Positions 1-53,627 of a stretch of 53,627 bases of DNA are shown here, one piece after another. The translations under genes and the position numbers were made by a program. The stretch covers positions 1-53,627 of IMG/VR virus record IMGVR_UViG_3300012984_000020. One strand, given 5' to 3'. The notes beneath the pieces are model-generated. The model was not told where the DNA came from. It ran no database searches and saw only the letters and a list, made by a program, of their open reading frames with translations. This DNA comes from a virus. The first letter of the stretch is position 1. Each line of letters opens with the position of its first letter.

Positions 1-1
1 C

Positions 2-943
2 AATCCCGACGTGGCGTTCGATACGGCATGGAAATACATGCAGGTCGGCCCGCTGCAGCGGCTGATGCCGGGCGGGGCGATCGTCATGATCGGCACGCGC
101 TGGGGCAAGAAAGACCCCATCGGACGCGCCTTGTCGTGGGCGCAGGAGAACGCCGAGAGCCTGCCCTGGAACGAGGTGCGGTTCCCGGCCATCCTCCCCA
201 GCGGGAAGAGCTTGTGGCCCGAGCAGTGGCCCGTCGAGCAGCTGCTCGCCAAGAAGGCCGGCATGCAGCCCCAGTACTGGGCGGCCCAGTACGTGCAGGA
301 GCCGCACCATGAAGAAGGGGCTCTCCTGAAACGCGACTGGTGGCAGCTGTGGCCCAAGGACAAGCCACCGGCCGTGCACTACGTGATCCAGTCGTGGGAC
401 ACGGCGCACGACACCAAGACGACCAACGATTACAGCGCGTGCACGACCTGGGGTGTGTGGTTCAACGAGATCACCAACCGGGACGAGATCATCCTGATGG
501 ATGCCATCCGCGGCCGGTGGGAGTTTCCGCAGCTGAAGGAGAAGGCCCAGGCCCACTACAGGGACTGGGAGCCGGACGAACTCATCATCGAGAAGAAGGC
601 ATCAGGCGGCCCGCTGATACAGGAGTTCCGCCAGGGCGGTACGCCGGTGACGGAGGTCACGCCCAGTCGCGGCAAGGCCGGCACGTCTAACGATAAGCGT
701 GCACGGACCAACGCGGTCGCGCCGATCTTCGCTGACAAGATGGTCTGGGCGCCCGACCGGCGCTGGGCCAGCGAGGTCATCGAGGAGTGCAGCGAGTTCC
801 CCTACGGCGAGTTCGACGACAGGCACGACACGGTCACGCAGGCCATCCAGCGCTTCCGCAACGGCGGGTTCCTGCGCCTGTCCACCGACCCCCGAGACGA
901 CGAGGATGCGCTCACACGCCGCAGGCGGCGAGAATACTACTGA
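2..943 (+). CDS. terL: Terminase large subunit, C-terminal part (5' end outside window)
   Basis: DNA-packaging motor subunit. The reading frame is open from the first codon of the window, so only the last 313 residues are seen; the Walker A region lies upstream. Visible are the end of the ATPase domain (VMIGTRWGKKDPIG, a coupling-motif region) and the RNase H-fold nuclease domain, with its acidic start QSWDTAHD, a second segment around LIIEKKASGGPLIQEF, and late acidic residues in FPYGEFDDRHDTVTQA. The basic tail ends RRRRREYY. The portal gene follows 26 bases later, the usual packaging order. Family assignment is secure; the packaging mechanism (headful or cos) cannot be told from this part. 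Confidence 0.92.
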   Translation, partial: NPDVAFDTAWKYMQVGPLQRLMPGGAIVMIGTRWGKKDPIGRALSWAQENAESLPWNEVRFPAILPSGKSLWPEQWPVEQLLAKKAGMQPQYWAAQYVQEPHHEEGALLKRDWWQLWPKDKPPAVHYVIQSWDTAHDTKTTNDYSACTTWGVWFNEITNRDEIILMDAIRGRWEFPQLKEKAQAHYRDWEPDELIIEKKASGGPLIQEFRQGGTPVTEVTPSRGKAGTSNDKRARTNAVAPIFADKMVWAPDRRWASEVIEECSEFPYGEFDDRHDTVTQAIQRFRNGGFLRLSTDPRDDEDALTRRRRREYY

Positions 944-969
944 GCCGCCCTCACCCCCAGGAGCCAACC

Positions 970-3546
970 ATGAACGTCGCCAAAAGCCTTTCTCTTGCCC
1001 CACAGGGCCTGTCCGCGCTCGCACCTGCGGCCAACGACGAGCCGCTGATCGAGATCGAGATCGTCGATGAAGCGGACTCGGACGACCCGGAGAGTGATGC
1101 CTTGGCGGCCGCGGCTGCGGCCTTGGAGCCCCCTGCGTTCGGCGACAACCTGCTCGACCTGATCGACGACCAAGACCTGTCGCGCCTCAACGGCGAGATG
1201 GATCAGTGGGTTGATGAGGACCGGCGCAGCCGGCAGGACTGGGAGGACACCTACCGCGAGGGTCTGAAACTGCTGGGCCTCAAGTACGAGGAGCGCATGG
1301 ACCCGTGGGAGAACGCCTGCGGCGTCACGCACCCCATGATTACCGAGGCGGTGGTGCGCTTCCAGTCCGAGACCATCATGGAGACCTTCCCCGCGGCCGG
1401 GCCGGTCGCCATCAAGATCATCGGGGAAGAAACACTACAGAAGAAAGAGGCCGGCGCGCGCGTCAAGGCCGAGATGAACTACCAGCTGACCGAGAAGATG
1501 ATCGAGTTCCGCAGCGAGCACGAGAAGATGCTGTGGAACTTGTCACCCGTCGGCTGCGCGTTCAAGAAGGTCTACTTCGACCCGATGCTGGGCCGGCAGG
1601 CCAGCACCTTCGTGCCGGCCGAGGACATCATCATGCCCTACGGTGCATCGAACGTGTATTCGGCTGAGCGCGTGACGCACCGCATGCGCAAGACCGAGAC
1701 CGAGATGGAGGCGCTGATCGCCGCGGGCTTCTACAGCGACAAGGCCATGCTTGGCACGCCCATGCGCATCTTGGACGAGATTCAGGAGGCCAAGGACAAG
1801 GAGACCGGCTTCAGCAACCTCACGTCCGAGGGCTACGAGGTCTATGAGATGCAGGTCTCGATGGTGTTCGAGGGCCTGGAGGAAGACGACCTGCCGCGGC
1901 CCTACGTCATCAGCAAGATTCGCGGCGGCGACATGCTGTCGATCCGCCGGAACTGGGAGGAGAACGACAAGCTGCCGCTGCGCCGCCAGCACTTCGTCCA
2001 GTACGACTACATCCCCGGCTTCGGCCCCTACGGTTACGGCCTGTTCCACCTGATCGGTGGGTATGCCAAGTCGGCCACCAGCCTGCTGCGCCAGCTGATC
2101 GACGCCGGCACGCTCAGCAACCTCCCCGGTGGCTTGAAGACCAAAGGTCTCAGGATTAAGGGGGACGACGTGCCCATCTCCCCCGGCGAGTGGCGCGACG
2201 TGGACATCCCCTCGGGTGTGCTCAAGGACAACGTGATGCCGCTCCCCTACAAGGAGCCCAGCATCGTGCTGGCGGGCCTGTTGGACAAGCTGATCGAGGA
2301 CGGCCGGCGGCTGCCGGGCACGGCCGACATGAAGATCAGCGACATGTCCGCACAGACCCCGGTGGGCACCACGCTGGCCCTGCTGGAGCGCCAGCTGAAG
2401 GTGATGTCCGCCGTCCAGGCCCGCACGCACAACAGCCTCAAGATCGAGTTGAAGCTCATCAAGGGCGTCATCCGCGACAGCGGCGACGACGACTACAGCT
2501 ACGAGACGACGGCGCCGGTGCCGGGCTCCAAGCAGGCCGACTTCATGCTGGTGGACATCATCCCGGTGAGCGACCCGAGCGCCGCCACGATGAGCCAGCG
2601 GGTCGTGCAGTACCAAGCCGCCATCCAGCTGTCGGCCCAGGCCCCGCAGGTCTACGACCTCCCCGAGTTGCACCGCGGCATGCTGGAGGTGCTGGGCATC
2701 AAGAACGCCGCCAAGCTGGTGCCGCTCAAGCAGGAGGCCGTGCCGACGGACCCGGTCAGCGAGAACATGAACGTGCTGATGGGCAAGCCCGTCAAGGCGT
2801 TCATGCCCCAGGATCACGGTGCCCACCTCGCCGTGCACCAAGCCATGCTGCAAGACCCGGTGGTCATGCAGTCGCTGGGCCAGAACCCGCAGGCCCCGAT
2901 GCTGATGCAGGCCATGCAGGCGCACATCGCCGAGCACGTCGCCTACCAGTACCGCCAGCAGGTCGAGCAGGCGATGGGTCAGCCGCTGCCCGATCCGGGT
3001 CAAGCGATGGCCCCAGAACAAGAACAAGCTCTCGCGGCTGCAATGGCACAAGCAGCGCAACAAGTGGCGCAGCAGCACCAGCAGCAGGCCCAGGCCCAGC
3101 AGGCGCAGCAACAGCAGCAAGACCCGATGTACCAGCTGCAGGTGCGCGCGCTGGATCAGCGCGATCGGGAGCTTGGAATCAAGGAAAACGAGATGAAGGT
3201 CAAGGCCACCAACATGGCCGACCAGACCGAGCTTGGCGAGAAGAAGCTGGCCGTGGACGCCGCCGACAAGGCCGACAAGATCGACCTCCAGGCCGCGAAG
3301 CTGCGGCAGGCCGGCGAGCTTGGCGAGCAGCAGGTCGAGGTCAAGGCCCTGCAGGTGGGCATGATGGGCCGCGCCCAGGATCAGCAGCTGCTGGCCCAGG
3401 ACCGGGCGAACGCCGAGCGCGAGGTCAACGAGATGCAGGCCGAGCACGACGCCAACGACATCGGCGAGAGCGGTGGCCCGGCGCCGACCAAGAAGCCAGC
3501 CGAGCCGGCCGAGCCCGCAGCCCCGGCTGAAGGAGCGGCCGAATGA
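970..3546 (+). CDS. Portal protein
   Basis: Forms the dodecameric ring at the capsid vertex through which DNA enters and leaves. The 858-residue product lies directly after the terminase gene. The ATG at 970 is preceded by CAGGAGCC. The N-terminus is acidic (residues 20-50), and the core carries portal-like segments such as NLPGGLKTKGLRIKGDD and GTADMKISDMSAQTPVGTT. Roughly residues 670-720 are Gln/Ala-rich, followed by a long charged coiled coil and a Pro/Ala/Glu tail, a common barrel extension in podovirus portals. The last codons overlap the next gene (ATGA). Confidence 0.88.
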   Translation: MNVAKSLSLAPQGLSALAPAANDEPLIEIEIVDEADSDDPESDALAAAAAALEPPAFGDNLLDLIDDQDLSRLNGEMDQWVDEDRRSRQDWEDTYREGLKLLGLKYEERMDPWENACGVTHPMITEAVVRFQSETIMETFPAAGPVAIKIIGEETLQKKEAGARVKAEMNYQLTEKMIEFRSEHEKMLWNLSPVGCAFKKVYFDPMLGRQASTFVPAEDIIMPYGASNVYSAERVTHRMRKTETEMEALIAAGFYSDKAMLGTPMRILDEIQEAKDKETGFSNLTSEGYEVYEMQVSMVFEGLEEDDLPRPYVISKIRGGDMLSIRRNWEENDKLPLRRQHFVQYDYIPGFGPYGYGLFHLIGGYAKSATSLLRQLIDAGTLSNLPGGLKTKGLRIKGDDVPISPGEWRDVDIPSGVLKDNVMPLPYKEPSIVLAGLLDKLIEDGRRLPGTADMKISDMSAQTPVGTTLALLERQLKVMSAVQARTHNSLKIELKLIKGVIRDSGDDDYSYETTAPVPGSKQADFMLVDIIPVSDPSAATMSQRVVQYQAAIQLSAQAPQVYDLPELHRGMLEVLGIKNAAKLVPLKQEAVPTDPVSENMNVLMGKPVKAFMPQDHGAHLAVHQAMLQDPVVMQSLGQNPQAPMLMQAMQAHIAEHVAYQYRQQVEQAMGQPLPDPGQAMAPEQEQALAAAMAQAAQQVAQQHQQQAQAQQAQQQQQDPMYQLQVRALDQRDRELGIKENEMKVKATNMADQTELGEKKLAVDAADKADKIDLQAAKLRQAGELGEQQVEVKALQVGMMGRAQDQQLLAQDRANAEREVNEMQAEHDANDIGESGGPAPTKKPAEPAEPAAPAEGAAE

Positions 3547-3758
3547 AGGATCAGCCACCGCGCAACGGTGCAGAATTACACAACGCGCTGAAGGAGGAAA
3601 TCCAGATGCGCGCAGATGCTTTGGTCCGCGGTTCGCCGAAGGACTATGCGGAGTATCAAAAACTCGTCGGGGTGATCTCGGGTCTAAGCCTCGCCGAGCA
3701 AATGCTGAAAGACCTGCTGGAAAGAGACAACGATGACGACGGTTATAGCCCCACCTGA
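3543..3758 (+). CDS. Small hypothetical protein between portal and GroES-like gene
   Basis: A 71-residue, charged, probably helical protein that starts on the ATGA overlapping the portal stop, so it is likely translationally coupled. It has an amphipathic middle (EEIQMRADALVRG) and an Asp-rich tail. Its last 26 bases overlap the next gene. I do not recognise the family; position suggests a head-assembly accessory. Confidence 0.65.
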   Translation: MKDQPPRNGAELHNALKEEIQMRADALVRGSPKDYAEYQKLVGVISGLSLAEQMLKDLLERDNDDDGYSPT

Positions 3759-4164
3759 AGGACTGATTCTCCCGCCCGGGATTCAACGCATCAACGAGCC
3801 CGACGCCGACGCCACCGACGAGCAGAAGGCCAGTGCGCTGCCGGTGCCCACCGGCTTCCGCATCCTGTGCATCGTGCCCGCCGCCAAGGACGTGCACGAC
3901 GACTCGGTGATCCTGAAGGCTAAGCAGACGATGGAGGACGAGGAGAGCGGCACCACGGTGCTGTTCGTGCTCGCCGTCGGTCCTGACGCCTACAAAGACC
4001 CGGCGCGCTTCCCCAGCGGGCCGTGGTGCAAGGCCGGCGACTTCATCTTGGTGCGGCGCTACGCCGGCACCAAGTTCAAGATTTTCGGCAAACGCTTCAG
4101 GGTCATCAACGATGACCAAGTCGAGTGTGTCGTGTCCGATCCCCGTGGCGTTGAAGGAGCATAA
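3733..4164 (+). CDS. GroES-like co-chaperonin-fold protein
   Basis: The 143-residue product has a GroES-like layout. A strand reads GFRILCIVP, followed by a mobile-loop-like acidic stretch (KQTMEDEESGTTVLF). Then come VLAVGPDAYKD, the characteristic KAGDFILVRRYAGTKFKIFGK and a closing strand RVINDDQVECVV. Phage GroES-like proteins (T4 gp31 is the classic case) redirect the host GroEL towards capsid protein folding. The gene sits between portal and capsid genes, as expected for that role. The function is inferred from fold resemblance; a structural head protein with the same fold is possible. Confidence 0.7.
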   Translation: MTTVIAPPEGLILPPGIQRINEPDADATDEQKASALPVPTGFRILCIVPAAKDVHDDSVILKAKQTMEDEESGTTVLFVLAVGPDAYKDPARFPSGPWCKAGDFILVRRYAGTKFKIFGKRFRVINDDQVECVVSDPRGVEGA

Positions 4165-4166
4165 CC

Positions 4167-5153
4167 ATGCCGAACCCCAAGCAAGACGATGACGAAGAGA
4201 TCACCATCATCGACGGTGCTGATGGCACTCACCGGGCCAACGGCAAGGCCGCGGCCGCCGAGGACGAGATCGAGATCATCGATGACACCCCCGAGAAGGA
4301 CCGGGGTCGCAAGCCCCTGGACCGCGAGGTCAAAGACCCGGATGACGAGGAACTGGCCCAGTACTCGGCCGGCGTCAAGGGCCGCATCAGCGAGTTGACG
4401 CATGCACGGCACGATGAACGGCGTGCAAGGGAGGCGGCAGAACGGGAACGGGATGAAGCCGTCCGTGCCTCCCAGGCCCTGCTGGCGCAGAACCGCCAGC
4501 TGGCCCAGCGCACGACCAACGGCGAGACCCACCTCATCGCCGCGTCCAAGGCGGCCGCCGAGGCGGCAGTCGAGGCCGCGCGCGGGAAGCTGCGTGCCGC
4601 CAAGGAGGCGTTCGATACCGACGCCGAGATGGCCGCCAACGAGGAACTGCTGGAGGCCAAGATCAGGGTGCGCGAGGTCGAGCGCTTCAAGCCGCCCCCT
4701 GTACAGAAGGCCGAGGATGTTGTACAACTCGCGCCTATACAGGCCCAGTCTGACCCGGTTGACCAAAAGACGCTGCGCTGGCAGGCAAAAAACCAGTGGT
4801 TCGGGACAGACGGCAACGAGGAAATGACCAGCTTCGCGCTCGGGCTTCATCAGAAGCTCGTGAAAGCCGGCGTTGATCCTCGCTCTGACGAGTACTTCCA
4901 GAAAGTCGATGGCCGACTGCACGAGGTCTTCCCCGATTTCTTCGGCGAGAAGGCAGCGCGCGACGAGCCCGACGACCGCTCCCAGCAGCGCACCCAACAG
5001 CGCACCAGCCCCGTGGCCTCCGCGTCACGTTCGGCAGCAGGTGTGACCAAAGTCCGGCTTACCCAGTCGCAACTCTCGCTGGCTAAGAAGTTCGGCATCA
5101 CACCCCAACAATATGCGCAAGAAGTCGCCAAACTGGAGCAGAAAAATGGCTGA
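4167..5153 (+). CDS. Putative capsid scaffolding protein
   Basis: A 328-residue protein with a very acidic N-terminus (DDDEEITIIDGADG), a predicted long coiled coil at about residues 75-175 rich in Ala, Glu and Arg, and a basic, Gln-rich C-terminal helix (LTQSQLSLAKKFGITPQQYA). Charge layout, length and place between portal and capsid genes match phage scaffolding proteins, which bind capsid subunits by a basic C-terminal helix and leave before packaging. No protease motif was seen. ATG at 4167 follows GAAGGAGCATAACC. Confidence 0.6.
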   Translation: MPNPKQDDDEEITIIDGADGTHRANGKAAAAEDEIEIIDDTPEKDRGRKPLDREVKDPDDEELAQYSAGVKGRISELTHARHDERRAREAAERERDEAVRASQALLAQNRQLAQRTTNGETHLIAASKAAAEAAVEAARGKLRAAKEAFDTDAEMAANEELLEAKIRVREVERFKPPPVQKAEDVVQLAPIQAQSDPVDQKTLRWQAKNQWFGTDGNEEMTSFALGLHQKLVKAGVDPRSDEYFQKVDGRLHEVFPDFFGEKAARDEPDDRSQQRTQQRTSPVASASRSAAGVTKVRLTQSQLSLAKKFGITPQQYAQEVAKLEQKNG

Positions 5154-5598
5154 AACTCGTACCCCCCGCGAGCAAGACACTCGCGCAGAAGAAGCTCGTG
5201 AGGAGTCCTACATCCCCCCGAGCACCTTGCCAGTGCCGAACCCCGAACCAGGGTTCAGCTTTCACTGGGTTGCCACGCACGTTTTGGGCGCGGCGGACCC
5301 CACCAACGTCAGCATGAAGCTGCGCGACGGTTGGGTGCCGGTGAAGGCAGCAGACCATCCCGAGATGCAGATCGCCGGCAGTGCCGGCAGCGGCAACATC
5401 GAGATCGGTGGGCTGATGCTGTGCAAGATGCCCACGAAACGGTATCTGGCCCGCAAGGCTTACTACGAGGCGCAAGCCCGTCAGCAGATGCAGTCGGTGG
5501 ACACGGCTCTCATGAAGAACAACGACCCTCGCATGCCCATCTTCGTGGAACGCAAGTCCAAGACGACGCGCGGCGAGACTTTCGGCAACGGCTCTTAA
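5146..5598 (+). CDS. Hypothetical head-module protein
   Basis: A 150-residue protein whose ATG at 5146 overlaps the end of the scaffold gene by 8 bases, with GGAG 8 bases upstream. The N-terminus is acidic and disordered; the middle contains FHWVATHVLGAADPTNVSMK and a Gly-rich turn GSAGSGNIEIGG; the C-terminus is basic. Its place just before the putative decoration and capsid genes suggests a head-assembly or head-completion role, but I do not recognise the family. Confidence 0.65.
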   Translation: MAETRTPREQDTRAEEAREESYIPPSTLPVPNPEPGFSFHWVATHVLGAADPTNVSMKLRDGWVPVKAADHPEMQIAGSAGSGNIEIGGLMLCKMPTKRYLARKAYYEAQARQQMQSVDTALMKNNDPRMPIFVERKSKTTRGETFGNGS

Positions 5599-5610
5599 AG
5601 GAGACAGTCA

Positions 5611-6216
5611 ATGTCTGCTATTGCTACCCCCTACGGGCTTCGCCCCGTAAAGCGCATGGACGGCCTGCCCTATGCCGGCGCTGTCAGCGAGTTCGAGATC
5701 AACCCCGCGGGTCATGCGAACAACATCTTCAACGGCTCCATCGTGGCGCTGGACACCAATGGCTACATCGTCCTGATGACGGCCACGGGTGCTGACGCTG
5801 CGGCGAACGCATTCCCGGCCGGCACCATCGGTGTCGCCGTCGGTTTCGAGTTCGTCAACGCACAGGGCCAGCTGCAGTTCTCGCAGTACTACCCGGCCAA
5901 CTACGTCGCCCCCGTGGGCACGAAGATCAAGGCCAAGGTGGTTGCCGACCCCGACGTGCTGTTCCAGGGTCAGATGGACGGCCCGGCGCTGCAAGCATCG
6001 CTTGCCGCCAATACGTTCCTGGCCGCGGGTCAGACCTCGGCCTCGGGTAACGTGCGCACCGGCAATTCCAACGCAGCGTTGGAATCGACGGTCATCACGG
6101 GTGCCGCTGGCTTCCGTGTCGTCGCGCTCCTCTCGCCGCCAACCGACGCCTTCGGCGACGTGCTGGTGAAGTTCAACCCCGGCCAGCACAGCTATCTCAA
6201 CGCTGTCGGCATCTGA
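5611..6216 (+). CDS. Putative capsid decoration protein
   Basis: A 201-residue protein rich in Ala, Gly, Val and Asn, with the look of a beta-sheet virion protein (TPYGLRPVKRMDGLPYAGAV near the start). It lies immediately before the major capsid gene with a strong AAAGGAGACA ribosome site, as expected of a protein made in high amounts. Phages often encode a decoration or cement protein here. The role is inferred from position and composition; a capsid-fibre base is an alternative. Confidence 0.55.
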   Translation: MSAIATPYGLRPVKRMDGLPYAGAVSEFEINPAGHANNIFNGSIVALDTNGYIVLMTATGADAAANAFPAGTIGVAVGFEFVNAQGQLQFSQYYPANYVAPVGTKIKAKVVADPDVLFQGQMDGPALQASLAANTFLAAGQTSASGNVRTGNSNAALESTVITGAAGFRVVALLSPPTDAFGDVLVKFNPGQHSYLNAVGI

Positions 6217-6228
6217 GGAGCACGCATC

Positions 6229-7158
6229 ATGGCAATCTCTCGTGCACAACTCATGAAGGAACTGCTCCCCGGGCTGAACGCCTTGTTCGGCCTGGAGTAC
6301 AAGCAGTATGCTGAAGAGCACAAGGAAATCTTCGACACCGAAAGCTCCGAGCGTTCGTTCGAGGAAGAAGTGAAGCTGTCGGGCTTCGGCGCCGCCCCGG
6401 TCAAGGCCGAAGGTGATGCGCTGTCGTACGACAACGCACAGGAAGCCTTCACGGCTCGATACGTCCACGAGACGATCGCGCTGGGCTTCAGCATCACGGA
6501 AGAAGCGGTCGAAGACAACCTCTATGACTCGCTGTCGGCGCGCTACACCAAGGCGCTGGCCCGTGCGATGGCCTACACCAAGCAGGTCAAGGCCGCGGCC
6601 GTGCTGAACAACGGCTTCAACGGCAACTTCGCTGGTGGCGACGGCGTCTCGCTGTTCGGCAACAACGCGGCGCTGGCCCGCGTCGGGCACCCGCTGGTGG
6701 GTGGTGGCGTCAACTTCAACAGCCCGCCGGTTGGCGTGGACCTGAACGAGACCGCGGTCGAGTCGGCGATCATCCAGATCGCAGCCTGGACCGATGAGCG
6801 CGGCCTGCTGATCGCAGCCAAGCCCCGCAAGATGATCGTGCCGCCGGGCCAGATGTTCAATGCTACGCGGCTGCTGCAGTCCGAGGGCCGCACCGCGACC
6901 GCGGACAACGACATCAACGCGATCCGCAATCTGTCGGCGATCCCCGGTGGCTATGGTGTGAACCACTTCCTGATGGACCCGAACAACTGGTTCATCAAGA
7001 CCGACGTGCCCAACGGCCTGAAGCACTTCAACCGTGTGGCGCTGAAGACCGGCATGGACGAGGACTTCGACACCGGCAACTGCCGCTACAAGGCCCGCGA
7101 GCGCTACAGTTTTGGTTGGTCGGACCCACTCGGAATCTGGGGCAGTAACCCAGCATAA
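6229..7158 (+). CDS. Major capsid protein
   Basis: A 309-residue protein with features of phage major head subunits of HK97-like fold: a charged N-terminal arm (LMKELLPGLNALFGLEYKQY), an E-loop-like acidic region (FEEEVKLSGFGAAPVKAEGD), a spine-helix-like segment (YTKALARAMAYTKQVKAAAVLNNGF) and a late P-loop/A-domain region ending DPLGIWGSNPA. It is the last gene before a strong terminator and sits at the canonical site after decoration and scaffold genes. GAGGAGCACGCATC precedes the ATG. Confidence 0.85.
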   Translation: MAISRAQLMKELLPGLNALFGLEYKQYAEEHKEIFDTESSERSFEEEVKLSGFGAAPVKAEGDALSYDNAQEAFTARYVHETIALGFSITEEAVEDNLYDSLSARYTKALARAMAYTKQVKAAAVLNNGFNGNFAGGDGVSLFGNNAALARVGHPLVGGGVNFNSPPVGVDLNETAVESAIIQIAAWTDERGLLIAAKPRKMIVPPGQMFNATRLLQSEGRTATADNDINAIRNLSAIPGGYGVNHFLMDPNNWFIKTDVPNGLKHFNRVALKTGMDEDFDTGNCRYKARERYSFGWSDPLGIWGSNPA

Positions 7159-7175
7159 CAGGCTTTTAGCCCTGT

Positions 7176-7201
7176 AAAAGCCCCCGAATAGGGGGCTTTT
7201 T
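7176..7201 (+). terminator. Rho-independent terminator after the capsid gene
   Basis: A perfect 10-bp stem (AAAAGCCCCC / GGGGGCTTTT) with a 5-base loop GAATA, followed by T. It starts 18 bases after the capsid stop and separates the head genes from the homing endonuclease and the tail genes. Confidence 0.9.
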
Positions 7202-7222
7202 AACGTCCGTTTGTGTTACTAT

Positions 7223-7247
7223 GTAGGCTGAACCACTTGGAGCCTAC
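7223..7247 (+). promoter_or_regulatory. Hairpin over the start of the homing endonuclease
   Basis: A perfect 7-bp inverted repeat, GTAGGCT and AGCCTAC, with an 11-base spacer. The 3' arm abuts the GTG start codon at 7248, and the GGAG ribosome site (7239-7242) lies partly in the loop and partly in the stem. In mRNA it could limit translation of the nuclease, as is known for T4 intron endonucleases. Confidence 0.6.
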
Positions 7248-8096
7248 GTGCACGTCATCTATCAAATCACCTGCACCGCGAACGGCAAGTTTTACATCGG
7301 CAGCACGGTCAACAAGGCCCAGCGTTGGAAGAAGCATCGCGGCGATCTCCGCAAGGGCATCCACAAGAACCGCAACATGCAGGCGTCGTGGAGCAAGTAC
7401 GGCGAAGATGCGTTCGTCTTCGTTGTGGTCGAGGAGGTGGCCGACCCGGTGCAGCTGATGGCAGCCGAACAGCGCCGGCTGGACGTATGCGTCGGCGATC
7501 CGCAGTGTTTCAACCACAACAAGTTCGCTGACGCACCGATGCGGGGGCTTTCTGGGCCAGACACGCCGAATTACGGGCGGCACTGGCCGCCCGAGGTGCG
7601 CGCCAAGATCAGCGCCAGTCTCAGCGGTGAGAAGCATCCGAACTGGGGTAAAGAGGCATCGCCCGAGGTGCGCGCAGCGCTCGCCAAAGCCAACGAGACA
7701 AACCCCTGGCGCGGCGCGGAGCACACCCCCGAGGCCAAGGCGAAGATCGGCGAAGCTGGCCGTGGCCGCCCTCAGTCGCTGCAGACACGCGCCAAGCGCA
7801 GCGCCACGCTGCAGGGGCATGAGGTCAGCACGCTGACGCGGTTGAAGATCAGCCAGTCGCTGCAGGGCGAGGGCAACTTCTGGTACGGCAAGAAGCGCGG
7901 CGCCGAGTTCAGCGCCAAGGTGTCCCGCCCCATCGTCGCCACCAACCCCGCCGGCTTGGAGTTCACCTATCCGAGCATCACGCGGCTGCGCGAGGTGCTG
8001 GACATGACGCCGACGACGATCAACCGGGCTTTGAAGGCGGGCGAACCCTTGACACGCGGGCCGCGATCGGGCTGGAGCTTCCGGTACGCGACGTAG
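7248..8096 (+). CDS. GIY-YIG homing endonuclease with NUMOD modules
   Basis: A 282-residue free-standing homing endonuclease. The N-terminal GIY-YIG nuclease domain is seen as VIYQITC...GKFYIGST (residues 3-20), with the conserved Arg in QRWKKHRGDL and a Glu in VVVEEV near residue 62. The middle holds tandem NUMOD3-like DNA-binding motifs (NYGRHW, HPNWGKE, NPWRGAEH). The C-terminus resembles a NUMOD1/IENR1 helix-turn-helix (YPSITRLREVLDMTPTTINRAL). Translation starts at GTG 7248 after TTGGAG. Such genes spread by cutting cognate intergenic sites; here it is inserted between the capsid and tail genes behind a terminator. Confidence 0.9.
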   Translation: MHVIYQITCTANGKFYIGSTVNKAQRWKKHRGDLRKGIHKNRNMQASWSKYGEDAFVFVVVEEVADPVQLMAAEQRRLDVCVGDPQCFNHNKFADAPMRGLSGPDTPNYGRHWPPEVRAKISASLSGEKHPNWGKEASPEVRAALAKANETNPWRGAEHTPEAKAKIGEAGRGRPQSLQTRAKRSATLQGHEVSTLTRLKISQSLQGEGNFWYGKKRGAEFSAKVSRPIVATNPAGLEFTYPSITRLREVLDMTPTTINRALKAGEPLTRGPRSGWSFRYAT

Positions 8097-8199
8097 GGGC
8101 GTACACTCGGCGCGTTACCGGGAATACACACCATCACGCCACGACTGGCCCGGCAGACGACATGCAGACGGGCGTGCATCACTCGCATGTGAGGAAACT

Positions 8200-8460
8200 A
8201 TGAGCCGCACAACCTTCTCAGGGCCTATTCGCTCGCTCGCCGGATTCGAGGGTCAAATCCTCCCGCCAGCCAGCGGTGGCGTTGCCGGCCCCGGTGTCAT
8301 CTTCACCGCCGTCCCCTCCGCCAGCCTGCCCGCACCCACCCCGGCCCTGGCCGGCGGCGTGATGATGGTGTTCGACAACGGCGCGGGCAACAATGAATGG
8401 TGCCTCGTCATCTGCACCGGCGCGGCGTGGGTGACGGCCACCGGCCAAGCGCTGACATAA
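8200..8460 (+). CDS. Small virion-module hypothetical protein
   Basis: An 86-residue Gly/Ala/Pro-rich protein with GAGGAAACT before the ATG. A short motif NEWCLVICTGAAWV near the end resembles beta-strand segments of fibre- or decoration-like proteins. The 103 bases before it (8097-8199) hold no convincing promoter. Family not recognised. Confidence 0.55.
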   Translation: MSRTTFSGPIRSLAGFEGQILPPASGGVAGPGVIFTAVPSASLPAPTPALAGGVMMVFDNGAGNNEWCLVICTGAAWVTATGQALT

Positions 8461-8470
8461 GGGGGTCCGC

Positions 8471-8746
8471 ATGGACACCGAAGTCACAGCCGTACGCATT
8501 GCCGGCGTTGCCAGCGGCCCGCTCTTTACGGGCCGCACCCGGCTCAAGGGCGTCGTCTTCTGCGCCACCGGCGCGGGCCAGCTGGAACTGCGCGACGGCA
8601 TCACCAACGCAGGCCCGGTGAAGCTGCTGCTCGATGTCGTGGCCGGCACGGGTGACGTGCAGATTCCCGGCGGCATCGTCTTCAAGGACGGCGTCTACGC
8701 CACCAGCAGCGGCCTGTTCGTCTCGGCCAACCTCTTGCTCGGCTAG
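8471..8746 (+). CDS. Small virion-module hypothetical protein
   Basis: A 91-residue protein with alternating hydrophobic strands (VTAVRIAGVASGPLF, LKGVVFCATGAGQLEL) and a Gly-rich turn, suggesting a compact beta fold. Start ATG 8471 follows AAGGGGGTCCGC. It ends on TAG fused to the next ribosome site. Family not recognised; a head or tail accessory is the likely role. Confidence 0.55.
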   Translation: MDTEVTAVRIAGVASGPLFTGRTRLKGVVFCATGAGQLELRDGITNAGPVKLLLDVVAGTGDVQIPGGIVFKDGVYATSSGLFVSANLLLG

Positions 8747-8755
8747 GAGCGCATC

Positions 8756-9454
8756 ATGCCCAACAAATTCGTCGGCCACGGCCCGTATCACTACGCCAAG
8801 GGCGGAGAAGTTCGCCGCGAACTGAAGTTCATGGAGGACAAGGGTGCACCCAAGTCCATGATCGCGGCCGAGAAGAAGGAGCACGGCATCGGCAAGAAGT
8901 TCGCCGACGGCGGCGTCACCGAAGGCCCGAACGCCAACATTGACGACGACACCCGTGCACGCGCGATGGCGATGATCGAGGCACGGAACAAGCCCCCGCC
9001 CGAGCAGGCCCCGCCGGAAGCCGCTGCCCAGGCGCCGGCTCCGCGGCCGCGTCCCCGCCCTGCACGTCCGCCGCAGGCGTCCTATAGCAACGAGGGTCGC
9101 GGTGGCGCGCGCCCGGCACCGCAGACGCCGCCGATCACCCCCGAGCGCGCCGCGGCCGCCGAGGCGATCGCAAGCGCCATGTCGCCCGAGCGGGCGCAGA
9201 TGATGGCCGCGAAGCGGGCGCAGCAACAGAAGGTCATCGCCGAGGCCGCGCACATCGCAGCCATTCAGGACAGCATGCGCAAGGCCAACGCCGCACCAGC
9301 GGCTGCAGCTGCGCCGCAGGCCCGCCAGCAGCCCTACATGCCCGCCGCGCCGTCGAACCAGATTCCCGGCATGCGGCAGGCCCCGGGCATGGCCGCCGGC
9401 GGCAGCATCGACGGCTGCGCAACGCGCGGCAAGACGCGCGCCCGCAGGGGGTAG
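8756..9454 (+). CDS. Pro/Ala-rich protein with recurrent GG motifs
   Basis: A 232-residue protein. The N-terminal 60 residues are basic and carry YAKGGEV and FADGGV, two copies of an aromatic-x-x-Gly-Gly motif seen in several other virion genes here. The middle (about 80-190) is Pro/Ala/Arg-rich and probably disordered. The C-terminus is AAGGSIDGCATRGKTRARRG, almost the same as the end of the 14888-15268 product. Function unknown; the shared tag suggests both proteins use the same partner. Start ATG 8756 has TAGGAGC upstream. Confidence 0.6.
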   Translation: MPNKFVGHGPYHYAKGGEVRRELKFMEDKGAPKSMIAAEKKEHGIGKKFADGGVTEGPNANIDDDTRARAMAMIEARNKPPPEQAPPEAAAQAPAPRPRPRPARPPQASYSNEGRGGARPAPQTPPITPERAAAAEAIASAMSPERAQMMAAKRAQQQKVIAEAAHIAAIQDSMRKANAAPAAAAAPQARQQPYMPAAPSNQIPGMRQAPGMAAGGSIDGCATRGKTRARRG

Positions 9455-9457
9455 GCC

Positions 9458-10135
9458 GTGGCGACTTCAGGCGCAGCGGACTTCAACCTCGAACTCCTCG
9501 ACATCATCGAAGAGGCGGGCGAGCGCTGTGGCGTCGAGATTCGTGCCGGCCATCAGGTCCGCACGGCCCGGCGCAGCCTGAACCTGCTGCTGATCGAGTG
9601 GGCCAACCGGGGCCTGAACCTGTGGACCCTGGAGAAGCACGAGATCACGCTGATCCCGGGCCAGGACACCTACCAGCTGCCGGCCGACACGGTCGATCTG
9701 CTGGAGACGGTGCTGCGCACCGGCACGGGTAGCAGTCAGACCGACATCACGTTGAACCGCATCAGCGCCTCGGTCTACACGACGATCCCGAACAAGACGA
9801 GCACGAGCCGGCCGTACCAGCTGTGGGTCGATCGGCAGATCACGCCGCGCGTGGTGCTGTGGCCGGTGCCGGACAACAGCACGCCGTACACGCTGGTGAC
9901 GTGGCGCCTGCGCCGCCTGCAGAACGCCGGCCAGGGCCTGAACACGCAGGACATCCCGTTCCGCTTCCTGCCCGCGCTGATCGCCGGGCTGGCGTACCAC
10001 ATGTCGCTGAAGTTCCCCGAGGGTCTGCCCCGGATGACGGCGCTGAAGGTGCAGTACGACGACGCCTGGGGGCTGGCAAGCGACGAGGACCGTGAGAAGG
10101 CGCCTGTGCGCTTCGTACCGAGGATTTGCTCGTGA
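9458..10135 (+). CDS. Neck/head-tail adaptor protein (P22 gp4-like)
   Basis: A 225-residue protein beginning at GTG 9458 after an AGGGGGT site. Early helices (ELLDIIEEAGERCGVEI, RTARRSLNLLLIEWANRGLNLW) are followed by a beta segment (ITLIPGQDTYQLPADTVDLLE) and a late helix (LPALIAGLAYHMSLKFPEG). This helix-then-sheet layout is typical of podovirus tail accessory factors of the P22 gp4 type, which bind below the portal. A second adaptor-like gene lies at 10774. Its stop overlaps the next start (GTGA). Confidence 0.65.
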   Translation: MATSGAADFNLELLDIIEEAGERCGVEIRAGHQVRTARRSLNLLLIEWANRGLNLWTLEKHEITLIPGQDTYQLPADTVDLLETVLRTGTGSSQTDITLNRISASVYTTIPNKTSTSRPYQLWVDRQITPRVVLWPVPDNSTPYTLVTWRLRRLQNAGQGLNTQDIPFRFLPALIAGLAYHMSLKFPEGLPRMTALKVQYDDAWGLASDEDREKAPVRFVPRICS

Positions 10136-10431
10136 GCGGCCCCTACGCATCAGGCCGACGCGCGTGGGGCATCTGCGACCGCTGCGGCTTCCGCTACCGG
10201 CTGCGGCTGCTGAAGACCGAAACCGTGCGAGGCAGGCCCAACAACACGATGGTGTGCCCGACCTGCTGGGACAGCGATCACCCGCAGAATTGGCAGGGTG
10301 TGTACCCGATCTTCGATCCGCAGGCGCTGCGCAACCCGCGGCCGGACAATGCGCTCGCTGCATCGCGCGTGCTGAACCCCGACCCGGTGCCGAACCCTGT
10401 CCCGCCGATCACGGCGCCCGAGATTCCATAG
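10132..10431 (+). CDS. Small zinc-ribbon protein
   Basis: About 99 residues from GTG 10132, whose GTGA overlaps the previous stop. Two Cys pairs, CDRC in the first 20 residues and CPTC about 30 residues later, form a likely four-Cys zinc ribbon (ICDRCGFRYRLR ... MVCPTCWDSDHP). The C-terminus is Pro/Asn-rich and probably disordered. Similar small zinc-ribbon proteins sit among podovirus neck genes; the exact role is unknown. Confidence 0.6.
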   Translation: MSGPYASGRRAWGICDRCGFRYRLRLLKTETVRGRPNNTMVCPTCWDSDHPQNWQGVYPIFDPQALRNPRPDNALAASRVLNPDPVPNPVPPITAPEIP

Positions 10432-10440
10432 GAGCCCAGC

Positions 10441-10770
10441 ATGGCACTCACACGCGACAATCTGCCCAAGGAGATGACCCCGTTCGGCAAGGGCGCCAAG
10501 AAGGCCAAGCCCTTCGGCGGCGCGGCTCCGAAGGCCAACCCGTTCGCGGCCAAGGACGCTGCTGCAGCGCCGGCCAAGAAGGGCAAGAAGCCGTTCGGCT
10601 TCGCCGGTGGCGGCACCATTCCCGCCTTCGACACGCCCACGCACAAGGCTGCGATGGCGTCGAACCCGCCGACGAACAACCCTCTCGATGACGGCAAACC
10701 GTCGGGCGGCGGGCAGGCGCGCGGCGGTGGTGCGGCCACCAAGGGCAAGAAGTTCCGCGGGACGTTCTAA
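10441..10770 (+). CDS. Basic Gly/Ala/Lys-rich protein with GG motif
   Basis: A 109-residue low-complexity protein rich in Lys, Gly, Ala and Pro (GKGAKKAKPFGG, AKKGKKPFGF). It contains FAGGGTIPAFD, one more copy of the aromatic-x-x-GG motif shared by virion genes in this window. TAGGAGCCC precedes ATG 10441. It may be an internal or DNA-associated virion protein; family not recognised. Confidence 0.5.
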   Translation: MALTRDNLPKEMTPFGKGAKKAKPFGGAAPKANPFAAKDAAAAPAKKGKKPFGFAGGGTIPAFDTPTHKAAMASNPPTNNPLDDGKPSGGGQARGGGAATKGKKFRGTF

Positions 10771-10773
10771 GTC

Positions 10774-11406
10774 ATGGACTACATCGAGCTTTGCGAGGGG
10801 GTGGTCAGCACGATCGGCAATGAGTTCGATCAGGCTGACCTCGATCGCTTCGCGCAGCAGGCCGAGCAGAAGATTTACAACGCCGTGCAGATTCCAGCGT
10901 TGCGCAAGAACATGACGAGCAACATCACGCCGGGCAGCCCGTATGTGACGCTGCCGCAGGACTTCCTCTACCCCTACTCGCTGGCCGTGATCGAGCCGAC
11001 GACGGGCGAGTACGTGTATCTGACCAACAAGGACGTGAACTACCTGCGGGAGATGTTCCCAGCGCCGCAGGACATGAATCGGCCGCGTGTGTATGCGCAG
11101 TTCGATGCCGATACGCTGATCGTGGCACCGTCGCCGGACCTCGCTTACAAGGTCGAGCTTCACTTCGGCTTCTACCCCGAGTCGATCGTCACGGCGGGCA
11201 CGACGTGGCTGAGCGAGAACTTCGACTCGACGCTGTTGAATGGCATGCTGGTCGAGGCCGCGCGCTTCATCAAGGAAGAGGCGGATGTGCTGGCGACTTA
11301 CAACACAATGTTCATTGATTCAATGTCGCTGCTCAAGCAGCTTGGTGACGGCAAGATGCGGCAGGACACCTTCCGCACCCCACAGGTAAAGGACACAGTG
11401 CGATGA
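10774..11406 (+). CDS. Head-tail adaptor protein (SU10-adaptor-like)
   Basis: A 210-residue protein with an early helical part (YIELCEGVVSTIGNEFDQAD, RFAQQAEQKIYNAV), a beta core (NITPGSPYVTLPQDFLYPYS, DADTLIVAPSPDLAYKVELHF) and a C-terminal helical part (LLNGMLVEAARFIKEEADV). The pattern matches podovirus adaptor proteins linking portal to tail (SU10-type adaptor family). It lies among neck genes and its stop overlaps the next start (ATGA). The role is inferred from sequence pattern and position. Confidence 0.65.
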   Translation: MDYIELCEGVVSTIGNEFDQADLDRFAQQAEQKIYNAVQIPALRKNMTSNITPGSPYVTLPQDFLYPYSLAVIEPTTGEYVYLTNKDVNYLREMFPAPQDMNRPRVYAQFDADTLIVAPSPDLAYKVELHFGFYPESIVTAGTTWLSENFDSTLLNGMLVEAARFIKEEADVLATYNTMFIDSMSLLKQLGDGKMRQDTFRTPQVKDTVR

Positions 11407-11981
11407 ACAAGTCAAAAGCTCAAGACCTCGTGTCTGCGTCGATGGTGATGGGCGCGCGCGACACGGAACTCGTTTCCGCGCAGGGCTACTACACGCTGGA
11501 GTGCTTCGACCGCGACGGCAACCACAAGTGGACGATCACCGAGGCGGCCAACCTCGTGGTGAACGGCGGCCTCAAGGATATGTGCGACAAGTACTTCCTC
11601 GGCGCGGCCTACACCGCGGCGTGGTTCTTGGGCCTGTACGGGCCGGCGGCCACGAACAACCCGGCGCCCGGCGATACGGCCAACGCGCACCCGGGCTGGG
11701 TCGAGGTCACGCCCTACAGCAATGCCACACGGCCGGCTGTGGTGTTCACGCCGGCGTCGAACGGGAACCCCGCGATCATCTCGAATGTCGCCTCGCCGGC
11801 GGTGTTCAACATCGACAACATCGGCGTCGTCGGCGGCGCGTTCCTGATCTCGAACAACGCCAAGGGCGGCGTGGCCGGTGTACTGTTCTCGGCGGCCGAT
11901 CTGCAGGCTCCGGGCGACCGTGGTGTGGCCGGCGGCGACATCATCAACGGCACGTACCGCTTCGAGCTTTCGGCGATCTAA
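11403..11981 (+). CDS. Hypothetical virion/tail protein
   Basis: A 192-residue protein beginning on an ATGA overlap. Early residues YYTLECFDRDGNHKWTITEAANLVVNGG are typical of fibre-like or tail-associated proteins, and the rest is Gly/Ala/Asn-rich beta sequence with FLISNNAKGG and YRFELSAI near the end. Context among neck and tail-fibre genes supports a structural role. Family only loosely recognised. Confidence 0.55.
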   Translation: MNKSKAQDLVSASMVMGARDTELVSAQGYYTLECFDRDGNHKWTITEAANLVVNGGLKDMCDKYFLGAAYTAAWFLGLYGPAATNNPAPGDTANAHPGWVEVTPYSNATRPAVVFTPASNGNPAIISNVASPAVFNIDNIGVVGGAFLISNNAKGGVAGVLFSAADLQAPGDRGVAGGDIINGTYRFELSAI

Positions 11982-11991
11982 GCGAGACATC

Positions 11992-12672
11992 ATGGCATGG
12001 GGATCAGGCGGCTGGGGATCGGGACCGTGGAGCACTGAGATATGCGCCGTGGTCGAGACCGCGGGCGCCCGAGATGTCCCCAGCGCCATCCCTGAGTATC
12101 CGGCGCTCGTCGTCGAGCAGGCCGGCGCGCACGATGTCCCCGCCATCACGCTGTCGATGCCGGTGGGTGTGGTCGAGGCGGCAGCTGCGCACGATCTGGC
12201 GCCGGGCTTCGGCGGCATCGCCACCTTCATCCTGACCGAGCGCGCGGGTATCACCGACGAGCTTGGTGTGATCCAGTTCGGCGGGGTGGACATTCTTGAG
12301 CACGTCGGCATCCACGACCAACTTATCGGCCTGCCGGTGTTCCTGGGCGCGGTCATCGAGAAGGCCGGCGCGCATGAGACGCTGGGCTTCATCGGCACCT
12401 ACCTCGTGAACGTCATCGAGCACGTCGGCGCGAGAGACACACCGGGGCTCGCAGCCAGCACGTTCAGCTTCGGCCTCACCGAGCGCGCGACGGCACACGA
12501 CATGCCGCGCGTGGGGGTCGAGACAGGTGTCTTGGTCATCGAGCGGGCCGGCGCGCATGATGCGGGATCGGCCCTGACCGACCTGTGGGTGCCGGTGGAC
12601 GACAGCGCGCCGGGCATCTGGGTGCCGGTCAACGACAATCCGACGAGCCCCTGGCTGCCGGTCACACCTTGA
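11992..12672 (+). CDS. Repeat protein with nine AGAHD-type repeats
   Basis: A 226-residue protein. Residues 20-192 contain nine imperfect repeats built on V-[VI]-E-x-A-G-A-H-D-x-P with 11-16 residues between them (for example VVEQAGAHDVP, VIEHVGARDTP, VIERAGAHDAG). The N-terminus is GSGGWGSGPW. The C-terminus has two copies of W-V-P-V-[DN]-D (LWVPVDDSAPG, IWVPVNDNPT) and a third W-x-P-V. This looks like an elongated solenoid or fibre stalk directly upstream of the tail fibre gene. No enzymatic motif was seen. Confidence 0.65.
   Translation: MAWGSGGWGSGPWSTEICAVVETAGARDVPSAIPEYPALVVEQAGAHDVPAITLSMPVGVVEAAAAHDLAPGFGGIATFILTERAGITDELGVIQFGGVDILEHVGIHDQLIGLPVFLGAVIEKAGAHETLGFIGTYLVNVIEHVGARDTPGLAASTFSFGLTERATAHDMPRVGVETGVLVIERAGAHDAGSALTDLWVPVDDSAPGIWVPVNDNPTSPWLPVTP
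12049..12567 (+). repeat. Nine-copy protein-coding repeat
   Basis: In-frame repeat units of about 54-66 bases encoding [VIL]-x-E-x-A-G-A-H-D-like blocks. Copies 4 and 5 read LTERAGITDEL and ILEHVGIHDQL, so the consensus Ala-His is replaced while Glu, Gly and Asp stay. The DNA copies have diverged, indicating selection on the protein rather than recent duplication. Confidence 0.7.
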
Positions 12673-12684
12673 GGAGCACACAAC

Positions 12685-14886
12685 ATGCCCAGTTCATACA
12701 CCCCCCTCCTGCGCCTCACGCTGCCCGCTGACGGCGAGCTTGTCGGCACCTGGGGGCAGACGGTCAATAACGGCATCACGTCGCTGGAAGAGGCTGCCAT
12801 CGCGGGCACCGCCAACGTGGCGCTGGTCGATGCCGACTATGTGATGTCCGTCGCCAACGGTGCGGCCGACGTGGCGCGCAACGCGGTGGTGCGCTTCACC
12901 GGCGCACTCACGGCCCAGCGCAACATCACCGTGCCGTCGAGTAGCAAGACCTACATCATCCGCAACAACACCACGGGTGGGTTCGGTCTGCAGGTCAAGA
13001 CCGCGGCCGGCACAGGCGTGGTCGTGCCGGCCGGCAGCTCGATGCTGCTCTACTGCGACGGTGCCAACGTCATGCAGGCGGTGGACTCCAGCGGCACGCA
13101 GAAATTCGCCGACGGCACTGCGGCCTTGCCGGGTATCGCGTTCGCCGCGCAGCCGAACCTGGGCCTGTTCCGGCCGGGGGCGGATGTGTTGGGGTTCAGC
13201 ACGGCCGGCACCGAGCGCATGCGGATCGACGCAGGCGGCGATGTTGGCATTAGCGCAATACCATCAAGCCTTGGTGGAAATATCACAACGCTTTCAATTC
13301 GTGGGAAAGCCAACGCACGCGGCGGCGGCATTCGCCTGCCGACCTTGGACGGCTCGCAAGAGGGCACTATTTATCAGGCCGATGGGCTACTTACGCTCGG
13401 CACAATATCTGCGCACCCGATCCAATTAATTAGCGGTAATGTAGAGCGCATGCGGGTTGATACGGCAGGCAATGTCGGTATCGGGACTACCGTCCCGTCC
13501 GCAATTGCGGCATCGCGTCTTCTGCAAATCGTTCCGCCAGATTACACAACGCAAGACGCAGAAGCGCAGATTTTTGCAGCCGGCGCATGGTTTCGTGCCA
13601 ACTCAAGCAGCAACAGTGGCGGCGGCTACGGCGGTTTTCAGTTTTACCAAAATAGCGTCAAGCGTTTCGGTATTGTTGCCCTCGGTGCGGGTGTAGACAC
13701 CATGCTGTTTACAATCGGTAGCGCCGGTACTGAGCGTATGCGGATCGATGCGGCCGGGAAGGTCGGTATCGGGACGACTACCCCCGATTGCCTACTGCAA
13801 GTTATGGCTGCTGGCGTGGCAATTCCTGCCGCTACCCGGGTGCTACGAGCCCACATTGGCGGTGCGTCTACTTGGGGCGCAAATGGCCGTGAAGAAATTG
13901 GTATCGGCTATTCAGGTATCGGCTCAGAGTTTATGGGCGCTGATAACTGGGATACGGTCTTTACGGCCGGCACTTCTACGCAGTTCACAAATGGTATACA
14001 ACCGATTCAGTTGCGGCTTACATCAGTCGGTAATTTGGTTCAAGGTGGTGTCGGTTCTAGCTGGTGGGGTGGCCGCAAAGGTATTCAGCTCGTCGGTAGT
14101 AACGGTAATGGCGATGCGTCGTTTGTATGCTCCCCGGGCACCATCAACTATATGGCGCTTGGATCGAACTACTACTTCGATCCTGCTGTATCGACAAGGT
14201 ATGTCGGAGGGGGTACGGCAACACGTTATGAGCAAGGTAATGGTGTACACAGCTGGAGTACGGCCCCTGGCGGCACGCCTGACGCTCCGTTGACATTTGC
14301 CGAGTCAATGCGCATTGATTCCACTGGTAGGTTGCTTCTTGGCACTACGACTAGCCCAGGCAATTTTAAGATGGATATAGCGCACGATGGGGGCGGATCA
14401 AACGGTGTGGCTATTAGGGATACCGGCGGTGTTGGCTCACCAACTTCGCTCAGCATACTTACGCGCATTTCAGACGCTGGTACTGCGGTAGCCATAGATG
14501 CAGCTGGTACTGGACAAGTGTTCAAGATACAGCGTAACGGCAATGTCTTTAACCTTAATAACGCGTATGGATCGTTGTCGGATGTGAAGCTGAAAGAGAA
14601 CATCACTGATGCCACACCAAAACTTGATACTTTGAGTTTGGTGCGCGTCGTCAACTACAACTTAAAAGCAGATGCAGACAAAGCAAAACAAATCGGCATG
14701 ATTGCACAAGAGCTGGAATTGCTATTTCCAGGGCTCGTCGAGGAAGTGCCTGACGTTGAGCTTGTAGATGGTGAGCGCGTACTGCTCGGGACGGCTACAA
14801 AGGCCATCAAGTACAGCGTATTCATTCCGATTTTGGTTAAGGCTGTACAGGAACTTGCTGCTCGCGTGGCCCAACTGGAGCACTGA
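12685..14886 (+). CDS. Tail fibre with S74 intramolecular chaperone
   Basis: A 733-residue receptor-binding protein candidate. The N-terminal ~150 residues (LLRLTLPADGELVGTWGQTVN) form a virion-attachment part common to tail fibres. Four copies of an [ERS]-x-M-R-[IV]-D-x-x-G-x-[VL] stalk motif follow at about residues 176, 254, 350 and 540. The C-terminus is a peptidase S74 endosialidase-type chaperone: GSLSDVKLKENI holds the Ser632-x4-Lys637 dyad, with IGMIAQELELLFPGLV after it. Self-cleavage before Ser632 would release a 102-residue domain after trimerisation. DNA from about 13240 to 14880 is visibly less GC-rich than its surroundings, suggesting an exchanged host-range segment. Confidence 0.88.
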   Translation: MPSSYTPLLRLTLPADGELVGTWGQTVNNGITSLEEAAIAGTANVALVDADYVMSVANGAADVARNAVVRFTGALTAQRNITVPSSSKTYIIRNNTTGGFGLQVKTAAGTGVVVPAGSSMLLYCDGANVMQAVDSSGTQKFADGTAALPGIAFAAQPNLGLFRPGADVLGFSTAGTERMRIDAGGDVGISAIPSSLGGNITTLSIRGKANARGGGIRLPTLDGSQEGTIYQADGLLTLGTISAHPIQLISGNVERMRVDTAGNVGIGTTVPSAIAASRLLQIVPPDYTTQDAEAQIFAAGAWFRANSSSNSGGGYGGFQFYQNSVKRFGIVALGAGVDTMLFTIGSAGTERMRIDAAGKVGIGTTTPDCLLQVMAAGVAIPAATRVLRAHIGGASTWGANGREEIGIGYSGIGSEFMGADNWDTVFTAGTSTQFTNGIQPIQLRLTSVGNLVQGGVGSSWWGGRKGIQLVGSNGNGDASFVCSPGTINYMALGSNYYFDPAVSTRYVGGGTATRYEQGNGVHSWSTAPGGTPDAPLTFAESMRIDSTGRLLLGTTTSPGNFKMDIAHDGGGSNGVAIRDTGGVGSPTSLSILTRISDAGTAVAIDAAGTGQVFKIQRNGNVFNLNNAYGSLSDVKLKENITDATPKLDTLSLVRVVNYNLKADADKAKQIGMIAQELELLFPGLVEEVPDVELVDGERVLLGTATKAIKYSVFIPILVKAVQELAARVAQLEH

Positions 14887-14887
14887 C

Positions 14888-15268
14888 ATGCCCGCAAAGT
14901 CCAAAGCACAGGCGCGGCTGATGCAGGCCGTTGCCCATAACCCTGAGTTCGCCAAGAAGGTGGGTATCTCGCAGAAGGTCGGCCGCGAGTTTGCGGCCGC
15001 CGAGGGCGGCGAGGTGCCGACGGAGAACATCTTCAAACGCTACGAGAACCGGCAGCGCGAAGCCATCGACGCGCAGACAGCTGGCAAATCCTCGGAATCG
15101 AATCCTATGGTGCCGCGCACGCTGAGCCGGGGCGATGCGCCTTCGGCGGCCGAGCGGGCGAAGTCCGAGGCGGGGCTCGCGGCCGTGCTGAAAAAGCGCG
15201 GCTTTGCCGGTGGCGGAAGTATCGATGGCTGCGCTTCGCGCGGCAAAACGCGCGCACAGCGCAGATAG
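14888..15268 (+). CDS. Small protein with SKAQxRLM start and RGKTR tag
   Basis: A 126-residue basic protein starting two bases after the fibre stop. The N-terminus PAKSKAQARLMQAVAHNPEFAK is a motif often found at the start of small phage proteins. The C-terminus FAGGGSIDGCASRGKTRAQR matches the end of the 8756-9454 product at 14 of 17 aligned positions. The middle is charged and helical. Role unknown; the shared tag suggests both bind a common partner. Confidence 0.6.
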   Translation: MPAKSKAQARLMQAVAHNPEFAKKVGISQKVGREFAAAEGGEVPTENIFKRYENRQREAIDAQTAGKSSESNPMVPRTLSRGDAPSAAERAKSEAGLAAVLKKRGFAGGGSIDGCASRGKTRAQRR

Positions 15269-15277
15269 GAACCCACC

Positions 15278-15475
15278 ATGAACCTCATCAACCTGCTTGT
15301 CACGATCATCGTCATAGCGCTGATATTCGGCCTTGTCTGGTGGGTGCTGGGGCAGATGCCTTTGCCCGAACCGTTCCGCATGGTCATCAACGTCGTGCTG
15401 GGCCTGATCTGCATCCTCGTGCTGCTCGGGCTGGTATTTGGCGGTATCAACCTCCCCTCAATCAACCTGCGCTGA
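15278..15475 (+). CDS. Two-helix membrane protein, holin candidate
   Basis: A 65-residue protein with two hydrophobic helices (about 4-26 and 35-57) joined by a short turn LPLPEPFR. It resembles the Thivi_2564 family of small membrane proteins, found in phages and bacteria. Two helices, small size and place in the late operon make it a holin candidate, but no endolysin was recognised nearby. TAGGAACCC precedes the ATG. Confidence 0.6.
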   Translation: MNLINLLVTIIVIALIFGLVWWVLGQMPLPEPFRMVINVVLGLICILVLLGLVFGGINLPSINLR

Positions 15476-15486
15476 AAGGTCACATC

Positions 15487-15825
15487 ATGGAATATCGGAT
15501 CGTGCATTTGAAGGCATCGCGTGCCACCGGCCAAGTCATCGAGGCCCACTGGACGCTGACGCACGAGGAGAACGGCTTCGTCGCATCGCGCTATGGCTCT
15601 GTGCCGATCACGCCGGAGCCGACGCCGCTGCTGTACGCCGGCCTCGATGAAGGCGTTGCCATCGAGCGTGTCAAGGACGCGCTGGGCGAGGACACAATCA
15701 ACGCGATGGAAGAGGCCCTGGTTGCCGAGGTCGCGCGCCTGCAGAATCCCACGACGATCGAGGGTCTGCCTTGGGCTCCTCCGCCGCCCCCGGCGCCTGC
15801 TCCCGAGCCAGCCCCGGCGCCATAA
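15487..15825 (+). CDS. Hypothetical protein with Pro-rich tail
   Basis: A 112-residue protein with a compact N-terminal part (YRIVHLKASRATGQVIEAHW, likely beta) and an acidic helical part (AIERVKDALGEDTINAMEEAL), ending in an uninterrupted Pro/Ala run. ATG 15487 follows AAAGGTCACATC. A common type of small late-operon phage protein; function unknown. Confidence 0.6.
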   Translation: MEYRIVHLKASRATGQVIEAHWTLTHEENGFVASRYGSVPITPEPTPLLYAGLDEGVAIERVKDALGEDTINAMEEALVAEVARLQNPTTIEGLPWAPPPPPAPAPEPAPAP

Positions 15826-15870
15826 TCCCTCGGCGCACATTGCGCAACCCACCCACAACGGAGCCATCTG

Positions 15871-16131
15871 ATGCTTACCTTCACCGTCACCGAACAACAA
15901 GCCGACCAAATCCTGAACGCGCTCGGCCAGCGCCCCTACATCGAGTCCGTCGGCCTGATTGGCGTGCTGATGCAGCAGGCGCAGGAGCAACAGCAGGCGA
16001 ACCAGCAGCAGGCCCAGCAAGCGAAGACCCGGGTGATCGATCGGCCGGTTGATGCTGCCGAGTCGAATCGCGTCGGCGAGGCCATCGGCAATGTGCCGCA
16101 GGCCGTCAACGGCTTGGATCAGCACGCCTAG
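15871..16131 (+). CDS. Small Gln-rich hypothetical protein
   Basis: An 86-residue protein. The first 40 residues (FTVTEQQADQILNALGQRPY) look like a small folded helical unit, and residues 46-60 are mostly Gln and Ala. It ends on TAG fused with the next ribosome site. Function not recognised. Confidence 0.55.
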   Translation: MLTFTVTEQQADQILNALGQRPYIESVGLIGVLMQQAQEQQQANQQQAQQAKTRVIDRPVDAAESNRVGEAIGNVPQAVNGLDQHA

Positions 16132-16140
16132 GAGCCCATC

Positions 16141-16734
16141 ATGGCCGCAACGCACTACTCGGGTCCACTCATCGTCGGCGGCAAGCAACTCGCCACGGTG
16201 GACCCGTTGACGGGCGTTGCGTCATGGTTGGCCGTTGAGGGCGAGTACCGCTCCCTCGTGCTACAGACCGGCGGGCCGGCGGCGGATGTGCCGCGCAACG
16301 TGACCTACGGCGCCGGCGGCGTGTCCAGCACGGGCATCGTCAGCGTGGCGGCCACGGGCGAGATCGACATCCTGAAGGCCGCGGCGATCATGTTCAAGAC
16401 GCGGTTGCGCGCCGGCCGCATCGGCGCGGCCGGTGTCTCGATCCTCATCATCTGGGGTGAGGTGTCCACCGACGGCGGTGTCATCTGGACGCCACTGCCC
16501 AACGTGTCTTCCATCAATCTCAGCGTGGCGACCGACACGATCACGTTCGCCGACATCGTGCCGTTGACGGTGCTGCCCGGCTACAAGTTCCGCATCCGCT
16601 TCGCGCGGTCGAGCCTGGGCGACAACTCGGGCGATCTGACGCCACAGGCACAGCCTGCGGGCCTGAATTTCATCGGGGCCGTACCCAGCGCCTACATGTC
16701 CATTTATCGCTTCACATCGCCGCCAACGCCATGA
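16141..16734 (+). CDS. Hypothetical beta-rich virion protein
   Basis: A 197-residue Gly/Ala/Ser/Val-rich protein with alternating hydrophobic patterns (GVSILIIWGEVSTDGGVIWTP, LPGYKFRIRFARSS), suggesting a jelly-roll or other beta fold, as in fibre tips or decoration proteins. It begins after TAGGAGCCCATC and overlaps the next gene (ATGA). Family not recognised. Confidence 0.55.
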   Translation: MAATHYSGPLIVGGKQLATVDPLTGVASWLAVEGEYRSLVLQTGGPAADVPRNVTYGAGGVSSTGIVSVAATGEIDILKAAAIMFKTRLRAGRIGAAGVSILIIWGEVSTDGGVIWTPLPNVSSINLSVATDTITFADIVPLTVLPGYKFRIRFARSSLGDNSGDLTPQAQPAGLNFIGAVPSAYMSIYRFTSPPTP

Positions 16735-16913
16735 ATCGCCATCTGCCCGCGGTCATCGCGGCGCTCGTCACGAGTGCCGTGATCGCGGGTGCCGCCTTCA
16801 TGTACGAGGGCCGGCATGTGCGCGCTGTGGTGACGACCAAGCTGGAGGTGATGGAAGCAGCTGTCAAGGCGCTTGAAGAGCGGGTACTTGCGCTCGAACG
16901 CGCAAAGAAGTAG
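16731..16913 (+). CDS. Single-helix membrane protein with coiled coil
   Basis: A 60-residue protein: one N-terminal membrane helix (about residues 6-25) followed by a charged coiled coil (KLEVMEAAVKALEERVLALE). This inner-membrane-anchor plus coiled-coil layout is shared by small i-spanins and some holin accessories. It starts on an ATGA overlap with no clear ribosome site of its own, so translation is probably coupled. Lysis role is inferred only. Confidence 0.5.
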   Translation: MNRHLPAVIAALVTSAVIAGAAFMYEGRHVRAVVTTKLEVMEAAVKALEERVLALERAKK

Positions 16914-16921
16914 GAGCCCCC

Positions 16922-18865
16922 ATGCCATTGACCGACGTAAAGCTGCGCCCAGGCATCAACCGCGAAGGCACGTCGTCGGCCGTCGAGGGCACATGGAACG
17001 AGGGCAACAACGTCCGCTTCCGCGGCGGTGCGCCCGAGAAGATCGGCGGCTGGGTGTTCGACCCCTCGCCGCTCGATCCGGCCGCACTGGCGCCGCCGTT
17101 CGGCAAGTTCTGGGGCATCGCGCGGCACCTCTTCAACTGGCTGACGCTGGCGCGCTACAACATGCTGGGCATCGGCACCCACATGAAGTACTACATCCAG
17201 AACGGCCTGGGCGGTGTCTTCTACGACGTGACGCCGATCGCCTCCACGACGCTGGCGGGCGACGTGACTTTCGTGGCAACCAACGGCAGCAACCAGCTGC
17301 ATGTGCTGGATGTGTCGAGCGTCACGAACGTGGGCGACTTCGTGACTTTCAGCGGCGCGGCGGGCCTGGGTGGCAACATCACGGCGGCCGTCCTGAACCG
17401 CGAGTACGTCATCACTGGGCTCGTCGGCCCGAATGAGTACATCGTCACGACGCCGGTGCTGGCGAACGCGCTGGACGTGGGCAACGGCGGCGCAGCCGTG
17501 GTGGGGACTTACCAGCTGCCGATCGGCCTGCCGGTGTTTGTGCCCGGCGTCGGCTGGGGTGCTGGTGGCTGGGGCGGTGTCACCGGCGGCGTGCTGTCGG
17601 GTTGGGGTGCTGCTGCGCCGCTGCCGACGGCGGTGGGCCTGCAGCCGCGGCTGTGGTCGGCCGCTAACTTCGGTGAGCGCCTGCTCGCCAACCCACGCGG
17701 CGGCGGCCTGTACCTGTGGACGCCGAACGTGGACCCCAGCATCGTCGATCGCATGGTGCTGCTGACCGGCGGCGACACGCCCACGAAGCTCAATCAGGTG
17801 CTGGTGTCGGACGCCTCGCGCTTCGTGCTGGCCTTCGGTGCCAACGACTACGGCGCGCTGGAGCAAGACCCGATGCTGGTGCGCTGGTCCGATCAGGAGT
17901 CGTACACCGAGTGGACGCCGTCGGCGACCAATCAGGCCGGCAGCTACCGGCTCAGCCGCGGCTCGGTCATCATCGGCGCCGTGCAGACGCGCCAAGAGGT
18001 GCTGGTGTGGACCGACGCGGCGCTCTACTCGATGCAGTACCAGGGGCCGCCGTTCGTGTGGAGCACGAACATCCTGGCCGACAACATCTCGATCCTCGGC
18101 CCCAACGCCGCGATCGCGGTCAACAACATCACCTACTGGATGGGCGTGGACAAGTTCTACGTCTACAACGGCCGTGTGGACACGCTGCCCTGCTCGCTGC
18201 TGCGCTTCATCTTCAGCGATCTCAGCGAGGCGAACGGCTTCCAAGTGCATGCCGGCCACAACGAGGCGTTCAATGAAATCTGGTGGTTCTACTGCCGTGA
18301 AGGTAGCGACAAGATCGATCGCTTCGTGATCTTCAACTATCTGGAGAACGCGTGGAGCTACGGTGACGTGTCGCGCACCGCGTGGCTCGACAGTCCGCTG
18401 CGCGAGCGGCCGATGTCCACCACGCAGGGCAACCAGCTGGTCTACCACGAGCAGGGCACGGATGACGCGGAAACGCCCACGCCGATCGCTATCCTGGCGC
18501 ACATCAAGTCGGCGCCGGTCGATCTCGACGACGGCCAACGCTTCTCCTTCATCCGGCGCATGCAGCCGGATGTGTCGTTCAACGGCTCGCAGGTCGATGC
18601 GCCGGCGGTGCGCTTCTCGCTGCACGCGCGGGTGGCGCCGGGCGCGCGTTACCGTGGGCTGCAGCAAAAGCCGGTCACGAGCGCGCAGAACTACATGTCC
18701 GGCGGCGGCCCGTCGAAGCAGTTTCTGGTGCAGGAGTTCACGCCGGAAATCTACCCGCGGCTGCGCGGCCAGCAGGTGCAGTTCACGATCGAGTCAGACA
18801 CGCTCGGCGTGGCGTGGCAGCTGGGCATCATGCGCTGGGATGTCCGGCCGGACGGGCGCAAATGA
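16922..18865 (+). CDS. Tail nozzle/stabilisation protein (P22 gp10-like)
   Basis: A 647-residue beta-rich protein. The N-terminus (LTDVKLRPGINREGTSSAVE, then NNVRFRGGAPEKIGGW) is typical of podovirus tail tubular or nozzle proteins, including the P22 gp10 stabilisation group. Later segments with regular Trp/Tyr/Gly spacing (YTEWTPSATNQAGSYRLS, VLVWTDAALYSMQYQG) fit a beta-propeller. TAGGAGCCCCC precedes the ATG, and the stop overlaps the next gene. Likely forms the distal tail tube. Confidence 0.72.
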   Translation: MPLTDVKLRPGINREGTSSAVEGTWNEGNNVRFRGGAPEKIGGWVFDPSPLDPAALAPPFGKFWGIARHLFNWLTLARYNMLGIGTHMKYYIQNGLGGVFYDVTPIASTTLAGDVTFVATNGSNQLHVLDVSSVTNVGDFVTFSGAAGLGGNITAAVLNREYVITGLVGPNEYIVTTPVLANALDVGNGGAAVVGTYQLPIGLPVFVPGVGWGAGGWGGVTGGVLSGWGAAAPLPTAVGLQPRLWSAANFGERLLANPRGGGLYLWTPNVDPSIVDRMVLLTGGDTPTKLNQVLVSDASRFVLAFGANDYGALEQDPMLVRWSDQESYTEWTPSATNQAGSYRLSRGSVIIGAVQTRQEVLVWTDAALYSMQYQGPPFVWSTNILADNISILGPNAAIAVNNITYWMGVDKFYVYNGRVDTLPCSLLRFIFSDLSEANGFQVHAGHNEAFNEIWWFYCREGSDKIDRFVIFNYLENAWSYGDVSRTAWLDSPLRERPMSTTQGNQLVYHEQGTDDAETPTPIAILAHIKSAPVDLDDGQRFSFIRRMQPDVSFNGSQVDAPAVRFSLHARVAPGARYRGLQQKPVTSAQNYMSGGGPSKQFLVQEFTPEIYPRLRGQQVQFTIESDTLGVAWQLGIMRWDVRPDGRK

Positions 18866-19533
18866 GCTTCCTGCGCAACCCCACTCCGCCGCGGCTGCCG
18901 GACCCGGAGAACGACATCAGCCCACGCGCGTGGGCTGCGTTGTTGCAGGCCCTGCGCCTGTATTTCGAGCAGCTGAACAACTTCACCCAGGCGCTGCTGG
19001 GCCGCAACGGCGGGCAGTTCTTGGAGGTGCCGACGGCGACCTTCTACGCGGACGTGGATCAGGTGCTGGCCGCGGCCACGCCGACGGCGGTATCCGTGCC
19101 TTTGATGCTGAACATGCAGGGCTTCACGCACCCCACGGCGTCGAAGATTCAGGCCGACCTCTCGGGCACCTACAGCATCCGCGGCACGCTCAGCGTGCGC
19201 AGCGCCGATGCAGCGCCGCAGTCGTTCAAGGTCTGGTATCGCAAGAATCTACTCGATCGGCCGCTGTCCACCATCGAGGTGACGGTGCCGGCCGGCGGCA
19301 CGATGACGGTGCCGGTGCACTATCTCGGCGACCTTTTGCCGACGGATACCTTCGAGATAATGGTCAGCAGCGCCTCGGCCAACGTCCGGCTGTACGCCCC
19401 GCCGCTCGCCGGCTTGGTGCCGCGCGGCGCGGCCGCCCGCATCGATGTCGTGTTCGAGTCCAACGACAGCACGGCCGGCGTCACGTCGGCGTTGTTCCGT
19501 ACCAAGAAGCTCGTCGTCGAGCCTGCCCCATAG
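18862..19533 (+). CDS. Hypothetical tail protein
   Basis: A 223-residue protein starting on an ATGA overlap with the nozzle gene. Its start (MSFLRNPTPPRLPDPEND followed by RAWAALLQALRLYFEQLNNF) is a pattern common to small podovirus tail proteins. The rest is beta-rich (TIEVTVPAGGTMTVPVHYLG), suggesting a domain that contacts the tail tube or a fibre. Exact role unknown. Confidence 0.55.
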   Translation: MSFLRNPTPPRLPDPENDISPRAWAALLQALRLYFEQLNNFTQALLGRNGGQFLEVPTATFYADVDQVLAAATPTAVSVPLMLNMQGFTHPTASKIQADLSGTYSIRGTLSVRSADAAPQSFKVWYRKNLLDRPLSTIEVTVPAGGTMTVPVHYLGDLLPTDTFEIMVSSASANVRLYAPPLAGLVPRGAAARIDVVFESNDSTAGVTSALFRTKKLVVEPAP

Positions 19534-19542
19534 GAGCCCAAT

Positions 19543-21573
19543 ATGAGCCTTCAACATCTCGCGCAGCGCGTGCGCGCACAGGGCCGCCACGGCGACACCG
19601 AGCTTGTCCATATGGCACCCAGCGAGGTGGCCGGGCTGCACAAGCTCGCGCGGGCGATGGGTGAGTGCGGCCTGTCTGTGAATCCCGAGACCGGGCTGCA
19701 CGAGGCGTTCAGCCTCAAGAGCCTGCTGCCCAGCATCGTCGGCGCAGCGGTGAACTACTTCGTGCCCGGCGCAGGCGCGCTCGGTGGTGCGCTGGCTGGC
19801 GCTGCCGTTGGCGGGTATCAGGCGCGCAAGGGCGGCGGCGAGAACACGCTGGCTGGGATGATCTCGGGCGGCATGGGTGGCTATGGCGCGGCGCAGTTGG
19901 CGCAGGGTTTTGGCGCGGCCGCGCAGCAGGGGCTGACGGGCGCGGCGAAACAAGCCCTTGGCGAGATGCCCGAGCCACTGAGTGAAGCGGCGAAACAGCA
20001 GACAGCGCAGGCCATTCAGGACCGGACTGCGCAGCTGGCGCAGCAGGCCAGCTTCCTCGACAAAGCCAAGGCGGGCATCAGCGCGCTGATGACACCCGAG
20101 GGGCGTGAGGCAGCGAACAAGGCTGCGGGCGGCAACCCGTTGCAGTCGCTTGGCCGTGCGGCCCTGCCGCTGGGGATGGTCGATCCGGTGGATCAGCAGG
20201 CGCAAGCGGCCGCGCATCGCCCGGGAGGCAACTACACGTCGCCATACGCTGGCAAGCAGGGCAAATGGGTCTACGACAAGGATGTGCTGCGCTGGATTCC
20301 GGGCTCGGCCGAGGGAGGTGTCGTGGGCTATGACGCGGGCGGCCCGATAAACGGCGAGAACGTCACTGACGAGGGCGTCTGGAACTTCCTGTTTGCAGGT
20401 GGCGAAGACCCGCGTGTGCAGACTCGCCAGCAGAAGCTGGAACCGCGTGCGCGGGCACCGGTGTCGGCCCCGGGCGAAGGCGGCGCACCGGGTGGTCTGG
20501 GCGGGCCGTCAGGTAACTCTGGTGGCACGGGCGGCTTCGGCGGCATGGGCGGCGCCAGCATGAGTGGCGACTATGCGGCTTGGAACCCAGGTACTACGGG
20601 CGGCGCTGTTGGTGACATCGGCCAGGGCGCGGGCTCGGTCTCAGGTGATGCGGGCTTGTCTGCCGACACGATCGAGAATATTGGCAGCGGCATCGGGCTG
20701 GTGGCAGGCATCCCCGGCGTTGGCACGATCCTCGACAAGACGGGCGCGGCGCAGGCGGCTTCGGACTATCTGGCTGGGCTGGCAGGACAGAGCAACCGTG
20801 ACAGCGTGGCAGCGGTCAGTCCCGACCCAGGCGCGAGCGTGAACCCGATCGACAAGTGGGCGTCCGAGGCATCGCGGGTGGACAACGCGCCATTGCGGGG
20901 TGAAGTGCAGGGCACGACGGCTGCCGACACCGGCGCTTGGGGCACCAACGGCGGCGCTGCAGCTGCAGCTGGCGCCCAGGCTGCAGCGGACGCGCTAGCG
21001 AACGGGGCATCGGATGCCGAGGCCGCTGCGATTGGACAGGCGATGGCGGATGCAGTCATTGGTAGCGGCGCCGGGAATGCCGAGGAGCCGCAGGTGTCGG
21101 AAGCACCGCAGCCGGACTACAGCCAGCTGACGTTCGATCGTACCGAGTTGGGCTACGGCTTCGGCCCGGACATGACGGGCACGAGTCGGAAGAACGCCAG
21201 CTACGAGGACGGCGGCGTCGTGGCGCTGCAGTCCGGCGGCTTCGTCTTCCCGGCCGACGTGGTGTCGGCGCTGGGCGCTGGCAGCAGCGGTGCGGGCTTG
21301 AAGGTGCTGTTTGACCGCTTCGGCGCGCAGCCGGTGGACGGCGAAGGCCACGGCCAGAGTGATGACGTGGAAGCTACGATCGACGGCCAGCAGCCGGCGC
21401 GGGTCGCGCGCGACGAGGCCGTGCTCAGTGCCGAGCAAGTGGCGAAGATCGGTGGCGGCGATCCGAAGAAGGGCGCCAAGAAGCTGTACGACATGATGAC
21501 GAAGGTGCGCAAGCAGGCCACCGGCTCGCCCAAGCAAATGCGCGTCGTCAACACAAACAAGGTGCTGTCATGA
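19543..21573 (+). CDS. Putative internal/ejection protein, Gly/Ala-rich
   Basis: A 676-residue protein. The N-terminal motif (MSLQHLAQRVRAQGRHGDTE, then ELVHMAPSEVAGLHKLARAMG) is seen in other podovirus proteins near ejection genes. Residues 65-120 form a Gly/Ala hydrophobic stretch (GAGALGGALAGAAVGGYQ), which could insert into membrane. The centre is Gly-rich. Two aromatic-x-x-GG motifs occur (YDAGGPING, YEDGGVV). The C-terminal ~110 residues (GGFVFPADVVSALGAGSSG, IDGQQPARVARDEAVLSAEQ, GAKKLYDMMTKVR) appear folded. The stop overlaps the next gene. Role inferred from context and composition. Confidence 0.55.
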   Translation: MSLQHLAQRVRAQGRHGDTELVHMAPSEVAGLHKLARAMGECGLSVNPETGLHEAFSLKSLLPSIVGAAVNYFVPGAGALGGALAGAAVGGYQARKGGGENTLAGMISGGMGGYGAAQLAQGFGAAAQQGLTGAAKQALGEMPEPLSEAAKQQTAQAIQDRTAQLAQQASFLDKAKAGISALMTPEGREAANKAAGGNPLQSLGRAALPLGMVDPVDQQAQAAAHRPGGNYTSPYAGKQGKWVYDKDVLRWIPGSAEGGVVGYDAGGPINGENVTDEGVWNFLFAGGEDPRVQTRQQKLEPRARAPVSAPGEGGAPGGLGGPSGNSGGTGGFGGMGGASMSGDYAAWNPGTTGGAVGDIGQGAGSVSGDAGLSADTIENIGSGIGLVAGIPGVGTILDKTGAAQAASDYLAGLAGQSNRDSVAAVSPDPGASVNPIDKWASEASRVDNAPLRGEVQGTTAADTGAWGTNGGAAAAAGAQAAADALANGASDAEAAAIGQAMADAVIGSGAGNAEEPQVSEAPQPDYSQLTFDRTELGYGFGPDMTGTSRKNASYEDGGVVALQSGGFVFPADVVSALGAGSSGAGLKVLFDRFGAQPVDGEGHGQSDDVEATIDGQQPARVARDEAVLSAEQVAKIGGGDPKKGAKKLYDMMTKVRKQATGSPKQMRVVNTNKVLS

Positions 21574-24209
21574 ACTCTGCACTCCGCTTGAAGCTCAAGA
21601 AGCCCGTCATGCGTTACGCCGCTGGCGGCACGCCGAAGAAGCCCGGCTATGCCGACGGCGGCACCACGACCTACAGCACGAACATCCCCGAAGCGGCGAT
21701 GCCGGCGTATTCGGACTTGATCGCCAATGCCGGCCAGCTGACTGACCCGAACAACCCGAACGCGGCCTATCAGCCGTACCAGGGCGACCGGCAAGCGACA
21801 TCCACGCCGCTGCAAAACCAGAGCTACGCCGGTGTGGCTGGTATGCAGACGAACCCGTACTCGCAACAGGCTGGTGGCCTCGCGGGGTTGTACGCGGGTC
21901 AGGCGGGCAATTTGAGCTACGGCCCCAACTCGTTCAGCACCTACGGCAGCGGCCCGCAGCAGGTCTCGGCTGGCGCTGGCCCGCAGCAGACGAGCACCAC
22001 GTCGTTCACGCAGCCCGGCACGGCCGGCGCCTACATGAACCCGTACATGCAGGCCGTGGTGGACACGCAGAAGCGCGAGGCTGTCCGCTCGGACGATGTC
22101 GCGCGCACGGGCCGGCAGGCCCAGGCCGTCGGCGCCGGCGCGTACGGCGGCAGCCGGCAGGCCATCATGGAGTCCGAGGCGAACCGGAACCTGCAGACGC
22201 GGCTGGGCGACATCCAGACGGCGGGCTCGGATGCGGCCTACAAGCAGGCGCAGGCGCAGTTCAACACCGAGCAGGGCCTGGGCCTGCAGTCGCAGCTGGG
22301 CAACCAGCAGGCGGCGCTGACCTACGGGGGCCAGCAGCTGCAGGCCGGGCTGGGCAACCAGAACGCAGGGCTGCAGTTCGGCAACCAATACCTCGACGCG
22401 CAGCGCCTGGGCGAAGCGTCCAAGCAGTTCGGCGCGACCTACGGGCTGCAGGGCCTGCAGACGGGCATCCAGGGCGCGACAGCGCAGGGCAACCTGGGCC
22501 AGAACCTGTTCAACCAGCAGAGCGACATCTACGGCCTGCAGAACACCGCCGGCACGCAGCAGCAACAGCAGGTGCAGTCGGGGCTCGATCAGAAGTATCA
22601 GGAGTACCTGAACCAGCGGAACTATCCGTATCAGCAGCTGGGCTTCATGTCCGACATCCTGCGCGGCACGCAAGGCACGACGAGCAGCGTCTACAAGCAA
22701 GAGGCGCAGCCGTCGAACCTGCAGAACATCATCGGCCTCGGCACGGCCCTGGCCGGCATCGGCAAGGCCAAGGGCGGTTCGATCGAGGGCGGGCTGGCGT
22801 CGATCGCGCCGGCCAGCGTGGGCGACTTCGCTGATGGTGGCATCGTGGGCTTCGCGGAAGGGACCGACAAGTACGGCGTGCCGTACAGCGGTGAGGCAGC
22901 AAGCGCCGATGCGCAGACAGCTGCAGATCGCGCAATGTTCGGTCGCTGGTGGACTGGCGCCAAAGATGCAGGCGAACGCACCGCGGCGGCCGCTGCTGAT
23001 CTTGCGACGATGGTGCCGCGCGGGCTCGCGGGTGCATACGACACGGCGGTTGTGCGGCCGATGCGGGCGGCTGGGCTGCCGGCTGCCTATCTCAGCGGAC
23101 ACCTGACACCGAAAGGGGCCAGCACGCTCTCCATGACGCCGTACTACGACCTCATCCGCGAGCGCGATCCACAGGAGCCGGACGCAGCACCAGCTGCAGC
23201 GCCGGCCAAGCCCGGTGAGACGGAACTGTCGGCGATCGAGAAGAAGCCGCCGGAAGAGGATCAGTACGGTCTGGGTAAGCTGTTCGCACGGCTGGGCAGC
23301 AGCGCAGCCGTGTCCGCCGGCCCGGCGCCGACGATGGCCGGCATGCGCAAGGACATGGACACCGCGGGCTACGACCCGGCCGCTTACGAACTGCAGGCCA
23401 CTGGCGCCTCGAACAAGCTGGCCGACGTGCAGCGCGCCAGCGCGCAGAAGTACGAGCAGAACCTGCAGGAACTGCACGCCTCGCTGGGCGAGCTTGGTGC
23501 TGGCCGCGAGGCGTCGATCAACCGCCAGAAGGGCGAGATGGCCGGGCGCGAGACCGACCTGAAGAACAACGCGCTGCTGAAGGCGGGCTTGTCGATCCTG
23601 GCCGCGCCCCCGGGCGGCGGTGCCTTCGCGGCGATCGCGCGCGGCGCGCTGCCGGTGCTGGAGCAGTATGGCGTCGATGTGGACAAGCTGCGCAAGGAGA
23701 AGTACGACCTCGACGAGAAGATGGACTTGCTGCAGGAGGCACGCCGGGCCGAGAAGGGCCTGCGCGGCAAGGAACTGTTGGAAGCGCGGAAGGCCACCAG
23801 CGCGATCGAGGAGGCCGCCCAGCAGCGCCTGTACGGCATCAGCACCACGCTCGGCGCCGAGAAGTACATGAACAAGCCCAAGGAACTGTTCAACGCCTAC
23901 ACCAAGGCGTTCGACAGCTGGCAGAACCGCGACGTGCAGGCGCGGCTCGGTAGCTCCAGCAACAGCATGCGGCTGGGCCTCGCGCAGATCGCGGCTGGTG
24001 GTGTGGGTGGCGGCGGCAAGCCGATGACGGCTGCGCAGCGTGTGACGGCGGTGAACGCTGCAGCGGATGACATCCGCAAAGCCTACCCGACGATGGCGAA
24101 GGACGAGGTGCTGCGGCAGGCTGCCGACTTCGTCGAGCGCTACCAGCGCCCCGGCGCCACGACGCCGGCAGCCCGCGCGGGCTTTAGCATGAGCATGACC
24201 GAAGACTAG
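21570..24209 (+). CDS. Putative internal/ejection protein, Gln/Gly-rich
   Basis: An 879-residue protein. It begins with basic residues and two GG motifs (YAAGGT, YADGGT). About residues 70-380 are a Gln/Gly/Ala/Tyr low-complexity region probably forming long helices. A further GG motif FADGGIVGFAEGTD is near 425. The C-terminal ~330 residues are charged and helical (KYEQNLQELHASLGELGAGR, KLRKEKYDLDEKMDLLQEA). Three large late genes in a row before the end of the late operon resemble the podovirus set of proteins injected with DNA. No lytic enzyme motif was found. Confidence 0.55.
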   Translation: MNSALRLKLKKPVMRYAAGGTPKKPGYADGGTTTYSTNIPEAAMPAYSDLIANAGQLTDPNNPNAAYQPYQGDRQATSTPLQNQSYAGVAGMQTNPYSQQAGGLAGLYAGQAGNLSYGPNSFSTYGSGPQQVSAGAGPQQTSTTSFTQPGTAGAYMNPYMQAVVDTQKREAVRSDDVARTGRQAQAVGAGAYGGSRQAIMESEANRNLQTRLGDIQTAGSDAAYKQAQAQFNTEQGLGLQSQLGNQQAALTYGGQQLQAGLGNQNAGLQFGNQYLDAQRLGEASKQFGATYGLQGLQTGIQGATAQGNLGQNLFNQQSDIYGLQNTAGTQQQQQVQSGLDQKYQEYLNQRNYPYQQLGFMSDILRGTQGTTSSVYKQEAQPSNLQNIIGLGTALAGIGKAKGGSIEGGLASIAPASVGDFADGGIVGFAEGTDKYGVPYSGEAASADAQTAADRAMFGRWWTGAKDAGERTAAAAADLATMVPRGLAGAYDTAVVRPMRAAGLPAAYLSGHLTPKGASTLSMTPYYDLIRERDPQEPDAAPAAAPAKPGETELSAIEKKPPEEDQYGLGKLFARLGSSAAVSAGPAPTMAGMRKDMDTAGYDPAAYELQATGASNKLADVQRASAQKYEQNLQELHASLGELGAGREASINRQKGEMAGRETDLKNNALLKAGLSILAAPPGGGAFAAIARGALPVLEQYGVDVDKLRKEKYDLDEKMDLLQEARRAEKGLRGKELLEARKATSAIEEAAQQRLYGISTTLGAEKYMNKPKELFNAYTKAFDSWQNRDVQARLGSSSNSMRLGLAQIAAGGVGGGGKPMTAAQRVTAVNAAADDIRKAYPTMAKDEVLRQAADFVERYQRPGATTPAARAGFSMSMTED

Positions 24210-24218
24210 GAACCCGCT

Positions 24219-27200
24219 ATGCCCACCTATCACCTGACGGCGCCGAACGGTCGCACGTACCGGATGCAAGGCCCGCCAGGGCTGTCGCAGGACGACGTGA
24301 TCGATCACGTCCTGAAGCTGGACCCGGAAGCCGGCAAGGCCCCGCCAGCGCCCAAGACGGGCCTGGGTGCGGCGTTCCAGTCCGGCGCCGAGAACATGTG
24401 GTCGTCGGGCAAGGCAGCGGTCAAGGGTCTGTTCGGCGACACGCAGGAGGCTGCTGCCGAGGCGCTTGCTGCAGAAAAACTGCAGCAACAGAAGTATGAC
24501 CCCCAGATCGGGCTGGAGCGGCTGGGCAAGGTCTACGACGAGAAGGGCCTGCTGGCCGCCGGTTCCGAGTTGATCGGACAGGCCGGGCGCGGCATCGCCC
24601 AGTCGTTGCCCGAGATGGGCGGCATGGCCGCTGGCGCGCGGCTGGGTGCGATGGCAGGTAGCGCGATTGCTCCAGGCGTCGGCACGGTCATCGGTGGTAT
24701 CGGCGGCGGCATCCTGGGCGGCCTGCTTCCACAGACCGGCCGGAACCTCGCCACGCAGCAGGAGGCCACCCCCGGGCAGGTGAGCTACGGCAAGGCCGCG
24801 GCTGCCGGCACCGCCCAGGCCGCGCTGGAAGAAGTGGCACCGATGCTGCTCATGGGCAAACGTGTCGCCGGAAAGCTGTTCGGCGATGACATCGCGCAGG
24901 TGATCGGCAAGCTCGGTCCCGAGGCGGCGGAGAAGGTGGCCGCCCGGCGCCTGTCAACGACGGTCGCGCGCGGCGCGGCGGAGGGTGCTGCTGGCGAGGC
25001 CACCACGGAGGTGATGCAGCAGGCCCTGGAGCGGCTGCAGGCGGGCCAGCCCCTGCTGGACAGCGAGGCGCTGAAAGCCTACGGCGAGGCCGCCTACGGT
25101 GGCGCGATCGCTGGCGCACCGCTGAGCGGCGCCGGCCAAGCGTGGGATCGCGCTGGTGCGCAGCGGCAGGTGGCGGACACCGAGCAGGCCGCCCAGCAGG
25201 CCCAGGCCGCCCAGCAGGCCCAGGCCCAGACGGCGGCCGAGCAGGCAGCTGCGCAGGCCGAGGAAGAGCGCCGCGCGCGGCCGGAGTATGCCGCCAAGGT
25301 GGCCGAGGACTATGCCGCCTACGAGCAGCAGAAGAAGGCACTGCTGGCCCAGCGCAAGGCGCTGCTGGCCGAGAAGACCGACGCCGGCTATGCCGCGGCG
25401 AAGGATGTCGAGGCGGCCCTGCGCGAGCACGTCGCACAAGGCAAGCCGCTGCTGGCCGAGTTCAATGCCGCGTTCACGACGCCAGAAGCGCGGGCAGCAG
25501 CGCTTGCGGGTCCGGCGGCTGTGGTCGCGCCGCCCGGTGCACCGGAGGGCATGCTGTTCCAGCCCGAGGGCAACCCGCAGCAGGGCCAGCGCATTCAGGA
25601 ACTGCAGGCGCAGATCGCCGAGTACGAAGACACGTTGCCGAAGGAAGAGGCGCTGGCGCAGGAGATGATGCGCCAGGACAAGCTCGACCAAGCGCTTGCG
25701 GCCGGCGAGACTTTGGCTGCTCGCGCGAAAGCACATAAGGAAGCTCAGAAGGAGCTGTACAAGCTCGCGCCTGCGCTGAAGGCGGATGCCAAGACGGCTG
25801 CCGCCGCCGCTGCCACCGCTGATGCCGAGGCCCAGACACTGCAGGCGCTCAACACGGAGCAGACGCAGGGGCAGATCACGGCGCTGACATCGCAGATAGC
25901 CAAGCTGATGAAGAGCGCCAACACCAAGCAGTTGCCGAAGGTAGCGGAGGCGAAGGCCGAGATCGAGCGCCTGCAGGGGCTGCTGGACGCGCAGGCACAG
26001 CAGCGGAACGCCGGCTATGACGAGAACCTGTTCCAGCTGGATGAGCGCCTGCAGGGTGAAGAGAAGCAGCTGGAGGGCGAGTGGAACGCCGCTGCTGATG
26101 CGCACGATCGCGGCAAGCGCGTGCAGGCCGTCGCGGATCGCCGGCTGGAGAAGCACGCCGACGCCTTCTCGGCCGATCTGGCTGCCGAAGACGAGGCGGC
26201 CGATCGCGCCGCGGCGGCCCAGGCCACCGAGCAGGGCTTCGCCAACATGTTCGCCACTAAGGAGCGCTCGGGCATGCTCGACGCGCTGGCGAAGGACACC
26301 AGCGAAGACGCCCGGCTGTTGCGTGCGATGGGCAAGCCGCTGCGTGGCGAAGGTGGTGCGATCGTCGAGTCGCTGGCGAACCTGCCGGCCGACAAGCGCC
26401 CCGATGCTGCACGGGCGCTGCAGTCCCACGCCAAGGAGGTCGTGAAGGCGTTGCACGCCGATCTGGCCCAGGCCCGCAAGACGGGCGACACCGAGCGTGC
26501 GCAGGGCTTCATCGAGGCGATCCGCTCAGTGGCGGCGATGCAGAAGGAGACGCAGGGCCGCGCGCACTACATGGCCGACTTCTACAACCTCACGGCGCCG
26601 TTGGTGAAGGGTGTCGTGCGCGGTGCGCAAGATGTGGTCGGCACGCCGGCACCCGAGGCCGGCACCGAGTCAGCACGTCGGGCCAGCGCCGGCCACCACT
26701 ATCAGGTGATGCAGGACTTGGAGAAGCGCTATGCCGGCGTGAAGGGCCTGCGCGAGACCACAGCGATGCAGCAGGTGGCTGATGAAGGCACGGAGGTGCA
26801 CGAGCCGCTGCCCGAGGAAGGACTGAGCAAGGAGACGATGCCTGTGGCGCCGGCTGCCGAGCAAGGCAATGTCGCGCGCGCCGACGAGCAGGGCCAGGGC
26901 CGGCTGTTCATCCCCGAGGCAGGGCCAGCACCGACGGCGGACACACCGCGGCAACTGCTGCGCCAGCGCGTCGATAAGCTGCTGGCAATGCCGGGGCTGA
27001 CCGGACACGCCCGCGTGCGTCTGAAGCAGGCCGCCGACATCCTGGGCAGCGCCGCGCCACACGCAGCGGACATCGCGCAACCCCGTCCGAAGGGCATCCA
27101 CAAGGATGTGGTGATGGCCCCGAAGACCGTGTCGAAGGCCCAGCTGGCGCAGATCACGAACATGGTCGAGCAGGCCGAGAAGGGCGGCGGGCGCCCCGGC

Positions 27201-30200
27201 ACCGTGCCGACAGGCGCGAAGGCCAGCGCTGCGGCCGGCAGGACGCTGCCCGAGACCGAGCGCGTGCCGACGCGGCGCCTGGAACTGGAGACGGTCGCGG
27301 AAGAGACTGCGCATCCCGACGCGCAGCCGGACCTGTTCCACACGATGCACGCCGGCCGCACTACGCCAGCTAATTTCCAACGAGCACTAGACACCGGCGC
27401 GCTGCCGTCCACGCGGGCCACGACGCCCGCTCAACGGAAGAAGCACGCCGCAGCTGCAGCCAAGGCCCCGCTACCCGTGCCGCAGCCGCTCGCGGCGTCC
27501 AGCAACGTCGAGGAAACCAAGGCGCGGATCATGGAGTTGCAGCAGCAGATCAATAAGGTCCGCGCAGACAACCCCGTCGTCAAGGGCGAGAGCCTGAGTG
27601 TGCAGGCCGAGCAACGCAAGCAACAGACGGCGGCGTTGAAGCCGTGGCTGGAAGCTATGCGTGCTGCCGTGGCGCACCGGCGCACGTTGCTGAAGAAGGT
27701 CGGTCGTCCGAACGCCGAGGTCACAGCACCTGTGCCGACGGATGCCCAGCGCCGCGCGGCCGCGGCCGGCACCACGGCCGAGGAATACACCAAGCGCACC
27801 GGCGACAAGGTGACGCGTGTGAGCGCACGCCAGGACGAGGGCGGCATCGAGTTGACCTCGGACGCTGTGGACGAGGTCATCAGCACCGCCAAGGCCGTGC
27901 CCGGCGTCACGAACGCGGACGTGCGGGACACGTTCGACAAGGTCAGCAAGTACCGCACGGCGCGGGCCTTCTCGTCTGAGGGCAACAAGATCGTGAAGGC
28001 ACTGGAGGTGCTGGCCGACGACATGCGCGCGTTCCGGGGCAAGAACCCCGGCGGCATCATGCCGCGCAAGCACCGCGCAAGCTACAACTCGGCCGTGTTG
28101 GAGAAGGCCCACCTCGCTGCGCAGCTGAAGGAGACGCCGAGCGCCGACGCGCGCGCCACGGTGATGGCACGCCAGGATGTCGTGGACAAGCACCTCGCCT
28201 ACCTCAACCGGCAACGCACGGCGCTGGCCGCTGATCCGCAGTACCGCGAGATGCAGCGCAAGGCCGCGCTGCTGCAGCTGAAGAGCGACCTGATCGTGCA
28301 GCAGAAGGCTGCCGTCGAGGCCGCCGAGGGCTACCAGCCGGCGACGAAAGAGATCGTCAAGGCGGGTGTCGAGGAAGGTGTGCTGGAGCCGGTCGAGCCG
28401 GCCACCAAGATGGGCACCGACGAGCCAGCCACGCGCATGGCCGTCGCCAAGGCAGCCAAGCCACAGAAGACGGGCTTCCAGAGCAAGGGCGCACCGCCGA
28501 CGGCGGCCCAGGTGAAGGCGGCCGAGCGCATCACTGGCACCCGGCGGGCCACGGACGACGTGCTGCGCCAAGCAAAGGCCGAGAAGGGCGCCAAAGCAAA
28601 AGCGCTGGCTGCCGAGGCCGTTGACTGGGAAGGCGAGGGCGGCCGCGCGGCGGAGCCCCTGAACTCTGCCGAGGCCGCCAAGCTGACGCCAGCGGAGGCG
28701 CTGAAGCTGATGCAGGAGGTCGCACGTCGGCGTGCTTCGGTGCTCAACAAGGAAGAACGCGAGCACGCCCCTGCGCCGGTCACTTGGCTGACCTTGGAAG
28801 AGGCGCAGCATCTGGCTGACCGCGATCTCCAGGGCCTGCTGGATAAGCTATCAAAGACGGCCAGTTCGCCGATCGCGCGTGCACTGGCGACGAAGCTGAA
28901 GGCGCTGACCAAGGATACGAAGCTGCGCATGTACAAGGCGCTGACTGGTCCGAAGGGCGCGCAAGGCACCTTCGACACCGAGACGAACGAGATCGCTATC
29001 TACCTGTCGGGCGCATCGCAGGAGACGGTGATGCACGAGGCGGTGCACGCGGCCACGGTGCATGCGCTGCGCGCTTACGAGAAGGACTTGACGCCCGACC
29101 AGCGCAACGCACGCAAGGAGTTGAAGCGGCTGTTCGCGCTGTTGGAGAAAGACAAGGCGTTCGAGAACGAGTACGGCATGGAGGACATCTTCGAGTTCGC
29201 TTCGGAGGTCATGACCAACGAGAGCCTGCGCGCCAAGATCGATGCCAAGAAGCCGAACCTATGGCGCCGGCTGGTCAATGCGTTCATGCAGCTGTGGGGT
29301 GCGGACCCGAAGCAGGCGGCGAGCGCCGACGCGATGGCGCTGGTGGAGCGCCTGTTCCAGAACTCACGCCCGCTGACGGAGGCGGAGATCGCCGAGATCG
29401 CAGCGCTGCGTGCTGAGCATGAAGCGAAGGAAGGTCGCGGCAAGACGGTCCTGGCTGCTGCCGCCCGGCCAGCTTCATCGTCCGCCACCCCCGCACTCGA
29501 CGAGTTCAGCCGCTCGCTGACGGCCAAGCCGCGCGCTGGTGGCGTGCGTGCCTTCATGAAGGACTCCAACGCCGGCCTCGCTGCCGAGTACGCCGCGGTG
29601 GACATGCGCGCGCCGCTGATGAAGGCGCTGTCCAAGGGCGACAAGGCGCAGTACATGCAGGGCCAGTACTACATCCGCAAGGCCGACGCGCGCATGGCCC
29701 AGGTCGGCGCCTCGCTGCTCAATGGCACGCTGCAGCTGAAGAAGGACGCCAAGGGCAACCACATCGTCGAGGCCACCGGCAAGACCTCGGGCCGGGACGT
29801 GTTCGACGCGATCGACGCACTGCCCGGTGCTACGCCCGAGGCCAAGTACGCGCTGGCGCAGTCGTATCTGGTGGCGCAGCGCGCGGCCAACAAGGGCTGG
29901 GACAAGCTGGGCTGGGAGACGAGCGCTGCGAATCAGGCGCTGGGCGAGCGGGCGCTGAAAGAGGCCGACGCCAACCCGGCGCTCAAGAAGCAGCTGGAGA
30001 ACGTGCGCAAGGTCTACAACGACTACAACCAGGGCATGATCCAGTTCCTCGCGGACACCGGCGCGATCTCCAAGAAGCTGGCGAGCGATCTCACCAAGGA
30101 CGGCGACTATGTGCCGTTCTATCGCGTCGGCGAGTCCGGCGCCGCCGAGCTTGTGATGGGCGAGAACACGCACATCCGTGTCGGGGACGTGCGCAAGCAG

Positions 30201-32066
30201 CCCTACCTGCAGGAACTCAAGGGCGACGACACCAAGCTGCTGCCGCTGAGCGAAGCGATCATGCGCAACACCATGCTGCTGACCGACATGGGCCTGCGCA
30301 ATCTGGCGACCAAGAACATCGCCTACTCGCTGCAGGACATGAGCAAGGCCGCCGGCGTCAACAAGATTCGCCCAGGCAAGGCGCCAGCCGGGCCTGATGT
30401 CGTCGCATTCAAGCAGGACGGCGAGGACTACTGGATGCGCGTCACCTCGGCCAACACGCCGTTCGAGGGCATCCCGTCTGAACTGCTGGTGCAGTCGCTG
30501 GAGGGTTCGCACAGCATGCTGACTGGCATGGGCAAGGTGGCTGGTGCGTTCAGCAATCTGCTGCGCTCTGGCGTCACCCGCACGCCGGCCTACCTGCTGC
30601 GCCAACTGATCCGCGATCCGATGTCGGCGTCGTTCACGGCCGGGATCAACCGCGGGCCGGTCATGGCGATGCTGGAGTCGATGCGCGAGTTCGTCTCGCA
30701 GATGCGCGGCACGAGCGCCACGGGCAATGCGTTGCTGCGCAAGGGCGTGACCCAGAGCGGCATCTTCAACGGCACGGCCGAGGACATGGAGAAGTTCGCG
30801 CTGCAGATGGCAGGCGGCGAGCAGCCGGCCTACAAGAAGCTCTTCGCCGCGGCCGACCGCGCTGCGATGGCTGCGGACGCAGCTACGCGTGCACAAGTCT
30901 ACGACGATACGCTGCGCAAGACCGGGTCCGAGATGGAGGCTGAACTGGCCGCCATCGAGATGATGAACTTCACCAAGCGCGGCGCGAGCCCGACGGTGCA
31001 GTACGCCACGCGGATGATCCCGTTCATGAACGCGCAGATTCAGTCGCTCAATGTGCTCGCCAAGGCGTTCCGTGGTAACGCCACGATGGAGGAGAAGCTG
31101 CAGATCAAGCAGAAGTTCTTCAAGAACGCAATGGGGCTTGCCGCCTTCTCGCTGGTCTACGCCGCGGGTATGGAGGACGACGAGGACTACAAGAACGCCT
31201 CGGCGTTCGAGCGCATGAGCAACTTCTTTCTGCCGACGCCGGGCGGGACCATCAAGGTGCCGATCCCGTACGAGGTGGGCTTCTTGTTCAAAGTGCTGCC
31301 CGAGATGATGATGCGCGGGCTCCAGGGCAAGCTCGACACGACCGACTGGGAGGCGTTCCGCGGCAGCCTGCTGGGCATGGTCCCCGGCGGCACGAGCATG
31401 GGCATGCCACAGATGATCGCGCCGGTCCTGCAGTCGGTGTCCAACCGGGACGCGTTCGGCAACAAGATCGAGACCGAGGAGCAGCTGAAGCTCGCCAAGG
31501 GTGAGCGCCGCAGCGACACCACGTCCGAGGCGGCTGTCGCGCTGTCCGGCCTGATGAGCGCCGTGCTGCCCGAGTCGATGCAGCTAAGCGGGCCGAAGAT
31601 CGAGCATCTGGTGCGCGGCTACGTCGGCGGCTTCCCGGTGGCCGTCGCCGGCATGGTCGATCAGTTCCTGCCCGACAGCAACAAGCCCGAGCGCATGGCT
31701 TCCCAGAACCCGATCTACGGCGCATTCGTTCCCAAGAACGTCGGCACCGGGCCGGTCTCCAGCGGCTACGCGGCGCTGAACAGCATCGAGCAGGTGAACG
31801 CCACGCTGGCGCATCTGCGCGAGGAGGAGCCCGAGCGGGCCGAGGCGTACGCCCAGGAGCACGTCGGCGAGATCAGCGCCAAGGGCGCGGCCGACGCCTT
31901 CAAGCAGCAGCTGAAGGGGCTCAAGGAGCAGCAGAAAGGCATCATGCAGGACAAGGCGATGCTGGCGGCCGACAAGCGCAAGGCTATCGACGATCTCGCC
32001 CGGCTGCGCAACACGCTGGCGCGGGACTTCACGGAGAACGTGAGGGCGTTGGCTACTTCACCGTGA
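24219..32066 (+). CDS. Giant polyvalent-type protein with HExxH site and LPD38-like region
   Basis: A 2615-residue protein, the last gene of the late operon. The N-terminus (YHLTAPNGRTYRMQGPPGLS) is a small domain common to giant phage proteins. Residues ~125-175 form a glycine-zipper hydrophobic stretch; ~310-680 are Ala/Gln/Glu coiled coil. A zinc-metallopeptidase-like site is seen as H1606-E1607-A-V-H1610, with E1659-F-A-S-E1663-VMTNE downstream as candidate third ligand. Residues ~1850-2450 resemble the large-polyvalent-protein-associated domain LPD38 (TRTPAYLLRQLIRDPMSASF). Probably injected with the DNA, acting on the host envelope or defence proteins (inference). Confidence 0.75.
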   Translation: MPTYHLTAPNGRTYRMQGPPGLSQDDVIDHVLKLDPEAGKAPPAPKTGLGAAFQSGAENMWSSGKAAVKGLFGDTQEAAAEALAAEKLQQQKYDPQIGLERLGKVYDEKGLLAAGSELIGQAGRGIAQSLPEMGGMAAGARLGAMAGSAIAPGVGTVIGGIGGGILGGLLPQTGRNLATQQEATPGQVSYGKAAAAGTAQAALEEVAPMLLMGKRVAGKLFGDDIAQVIGKLGPEAAEKVAARRLSTTVARGAAEGAAGEATTEVMQQALERLQAGQPLLDSEALKAYGEAAYGGAIAGAPLSGAGQAWDRAGAQRQVADTEQAAQQAQAAQQAQAQTAAEQAAAQAEEERRARPEYAAKVAEDYAAYEQQKKALLAQRKALLAEKTDAGYAAAKDVEAALREHVAQGKPLLAEFNAAFTTPEARAAALAGPAAVVAPPGAPEGMLFQPEGNPQQGQRIQELQAQIAEYEDTLPKEEALAQEMMRQDKLDQALAAGETLAARAKAHKEAQKELYKLAPALKADAKTAAAAAATADAEAQTLQALNTEQTQGQITALTSQIAKLMKSANTKQLPKVAEAKAEIERLQGLLDAQAQQRNAGYDENLFQLDERLQGEEKQLEGEWNAAADAHDRGKRVQAVADRRLEKHADAFSADLAAEDEAADRAAAAQATEQGFANMFATKERSGMLDALAKDTSEDARLLRAMGKPLRGEGGAIVESLANLPADKRPDAARALQSHAKEVVKALHADLAQARKTGDTERAQGFIEAIRSVAAMQKETQGRAHYMADFYNLTAPLVKGVVRGAQDVVGTPAPEAGTESARRASAGHHYQVMQDLEKRYAGVKGLRETTAMQQVADEGTEVHEPLPEEGLSKETMPVAPAAEQGNVARADEQGQGRLFIPEAGPAPTADTPRQLLRQRVDKLLAMPGLTGHARVRLKQAADILGSAAPHAADIAQPRPKGIHKDVVMAPKTVSKAQLAQITNMVEQAEKGGGRPGTVPTGAKASAAAGRTLPETERVPTRRLELETVAEETAHPDAQPDLFHTMHAGRTTPANFQRALDTGALPSTRATTPAQRKKHAAAAAKAPLPVPQPLAASSNVEETKARIMELQQQINKVRADNPVVKGESLSVQAEQRKQQTAALKPWLEAMRAAVAHRRTLLKKVGRPNAEVTAPVPTDAQRRAAAAGTTAEEYTKRTGDKVTRVSARQDEGGIELTSDAVDEVISTAKAVPGVTNADVRDTFDKVSKYRTARAFSSEGNKIVKALEVLADDMRAFRGKNPGGIMPRKHRASYNSAVLEKAHLAAQLKETPSADARATVMARQDVVDKHLAYLNRQRTALAADPQYREMQRKAALLQLKSDLIVQQKAAVEAAEGYQPATKEIVKAGVEEGVLEPVEPATKMGTDEPATRMAVAKAAKPQKTGFQSKGAPPTAAQVKAAERITGTRRATDDVLRQAKAEKGAKAKALAAEAVDWEGEGGRAAEPLNSAEAAKLTPAEALKLMQEVARRRASVLNKEEREHAPAPVTWLTLEEAQHLADRDLQGLLDKLSKTASSPIARALATKLKALTKDTKLRMYKALTGPKGAQGTFDTETNEIAIYLSGASQETVMHEAVHAATVHALRAYEKDLTPDQRNARKELKRLFALLEKDKAFENEYGMEDIFEFASEVMTNESLRAKIDAKKPNLWRRLVNAFMQLWGADPKQAASADAMALVERLFQNSRPLTEAEIAEIAALRAEHEAKEGRGKTVLAAAARPASSSATPALDEFSRSLTAKPRAGGVRAFMKDSNAGLAAEYAAVDMRAPLMKALSKGDKAQYMQGQYYIRKADARMAQVGASLLNGTLQLKKDAKGNHIVEATGKTSGRDVFDAIDALPGATPEAKYALAQSYLVAQRAANKGWDKLGWETSAANQALGERALKEADANPALKKQLENVRKVYNDYNQGMIQFLADTGAISKKLASDLTKDGDYVPFYRVGESGAAELVMGENTHIRVGDVRKQPYLQELKGDDTKLLPLSEAIMRNTMLLTDMGLRNLATKNIAYSLQDMSKAAGVNKIRPGKAPAGPDVVAFKQDGEDYWMRVTSANTPFEGIPSELLVQSLEGSHSMLTGMGKVAGAFSNLLRSGVTRTPAYLLRQLIRDPMSASFTAGINRGPVMAMLESMREFVSQMRGTSATGNALLRKGVTQSGIFNGTAEDMEKFALQMAGGEQPAYKKLFAAADRAAMAADAATRAQVYDDTLRKTGSEMEAELAAIEMMNFTKRGASPTVQYATRMIPFMNAQIQSLNVLAKAFRGNATMEEKLQIKQKFFKNAMGLAAFSLVYAAGMEDDEDYKNASAFERMSNFFLPTPGGTIKVPIPYEVGFLFKVLPEMMMRGLQGKLDTTDWEAFRGSLLGMVPGGTSMGMPQMIAPVLQSVSNRDAFGNKIETEEQLKLAKGERRSDTTSEAAVALSGLMSAVLPESMQLSGPKIEHLVRGYVGGFPVAVAGMVDQFLPDSNKPERMASQNPIYGAFVPKNVGTGPVSSGYAALNSIEQVNATLAHLREEEPERAEAYAQEHVGEISAKGAADAFKQQLKGLKEQQKGIMQDKAMLAADKRKAIDDLARLRNTLARDFTENVRALATSP

Positions 32067-32073
32067 ACATCAC

Positions 32074-32105
32074 CCCGAGCATGCCTTTGAAGATGCAGGC
32101 TCGGG
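32074..32105 (+). terminator. Hairpin at the end of the late operon (no T-tract)
   Basis: CCCGAGCATGC pairs with GCAGGCTCGGG (one A-G mismatch) around a 10-base loop, eight bases after the giant gene stop. No T run follows, so it may be a 3'-end stabiliser or a weak terminator rather than a classical one. Confidence 0.5.
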
Positions 32106-32190
32106 CCTTCACGTTGATGCGCCGTCCAGGCGTTTCCCGGGCCGTACGGAGCCCTTCGGCCATCAGGACATAGGGCGACAAGGTCGGGAC

Positions 32191-32234
32191 GAAAAAAGAG
32201 CCCACAGCCCGCTGGTGCCACAGCCAGCCGTGGG
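32191..32234 (-). terminator. Rho-independent terminator of the replication operon
   Basis: On the - strand an imperfect stem CCCAC-c-GC-..-CAGC-loop..., closed by GTGGG, is followed by CTCTTTTTTC. It lies 27 bases after the primase-helicase stop, in the 194-base gap between the converging + and - strand operons. The rest of that gap holds no supported gene. Confidence 0.72.
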
Positions 32235-32260
32235 TTGACGCCACGCCCAGGCGCCGCCCC

Positions 32261-35182
32261 CTATGAGGCGTGGGCCGGGGCGTTGGTCGAGGCATAGATG
32301 ATCTGCAGGCAGCGGGTGGTGCTGGCTGCCATTGACGTGCCGCGGAACAGGTCGATCGCCCGCTCCTGCACGACGGCGTTGTGGGACAGGTCGTCCTTCA
32401 ACGCGGTGTAGCTCCAGTTGCGCATGCTGCAGTACTTCTTCAGCGCCGTCACATCCAGATAGGTGCAGACCTGTCCTGGGCTCATCTCCAGTTCGATGCG
32501 CCCCACGACCTTGCCGCGCGCCGAGTCCGGCAGCGCGATGCTCAGCCCGTTGTTGGAGATCGAGCTTGCGACCGAGCCAGCCTTGCCCACCTTCACGAAC
32601 ATGCCATTGAACTCGCGCAGGAAGCTGGAGACCACATCGTTGGCCGTCATCAGGTTGGAGTCGATCAGGCTGCGGGTCCGCTCGATAAGCCCCGTCAAGA
32701 ACGCCATCACGCGCCGCACGTCGATCGCGCAGATGTTGGCGAACTTCGGACCCAGCAGGGTCGCGGCGGTGATGATCGCGGCGCAGCCGGCCACCCAGTA
32801 GCGCTCGGAATCAATCGCGTTGATCTGCTTGCGCCAGCCGTCCAAGACGGTGGCGAACAGCGCCTTGGCACGCGACATATTGCGCACCAGCCAGTCGGCG
32901 AACATCGGGCCGGCGTGCCCGTAGTTGCTGTTGAGCAGCTGCATGATGTCGCGCTCGTGCTCGTTGAAGTCGATCTTGGTCTCGCAGCGCCACTCAAGGA
33001 AGCGCTGCACCTCGCCGTTGCTGGAGGTGTCCCTGGCGCCGAGCATGTGCTCCAGCACCGGGCTGTTGCTGGTGATGAAGGCCAGCCCGTTCCACGTCAT
33101 GTTGTCGTTCAACTCGGCATTGGCGCTGCTGGAGCCCTTCAGCTTGTGTTGGCCCTGCGCATAGTCGAACAGGAACTTCGGTATCCACTCCATCTCGGTC
33201 GAGCGGTTCTTGGCCGTCACTTCATCCACCAGCAGGGGCAGGCCGCCTAGCAGGCCAGCGCGCTGCAGCATGGTGTTCTCGGACGTGTTGGGCACCACGA
33301 TCAGGCGCTTGCCGCCCCAGGTGCTACGCGCGATTGACAGCGCCAGGGACTTGCCCACGCCGGACTCGCGCGATGTCGCATGGAAGGTCATCGCGTCGGC
33401 GCCGTTGTTCGCCCAGGCCATCAGGGGCGAGGCGAAGCCGATCAGCGCCAGGGACACCACGTCGTAGCAGCCCTTGTTGCACAGCATGGTCAGCACGCGC
33501 TGCCAGTTGCTGAAGGTGCCGGCGGGCTGCATGCCCTCGATCAGATTGTTCAGGCGATTGGACACGAACGTGTACTCGCCGGCCGGCGAGAGGATGCGCT
33601 CGCCGCAGGCGAAACTCTCGTCCGGCTGCCACCCGTATTTGGCTGGCACGCGCAGCGAGGTGTTGGCGGTGCTGGCTTCCATCGCGCAGGCGCGGACGTA
33701 GTTGAAGACGTGCACGTCGTTGCCGGCGCCGAAGGCCGCGAAGATGTTCTGCTTCGCCAGTTCCTTGATGGTGTCGTCCTTGCTCGCCAGCGCGCGCATC
33801 GGTATGGCGATGAAGTGCTGCTCGGTGGCGCTCACCACACGGCAGAAGCGCGCGCAATAGGAGTCGTCCTCTTGCATGACGCTGTGCAGGTAGAAGATGA
33901 ACGGGATGATCGGGATCAGGTCGTTGCCGTCGTCGTTGCTGACGGTGCGGCAGGTGGCGGTCTTGCTGAAAGCGAAGCCCGAGGGCAGCGCAGGCAGCGC
34001 TGGCGTGGTGGCCGTGGCCGCGATCGGGGCCGGCAGGGGGATGGCCCGGCCGATCGGCAGCGGGTTGGTGATCTTGCCAGCGTGCGGGCAGCCGGCGCAG
34101 CCGCCCGGGTTGATGGAGTCGATGGCGCTGCAGGACAGCGGCCCCTTCAGTTCGGCCCACTTCTTCTGAAAGCGCTCCTCGGTGTACGGGTGCCACGAAC
34201 TGATCTCGCGGCCGGCGGTCTCGCCCTCGGTGGTGCACTTCGCCAGGGACAGCATCGCGCGCCACATAGGCTCCATGCCGTCGGCCGCCGCGTTCTGTGC
34301 GAAGTAGCGGACCTGCGCGCACCCGTTGCCGTCGGCCGCCAACGATCGCTGCAGTAGCTTGTCGAAGCTGCTGTCTACGTGCTGCACCAGGGCCTTGCCT
34401 ACGGCGGGTGCATCAGCAGCCACGGGTGGCTTGCCGGGCAGCGCCAGCGCATTCGCCACGGGCCGCTTGCCGGGGATGCCGTTGACGATCGAGGTCTGCG
34501 TCAGCGCGTGGTTGCCGTTGATCGGCGCGAAGGCGCCAAGCTCGGACATCTGGGGCAGTAGCGCATCGATGTCGTCGAACTCGAACACGTCGCCAGCCTG
34601 CTTCACCGAGGCCGGCTTCGGCGGGTCGTACTTCTGGTTCATCGTGCCGGGCATGCGCATCACGCGCGCGGCGTCGGCGGTGACTGGCGCATCGATCAGC
34701 AACTTGTGCTTGACTGCGGTGCGTTTCAGGCGCTCAGCCAGCGGCTGCCACTCGGCCACCGGGATGTCCTCGCTCAGCGGCCAGTAGACATGCACGCCAC
34801 CGCCCGAGTCGATCAGCCACGGCTGGCCTAGCTTGTCCAGGCCGGTCTCCTGCAGGAACTCGTGCAGCGCCGCGACGGCCTCGCGCTTGGTCTTGTAGAT
34901 GGCGCGCTTGCCGTCCTTGGTCCGGCCTGTCTCGCTGATGTCGAGATCGAAGAAGAAGCTGCGCAGATACTCGGCATTGGCAACGGTGCGGCTGCCGCGC
35001 TCGGCGAAACTGGCCGTGGCGAAGTAGGTGTTGAACCCGTCGGCGTCGAAGATGCGGGCCTTCTCGATGGCCTCGCTGATGCTGGTGACGTATCTGTGCT
35101 GCTTGTACTTGGTTGAAATCTCGCAGATGCAGTAGAAGCCGGTGGAAGGCAGGACGGCCGTCAGGAAGCTACGCGCGTCCAT
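32261..35182 (-). CDS. Fused primase-polymerase and DUF927-type helicase
   Basis: A 973-residue replication protein. The N-terminal archaeo-eukaryotic primase domain shows FFFDLDIS with acidic residues D79 and D81, and DSGGGVHVYWPL with catalytic His131. RVMRMPGTMNQKYDPP follows, a segment typical of viral primases. A Cys cluster GCAGCPHAG lies near residue 370. The C-terminal ATPase resembles DUF927/SF3-type helicases: Walker A SRESGVGKS (Lys611) and Walker B LLVDEVTA (Asp653). One protein could thus prime and unwind. Start 35182 is preferred over 35215 because GAGGGCAAGCCC precedes it and it overlaps the previous stop closely. Confidence 0.85.
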   Translation of the reverse strand: MDARSFLTAVLPSTGFYCICEISTKYKQHRYVTSISEAIEKARIFDADGFNTYFATASFAERGSRTVANAEYLRSFFFDLDISETGRTKDGKRAIYKTKREAVAALHEFLQETGLDKLGQPWLIDSGGGVHVYWPLSEDIPVAEWQPLAERLKRTAVKHKLLIDAPVTADAARVMRMPGTMNQKYDPPKPASVKQAGDVFEFDDIDALLPQMSELGAFAPINGNHALTQTSIVNGIPGKRPVANALALPGKPPVAADAPAVGKALVQHVDSSFDKLLQRSLAADGNGCAQVRYFAQNAAADGMEPMWRAMLSLAKCTTEGETAGREISSWHPYTEERFQKKWAELKGPLSCSAIDSINPGGCAGCPHAGKITNPLPIGRAIPLPAPIAATATTPALPALPSGFAFSKTATCRTVSNDDGNDLIPIIPFIFYLHSVMQEDDSYCARFCRVVSATEQHFIAIPMRALASKDDTIKELAKQNIFAAFGAGNDVHVFNYVRACAMEASTANTSLRVPAKYGWQPDESFACGERILSPAGEYTFVSNRLNNLIEGMQPAGTFSNWQRVLTMLCNKGCYDVVSLALIGFASPLMAWANNGADAMTFHATSRESGVGKSLALSIARSTWGGKRLIVVPNTSENTMLQRAGLLGGLPLLVDEVTAKNRSTEMEWIPKFLFDYAQGQHKLKGSSSANAELNDNMTWNGLAFITSNSPVLEHMLGARDTSSNGEVQRFLEWRCETKIDFNEHERDIMQLLNSNYGHAGPMFADWLVRNMSRAKALFATVLDGWRKQINAIDSERYWVAGCAAIITAATLLGPKFANICAIDVRRVMAFLTGLIERTRSLIDSNLMTANDVVSSFLREFNGMFVKVGKAGSVASSISNNGLSIALPDSARGKVVGRIELEMSPGQVCTYLDVTALKKYCSMRNWSYTALKDDLSHNAVVQERAIDLFRGTSMAASTTRCLQIIYASTNAPAHAS

Positions 35183-35384
35183 AGGGCTTGCCCTCGGGAA
35201 CTGCTGCGGGGACATGGCGATCAGCCACGTACGGATTTTTCCAGCTGCGCTTTGCGTGCTTACTCAGCCTATCTACGGCGTTCAGCTGCCACTCCAGCGG
35301 CAGCGGGCCGTTCAAGAGTTCGGCGTCTGCGATGCGGATGAACTCTTCGTCGGAGATGCTGTGGGGATTTGGAAGGCTTGACAT
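35169..35384 (-). CDS. Small hypothetical protein before the primase
   Basis: A 71-residue protein with GGAG six bases before ATG 35384. It has an acidic helical start (ISDEEFIRIADAELLNG), then LEWQLNAVDRLSKHAKRSWKNPY and a Pro/Gly tail. It overlaps the HTH gene by 73 bases and the primase start by 14. Family not recognised. Confidence 0.6.
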   Translation of the reverse strand: MSSLPNPHSISDEEFIRIADAELLNGPLPLEWQLNAVDRLSKHAKRSWKNPYVADRHVPAAVPEGKPYGRA

Positions 35385-35635
35385 GCTTGGCTCCAGGCAG
35401 CGGCCGCGGTGGGCGCTTCGGTCAGGATGGTGGTCAGGCGAGTCACAGCGCTGCGGTAGGCGTTGGACACTTGGTTCCCGTAGAACCAGCTGTAGATCGT
35501 GGCGCGGGTGGCGCCGGTCAGCTTGGCGATGCGCACGATCGGGAAGTCCAGGCGGATGGCGGCGCGGCCCAGCTGGGGGCCGAGCGTGTCGCCGCCCGTC
35601 TTCACGGCATCACGGACGTGTTTGCGGTATTTCAT
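35312..35635 (-). CDS. Helix-turn-helix DNA-binding protein
   Basis: A 107-residue protein. Residues ~28-60 (RLDFPIVRIAKLTGATRATI then YSWFYGNQV) match a helix-turn-helix, with the turn at LTGAT and a recognition helix ending in YSWF. The basic start MKYRKHVRDAV and Ala/Ser-rich tail flank it. It sits between the SSB-like and primase genes, so it may regulate or assist replication. ATG 35635 follows GGAACCCCC. Confidence 0.65.
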   Translation of the reverse strand: MKYRKHVRDAVKTGGDTLGPQLGRAAIRLDFPIVRIAKLTGATRATIYSWFYGNQVSNAYRSAVTRLTTILTEAPTAAAAWSQACQAFQIPTASPTKSSSASQTPNS

Positions 35636-35646
35636 GGGGGTTCCAA

Positions 35647-35666
35647 GCCCCCGCCGAAGCGGGGGC
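35647..35666 (-). other. C(UUCG)G tetraloop hairpin between genes
   Basis: On the transcribed strand GCCCCCGC-TTCG-GCGGGGGC is a perfect 8-bp stem with a C(UUCG)G tetraloop. It starts 9 bases after the SSB-like stop and ends just before the HTH ribosome site. No T run follows, so it looks like an mRNA stabilising or processing element rather than a terminator. Confidence 0.75.
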
Positions 35667-35675
35667 ATAGAGGGA

Positions 35676-36725
35676 CTAATCGTCCCAGGCGTCGAGGATG
35701 TCGGCCAGCGCGCCGGTGGCGACGGCCGGCGGCTCAGCCGGGCCAGATGCCTTCAGCACGGGTTCCGGCTCGGGCGCCGGTGCCGGGGCGGGCGTCTGGG
35801 CAGCGCCAGCAGCACCGTTGGAGGCAGCGGCCGGCGTGCGGCGGCGCTTCGGCGGGGCGGCCGGCGGCTCGGCCGGCTCAGCAGCAGGTGCAGGCGCTGC
35901 AGCGCGGCGCGGCGGCGGTGCGGGCGGCTCTTCCTCCTCGACCGGGGCAGGCGCCGGCTTCGGCGCGGCTGCAGGACGCTGGCCGGGCATGTTGGCCGGG
36001 GCCGTCACACCATCCATCGCGGCCGGCGTCAGCATGATCGCCTTCTGGGCCTCGGCGCTGGCGCCGGCTTCGCGGCACAGGTCGAACTCGTCCTGCTCCA
36101 GCCAGCGCATCGCCTTGAAGAACAGCTTGGGCGACTCGCTCTTGGTGTCGAACTTCAGGCGCGTCACCAGCATGGTCGGGTCGATGCCCTGCGCGGTCAG
36201 CCAGCGTGCGTACTCCTGCAGCGGCCGGTTGTCGCCGTCGGCCTTGCCGAACAGGCTCAGCGCGGGCAGGCTCAGCTGCATCACGTCGCCTTCCAGATCG
36301 TTCGCCAGCACGATTGCAACGCGTTGGGAGTAGCGGCATGCACGGCTGTCGCCTTGGCCCGAGCCCTTGACGTTCTGCGGGCAGGTGGCGCAGCTGGCCG
36401 ACTGCTTGTGCGGCGAGGCCGGATCGGGCACGTCGCCGTTCTGGCTCTGGCAGTCGGGCGCGGCCGGGTTCTCGGGATCGTACTTCGCCATGTAGAAGGT
36501 GCGGCTCACCTTCGGCGCGGCGGCCACGATGACGACATCGAGGTAGCGCTCCTCGATCGCAGCAAGCTCCTTGCCTTCCACGATCAGTCGGAACACGCCG
36601 CCCTTGATGGACAGGCGCGGGCCGGTTTGCCCGCCGCCGGCCAGGGCCAGGGCAGTTGCGGAGATACCCACCGTGCGCAGGTGCGCCGGCAGTTGTCCAG
36701 GGTTGAAAACGGCTACTTGGTTCAC
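35676..36725 (-). CDS. Putative single-stranded DNA-binding protein
   Basis: A 349-residue protein. The N-terminal ~220 residues form the conserved part, with four Cys (C92, C112, C115, C130) that could hold a zinc ion (SCATCPQNV, GDSRACRYSQR). About residues 235-335 are Pro/Ala/Glu-rich linker. The C-terminus ADILDAWDD is a short acidic tail like those of T7 gp2.5 and bacterial SSB, which recruit partner proteins. It lies in the replication operon. The assignment rests on the tail, Cys cluster and context, not on a clear OB-fold signature. Confidence 0.6.
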   Translation of the reverse strand: MNQVAVFNPGQLPAHLRTVGISATALALAGGGQTGPRLSIKGGVFRLIVEGKELAAIEERYLDVVIVAAAPKVSRTFYMAKYDPENPAAPDCQSQNGDVPDPASPHKQSASCATCPQNVKGSGQGDSRACRYSQRVAIVLANDLEGDVMQLSLPALSLFGKADGDNRPLQEYARWLTAQGIDPTMLVTRLKFDTKSESPKLFFKAMRWLEQDEFDLCREAGASAEAQKAIMLTPAAMDGVTAPANMPGQRPAAAPKPAPAPVEEEEPPAPPPRRAAAPAPAAEPAEPPAAPPKRRRTPAAASNGAAGAAQTPAPAPAPEPEPVLKASGPAEPPAVATGALADILDAWDD

Positions 36726-36752
36726 TTGCTTTTCTCCAGGGTGAGTGACTGC

Positions 36753-37187
36753 CTACTTGGCAGTGGGGCGGCGCACGGTAACGGTGATCTCCGAAACCGA
36801 ACTGAGTCCCGGCGGCGCTGCGTCGGGGTGATTTTCGAGGTAGGTCTGCATGTTCCCTTGGGCCACACGCTTCTCCAGCAGGGCCACGTCGCCGGTGGCG
36901 ATGACGAACTTGCCGAAGGCGTCCCAGTCGTCAGCGTAATATCGCGTCTTCTGGCCGAGCATGATCGTGCCGTGGGTTGTCTTCACGGAAGTGATGTCGG
37001 GGCCGAGCGCCTTGACCTGATCCTTCATGGCGCCAGTGACAGTCGCCATCTGCAGCTTGACGTTCTCGACCTCGCTCTCGTAGACGCGCGTCAGTTCCTG
37101 TACGTGGTCGCGCATCTTGATGTACATCTTCGCCAGTCGGTCGAGCGGTATCTCGACAGCAGCGACGGGGGTTTGTTCTTCACTCAT
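36753..37187 (-). CDS. Conserved phage replication-module protein
   Basis: A 144-residue protein starting at ATG 37187 after AAGGAGTCCTG. The N-terminal half is a coiled coil (MYIKMRDHVQELTRVYESEV). The C-terminal half (TTHGTIMLGQKTRYYADDWD, then FVIATGDVALLEKRVAQGNM) is a pattern common to small proteins next to phage SSB genes. It is the first gene after the promoter-like element at 37218. No catalytic motif seen. Confidence 0.65.
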   Translation of the reverse strand: MSEEQTPVAAVEIPLDRLAKMYIKMRDHVQELTRVYESEVENVKLQMATVTGAMKDQVKALGPDITSVKTTHGTIMLGQKTRYYADDWDAFGKFVIATGDVALLEKRVAQGNMQTYLENHPDAAPPGLSSVSEITVTVRRPTAK

Positions 37188-37217
37188 CAGGACTCCTTGA
37201 GGGTCATGGCCTATCGG

Positions 37218-37240
37218 TTGTGTAAGATTATACATTAGAA
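37218..37240 (-). promoter_or_regulatory. Promoter-like 17-bp element before the replication operon
   Basis: On the - strand TGTATAATCTTACACAA holds a perfect TATAAT. The same 17 bases recur exactly at 50406-50422. Half-sites TGTGTAA and TTATACA form a near-palindrome with a 2-base centre, so it may be both -10 box and operator. A possible -35 TTGATC lies 19 bases upstream. The first start codon (37187) is about 30 bases downstream. Confidence 0.65.
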
Positions 37241-37270
37241 ATCGGCGTGAGGATCAAGAGCGTACTACCT

Positions 37271-38827
37271 TCACTCCGCCATCACGTCGTCGAACATGCC
37301 AGAGAGTTGGTAACTCTCCTCCACACGTCCTGCCAAGCGCTGAAAGGCCACGCGCTCCGCAGGGCTGTTCTGGATGTGCGTCACCGTGACCTTGTCGGCC
37401 ACCTGCCCCTGGCGATCTGAGCGGGCGATGCACTGAATGTAATGCTCAACGCTGTCCATCGGGCCGTAGAAGACCACGGCATCAGCACGGGTCAACGTCA
37501 ATCCATGCGCCGTCGTGCGCGGCTGCATCACCAGCCCGTCGAGTTCGTCTGTGTGCTGGAACTGGTTGACGATGTCGTTGCGCTTGGACTGCGGCACGCT
37601 GCCGTCGATGATGGCGACGTTGAAGCCGTGCTTGGACAGGAACTCGTGCAAGCGGTTGATGACCGCGGTGTTGACGGCGAACACGAGGAACTTGTTGCTC
37701 GCCTCGCGTACTACCTCCAGCAACACGTTCAGCCGTGGCGCGGCGTCGAACTCGATGACATCGCCGTCGTCGGTGCGCACGGACCCGGCGGAAATCTGCA
37801 GCAGCTTGCCCACCATGATGGCCTTGTTGACGGCGCTGATCTTCTCGCCGGCCGCCGTCGCCACCATCTGATCCTTCATCAGCTTGTAGTACTTGGCCTG
37901 TTGCGCCGACATCGGCACGTCGCGCGTCTCGATGATGACCGGCGGCAAGTCCAGGCATTGCTTCTTGCTGAAGCGTATTGCCGGTTGCAGCACGGCGTGC
38001 ACGAGGTCTTTGGCGTTGGGCCGCGGCACCCACTTGAACGTGCTGACCTTGAGCATCACCTTGTCCTTCCAGGCGCCCTTGTAGGCCGGCACGCTGGCGG
38101 GGTTCACGAGCTTGGCAAGGCCGTACGCCTGCTCGGGCGACTGCGCGGCCGGTGTGCCCGTCATCATCCACAGGAGGGTGTGGGGTTTCAGCAGCGCGTG
38201 CAACACCTTCCAGCGCATCGTTGTCGCGTTTGAATAGGCAGTGGCCTCGTCCACGATGATGAGGTCGAAGCGCCCGTCCTTCTTGACGGTCTCGGCGATC
38301 AGCGCCAGCCCGTCGTAGTTCACGATGACGAACTCGTAGCCCTGCTTGACGGCCTCGACGCGGCGCTTGGCGTCGGAGTGGTGCGCCACGACTGCGCTGC
38401 GGTGGATGATGCTCTTGTTGAAGTCGTTCATCCAGGCGCTGTGCATGATGGACACGGGGCACACGATCAGCACGCGCCGCACATGGCCCTGCGTCATTAG
38501 GTAGTCGGCCGCCCATAGCGCGCTCAGCGTCTTGCCCGTGCCCGCGTCGTTGAGCACGAAGCAGCGGCGGTGGATCGTGGTGAAGTCCGATGTGTCGCGC
38601 TGGTGGCTCATCGGCTTGTAGCGCCCCGGCCAGCCGTAGTCCTTGCGGATCGGCGACGGCGCATCGGCGATGCCGAGGTTGCGCAACACACGCACCTCGT
38701 CGAGCCCCCACTTCACATAGACGTTGTACCCACCAGGGATAGCCTCGACGTGCTTGTGCGGGATGACACTGAATCTGTCGGCGTTACGCACCTTCAGGTG
38801 CAACGCCTTGTTGTTCACGATTTGCAT
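37271..38827 (-). CDS. SNF2-like superfamily II helicase/ATPase
   Basis: A 518-residue SF2 ATPase with motif I LNDAGTGKT (residues 92-100), motif II DEAT (193-196, a variant of DEAH), motif III MTGTPA (222-227) and motif VI ARSDRQGQ near the C-terminus. The two RecA-like lobes and the RxGQ ending are typical of SNF2-type translocases, which phages use in replication, repair or recombination. Start 38827 lies only 9 bases after the T run of a strong terminator, with AGAGG between, so its transcription needs read-through or a promoter inside the hairpin region. Confidence 0.85.
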   Translation of the reverse strand: MQIVNNKALHLKVRNADRFSVIPHKHVEAIPGGYNVYVKWGLDEVRVLRNLGIADAPSPIRKDYGWPGRYKPMSHQRDTSDFTTIHRRCFVLNDAGTGKTLSALWAADYLMTQGHVRRVLIVCPVSIMHSAWMNDFNKSIIHRSAVVAHHSDAKRRVEAVKQGYEFVIVNYDGLALIAETVKKDGRFDLIIVDEATAYSNATTMRWKVLHALLKPHTLLWMMTGTPAAQSPEQAYGLAKLVNPASVPAYKGAWKDKVMLKVSTFKWVPRPNAKDLVHAVLQPAIRFSKKQCLDLPPVIIETRDVPMSAQQAKYYKLMKDQMVATAAGEKISAVNKAIMVGKLLQISAGSVRTDDGDVIEFDAAPRLNVLLEVVREASNKFLVFAVNTAVINRLHEFLSKHGFNVAIIDGSVPQSKRNDIVNQFQHTDELDGLVMQPRTTAHGLTLTRADAVVFYGPMDSVEHYIQCIARSDRQGQVADKVTVTHIQNSPAERVAFQRLAGRVEESYQLSGMFDDVMAE

Positions 38828-38835
38828 AGGGCCTC

Positions 38836-38880
38836 TAAAAGAAAAAAGGGCCAGCACCCGCTTTCGAGAGATGCTGGCCC
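38836..38880 (-). terminator. Rho-independent terminator before the helicase
   Basis: On the - strand GGGCCAGCA pairs perfectly with TGCTGGCCC (9 bp), followed by TTTTTTCTTTT. It ends the VWA-Acb2-PEP-CTERM operon and directly abuts the helicase ribosome site. Confidence 0.88.
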
Positions 38881-38925
38881 GCCGGTAACTGAGGGAGGGA
38901 GGGAGGGAGGAGAAAGCCGGCGGGC
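38877..38925 (+). other. Hairpin with G-quadruplex-capable loop
   Basis: The 9-bp inverted repeat GCCCGCCGG (38877-38885) and CCGGCGGGC (38917-38925) encloses a 31-base loop. The loop contains four GGG runs with single-A spacers plus a fifth GG, at 38892-38911. Four G3 runs with one-base loops is among the most stable quadruplex arrangements. The G-rich strand is the template for leftward transcription. Confidence 0.7.
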
Positions 38926-38943
38926 ACGGACCCTGGAAAAGTG

Positions 38944-39147
38944 TCAGTCCTTGAACGCGTCGATGCGGTCGCCGAGGATGCAGCTGTAGTGCAGCATATG
39001 GATGGCCTGATGGTGCAGGCGCACCTGCTCAGCGCTATCGGTAGCGGCGAAGACTGGCGAGCCGATGAACGCGTTCAGCGCTTCACGCTTGACATCGAGA
39101 TCGGCCTTCTCTTCGACGACACGCTGCTGGTAGGGCATGAGGGTCAT
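38944..39147 (-). CDS. Small conserved phage protein (crAss001_48-related type)
   Basis: A 67-residue helical protein starting on an ATGA overlap with PEP-CTERM protein 2. The pattern PYQQRVVEEKADLDVKREAL, a short FIGSPVF and a closing helix HYSCILGDRIDAF matches small phage proteins annotated as crAss001_48-related. Function unknown. It is the last gene before the terminator at 38836-38880. Confidence 0.65.
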   Translation of the reverse strand: MTLMPYQQRVVEEKADLDVKREALNAFIGSPVFAATDSAEQVRLHHQAIHMLHYSCILGDRIDAFKD

Positions 39148-39740
39148 ACGAGCTTCCGACGAGTTGCTGCCAGCGCGAACAGGCCCAGGCCAGCAAGCGC
39201 AAGAGATGCGGGCTCGGGCACTTGCGTGACGATGAACGGGTCAGGGCTGCCGGGCGGGAGAAACGTCATGTTCTGCGACAGCAGCGAGCCTTGCTTGTCA
39301 CCCGCGTCGTTTAGGAAGCGCAGCTTCAGGTGCGGCGTGTGCAGCGCGTCCAGCGCCAGCGAGCCGCCGGTCAGGTCGATCGTGAATGTCATGTCATTGG
39401 TCAACGCGATCGGAGGCGCTGCGTCGAAGCAGACGCCACCGCTGTCGCCACCGCTGCAGCCATTGGCATTCAGTTCGTTGGGCGAGTACACCCAGTTGCC
39501 CGGGGTCAGCGTACCGCCGGTCGGATCGAAGCCCAGGTCTTTGAAGCCCAGGTTGTCCAGCTTCGTGGCCGGACCCCAGTCGCCCGTGGCGTCCAGCGCG
39601 CCCTTGATGCGCAGCGTGAAGCTGTTGCTGTCGGTCTGGTTGAAACCAAACAGCACGCCTTGTTCGGCGTAGATGAACGTGGGCGCGGCCTGTGCGCTGA
39701 ACGCCAGCGCCGCGAGTACGGTGAGAAACACTTTCTTCAT
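39144..39740 (-). CDS. PEP-CTERM surface protein 2
   Basis: A 198-residue exported protein. Signal peptide: MKKVFLTVLAALAFSAQA with likely cleavage after AQA. The body is beta-rich (SFTLRIKGALDATGDWG, MTFTIDLTGGSLALDAL), with a Cys pair near residues 94 and 103. The C-terminus is a full PEP-CTERM signal: VPEP, a hydrophobic helix, then TRRK. Such signals are processed by exosortases, membrane proteases of polysaccharide-producing Gram-negatives; none is encoded here, so the host must supply it. It lies in one operon with the Acb2-like gene and overlaps the next gene, so it is not a stray insertion. Confidence 0.9.
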   Translation of the reverse strand: MKKVFLTVLAALAFSAQAAPTFIYAEQGVLFGFNQTDSNSFTLRIKGALDATGDWGPATKLDNLGFKDLGFDPTGGTLTPGNWVYSPNELNANGCSGGDSGGVCFDAAPPIALTNDMTFTIDLTGGSLALDALHTPHLKLRFLNDAGDKQGSLLSQNMTFLPPGSPDPFIVTQVPEPASLALAGLGLFALAATRRKLV

Positions 39741-39749
39741 GATGACTCC

Positions 39750-39899
39750 TTAAAAGCGTTTGTACCGAGAGTTGTTCCCGGTGGATCGGTTGGACTTCGG
39801 GTTCGGCCGCTTCTGATGCGGCGCGTAGCTGCGCTTGCTACGCGACCCCGACGAGCCGCCCCCGAGGAGCAGCGCAGCGAGTAGCTTGAAAAAACCCAT
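39750..39899 (-). CDS. Small basic protein with hydrophobic start
   Basis: A 49-residue protein starting at ATG 39899 with GAGG from the previous stop six bases upstream. Residues 3-13 are hydrophobic (FFKLLAALLLGGG). The rest is Lys/Arg/Ser/Asn-rich and probably disordered. A short membrane anchor with a basic tail is one reading. Family not recognised. Confidence 0.55.
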   Translation of the reverse strand: MGFFKLLAALLLGGGSSGSRSKRSYAPHQKRPNPKSNRSTGNNSRYKRF

Positions 39900-39906
39900 G
39901 CGCGCC

Positions 39907-40284
39907 TCAGAAGTTTTGGGGTTGAGCGATGCCGCGGACGACTTCCATGAAGCCCTGCTGCAGATGCGTGGCGCCGATGGACACCCAGCGCTGGTCGAGA
40001 GGCGGAGGCAGCAGGCCGCTTGCGCCGGGGCCGGGTGGCGTCCCGTGGGGGTGCAGGCGCAGCTTGGCGATGAACGCGCCGACCTGTTCGCCCAGCGCCT
40101 TGGCCTCGTTGATGAGCGCAAGCTCCTCGGGGCTCAGGTCGCGGTACGTGATGAGCACGCGCTTGGCTGCGGACTCGTAGACTTCTTTGGCGTCGGTGCG
40201 CAGGGCCGGGTCGAGGTTCGCCATGACGACCTCTTCACCGGCACGAATCTGTGCCGCTTGGATTTGTTGGGTCAGGTCGCTCAT
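39907..40284 (-). CDS. Acb2/Tad1-like cyclic-nucleotide sponge
   Basis: A 125-residue protein. The C-terminal part matches the Acb2/Tad1 hairpin pattern: RDLSPEELALINEAKALGEQ (48-67) and, after a Gly/Pro insert, QRWVSIGATHLQQGFM (98-113) then VVRGIAQP. Acb2 proteins bind cyclic di- and trinucleotide signals and so block CBASS and Thoeris-type immunity. The N-terminal ~45 residues are an additional helical part, and the ~20-residue Gly/Pro-rich loop between helices is longer than I expect. Starts on an ATGA overlap with the upstream gene. Family call is from pattern memory; ligand binding is inferred. Confidence 0.75.
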   Translation of the reverse strand: MSDLTQQIQAAQIRAGEEVVMANLDPALRTDAKEVYESAAKRVLITYRDLSPEELALINEAKALGEQVGAFIAKLRLHPHGTPPGPGASGLLPPPLDQRWVSIGATHLQQGFMEVVRGIAQPQNF

Positions 40285-40790
40285 ACGAAGCTCGCTACGG
40301 TGACGACGACCATCTTGAGATCGCGGATGCGCACAGGTTCGAGGAACACCTCGTGATCGCTCTTGGCCGCGGCCTTCTTGTCGATGGTCTGCATACGCAG
40401 TGCGTTGTGCGTCTTCAGTAGTTCGGCGATCGGCACCTCGAAGAACAACTCCTGATCGGTTAGATCGGTCAGCTGCTCCTCGCCGGTATGGAGGACGCGC
40501 TTGTTCAGCGGGAGGCGTTCGTCGGTGTCGGCGATGAAGACCTTGACGATGCGGACAGGTGTTGGCATGACGGGTTTCACTTTCTGGGTTTCGGAATCGA
40601 CGTAGGCTTGCGCAGGGCCGGGTTGCAGGCGCCGCGGCTCGCCGATCTGCAGGCCCTGCGCTTGCGCGAGTCCGCGCTTCGCCAAGTAGTCGGCCTGATC
40701 GCTCTGCTTCGGCGCGGGCGGCATCTGGTTGAACATCGGCTCCACGACGCTGGTGCTGTACGCCGCGCCGCTGATGGTCGGCAGTTCCAT
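40281..40790 (-). CDS. Hypothetical protein upstream of the Acb2-like gene
   Basis: A 169-residue protein with a Pro/Gln-rich first third (MFNQMPPAPKQSDQADYLAK) and a folded-looking second part (PVRIVKVFIADTDERLPLNK, then VFLEPVRIRDLKMVVVTVAS). ATGA overlap with the next gene implies coupled translation with the Acb2-like protein. Function unknown; family not recognised. Confidence 0.6.
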   Translation of the reverse strand: MELPTISGAAYSTSVVEPMFNQMPPAPKQSDQADYLAKRGLAQAQGLQIGEPRRLQPGPAQAYVDSETQKVKPVMPTPVRIVKVFIADTDERLPLNKRVLHTGEEQLTDLTDQELFFEVPIAELLKTHNALRMQTIDKKAAAKSDHEVFLEPVRIRDLKMVVVTVASFV

Positions 40791-40972
40791 CAGTCGGTCC
40801 CGCCTTCAGGCACCGACGGCGCCGGGGGCTGGTTCTCGGCGTACTGCAGAGAGGTGGCCGCTTGCGCCAGCGCCAGTGCGCCTTGCGCATACTGCGCCGC
40901 GTCGTAGCCATTGGTGCCGGCGACGGCCTTGTCCGCCAGCGCCTCGGCTGCTGCGATCAGTTTTGCATTCAT
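40790..40972 (-). CDS. Small Ala-rich hypothetical protein
   Basis: A 60-residue helical protein (NAKLIAAAEALADKAVAG, YAQGALALAQAATSLQY) with a Pro-rich tail. ATG 40972 is chosen because GGAG lies five bases before it; 40987 would overlap the previous stop with no ribosome site. The first base of its stop codon is shared with the next start region. Confidence 0.55.
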   Translation of the reverse strand: MNAKLIAAAEALADKAVAGTNGYDAAQYAQGALALAQAATSLQYAENQPPAPSVPEGGTD

Positions 40973-40974
40973 GT

Positions 40975-41172
40975 TTACTCCATCCATTCATCAATGAGGT
41001 TGGCGATACGCGTGACTTCCAGCGGCGGGCCGCTGATGGTGAAGTCGCTGAAGCACAAGCCCCAGTCCTCGGTCCAGAAGATCAGCGGGTTCCCCTTACA
41101 CAACAGCGTCAGCAGCTTGCGCACGCCGCGGCGCGAGAAGAGGCTTGCACGGATGTGCTGGGTGTCCACCAT
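40975..41172 (-). CDS. Small hypothetical protein
   Basis: A 65-residue protein from ATG 41172, overlapping the stop of the ribbon-helix-helix gene (TGATG). It contains RRGVRKLLTLLCKGNPLIFW and a closing acidic helix. Family not recognised; context is the VWA-Acb2 operon. Confidence 0.5.
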   Translation of the reverse strand: MVDTQHIRASLFSRRGVRKLLTLLCKGNPLIFWTEDWGLCFSDFTISGPPLEVTRIANLIDEWME

Positions 41173-41357
41173 CACGCGGCCTTGCTGCGCTTGCGCTTCA
41201 CCGGCACCGGGGGCAGCAGCTTCGCAGCGGCACGGATGCCGGCGCTCAGGTTGCCGTCGCCTGCGTACCGCAGCAGGTCGGCCGTCTCGGTTGGCATGGA
41301 CACGTTGAAGCGCTCCACAGGTGCCTTACCGATCAGGGCCTTGGTTGTCTTAGTCAT
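41172..41357 (-). CDS. Ribbon-helix-helix-like regulator
   Basis: A 61-residue protein. VERFNVSMPTETADLLRYAG then GNLSAGIRAAAKLL matches a ribbon-helix-helix fold: one strand with alternating polar residues, then two helices. A basic tail (VKRKRSKAA) follows. Such small proteins often repress their own operon; the palindrome at 42315-42328 is a candidate site. ATG 41357 follows GGAGACTTGCTTG and overlaps the upstream microprotein gene by 8 bases. Confidence 0.6.
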   Translation of the reverse strand: MTKTTKALIGKAPVERFNVSMPTETADLLRYAGDGNLSAGIRAAAKLLPPVPVKRKRSKAA

Positions 41358-41466
41358 CAAGCAAGTCTCCTACGTCGATACCGCCGCCCAGTTTCCAGCA
41401 CAACCAGAACAGGAAGGCGACGAAGCCCATCAAGCCCACGATCACCAGCACCGTGAGCGCATCCAC
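41350..41466 (-). CDS. 38-residue single-pass membrane microprotein
   Basis: Starts at GTG 41466, whose G is also the last base of the upstream TAG stop (TAGTG). One hydrophobic helix (LTVLVIVGLMGFVAFLFWLC) is followed by an acidic end (GGGIDVGDLLDD). It overlaps the next gene. Both neighbours are tightly coupled, which supports it being real despite its size. Confidence 0.5.
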   Translation of the reverse strand: MDALTVLVIVGLMGFVAFLFWLCWKLGGGIDVGDLLDD

Positions 41467-41600
41467 TACGGCGTGTCCTTGTCCGACAGGCGCTTGCCGA
41501 TCGCCTCGAACCACTTGCCGATCGTGCCGTACGTCTTGCCGATCCACAGGCCGAGGTAGAAGCACGCGATCATGAACAGGATGAGGATGAAGTCAACCAT
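41466..41600 (-). CDS. 44-residue single-pass membrane microprotein
   Basis: ATG 41600 has AGGAGA seven bases upstream. The first 20 residues are a membrane helix (MVDFILILFMIACFYLGLWI); the rest is a basic, probably cytoplasmic tail (GKTYGTIGKWFEAIGKRLSD). It is the first gene after the VWA gene and a UUCG hairpin. Confidence 0.55.
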   Translation of the reverse strand: MVDFILILFMIACFYLGLWIGKTYGTIGKWFEAIGKRLSDKDTP

Positions 41601-41616
41601 GAAGGTCTCCTGAAGA

Positions 41617-41632
41617 GGGGGCCGAAGCCCCC
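41617..41632 (-). other. C(UUCG)G tetraloop hairpin between genes
   Basis: On the transcribed strand GGGGGC-TTCG-GCCCCC is a perfect 6-bp stem with C(UUCG)G tetraloop. It sits between the VWA stop and the ribosome site of the next gene, as does the one at 35647-35666. There is no T run. Confidence 0.75.
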
Positions 41633-41638
41633 GGTGGA

Positions 41639-42253
41639 TCAGCCGTCGATGGCAGCCAGGATCAGTTCAGCCGTCGAAGCGAACGCATCGACTTCGGCAA
41701 CCGTCTTGGCGTCAACGATATCGAACTTGGCGCCCTTCAGGTTGTCGTCCAAGTCCTGCAGGAACTTGGTGGCGTACTTGTCGTCGCCGACCTGCACGAA
41801 CAGCACCGTGCACGCGTCATCGCTGACTTGGCTGTTGGCTTGGTTCAGGATGACCTTCTTCACGGCTTCTGCGTCGTCCGGCACGCCGTCGGTGTACACG
41901 ACGATGAAGTCCTTCTTGGCGCTCTTGCCGGCCATGCTGAACGCCTTGGTCAGCGCCTCGGCCAGCGGCGTGCCGCCGCGCGGTGCCAAGTCCTTGAAGA
42001 TATCCAGCGCGTTGGCTTCGGTGACGTTCTCCCAGGCAGCGATGTTGCCGCCCAGCTGAACCATGCCGATGCCGTCGCTGTCGATCTGCGAGATGTCGCG
42101 GATCAGCGTGCGTAGGGACTCCTGCATGGCAGTCCAGCGGGTCGGGGAGGTGGTGCCGGCCTTGTTGGGCTCAGCCATCGAGCCGCTGGTGTCAACGACG
42201 GCGATGAAGTCGAACTCGGAAAGGCGCGCGATTGCGTTTGCGTCGAGGGTCAT
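41639..42253 (-). CDS. Von Willebrand factor A domain protein
   Basis: A 204-residue stand-alone VWA domain. The metal-ion-dependent adhesion site is complete: D21-T-S-G-S (VVDTSGSMAE), a Thr in RGGTPLAEAL near residue 95 and an Asp in VVYTDGVPDD. VWA domains bind partners through the metal; TerY-type and phage VWA proteins often act with an ATPase. Here it leads an operon of microproteins, a ribbon-helix-helix protein and the Acb2-like gene, behind a promoter at 42301-42328. ATG 42253 follows AGGAACTGCA. Confidence 0.85.
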   Translation of the reverse strand: MTLDANAIARLSEFDFIAVVDTSGSMAEPNKAGTTSPTRWTAMQESLRTLIRDISQIDSDGIGMVQLGGNIAAWENVTEANALDIFKDLAPRGGTPLAEALTKAFSMAGKSAKKDFIVVYTDGVPDDAEAVKKVILNQANSQVSDDACTVLFVQVGDDKYATKFLQDLDDNLKGAKFDIVDAKTVAEVDAFASTAELILAAIDG

Positions 42254-42300
42254 TGCAGTTCCTATCAGGTGGTTGATCCCGGCTCCGTGCCGGTGATCGC

Positions 42301-42328
42301 AGTATACACACGACTTGTGTATACACAA
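42301..42328 (-). promoter_or_regulatory. Promoter with overlapping palindromic operator
   Basis: Read on the - strand: TTGTGT, 16 bases, TATACT. The -35 side lies in a perfect 14-bp palindrome TTGTGTATACACAA (42315-42328), and GTATACACA (42302-42310) forms a second inverted pair with TGTGTATAC. The half-site TGTGTA also occurs in the 37218 and 50406 elements. The VWA start lies about 48 bases from the -10. Confidence 0.65.
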
Positions 42329-42336
42329 CAAATTTT

Positions 42337-42426
42337 TTAATCGCCGTCCAACAGCCACTTCCAGATCACCACAATGATGACGATCGTGACGAGCGTCAGC
42401 ACCCAGTCGATTTGTGCTTCTGTCAT
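42337..42426 (-). CDS. 29-residue single-pass membrane microprotein
   Basis: ATG 42426 overlaps the stop of the HNH-like gene (ATGA). The peptide is a short acidic start (MTEAQIDW), a membrane helix (VLTLVTIVIIVVIWKWLL) and DGD. Coupling to the upstream stop is the main support; no separate ribosome site is clear. Confidence 0.45.
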   Translation of the reverse strand: MTEAQIDWVLTLVTIVIIVVIWKWLLDGD

Positions 42427-42695
42427 TTGACGTTCGGAACTTTGTACGACTTCTTGCCCTTGCGCCATGCCCGGTTCTCGGCCGGCGACTGCACGCCCAG
42501 GTTGCTCGGCGCGTTACCGCCGCCGTTGTCCAGTGCTGTCTTGTGGATCACGTCCTTGCCGTCGCCGATGGGCGAGGCGCCCGACTTTATCGCAGCCCGC
42601 TGCGCGGCCTTGCGCTTGGTCTGCGCCTTGACCTGCGCCGGGGTGTCGTTGTAGGCGTGTTGGTACGCCAGCTTGGCCTTGGTGGATTTAGGCAT
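42423..42695 (-). CDS. Small HNH-nuclease-like protein
   Basis: A 90-residue basic protein of a type common in phages. The core DGKDVIHKTALDNGGGNAPSN resembles the HNH pattern (Asp-x-His, Gly-Gly-x-Asn), followed by ENRAWRKGKKSYKV. The first metal-binding Cys pairs of classical HNH proteins are absent, so it may be a minimal or degenerate nuclease or a DNA-binding protein. Confidence 0.55.
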   Translation of the reverse strand: MPKSTKAKLAYQHAYNDTPAQVKAQTKRKAAQRAAIKSGASPIGDGKDVIHKTALDNGGGNAPSNLGVQSPAENRAWRKGKKSYKVPNVK

Positions 42696-42698
42696 GGT

Positions 42699-43058
42699 TC
42701 ACTCCTTCCCGTAGTCCGGGTGCTTGCGGTTCATGTGGGCAGCGAGTTGCTTGAAGCTGCGCTTGCAGCAGGGGCACACGCCGTGCGAGATGCGCTTGCG
42801 CAAGCGCTCCGTCTCGGCCTGCGCCGCGGTGGCTTGCTGGGCGAGGCGCGTCTTCTCGATCTCGGCCGCGCTGAGCGCCTTGCGCAGCTTGTCGGCCTCG
42901 CTCGCGCCGGGGAAGTTCTGCGTGTGTCCGCTCGGGCAGTAGAAGCTGCGGTGCGACTCGCGCAGCGAGCGCTCAAGCGCTTCGCTCAGCACGATCGGTG
43001 CGCCGCAGCTGCAGCAGTCGAGCAGGTTCAGTTTGAGGTTGATCTCGATGGTTTCCAT
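42699..43058 (-). CDS. Double zinc-finger protein
   Basis: A 119-residue protein starting at ATG 43058, sharing one base with the nuclease stop (TAATG). The N-terminus has CCSCGAPIVL and YCPSGHTQ, a likely first zinc site. A coiled coil (ALSAAEIEKTRLAQQATAAQ) links it to a C-terminal C2H2-like finger CPCCKRSFKQLAAHMNRKH. This organisation is common in small phage proteins next to nuclease genes; probably nucleic-acid binding. Confidence 0.7.
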   Translation of the reverse strand: METIEINLKLNLLDCCSCGAPIVLSEALERSLRESHRSFYCPSGHTQNFPGASEADKLRKALSAAEIEKTRLAQQATAAQAETERLRKRISHGVCPCCKRSFKQLAAHMNRKHPDYGKE

Positions 43059-43720
43059 TACCTGATCCCCTGGAATTCGCACGTCGTCACTTCGCAGTAC
43101 TTCTTGCACAACCCGTTCTGCTTGGGCGGCCAATGGTTGCTGGCGATCGACGCCTCGATGGCGCCAGAGCGCTCGCGCCAGCGCCACCACAACTGCTCGG
43201 CTTGGTGGCGCTTCACCTTGTGTTTCGCCACTGTGCCCTTGAGCACGAATAGTAAGCCGCCGGACACGCTCTGCACAGTCGGGAAATGCTGGAAGATCAT
43301 CAGCGCCATGAGCAGTAGCTGATCGGTGTCTGGGTACTTGTCGCCACCAGACTTGTAGTCGTAGCAGCGCGCCGTGGTGCGGTCGGGCGAGAGGATGATG
43401 AGGTCGGCCACGCCGCGCACCCAGCAGTCCTTGGCGAAGAAGTCACAGGGCGTGAGGTCTTCCTTCAGGCCCATCTTCCACTCGCACAGCTTGTCGCCCG
43501 GCATGGCCTTGAGCGAGTCCATGATCGGCTGCATGAACTTGAAGTCCTTGCCGAGCGGGGTGTTGTAGAGGATGAAGTGCTCGGCCTGCTTGTGCAGTTC
43601 CGTGCCGTACAGGTTCGAGGCGTTGTCCTGCTTGGGGAAGTGCTTGAGTATCTTGACCTCGTGGAACTTCCGGCGGCACGTCTCGTAGTCCTTGATGGTG
43701 GAATATGACCAAGTCAGCAT
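43058..43720 (-). CDS. Cas4/RecB-like PD-(D/E)xK nuclease with Cys cluster
   Basis: A 220-residue exonuclease candidate. RecB-family landmarks: an N-terminal SYSTIKDYETCRRKF, YGTELHKQAEHF (40s), catalytic Asp106 in RGVADLIIL, and D121-Y-K123 in CYDYKSG. Four Cys (C15 near the start; C205, C209 and C214 at the end) are placed as in Cas4/AddB proteins that carry a 4Fe-4S cluster. Phages use such nucleases in recombination or degradation of host DNA. ATG 43720 follows AAGGAGAAGAC; overlaps the upstream Cys-rich peptide. Confidence 0.82.
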   Translation of the reverse strand: MLTWSYSTIKDYETCRRKFHEVKILKHFPKQDNASNLYGTELHKQAEHFILYNTPLGKDFKFMQPIMDSLKAMPGDKLCEWKMGLKEDLTPCDFFAKDCWVRGVADLIILSPDRTTARCYDYKSGGDKYPDTDQLLLMALMIFQHFPTVQSVSGGLLFVLKGTVAKHKVKRHQAEQLWWRWRERSGAIEASIASNHWPPKQNGLCKKYCEVTTCEFQGIR

Positions 43721-43806
43721 GTCTTCTCCTTCTCTCGCTTCAGACAGACGTGGCACTTCTTGCCGCCGTTGCGCCAGCAGTAGCAGCGCATCTGGTATGC
43801 CTTCAT
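43714..43806 (-). CDS. 30-residue Cys-rich peptide upstream of the nuclease
   Basis: ATG 43806 has a strong GGAGG four bases upstream. The peptide contains CYC near residues 8-10 and CHVC near 18-21, which could form a small zinc knuckle (RCYCWRNGGKKCHVC). Its end overlaps the nuclease start by 7 bases. It begins 12 bases after the terminator T run. Confidence 0.6.
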   Translation of the reverse strand: MKAYQMRCYCWRNGGKKCHVCLKREKEKTC

Positions 43807-43817
43807 GATGCCTCCAT

Positions 43818-43845
43818 AAAAAAGCCCCCAGCCTACGCTGGGGGC
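43818..43845 (-). terminator. Rho-independent terminator after PEP-CTERM gene 1
   Basis: On the - strand GCCCCCAGC-GTAG-GCTGGGGGC is a perfect 9-bp stem followed by TTTTTT. It starts 19 bases after the PEP-CTERM gene stop and abuts the ribosome site of the next gene. Confidence 0.92.
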
Positions 43846-43864
43846 CATGCCATTCAGACGCGAT

Positions 43865-44476
43865 TTAAGCGGCCTTGCGGCGACGAACGACGCCGGCAGC
43901 CATCAGGCCCAGTCCGACCAGCGCCAACGACGCAGGCTCGGGCACATTGGACTCGTTCACCTGCAGGTTGCCGGTGTAGCTGGCCGGCTGGTTGCCAGCG
44001 AGGCCAGAGATCGTGCCGGTGATGCTGAAGGCGTACCGGCCGGCGGCCAGATCGGTGAAGTCGATCACCGTGGCGTAGGCCGGGTTGGTGAACCCGTCCG
44101 CAATCATGGCGCCGGGGGTCAGCGCCGAGCACAGACCGCCTACCGTCGGCCCGTTCGGCGCGCAATTGCTGCCCGTCACGCTGAACAGCTGCACATCGAA
44201 GTTCGAGATGTTTCCGATCGGCAGGAAGATCGCGTTGACGGACGCGGCGCCGGCTGGGTTGATGTCGAAGACCCACCAATTCGTGAAGGCACCATTGAAG
44301 CCGGTCGTAGCGTTTCCGAAGGTGCTGTTGTCGTCGGTGAGCGGGCTGTGGGTGCCGAGGTAGGTGCCCGGCTGGCCCTGCAGGTACGCGCAGTTGTTGC
44401 AGACCACACCGGCCGAGGCCGCGGCGGACATCGCCAGCATGGCAAGCGCGCCGAGGAAAGATTTGAGCTTGAGCAT
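43865..44476 (-). CDS. PEP-CTERM surface protein 1
   Basis: A 203-residue exported protein. Signal peptide: MLKLKSFLGALAMLAMSAAASA with cleavage likely after ASA. The mature protein starts near VVCNNC and has a beta-rich body with NGAFTNWWVFDI and YAFSITGTISGLAG. The C-terminus is a full PEP-CTERM signal: VPEPASLALVGLGL, a hydrophobic helix, then RRRKAA. ATG 44476 follows AGGAGTTCAC. With its own promoter-like box upstream and a strong terminator downstream it looks like an independent cargo gene. No exosortase is encoded in the window. Confidence 0.92.
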   Translation of the reverse strand: MLKLKSFLGALAMLAMSAAASAGVVCNNCAYLQGQPGTYLGTHSPLTDDNSTFGNATTGFNGAFTNWWVFDINPAGAASVNAIFLPIGNISNFDVQLFSVTGSNCAPNGPTVGGLCSALTPGAMIADGFTNPAYATVIDFTDLAAGRYAFSITGTISGLAGNQPASYTGNLQVNESNVPEPASLALVGLGLMAAGVVRRRKAA

Positions 44477-44518
44477 GTGAACTCCTAGGAGGTTGACGGG
44501 ACGGGGAAAACCCCCGCT

Positions 44519-44528
44519 GACTATACAA
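44519..44528 (-). promoter_or_regulatory. Possible promoter -10 of PEP-CTERM gene 1
   Basis: On the - strand TTGTATAGTC resembles TTGTATAATC of the 50406 element. It lies 43 bases before the start codon; no good -35 was found. A short GGGG-GTTTT-CCCC hairpin lies in the leader. Confidence 0.4.
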
Positions 44529-44592
44529 AGCAAGCATCTTGCCGCCGTTATGGATCAATGACTTGCGGAGGGTGGTGTAAAGAAATCCGACA

Positions 44593-45030
44593 TCAAAACG
44601 GCAGCGGGTCCAGCATCAGCGTGTCGCACCCGTCGCCGCAGTCGATGGCGAAGTGGCACGCAATCTCGACGGCAGTGACCGCGCTCTTGCCCAGGTACAT
44701 CGCTGCCTCGGCGAAGTCGCGCCCGCTGCCCCACGCGGCGCATTTGTTCTCGTAGATCATCGGGTAGGGCGCTGCGTCGTAGACGTGGATGCCCTTCTCG
44801 TTGATGACGATCAGCGTGGCCTTGTCCTCGCGCGCCTTGGCCGGGAACTTCTCCGGGTCAGCGCCGGCCTTATGCCACTCACGTATCTCGATGCCCACAT
44901 CCCACACGCCAGTGATGCCGTACAGCTGGTTGTTGTGCTTCTCGATCTTCGTGCAGGTGTGGCGCAAGCCGGCGCTGGTGACGCGCTTGTCGGCCGCCAG
45001 CACGCTGCCGTCCCAACAGATTACAGACAT
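44593..45030 (-). CDS. Proteasome-like Ntn-hydrolase
   Basis: A 145-residue protein with the beta-subunit/HslV pattern: SVICWDGSVLAADKRVTSAG at the start, KIEKHNNQLYGITGVWDVG, a late AWGSGRDFAEAAMYLG and CGDGCDTLML. After Met removal the first residue is Ser, where proteasome subunits have a Thr nucleophile. D14 and K28 are candidates for the conserved Asp and Lys. Related small phage proteins are known. It could be a self-assembling peptidase or amidase; the substrate is unknown. ATG 45030 follows GGGGGAGTAATC. Confidence 0.75.
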   Translation of the reverse strand: MSVICWDGSVLAADKRVTSAGLRHTCTKIEKHNNQLYGITGVWDVGIEIREWHKAGADPEKFPAKAREDKATLIVINEKGIHVYDAAPYPMIYENKCAAWGSGRDFAEAAMYLGKSAVTAVEIACHFAIDCGDGCDTLMLDPLPF

Positions 45031-45032
45031 GA

Positions 45033-45218
45033 TTACTCCCCCACCATGAGCGAGTGCGCAACGATCTCGCACTTGGTGACGAAGTACTCGGCGCCGTCGT
45101 CGCTGTCCATCCACTCCTTGAGCACTTCGCCCATGTGGTCGGACGTGCTGGTGATCTCGGTGGTGGACTCGATCCCGTCGCCGGGGTCAACCATGTAGGT
45201 GATCTTGAAAGTCGTCAT
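45033..45218 (-). CDS. Small acidic hypothetical protein
   Basis: A 61-residue protein starting on an ATGA overlap. TTFKITYMVDPGDGIESTTE suggests a beta hairpin, then a helix (MGEVLKEWMDSDDG) and a final strand. Family not recognised. Confidence 0.6.
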   Translation of the reverse strand: MTTFKITYMVDPGDGIESTTEITSTSDHMGEVLKEWMDSDDGAEYFVTKCEIVAHSLMVGE

Positions 45219-45526
45219 GTCGTTGGCTCCTCTTCAAACCGCGCCGTGCGGATCATCTCCTCCAGCAGCAGACCGAACTGGGTGACGAACTTCTCGTCGT
45301 AGGCCAGCTTGTGCCCCATCGTCATGAGCACGGCGTGGGTGGACTCATGCCAGAACGTCTTCTGTTGTTCGAGCGCGCTGCGTGCCCGGTCGCGCGCCTT
45401 GTCGAAGATGACGATCTGCTTGGGCACCGCGGTGCCGGCGTAGTGGCGCGGGTGCAGCGCCGCGCGCTTGACCGTCCACTTGCGCCGGCGCAAGCGGAAG
45501 GAGGTTGGGATCGGGTGTGTGCTCAT
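45215..45526 (-). CDS. Small HExxH metallopeptidase-like protein
   Basis: A 103-residue protein with WHESTHAVLMTMGHKL at about residues 59-74, an HExxH zinc site with a further His, followed by an acidic helix with possible third-ligand Glu residues (LLLEEMIRTARFEEE). Similar short phage proteins are common; they may be minimal zincins or zinc-binding structural proteins. ATG 45526 follows AAGGAGAAGCA. The overlap with the next gene is 4 bases. Confidence 0.65.
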   Translation of the reverse strand: MSTHPIPTSFRLRRRKWTVKRAALHPRHYAGTAVPKQIVIFDKARDRARSALEQQKTFWHESTHAVLMTMGHKLAYDEKFVTQFGLLLEEMIRTARFEEEPTT

Positions 45527-45543
45527 TGCTTCTCCTTGGGGTG

Positions 45544-47550
45544 CTATTGCTTGGCCTCGCCGTAGCGGGCGTGCGCGCCACCATCAGCAGCCAGCGGGAT
45601 GCCGGGCATGTAGGTGGGCTCCTTTGTCATCTGCCGCAGCACCCACGGCAGGGCCTTGTCCTTGTCCTGCACGCGGGCCAGTGCGTTCAGTTCGTCGTGC
45701 ACCGTCATCACGATCGGCAGGCGCTCGCTCACGCGGATCATGCCGTCGGCCATCACCAGCCGCGCCAGTCCTTGCGTGACGTTGTTGCAGATCACGCCGG
45801 GGTGAATCTTGACGCGCGCCTTGCCCTTCATGTAGGTGTACTCGACGCGGCCGCGCTCGTCGAACGCCTTCTCCAGCCCGGGGTACAGAATCTGCATCCC
45901 GTTGGGCAGCGTGATGGCGCCCTTGCTGAAGGTCAGGCACTTGTAGGTCTCCACCTCGCCGCGGTGCAGGCAGTTCTCCAGCATGCCGCCCAGCACCTTC
46001 CAGAACTTCGTCACCGGCTCAGCGGCCGCGCGGTAGCGCTCGATGATCTCCTTCGCCACGATGCAGTGGATCAGCAGTTCATCCATCGTGCAGCTGTGCG
46101 CGATGGTGTGCACCTGCTTCATGTGCCAGTCGTTGTTCAGGAACCGCTGCGCAGTCGCTGCGCTGATGCCCATGAGCTTGGCGTCGGCCTTGGTGTACAT
46201 CCGCGGCGGGGCGCCGAGGAAGCCTGTCAGAAGCTGCTGGGCGAACGAGCGCCACCCCAGCATGTACCCAGCCCCCAGCAGGGCCGACTTTGCGCTCTGA
46301 CGTAGCAGCGGGTGCGTCTCCTTGGTCATGCCCGGCACGCCGAACATGATGGCACCGAACTCGGCGTAGGCATCCCGGCCCGAGCGGAAGATGTCCAGCA
46401 GGTCCATGTAGTCGGCCAGCCATGCCAGCACGCGCGGCTCGATCTGCGACAAGTCACCCACCACGCAGACGTAGCCCTCGGGGGCCATGATCGCCTTGCG
46501 CAGCCGGCTGCCGCGCTTCATGTTCTGCATGTTGATGTTGCTGCCCTTCGCCGCCTGCCACCGGCCAGGGCCTGCGCCCCAGTAGTTCAGCGGGATGGGC
46601 AGCGCGCCACGCTGCGCGATCTCCAGCAGCCGGTGCGCCCGCGTGCGGCCCTGTGTGGACTTCACGTTGAGGCGCGCGTTGCACAGCAGGGCCACGTCCT
46701 CGTTGTCGCCGTTGAGCAGCTGCTGGAACATCGCGTCGGTCTTGGCGAACGCGAAGATCATCTTGCCCTCGGCCTTGCCCTTGGCCGAGGGCGATGGCTT
46801 CATCGGCGGGTCGATGTCGAACTGGCGCAGGATGGTGGCAAAGATGTCGTTGCTGGCAAGCTCGGACTCGGTGCGGTTGCAGCGAGCCAGCGCCAGCGCC
46901 AGCGCCCCCTCCTCGTCCGCGATCGCCTCGCCGAGCAGCTTGCTGTCCAGCACCAGCTGGGGCTTGGTGTACATCTTGATCGTCATGTCGATCAGCTTCA
47001 GTTCCGACGGCGGGAACTTCGGCAGCATGCGCTTGAACAACTCGATCGCCAGCCATGTGTCGTGCCGGCAGTAGCGCGCCAGCGCCTCCTCGATGGCGAA
47101 CGGGAGGTCTTCGTCGAGGATGTTCTCCGTTGACTCCAGGCCGTCCATCTTCGGCGGCAGACCGTAGCGCTCGGCCAGGGTCTTCAGGCTGTTGCCGGCC
47201 TCGACCCCGTGCAGTGCCCGGCCCATGCTCAGCGTGTCGAACACGAACGCGGGGTGCACGTCGTGGCGCCAGCACAGTGCGGCCACATCGAACGCCGCGT
47301 TCTGCGCGATCAGCGCTGTCCTGCTCCAGTCGATACTGTCGAAGAACGCCTGCAGGCCATTGCGCCTCACCCACACCTCATGATGCTCGCCGGTCACGGG
47401 ATCGAGCACCGACCACGACAGGCCCCACAACTTGAAGCGCGGGTCGCGCAGGTACTCCTCCATCGTCTGACAGGAGAAGCCCAGGCCGATGGCCCGGCCC
47501 CAGGTTGACTCGATGTCGAGTCCGATGATTCGATCAAATGGCTTCGGCAT
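45544..47550 (-). CDS. DNA polymerase, family A
   Basis: A 668-residue replicative polymerase. The 3'-5' exonuclease has D12-I-E14 (GLDIEST), NAAFD and CRHDT. The polymerase domain has motif A VVGDLSQIEPR (Asp366), motif B RQSAKSALLGAGYMLG and motif C TVHDEL (Asp619). Motif B differs from the E. coli Pol I type, with Tyr-Met-Leu-Gly where Tyr-Gly is usual, as in some marine and freshwater podovirus polymerases. There is no 5'-3' exonuclease domain. ATG 47550 overlaps the NADAR gene by 17 bases. Confidence 0.93.
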   Translation of the reverse strand: MPKPFDRIIGLDIESTWGRAIGLGFSCQTMEEYLRDPRFKLWGLSWSVLDPVTGEHHEVWVRRNGLQAFFDSIDWSRTALIAQNAAFDVAALCWRHDVHPAFVFDTLSMGRALHGVEAGNSLKTLAERYGLPPKMDGLESTENILDEDLPFAIEEALARYCRHDTWLAIELFKRMLPKFPPSELKLIDMTIKMYTKPQLVLDSKLLGEAIADEEGALALALARCNRTESELASNDIFATILRQFDIDPPMKPSPSAKGKAEGKMIFAFAKTDAMFQQLLNGDNEDVALLCNARLNVKSTQGRTRAHRLLEIAQRGALPIPLNYWGAGPGRWQAAKGSNINMQNMKRGSRLRKAIMAPEGYVCVVGDLSQIEPRVLAWLADYMDLLDIFRSGRDAYAEFGAIMFGVPGMTKETHPLLRQSAKSALLGAGYMLGWRSFAQQLLTGFLGAPPRMYTKADAKLMGISAATAQRFLNNDWHMKQVHTIAHSCTMDELLIHCIVAKEIIERYRAAAEPVTKFWKVLGGMLENCLHRGEVETYKCLTFSKGAITLPNGMQILYPGLEKAFDERGRVEYTYMKGKARVKIHPGVICNNVTQGLARLVMADGMIRVSERLPIVMTVHDELNALARVQDKDKALPWVLRQMTKEPTYMPGIPLAADGGAHARYGEAKQ

Positions 47551-47962
47551 TTGCTTGCTCCCTGATGTCCTCAATGAGTCGGCCGAGGTGGTTGGTGCCA
47601 TTGCCCTTGCACACGCCCCAGAACGTATCGCCCCAGGTGTTGCCCTCGATGATGCGTGCATCGCCGGTGTCGAGCAGCTTCTGGCGCATCTCAGGGATGG
47701 CGAACTTCTGCAGGAGAAGTCGGCGCATGACCTCCAGCTTGATCGTGTCCCAGTCGTCGCGCTTCGTGACGAACCCGCCCAGGCGCTTTGCCGCACCGGG
47801 CGAAGCGGTGTCGCGGATGCCTTTGCGCTCGCCCGGGTCTAGCGTCTTCGCCGCTTGGTAGGCGTGCTCGACGGTGGGGTATGTCTCGCCGTCCATCAGC
47901 ACAGGCGCGGGCCAGAAGTTCGACAGCCAGCGGTGTGGCCCCAGGAATTCCTTGATGTCCAT
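47534..47962 (-). CDS. NADAR family N-glycosidase (YbiA-like)
   Basis: A 142-residue protein with the NADAR signature along its length: HRWLSNFWPAPV, YPTVEHAYQAAKT, SPGAAKRLGGFVTKRDDWD, TGDARIIEGNTWGDTFWG and a closing GTNHLGRLIEDIR. Family members cleave N-glycosidic bonds of ADP-ribose-related or riboflavin-pathway compounds; some remove ADP-ribose from guanine in DNA and are paired with DarT1-type toxins. Here it is alone in a phage replication operon, so it may reverse a host ADP-ribosylation defence (inference). Confidence 0.88.
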   Translation of the reverse strand: MDIKEFLGPHRWLSNFWPAPVLMDGETYPTVEHAYQAAKTLDPGERKGIRDTASPGAAKRLGGFVTKRDDWDTIKLEVMRRLLLQKFAIPEMRQKLLDTGDARIIEGNTWGDTFWGVCKGNGTNHLGRLIEDIREQANAEAI

Positions 47963-47963
47963 C

Positions 47964-48254
47964 TCAATGTGTCCTCGTTGGGTCTGTGTTGGAAGCTGCG
48001 GCAGCATAGGCAGCGCGCGCAGCCATGAAATTACACATCATCTCCTCGACCGTCTCCACGCCGCAGTTGATGGCGTGCATCAGCACGGGCTCGATCTCGG
48101 CGTCGTCGGCGCTCGGCAGCGTGTGGATGAAAAAACCCTGCAGCCTCTCGTTGGCGATGACGTGCACCAAGTGCATGAAGATGTGCTGCAGCACCTCGCG
48201 CTTCTCTTCGGGCAGCCCCTGGATCACGCGGGTCATGTGGTCTTCGGCGTTCAT
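47964..48254 (-). CDS. Small hypothetical helical protein
   Basis: A 96-residue protein starting on ATGA overlap (ATG 48254). Helical sequence (MTRVIQGLPEEKREVLQHIF, VETVEEMMCNFMAARAAYAA) with a Thr-rich tail. Family not recognised. Confidence 0.6.
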   Translation of the reverse strand: MNAEDHMTRVIQGLPEEKREVLQHIFMHLVHVIANERLQGFFIHTLPSADDAEIEPVLMHAINCGVETVEEMMCNFMAARAAYAAAASNTDPTRTH

Positions 48255-48544
48255 GCTTTGGCTCCCTTCGGGCGCGTCATGGCCTCGATCTTCAGCAGCG
48301 CTTGGTGCGCGTCGTTCACCGCCGAGCGTGCCGCGTCGAGCTTGGCGATGCCACGCGTGCGCAGGTGGTTGTAGGCCATGTCCCAGGTGTCGTGATATTG
48401 GTCGGTGTCCGACATCTTCACGACCTTGCGTTCGTGGCGCTGCTTGTTCCAGTCGAACACGATGACGCACGTCTTCGCCGTCTCGCTGACGAACTCGACG
48501 GTTTCGATGCGGTCGCTGTAGGCGCTGGTCTTGTACTTGTTCAT
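48251..48544 (-). CDS. Small hypothetical protein
   Basis: A 97-residue protein starting on an ATGA overlap with the nuclease gene. A beta-rich start (SDRIETVEFVSETAKTCVIV) is followed by HDTWDMAYNHLRTRGIAKLD, a helical part. Function unknown. Confidence 0.6.
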   Translation of the reverse strand: MNKYKTSAYSDRIETVEFVSETAKTCVIVFDWNKQRHERKVVKMSDTDQYHDTWDMAYNHLRTRGIAKLDAARSAVNDAHQALLKIEAMTRPKGAKA

Positions 48545-48948
48545 TTCTTCTTCCCCTTGATGACCTTCACGTCGCTGTCGTCCGCCTGTGGCGGCGGTGC
48601 CGGCCAGTAGCTGAGTCCCGTGTTGATCGGTTGTTGCTTCAGGCGCCGGCGCAACACCTCGATTGCTGTGGCTATACGTTCCACGTTGCCATCGTGGATC
48701 AACAGCGCCACGCCGCCCGCCGCGATGAATTCCTCCGCATGCTCGGTCTGCAGGCGCGTCGGCTTCTCCTTGTCGTCGCGCTTCGCTTCGATGCCCAGGT
48801 AGGCGCCATCCACGCAGCAGACGAAGTCGAAGTTGCCCGACTTGCCATAGCCGTGCGTGGCCGGCATGTCGAAGGGCACGTTGCGCAAGCGCAGCACCTT
48901 CTTGATCCGATCCTTGACGGACTCCTCTTTGGTTCGTTCAGTTGACAT
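48541..48948 (-). CDS. VRR-NUC-like endonuclease
   Basis: A 135-residue PD-(D/E)xK nuclease of the VRR-NUC/Holliday-resolvase type. The catalytic set is visible: Asp41 in SGNFDFVCC, E54-A-K56 in LGIEAKRD and Gln67 in RLQTEHAEEF, followed by GGVALLIHDGN. Such small nucleases serve recombination or branch clearing before packaging. The Pro-rich C-terminus ends KVIKGKKK. It overlaps the upstream gene by 11 bases. Confidence 0.82.
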   Translation of the reverse strand: MSTERTKEESVKDRIKKVLRLRNVPFDMPATHGYGKSGNFDFVCCVDGAYLGIEAKRDDKEKPTRLQTEHAEEFIAAGGVALLIHDGNVERIATAIEVLRRRLKQQPINTGLSYWPAPPPQADDSDVKVIKGKKK

Positions 48949-49165
48949 TGAGCAAGTCCTTCGCGCGCAGTGTGCGCATGATGCCGTGAAACGCGTTGTC
49001 CATCGAGCGGATGTCTGATGGCGTGATGCTGGTGAAGTAGCGGATCGTGCGGCCCTCAAGCTCGCAGTCGATCGCCATTGAACTGCTACGTCTGACGACG
49101 CAGACGATCTTCACGCCTTCGTCCTCCAGGCGTTTGAAGAGTGCCTTGTGCCACTTGGATGTCAT
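48938..49165 (-). CDS. Small hypothetical protein
   Basis: A 75-residue protein starting on an ATGA overlap. SKWHKALFKRLEDEGVKIVC and GRTIRYFTSITPSDIRSMDN suggest a small mixed alpha/beta fold. Family not recognised. Confidence 0.6.
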   Translation of the reverse strand: MTSKWHKALFKRLEDEGVKIVCVVRRSSSMAIDCELEGRTIRYFTSITPSDIRSMDNAFHGIMRTLRAKDLLNVN

Positions 49166-49434
49166 GAGGTCTCCTTCACGAGTTCAAAGACGTGCATCAC
49201 GAGCATGCCGCCCTTGAGGTGGGCCGTGCCGTGGTACTTCATCGGGGCGCTGGGGATCGGGTGTCCGGTGCCGAACAGGATGAAGCGGCGTGTCTCCATC
49301 TGCCGCTCGTCGGGGTCAACGAGCGCCCACAGGCACACGTTCTCGACTTGCTCGCGCACCTGCAGCACCTCGGCGCCGACGGGCATGGTGATGACGCCGT
49401 TGTCGGGCACGGGGTATTTGTAGATGACTTTCAT
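49162..49434 (-). CDS. DUF7352-like small protein
   Basis: A 90-residue protein. The start KVIYKYPVPDNGVITMPVGA and the later ALVDPDERQMETRRFILFGT, HGTAHLKGGMLVMHVFE match a small phage protein family annotated as DUF7352. Predicted beta-rich; function unknown. ATG 49434 follows GAGGAACCCC. Confidence 0.65.
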   Translation of the reverse strand: MKVIYKYPVPDNGVITMPVGAEVLQVREQVENVCLWALVDPDERQMETRRFILFGTGHPIPSAPMKYHGTAHLKGGMLVMHVFELVKETS

Positions 49435-49442
49435 GGGGTTCC

Positions 49443-50393
49443 TCACAGGTCGAATTGGTTGCGCAGTTCATTGACTGCCTTGCGCACGTCCTCGCGCTTG
49501 GCGTAGTCATCGCGCAGGGTCTGCGCCGTCGTGCCGCCCAGCGCCTTCTCCAGCGCGGCCGCGGCCTTGTCGATGGTGTGGCCCTGCAGCGCCGGCAGCG
49601 ACTTCACCAGCGAGCACAGGTCGTAGGCGTTGGTGACGAGCGTGTCATGGAAGCGCTTCTGCTTGAAGTCGCCGGTCTTCAGGTCGGTCTCCGACACCAG
49701 TCTGTCCGCCATGCGCTCCAGATGGTCGCTGACGCGCTTGGTGATGTCCGCCAGCATGGCGGCCTCGCGGCTGGAGTTGGTGCGCGTCAGGCTGGCCTGC
49801 AGTTCGGCCAGCGCGTCGTTGCCCACGTCCACGCGGAAGTCGCCGGTGCTGGGCACGGGCTCGATGTCGAGCGACACATTGAACTTGCTGGCGATCTCGC
49901 TGGCCGACGGGAAGTCGTCGCGCTTGAACATCGCGCCCAGCGCCATCGCCTGCGCTGTGATGAGGCCCGGGTAGATGGCGATGAACGCCTCGACCTGGGC
50001 ATTGAACTCGGCCATCAGCATGCGGATGTTCTTGTCGAACTCCATCAGCTTGAGCGTGGGCAGCAGGCGCTGGCCGGCATCCGTCCAGGGGAACGTGTTG
50101 TCGTAGACGTAGTTGCGCATGCGCGTGGCGATCTTCGCTATGTCTTCCAGTTCCGGCCGACCGGCCAGCAGGTTCTTGTTCACGCGCGCGGCGCCCTTGG
50201 ACTTGGCGCCCTTCGACGCCTCGACCTCGTCGGACACGCCTCTGTCCAGCTTGCGGGCGGTCCACTGGGACACGCCGAGGGTGACGAGGACGGAGCAGGC
50301 GTTCAGGTTCAGAGTGTGGTTCATGGTGTTTCCTTTGGGGGTGGTGGGGGTTGCGGTTGCGAGGACTTCAGAGAGACGTTGTTCGAGGGACAT
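49443..50393 (-). CDS. DUF3150-like protein, partner of the MoxR/VWA cluster
   Basis: A 316-residue helical protein. LVTLGVSQWTARKLDRG near the start and LAGRPELEDIAKIATRMRNY, GQRLLPTLKLMEFDKNIRML resemble DUF3150 proteins, which are found in phages near AAA+ ATPase and VWA genes. The C-terminal half is coiled coil. ATG 50393 follows AAAGGAGTACCCCC; an in-frame ATG at 50324 with AAAGGAAACACC is an alternative start (293 residues). It lies directly after the promoter-like element at 50406. Confidence 0.6.
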   Translation of the reverse strand: MSLEQRLSEVLATATPTTPKGNTMNHTLNLNACSVLVTLGVSQWTARKLDRGVSDEVEASKGAKSKGAARVNKNLLAGRPELEDIAKIATRMRNYVYDNTFPWTDAGQRLLPTLKLMEFDKNIRMLMAEFNAQVEAFIAIYPGLITAQAMALGAMFKRDDFPSASEIASKFNVSLDIEPVPSTGDFRVDVGNDALAELQASLTRTNSSREAAMLADITKRVSDHLERMADRLVSETDLKTGDFKQKRFHDTLVTNAYDLCSLVKSLPALQGHTIDKAAAALEKALGGTTAQTLRDDYAKREDVRKAVNELRNQFDL

Positions 50394-50405
50394 GGGGGTA
50401 CTCCT

Positions 50406-50422
50406 TTGTGTAAGATTATACA
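50406..50422 (-). promoter_or_regulatory. Promoter-like 17-bp element, second copy
   Basis: Identical over 17 bases to 37218-37234. On the - strand TGTATAATCTTACACAA contains TATAAT, and its first bases encode the stop codon of the upstream 201-residue gene. It would drive the DUF3150-like gene and the genes that follow. No convincing -35 was found. Confidence 0.6.
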
Positions 50423-51021
50423 ACAGGTTTCTTGAGGTCGCTGACCTCGTCGATGATGAGGACATCCGCCCGCTTGCCGGTCAGGGGCTTGCCGGGGATG
50501 GCCGACCCGCTGCCCTGGAAGCTGGACACGAGCGTGGCGCCAGCGGCATTCTGTCGCGTCTGCGTGGCGTTGGCGCCGGCCACGCGCCGCATGTTCAGCA
50601 TGTGCATGAACGCCTCGGCCGTGCGCCGCGCCTCGTCGATCACGACCGGGTCGGTCAGCACCGTGCCCTTCTCGACCGGCATGTGCGCGACGAACACCAG
50701 CCGGAACGACGCGGCCTGTCCGACCACTTGGTTGTAGCCCAGCTGCAGGATGTAGTGCGCGCCACCGAACAGGCTGCCGACGACGCGTGCCTCGTCCAGC
50801 GCTGGCCCTGTCCAGTTGCCCTCCAGCACCTTGGACGTGGCGACACGCACGGGGACAAGCGCCTCCAGTTTCGTGATGCTGTTCATCTGCAGCGCGCGCT
50901 GCTCGGGCGCTGGGGGTATCTGTTTCTCTCGATTGATTTTCATGATCTCTTGCTCAAATTTGCGGGTTAATGCCTTATCGACGCGTACAGCTGCGGCGAC
51001 GATGTCTTCGTCGTTAATCAC
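50416..51021 (-). CDS. Hypothetical protein in the MoxR/VWA cluster
   Basis: A 201-residue protein starting at GTG 51021 (GTGA overlap, GGAGA upstream). The N-terminus is helical (VRVDKALTRKFEQEIMKINR); the middle has FRLVFVAHMPVEKGTVLTD. It ends ADVLIIDEVSDLKKPVV, a Walker-B-like hydrophobic-DE motif, but no Walker A was found. Not recognised; its place between the VWA and DUF3150-like genes suggests it is a part of the same system. Confidence 0.6.
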   Translation of the reverse strand: MINDEDIVAAAVRVDKALTRKFEQEIMKINREKQIPPAPEQRALQMNSITKLEALVPVRVATSKVLEGNWTGPALDEARVVGSLFGGAHYILQLGYNQVVGQAASFRLVFVAHMPVEKGTVLTDPVVIDEARRTAEAFMHMLNMRRVAGANATQTRQNAAGATLVSSFQGSGSAIPGKPLTGKRADVLIIDEVSDLKKPVV

Positions 51022-52202
51022 AAGCTCTCCTTGGAGATGCGCAGCACCTTCCCCCGCGCCGGCTGGAACCGATACCCACCGACGACGCCCCACAGCAGCG
51101 GGCCGGACGGGCACTCGAACTTGTCCTCCACCATGCCGTCGGTCAGCATGATCGTGGCCTGCGGCTTCATCTGCTTCTCACGCATGTAGCGGGCCACGAC
51201 GGACACCGTGGTGCCCCCGCCACCCTTGGCCTGCAGCTTCTTGTCCATCTGCCCATAGTCGTTGGGCTTGAACACCTGCACGCCGGCCACCTTGGTGTCC
51301 CACCAAATCACTGTCACTGATAAGGGTTGGAGTTGCTCGCACACCCTGCCGATCTCGCCGAAGATGCGTGCGTAGTAGCGGCGCATGGACCCCGAGGTGT
51401 CACAGGCCACGACGAGATCACCGGCCGCCTCGCTGTAGTGCGACGGCAGCGCGATGTCTAGTGGTGCGAACAGCTTGTTGCGCGGGCACCAGCGCGAGAG
51501 TTCATCGCCCTCGATGTGCTCCTGCAGGAACTGCTGCATGGGGTCGCGCCAGTTCGTCTCGGTCGTCTCGAACCCGCCGAGCGATGCAGCGCCGGCGCCC
51601 TCCCCGCGCAGCCGGGCCGAGATGATCTCGCCCTGCACACGCGCGTCGTTGAGCATCGCCTCCTCGGCCTGCGCTGCCTCCGGGTCGCCTTCCCCTGCTT
51701 CGCGCTGCTCGTGCTTGTCCATCGGCTTCTTGGACTCGCCCGGCTGCTTGTTCTTGATGAGGTCGGCGAGGACTTCCAAACAACTCCAGTTCCTGTACCG
51801 CTCATCGATCAGCGGCGGGATGTCCGTCGGGCGCTGCACGAAGCCGCGGCCCTTGTCCATCTCCTCCACCATCAGGTTGACGACGTAGTCTGTCGCTTGG
51901 TTGGCCTCGTCGGGGTGCGCCTTGAACTCGGCGTTGTAGGCCGTGCAATGCTGGAGCAGCTTGTGGCACTGCTCGTGCGCCACGACGTAGCGCAGCTGCC
52001 CTCTGTTCAGGCCCTGCGTGATCCACGCCTCGTTGTAGGTGCAGTCCAGCCCGTTGGTCTTGGCCGTCGGCACGTCCATCCCAGCGATGTGCACGTTGCC
52101 CACCTGGGTGACAGCGCCGATGCGGCTGAACTCAGGGTCGCCCATCAGATCGAGGTGGACGACGGAGATGCGCTCGCGCGCGGTGAGTATGTCGTAGCTC
52201 AT
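51018..52202 (-). CDS. VWA-like metallopeptidase (DUF2201 type)
   Basis: A 394-residue protein. The N-terminal metallopeptidase-like domain has H76-E-Q-C-H80 in YVVAHEQCHKLLQH, with a downstream acidic helix YVVNLMVEEMDKG. A Glu/Ala-rich linker follows (about 165-200). The C-terminal VWA-like domain has the D268-T-S-G-S site (VVACDTSGSMRRYY), GGGGTTVSV and MLTDGMVED. This two-domain plan matches DUF2201 proteins, whose genes usually lie next to MoxR ATPases, as here. ATG 52202 overlaps the previous stop. Confidence 0.85.
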   Translation of the reverse strand: MSYDILTARERISVVHLDLMGDPEFSRIGAVTQVGNVHIAGMDVPTAKTNGLDCTYNEAWITQGLNRGQLRYVVAHEQCHKLLQHCTAYNAEFKAHPDEANQATDYVVNLMVEEMDKGRGFVQRPTDIPPLIDERYRNWSCLEVLADLIKNKQPGESKKPMDKHEQREAGEGDPEAAQAEEAMLNDARVQGEIISARLRGEGAGAASLGGFETTETNWRDPMQQFLQEHIEGDELSRWCPRNKLFAPLDIALPSHYSEAAGDLVVACDTSGSMRRYYARIFGEIGRVCEQLQPLSVTVIWWDTKVAGVQVFKPNDYGQMDKKLQAKGGGGTTVSVVARYMREKQMKPQATIMLTDGMVEDKFECPSGPLLWGVVGGYRFQPARGKVLRISKESL

Positions 52203-52450
52203 ACGTTTCTTCCCATGTATTCGAGGTTGAACCATTCGCCGTTATCGGTCAGCACCGAGTAGCCCGTGTTGTTGCCAAAGAGATAGCGCTTCTTCTCAGG
52301 CGCCCAGATGAACTTGCTGTGCAGCGGGCCTTCGCCCAGCCGCAGCAGCATGTTGTTCGCCTGCTTGCAAATCTCCTCGGCATGCGCGTCGTCGCGCGGC
52401 TTCTCCAGTTCGATCCAGACACGGTTTGGTGGGTGTTTCTTGCTTGTCAT
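52199..52450 (-). CDS. Small hypothetical protein in the MoxR/VWA cluster
   Basis: An 83-residue protein, ATG 52450 with AAGGAGAACGAC upstream. RVWIELEKPRDDAHAEEICK and KFIWAPEKKRYLFGNNTGYS suggest a compact alpha/beta fold. Stop overlaps the DUF2201-type start. Family not recognised. Confidence 0.6.
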   Translation of the reverse strand: MTSKKHPPNRVWIELEKPRDDAHAEEICKQANNMLLRLGEGPLHSKFIWAPEKKRYLFGNNTGYSVLTDNGEWFNLEYMGRNV

Positions 52451-52460
52451 GTCGTTCTCC

Positions 52461-53588
52461 TTAACGAGCGTTGAGGACGCGCAGGCTCTGGGTGAGCGTC
52501 TGCGTGAAGGTAGCCGAGCGTGCGAACACGCCCATCTTCTTGGAGTTGTTGGACACGTTCTTGGTGAACAGCAGCCGCGCCTCACCGGGCATGCGGTTCA
52601 TGTACTGCGAGACCGCCTCCGCTGCGCCCGAGTCCTGCGTCTTGGTGATGAGTTGGAAGGCCAGCATCACGCGAGCGCCGGCGTTGTCGGGGATGAACGT
52701 GCCCATCGGGTCGTGGCAGATCGCACCGAAGGAGGGGAGAGACCTACCAAATCTCACGTAGGCCATGAGCAAGGCCGTGAACGCCCGGCCGATGGTGCCG
52801 TTGATGGCCGCCGTCAGCGTGTGCTCGTCCAGGCTGCCCCCTCGGTTGAGGATGTCGCTGGTGGCGTGCAGCGAGCGCGGCGTGGCCCACTTGTCCTGCA
52901 CGGCGCGGGGGTTGAAGATGTACGGGTTGGTCCGCGCCAAGTCCTGCCCGGCCTTGGCCGCGCCAGCTTCGTAGTCCGTGAAGGACTCGAACACCTGCGG
53001 GTACTCGTTCACACAAGCGATGACGGCCGGATGCAGGCCGCGCGGGATGGCGAACTGATCGATCCATTCCTGCGCCGTCGGCTTGCGCAGCGTCACGTCG
53101 ATCAGACGGTCGCGCAGGTGGGCCTGCATGCTGTCGCCCAGGCCCTCGGCGCCCAGGTTCGTGCAGGCAAACACGATGCTGCCCACCGGCATGTGGTAGT
53201 CGCCGATGCGGTGCTCGTACAGGATGGGCGCCAGCGCGTCCTTGATGGACTGCTTGGCCTTCGCTACTTCATCCAGGCAGATGACGATCGGCTTGCTGCC
53301 GTCGATGCCCTTGCGGTTGCCGTTGTGCACACCGAAGCGCTCGTTGGGAAGCTCGCGCGACACGCCGGCCTCACGGTCGAGGTCGGGCACCCAGATGCTG
53401 CCATCGCTCAGCTGGGTGCAGTCCACCGGGTTCACGACGTGGTGGTCTTTGAAGGCGTCGTCCTCGGCCAGCGCGTACAGCATCGAGGTCTTGCCGATGC
53501 CGCTCTCGCCTTGGACGAGGATCGTTCTGTCCATGCCGACGGCTTTGATGAGGTCGAGGGTCTGGACGGAGTTGAGGGTCAGTTTCAT
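52461..53588 (-). CDS. MoxR-type AAA+ ATPase
   Basis: A 375-residue ATPase with Walker A GESGIGKT (27-34), Walker B IVICLDEV (D106, E107), a sensor-1 Asn in VFACTNLG and an arginine-finger region HLRDRLIDV. MoxR ATPases work with VWA proteins as chaperone-like pairs that load metals or remodel complexes; the VWA partner is two genes downstream. The start at 53588 lies close behind a terminator, with only a weak GAAAG ribosome site. Confidence 0.88.
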   Translation of the reverse strand: MKLTLNSVQTLDLIKAVGMDRTILVQGESGIGKTSMLYALAEDDAFKDHHVVNPVDCTQLSDGSIWVPDLDREAGVSRELPNERFGVHNGNRKGIDGSKPIVICLDEVAKAKQSIKDALAPILYEHRIGDYHMPVGSIVFACTNLGAEGLGDSMQAHLRDRLIDVTLRKPTAQEWIDQFAIPRGLHPAVIACVNEYPQVFESFTDYEAGAAKAGQDLARTNPYIFNPRAVQDKWATPRSLHATSDILNRGGSLDEHTLTAAINGTIGRAFTALLMAYVRFGRSLPSFGAICHDPMGTFIPDNAGARVMLAFQLITKTQDSGAAEAVSQYMNRMPGEARLLFTKNVSNNSKKMGVFARSATFTQTLTQSLRVLNAR

Positions 53589-53601
53589 GGTCTTCTTTCA
53601 G

Positions 53602-53622
53602 AAAAAAGCCGGCAGTGCCGGC
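53602..53622 (-). terminator. Rho-independent terminator before the MoxR gene
   Basis: On the - strand GCCGGCA-C-TGCCGGC followed by TTTTTT. It would end transcription from beyond the right edge and abuts the MoxR gene, as do two other terminators in this window. Confidence 0.8.
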
Positions 53623-53627
53623 GAGGG

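Follow-up and report, generated by a model that had tools for sequence, protein, structure and literature searches.

Why would a bacteriophage encode substrates of a protein-sorting pathway that belongs to Gram-negative bacteria? This question is raised by a viral record of 53,627 nt (IMG/VR IMGVR_UViG_3300012984_000020; "the window" denotes this whole stretch), which carries two genes for PEP-CTERM proteins, PEP1 and PEP2 (Table 1); no third PEP-CTERM gene was found in the window. Exosortase substrates of this kind are matrix components of many soil, water and activated-sludge bacteria, most of them without a known role, and PEP-CTERM proteins normally help to hold the matrix to the cell. The window itself is phage DNA. 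It encodes a Terminase_6C protein, a portal, a major head protein, SU10-type adaptors and a tail fibre, together with a family A DNA polymerase, a primase/helicase and a SNF2-type helicase. Phages of Pelagibacter, Roseobacter and Planktothrix are among those whose portals share 38-41% identity with its own. As no tyrosine integrase was found in the record, it is likely, if not proved, that the phage is lytic. The window also encodes a giant protein of 2615 aa (24219-32066) with an LPD38 domain near its C-terminus, and three of its proteins recall an AAA ATPase and VWA chaperone set: VWA_2 (41639-42256), a DUF2201 metallopeptidase/VWA-like protein (51018-52235) and a phage ATPase of phrog_1297 (52461-53588).

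PEP2 and its place in the phage genome

The PEP2 reading frame starts with ATG, 7 nt downstream of a strong Shine-Dalgarno sequence (AAGGAG). Its N-terminus (MKKVFLTVLAALAFSAQAA) has the basic start, hydrophobic core (Kyte-Doolittle peak 1.96) and AQA site of a signal peptide, and the interior reaches a hydropathy maximum of 1.07 over 15 residues, leaving no transmembrane segment between the signal peptide and the PEP-CTERM region. The two-cysteine body is followed by VPEPASLALAGLGLFALAATRRKLV, and the frame ends with ..TCGTATGACC... In profile searches the sorting signal scores 31.8 bits against PF07589 (cutoff 20.7, E 1.3e-7, residues 173-195 of 198) and 17.0 bits against TIGR02595 (cutoff 16). 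PEP1 scores 30.9 bits against PF07589, and 48.4 bits against the FxDxF PEP-CTERM family (NF038126), just under the cutoff of 50, which leaves it near that family and outside it. BLASTP aligns the two proteins over a 25-residue tail alone (16 of 25 identical), so the preliminary description was right that they share a signal, and the bodies are unrelated at BLASTP sensitivity.

PEP2 is located in a minus-strand accessory region transcribed from high to low coordinates, in the order Acb2 homolog, 49-aa small ORF, PEP2, crAss001_48-family gene. Acb2 proteins belong to the CBASS sponge family and sequester cyclic nucleotides. The homolog in the window falls within the Acb2/Tad1 hairpin-domain family (PF24729, 58.8 bits, cutoff 27; PDB 8h2j and 8ixz, E 1e-8), 8h2j being the Acb2 of Pseudomonas phage PaP2 (PMC11722364). 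The gene overlapped by PEP2 belongs, by the searches made, to a family other than Acb2. Both the ATGA overlap and the position after an Acb2-like gene, as first described, are borne out, with the small ORF lying between Acb2 and PEP2.

Table 1. Features of the accessory region of the window.
Feature	Position	Strand	Remarks
crAss001_48-family gene	38944..39147	-	PF21825; ATGA overlap with the end of PEP2
PEP2, PEP-CTERM protein, 198 aa	39144..39740	-	signal peptide at about 1-19; beta-rich body with Cys95/Cys104; VPEPASLAL, hydrophobic helix and RRK tail
PEP-CTERM sorting signal of PEP2	39156..39224	-	PF07589
Small ORF, 49 aa	39750..39899	-	hydrophobic N-terminus, very basic C-terminus; in the segment absent, with PEP2, from L005
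Acb2 homolog	39907..40284	-	PF24729; PDB 8h2j/8ixz; N-terminal extension of about 45 aa
Von Willebrand A domain (VWA) protein	41639..42256	-	sole other window gene present in the PEP1-bearing phage L004
Intrinsic terminator	43823..43846	-	directly downstream of PEP1
PEP1, PEP-CTERM protein, 203 aa	43865..44476	-	near FxDxF family
Candidate sigma-54 (-24/-12) site	44529..44544	-	CGGCAAGATGCTTGC, 8/10; 68 nt upstream of PEP1
TTTACA	44576..44581	-	105 nt upstream of PEP1; 3' end of PEP-CTERM activator motif 1 (Haft 2006)

Cellular relatives and the empty site

A genome scan finds a homolog of PEP2 in Rubrivivax pictus with 44% identity over residues 1-196. Across the bacterial family of R. pictus, PEP2 has matches in 8 of 301 genomes (best 55% over the matched part), and PEP1 has distant matches in 23 of the 301. 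PEP2 and its cellular homologs share the body motifs QGV.F, D.DTF.L, ATGDW, GC...C, PHLK and G.LLSQ, and both cysteines are invariant; by alignment, the body of PEP2 thus belongs to a cellular family of the Burkholderiales, at 44-55% identity. No close homolog was found in other viruses. The R. pictus genome encodes two exosortases and has 70 PEP-CTERM matches, host genomes having 48-70 each. Neither the window record nor 19 other viral records contain an exosortase, and PEP-CTERM is present in 19 of these 20; processing, if any, would therefore need the enzyme of the host. That the exosortase pathway is used is what we infer, assuming an exosortase in the host, whichever bacterium that may be.

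The nearest relative found (L005/L130) is a 17 kb record whose helicase is 97% and polymerase 89-90% identical to those of the window. In L005 the end of the Acb2 gene (TTCTGAGGCCCGTATGACC) directly adjoins the beginning of the crAss001_48 gene, giving an exact empty site for PEP2, where the window has ...TTCTGAGGCGCGCATGGG, the small ORF, PEP2 and then GCTCGTATGACC. The PEP1 region differs as well, and no PEP-CTERM match was obtained anywhere in the L005 record. Because L005 carries neither gene and Acb2 abuts crAss001_48 there, PEP1 and PEP2 are both, on this comparison, optional cargo, each gained or lost as a unit, and the description of PEP2 as stably integrated does not hold. In another viral locus, L040, the Acb2 and crAss001_48 genes are non-adjacent, so loss in L005 versus gain in the window is not polarised. 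An HslV-like Ntn-hydrolase gene (phrog_1040, 44593-45030) that adjoins PEP1 is also missing from L005. Acb2 and the crAss001_48 protein (window 39907-40284 and 38944-39147, L005 9157-9666) are 63 and 72% identical between the two phages, far more diverged than the adjoining helicase, which suggests fast turnover of this island.

Cellular homologs of the PEP2 body might also be met if host DNA had been mis-joined into a viral contig. However, the segment is flanked by phage genes (Acb2 and crAss001_48 form the junctions, and there are also helicase and DNA polymerase), the empty site in the near relative matches, GC and GC3 match those of the phage, and PEP1 is found again in an independent phage; such an artefact is extremely improbable.

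Recurrence, selection and promoters

A DNA pattern for VPEP-A-[S-like]-LAL (VPEPASLAL-type) was run over 2.9 million viral contigs, with the same pattern reversed as control. It occurs in 110 viral stretches, versus 20 for the control, and in 90 of the 110 it ends a reading frame, 22-33 residues before the stop codon. The motif-bearing frames are spread over many unrelated body families. The largest comprises 45 loci, or 25 non-redundant clusters once near-identical ones are collapsed, and its neighbours include genes for terminase, portal, major head protein and DNA methyltransferase; IMG/VR contigs may contain host flanks, and single cases of viral PEP-CTERM therefore need care. Members of this family include L009, L021, L040, L073, L084, L093 and L100 (motif ...VGTSIGSFTSSVSGTFSA-VPEPA...). 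L040 and L078 each have a tandem of genes for two different PEP-CTERM proteins; Acb2 and crAss001_48 genes are close by, and a terminase-like gene follows downstream. L016 encodes three such proteins. No special association of PEP-CTERM with Acb2 genes is claimed, the two being found together, among motif-bearing loci, only in the window and in L040/L078 (one further lineage). Neither PEP2 nor either of two other viral PEP-CTERM families found a homolog among cultured phages; a 25-residue tail query gave no match there, in a test weakened by low-complexity filtering, and a PEP1 query gave one insignificant match. Plasmids gave no match.

The unrelated bodies that share a signal in the window, in L040/L078 and in L016 look as if the signal outweighed the body. 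This would fit a decoy, in which phage substrates flood the host exosortase and keep it from processing the PEP-CTERM surface proteins of the host, which would strip away matrix or receptors. Such a decoy is quite improbable: the bodies are conserved (PEP1 at 70% identity between phages, and the cysteines of the PEP2 family invariant), and the 48-70 PEP-CTERM matches of a host genome would be hard to out-compete.

The evidence on selection differs between the two genes. The phage L004 is otherwise unrelated to the window and has PEP1 and the VWA gene alone in common with it. Because PEP1 is kept in this unrelated phage at 70% identity with a dN/dS of 0.10, the comparison places it under purifying selection in phages that differ in GC (65% and 50% in the two gene copies). 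The VWA proteins are 72% identical; the two genes are adjacent in L004 (4328-5674) and a few genes apart in the window (41639-44476), and could possibly be a travelling pair. For PEP2, the only homolog available, a distant cellular one (L116), gives a dN/dS of 0.5 at high divergence, which is weak evidence of constraint and not decisive. This value, the absence of both genes from the nearest relative and the cellular rather than viral nature of the close PEP2 homologs are what would be expected of passive cargo, that is, of PEP-CTERM genes that recombination brought in from hosts and that the phage tolerates without gaining from them. Against this stand the low dN/dS of PEP1, the neat fit of PEP2 into its operon (Shine-Dalgarno sequence and ATGA coupling) and the recurrence of PEP-CTERM genes in many viral contigs, and passive carriage is rather unlikely. 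The preliminary description had argued for selected use of the host exosortase pathway. Two bodies with one signal, the exosortase-free record, the recurrence in L040/L078 and L016 and the purifying selection on PEP1 all speak for that reading; use of the pathway itself stays conditional. Related phages lacking the C-terminal signal, which it had regarded as counter-evidence, are found only in the sense that L005 lacks the whole gene; L004, the one other phage with PEP1, retains the signal.

Most proteobacterial PEP-CTERM genes lie behind a sigma-54 site, upstream of which is a motif with TTTACA at its end; the spacer averages 62.8 nt (range 32-92; PMC1569441). The R. pictus homolog of PEP2 has a perfect site (TGGCAC-N5-TTGC, 10/10) at -73, and several other cellular PEP-CTERM genes have sites of 9-10/10 at -43 to -73. 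In five cellular genes with sites of 8-10/10, TTTACA is present too, at a spacing of about 62-71 nt. The candidate site of PEP1, 8/10 at -68, is of a kind expected about 0.02 times per 60-nt zone, and its TTTACA at -105 leaves a spacer of 31 nt, just under the published minimum of 32. With these two elements and its own terminator, PEP1 resembles a self-contained cassette (43823-44581). Sites of 9-10/10 occur in the zone of 6 of 74 viral PEP-CTERM genes, whereas 0.48% of zones drawn at random from the contigs of these genes have one (binomial P 2e-6, an optimistic value, as the genes are not all independent and the random zones are mostly coding). PEP1 may be one of few phage genes under host RpoN control. 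The region upstream of PEP2 has a best sigma-54 score of 5/10 and so lacks the site that typifies most, though not all, members of the proteobacterial PEP-CTERM regulon (sigma-54/PrsR), and PEP2 has neither a promoter nor a terminator of its own. Because PEP2 overlaps the next phage gene by ATGA and lacks the sigma-54 site of its R. pictus homolog, it probably rides the phage operon, under phage control. We read PEP1 as a cassette still wired to the matrix programme of the host, and PEP2 as rewired to that of the phage. More broadly, and tentatively, phages of several lineages may carry a toolkit of exosortase substrates that remodels the surface of infected cells, in two forms: autonomous cassettes that retain a sigma-54 promoter from the host, and copies rewired into the counter-defence operons of phages. 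PEP2 would be an example of the latter.

Proposed role and known systems

Taken jointly, and with moderate confidence, the observations suggest that PEP2 is an optional cargo, derived from Burkholderiales and held in a phage counter-defence operon, which is processed by the host exosortase and alters the surface of the infected cell to the benefit of the phage. The sequences themselves show the signal architecture, a body from a cellular family, the place in the operon, an empty site in a relative, a record free of exosortase genes and the recurrence in other phages; cleavage, surface location, timing and benefit of PEP2 are proposed. A gene of bacterial origin would have been placed in the phage's own, probably early, counter-defence operon. 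The signal peptide would take PEP2 across the inner membrane by Sec export, the C-terminal helix would anchor it there and host exosortase would cut at the PEP motif, and the mature beta-rich domain would reach the host surface or the exopolysaccharide matrix. A surface role is supported by the tripartite signal, the full-length body homology to Burkholderiales PEP-CTERM proteins and the Acb2 neighbour, and its experimental anchor is the PepA protein of Aquincola described below. The activity of PEP2 at the surface is a guess, because its model, built from 3 sequences, has a low pLDDT (52) and no useful match to a solved fold: Foldseek with the PEP2 and PEP1 models (pLDDT 37 for PEP1) gave nothing under E 0.001, only weak generic beta-sandwich matches, and the PEP2 family matched no solved structure by sequence either.

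The surface change during infection would most likely keep competitors from infecting the same cell (superinfection exclusion), or else act through altered aggregation. Competitor exclusion is favoured because PEP2 sits with counter-defence genes and phage morons for envelope proteins do that. What counts against this role is that temperate phages are the best-known source of exclusion proteins, and no integrase was found in the window. Should the protein tie exopolysaccharide to infected cells, flocs might trap progeny beside new hosts. In Aquincola tertiaricarbonis, PepA keeps polysaccharide on the cell and drives flocculation; when it is overexpressed, polysaccharide passes from the soluble to the bound fraction and flocs form again (PMC9850573). 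This benefit by aggregation is nevertheless improbable, since flocs may shield hosts from phage as well and PEP2 matches the PepA profile in its tail alone (NF033554, 31.9 bits, cutoff 80, residues 169-196). The same score rules out PEP2 as a member of that curated flocculation family.

If phages do recruit exosortase substrates, their genomes would point to the PEP-CTERM proteins that matter in infection, and a Gram-negative protein-sorting pathway would be added to the list of pathways already known to be borrowed by phages. A surface protein that a phage encodes among counter-defence genes would also be directly testable for processing, matrix and phage resistance.

Among known systems, PEP2 resembles the PEP-CTERM/exosortase (EpsH) system of Gram-negatives (Haft 2006, PMC1569441) in its signal peptide, PEP motif, hydrophobic helix and basic tail, and its body family occurs in exosortase-encoding Burkholderiales. 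PEP2 differs in lying on an exosortase-free phage record, and in being part of a phage operon where the genes of that system stand singly behind sigma-54 promoters of their own. PepA is likewise a PEP-CTERM surface protein, from a related Burkholderiales lineage, and is sigma-54-controlled, as apparently is the R. pictus homolog of PEP2 and perhaps PEP1; it is a host gene, not a phage one, and has no family-level body homology to PEP2 (PMC9850573). The likeness to the Acb2 cyclic-nucleotide sponges lies in the neighbour of PEP2, not in PEP2, and the window copy of Acb2 differs by its N-terminal extension. The phage morons for superinfection exclusion, HK97 gp15 and the TP-J34 lipoprotein (cited in PMC4737114), are, like PEP2, small optional phage genes for envelope-targeted proteins; they use lipid or plain membrane anchors, whereas PEP2 has an exosortase signal and a putative exclusion role. 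In the accessible portions of the open-access literature on PEP-CTERM/exosortase and phages, prophages or auxiliary metabolic genes, no report of a phage-encoded PEP-CTERM protein was found. The PEP-CTERM protein class and the phage habit of carrying surface proteins are both already known, and what is new is their combination.

Follow-up and report, generated by a model that had tools for sequence, protein, structure and literature searches.

A phage gene for a PEP-CTERM protein with a partner gene, matched sorting tails and a putative host-type control site

Gene A and its phage surroundings

The window, by which we mean the whole stretch of 53,627 nucleotides analysed here (IMG/VR record IMGVR_UViG_3300012984_000020), contains two genes for PEP-CTERM proteins, termed A and C (Table 1). 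The open reading frame of gene A is read on the minus strand, which the earlier, sequence-only reading of this DNA had not given, and its product of 203 aa starts with MLKLKSFLGALAMLAMSAAASA, followed by GVVCNNC, and ends with VPEPASLALVGLGLMAAGVVRRRKAA before the stop codon. That reading had described a Sec signal peptide and a complete PEP-CTERM sorting tail, and both descriptions hold. The signal peptide was recognized by eye, and the PEP motif, hydrophobic helix and basic cluster are all present. In the profile search that had been proposed as a check, the tail scored 25.6 bits against TIGR02595 (cut-off 16) and 30.9 bits against PF07589 (cut-off 20.7). A lipoprotein reading via C26 was rejected, since the sequence GVVC is not a lipobox. 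The model closest to the body of the protein is NF038126, the FxDxF family of PEP-CTERM proteins, which A matches over its whole length, but with 48.4 bits, 1.6 bits under the cut-off of 50. Six homologues from virus records exceed this cut-off (L003, L136, L139, L142, L154 and L160; 50.8-84.4 bits, with 56.3 bits for L003). An alignment of the family from eight phages has four invariant cysteines and 58 invariant columns. A structure model suggests, with low confidence, a beta-sandwich; its similarity to carbohydrate-binding modules (CBM-like folds) is weak, with TM < 0.4, and is not taken as evidence of binding.

Table 1. Positions of genes and signals in the window
Feature	Position	Strand	Basis or remark
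HslV/proteasome-like peptidase, phage gene flanking A (phrog_1040, PF00227)	44593..45114	-	homologue in L124
17-nt box TGTCGGATTTCTTTACA, consistent with PEP-CTERM motif 1 as described in words (proposed PrsR site)	44576..44592	-	kept in L124
Sigma-54-like -24/-12 site CGGCAAGATGCTTGCT	44529..44544	-	10/12 specified bases; 52 nt from ATG
Leader hairpin CAGCGGGGGTTTTCCCCGT	44501..44519	-	conserved in L124
Ribosome-binding site AGGAG of gene A	44482..44486	-	sequence
Gene A, FxDxF-type PEP-CTERM protein, 203 aa	43865..44476	-	sequence, profile matches
Sec signal peptide of A (residues 1-22), predicted cut after ASA	44411..44476	-	by eye
PEP-CTERM sorting tail of A, VPEPASLALVGLGLMAAGVVRRRKAA	43868..43945	-	PF07589 and TIGR02595 above cut-off
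Intrinsic terminator of gene A	43823..43846	-	10-bp stem and T-run
PD-(D/E)XK (Cas4/RecB-like) exonuclease, phage gene flanking A	43058..43756	-	homologues in L123-L131
VWA-domain gene, common to window and L003	41639..42253	-	directly follows A in L003
Gene C, second PEP-CTERM gene, 198 aa, signal peptide, tail VPEPASLALAGLGLFALAATRRKLV	39144..39740	-	PF07589
PEP-CTERM sorting tail of C	39147..39221	-	PF07589 match 39224..39156

The contig is that of a phage and is not chimeric at gene A. Its plus strand encodes portal, major head protein, tail fibre and a 2615-aa protein with an LPD38 domain, its minus strand primase/helicase, helicase, exonuclease and DNA polymerase A (polA), and a partial TerL (PF17289) lies at the left end. 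No tyrosine integrase was found in the contig, thus there is no sign of lysogeny. Phage genes stand on both sides of A, and in L124, a related phage whose polA is 75% identical to that of the window, the homologues of these two neighbours are adjacent (HslV-like at 12086-12532, Cas4-like at 12732-13400), separated by a gap of 200 nt and with no A between them. This argues against a chimera and provides an occupied and an empty version of the same site. Hence, chimerism with host DNA, which the sequence-only reading had named as an outcome that would count against it, is not borne out. The HslV-like peptidase gene itself is present in L124 and absent from L123.

The same reading had compared gene A with a moron. 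In line with this, A has a strong terminator of its own with a GC-rich stem, as had been claimed, and a putative promoter module, and it sits between phage genes that adjoin each other in L124; autonomous transcription is a prediction from these signals.

The VWA protein encoded between A and C carries a DxSxS motif and is 65-76% identical across otherwise unrelated contigs (L003, 5072-5674; L132-L134). A general functional cassette of A and the VWA gene was rejected, since L123 has the VWA gene without A, and L124 has A without the VWA gene. A further gene pair of MoxR-VWA-like type is found at 51018-52235 and 52461-53588 on the minus strand, where a DUF2201 VWA/metallopeptidase-like gene lies next to an AAA ATPase gene (phrog_1297).

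A putative host-type control region upstream of gene A

The claim of a promoter-like box upstream of A stands in an altered form. No sigma-70 promoter was found there; the region contains a sigma-54-like site, GG at -24 and GC at -12, with 10 of 12 specified bases (P 0.012 by shuffling), and upstream of it a box that ends with TTTACA. This order resembles the published control region of proteobacterial PEP-CTERM genes, in which a 17-nt box ending with TTTACA is followed by a spacer of 32-92 nt and a sigma-54 -24/-12 site; it precedes 99 of 167 such genes, and PrsR has been proposed to activate them (Haft et al.; PMC1569441). Dependence on RpoN has been shown for one PEP-CTERM gene with such control (PMC9850573). 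Measured against the published spacer range, the distance from box to sigma-54 site is 31 nt in the window (with the site defined as 16 nt), just short of its lower end, and 41 nt in L124. The latter retains box, sigma-54 site and leader hairpin, though its gene A occupies a different genome position.

The sigma-54 pattern by itself is common in the GC-rich window, and the compound of box and sigma-54 site is rare. A scan of all loci on both strands (box at least 10/14, sigma-54 site at least 9/12) found nine compound sites, eight of which lie directly upstream of PEP-CTERM ORFs, compared with 0.17 expected. Two of these sites served to derive the box pattern, and L058 and L116, which share one gene pair, count as a single case; the independent sites are thus L061, L113, L058/L116, L104 and L109. 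TerL, portal or head genes are located near the compound sites of L113, L058 and L061. The A genes of L003, L136 and L138-L142 are without the module, so it is not required by all phages.

Other leader hairpins were seen among the relatives. In L003 the leaders of gene A (4270-4327) and of the VWA gene (5020-5071) form the hairpins CCAATGcggaaCATTGG and CCAGTGcggatCACTGG, and the changes between them preserve pairing. L138, L139, L140 and L142, phages without the sigma-54 module, have a different leader hairpin (for example CCAGGCacctctttaaGCCTGG) just 5' of the ribosome-binding site of A.

Relatives, partner genes and matched sorting tails

A profile of three sequences recovered nine IMG/VR loci with gene A, and more were reached with a profile of B, a partner gene described below, which matched 21 loci, most with A adjacent; these include contigs of 39-40 kb, and several of the records contain TerL. 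The homologues of A belong to at least three phage lineages, often as part of a tandem pair and at varying positions, and gene A is mobile in position among these relatives. L003 is T7-like (primase/helicase phrog_239, ligase, exonuclease). L139-L141 belong to the lineage of the window (polA 67%) and have A placed before polA, L137/L138 together with L142 represent another lineage, and L136 is different again. In L136-L142, A and B, an unrelated PEP-CTERM gene, form a tandem in which either may come first; in L124 the partner of A is of a third PEP-CTERM family. No PEP-CTERM gene is present in 17 kb of L123, the closest relative seen (polA 89%). The homologue of B beside A in L136 (3884-4555) contains one in-frame stop, possibly decay or a sequencing error. 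In L129, L130 and L131 polA is interrupted at one position by about 1 kb of unrelated DNA, intron- or intein-like.

The window, too, has a second gene of this kind. The sequence-only reading had treated A as a lone, independent cargo gene, a view that does not hold given gene C some 4 kb away in the same phage and the tandem pairs of the relatives. The body of C is unrelated to that of A. It shows weak similarity, 28% over 128 aa when the tail is counted, to a PEP-CTERM protein from L058/L116, and a scan with gene C itself found no viral relatives. Neither A nor C has a match in 50,697 GenBank phages, and A has none in 72,556 plasmids; a short-tail query, possibly masked, likewise gave no match.

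Could gene A be passenger DNA, picked up recently from a host or joined by chimeric assembly and functionless in the phage? In favour of such an origin, both the control module and the protein family are of a cellular kind. Against this, family A recurs in several lineages of phages and is flanked there by phage genes, no cellular relatives turned up in two scans of 84,980 genomes (conserved words of 7-8 residues were needed, and distant relatives may escape), the third-position GC of 0.87 is phage-like, and the gene is under strong constraint between the window and L003. We consider a passenger origin highly improbable.

The sorting tails of the paired genes resemble each other within a phage. 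The test covered 12 phages that have a further PEP-CTERM gene besides A: tail similarity was summed over the within-phage pairs and compared with 100,000 re-pairings, none of which reached the observed value. Some of these loci are not independent, being from the same record (L124/L143, L137/L157, L138/L158, L139/L144) or near-identical (L137/L138, L140/L141); when each close group was represented by a single phage, 1 of 100,000 re-pairings reached the observed similarity, and with B partners only, 29 of 100,000. From the sequences, a shared need to suit one host exosortase is the likely cause of this matching. Tandem genes might also have come to match by gene conversion, a cause that is less apt for the window, where A and C are 4 kb apart.

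Matched tails also bring up an exosortase decoy, that is, abundant phage substrates that compete for the enzyme and block the sorting of host proteins, the protein bodies being irrelevant. The tail is indeed the only part common to all families, which a decoy would explain as well as the matching within phages. A decoy has no need of the conserved body of family A, with its invariant cysteines and columns and its constraint between the window and L003, and a pure decoy is therefore less likely; overall we regard the idea as quite unlikely.

Proposed host-dependent sorting and its possible role in infection

Most PEP-CTERM proteins have no known function, though they help to bind cells and EPS in flocs and biofilms. 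We propose that A and its partner serve the phage as cargo, exploiting the PEP-CTERM/exosortase system of the host so that phage proteins end up at the surface or in the matrix of cells that make EPS, a reading to which we give a probability of about 0.6. The export and sorting signals, the phage context, the second PEP-CTERM gene, the mobility and the host-type control site, all read from the sequence, point in this direction. In a Gram-negative, EPS-making host, RpoN polymerase together with PrsR would transcribe A, mainly in cells already making matrix. Sec would then export the protein, its tail would retain it in the inner membrane, and the host exosortase would cleave it at the PEP motif, after which the predicted beta-sandwich domain may join the outer surface or the EPS matrix. 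The surface of the infected cell would be altered to the benefit of the phage, with an obstacle to later phages or altered aggregation as the likeliest effects. The enzyme must come from the host: as the sequence-only reading had claimed, no exosortase was found (PF09721 search of the window record), and among the matches listed none of 44 virus records with PEP-CTERM genes has one.

Three consequences for the host had been suggested, namely masking of receptors, a block to superinfection and disturbance of the matrix, and A may serve any of these. A change of the matrix, in which the sorted proteins join the EPS, strengthen or loosen flocs and biofilm and so retain infected cells or free progeny, is a possibility that we put forward tentatively. 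In Zoogloea and Aquincola, EPS is held to the cells by PEP-CTERM proteins (PMC9850573, PMC12188702), and the control module of A is that of host matrix proteins, but the carbohydrate-binding likeness of the A model is weak. Superinfection exclusion, a special case of host-sorted cargo, would mean that the sorted protein covers or alters a receptor or glycan layer, and that infected cells and their debris adsorb no more phage. Lytic phages use small exported proteins for this purpose (PMC9586334), and A is a small exported cargo protein with its own terminator in a contig where no integrase was found. By analogy, the superinfection-exclusion lipoprotein Llp of phage T5 is likewise a small exported phage protein at the host envelope (PMC9586334), but it has a lipoprotein anchor in place of exosortase sorting, and no sequence likeness is claimed. 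Exclusion has no obvious need for pairs of unrelated proteins or for sigma-54 control limited to certain growth states, and we rate it about as likely as a change of the matrix, each being less likely than not.

Host-sorted cargo can be compared with known systems. With the PEP-CTERM/exosortase (EpsH) system of Gram-negative bacteria (PMC1569441), A shares signal peptide, PEP motif, hydrophobic helix and basic end, and also the single-gene unit and the TTTACA-ending box with a sigma-54 site upstream. It differs in that A is found in a phage, in a record without exosortase, and with relatives that carry mobile tandem pairs. PepA of Aquincola/Zoogloea, an RpoN-dependent floc protein (PMC9850573), has in common with A the PEP-CTERM tail, the -24/-12 promoter and a stem-loop terminator 3' of the gene, while its body is of another family (A scores 29.9 bits against NF033554, cut-off 80). 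A viral case is that of the TIGR03118 proteins, which are listed among the transferred genes of viruses from hot springs and whose C-terminus is a putative site of exosortase interaction (PMC11003980). They are of another family than A, and that study did not analyse sorting, pairing or promoter. Our literature search found no description of phage PEP-CTERM genes, the nearest being the one sentence on TIGR03118 (PMC11003980). Phage carriage of host-sorted PEP-CTERM genes thus appears undescribed, as far as we found.

Such genes are not confined to the relatives of A. The survey for the same signal that the sequence-only reading had proposed located PEP-CTERM genes in dozens of uncultured viruses (IMG/VR), in addition to the negative GenBank result given above. 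The DNA pattern for VPEPAxLAL occurs in at least 119 stretches of IMG/VR, and among those listed at least 60 ORFs have complete tails under a strict filter. Among the matches listed, 50 of 51 tested records score above the PF07589 cut-off, portal phrog_156 is present in 18 of 44 records with PEP-CTERM genes and TerL phrog_2 in 15 of 34; the contigs are in many cases fragments, and host DNA may be present in some. In L055 and L074 the PEP-CTERM gene is less than 3 kb from a portal or TerL gene. It is an even bet whether these genes represent an undescribed and widespread class of cargo, mobile single or tandem exosortase substrates, some under the PrsR/RpoN matrix regulon of the host, which would add to the matrix only when the host builds it. 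If so, a phage gene would be wired to a sigma-54 matrix regulon of its host. That phages keep PEP-CTERM genes with matched tails, and sometimes with a host control site, suggests that the exosortase sorting route matters in infection, and the phage proteins could serve as small, separable probes for testing this route.

A separate viral PEP-CTERM family, with the motifs ILTFGQ...GTPITATENG, comprises 31 ORFs in one cluster (L016, L030, L039, L055, L066 and others). It has no match in GenBank phages or plasmids, and several of its members lie on contigs with portal or TerL.
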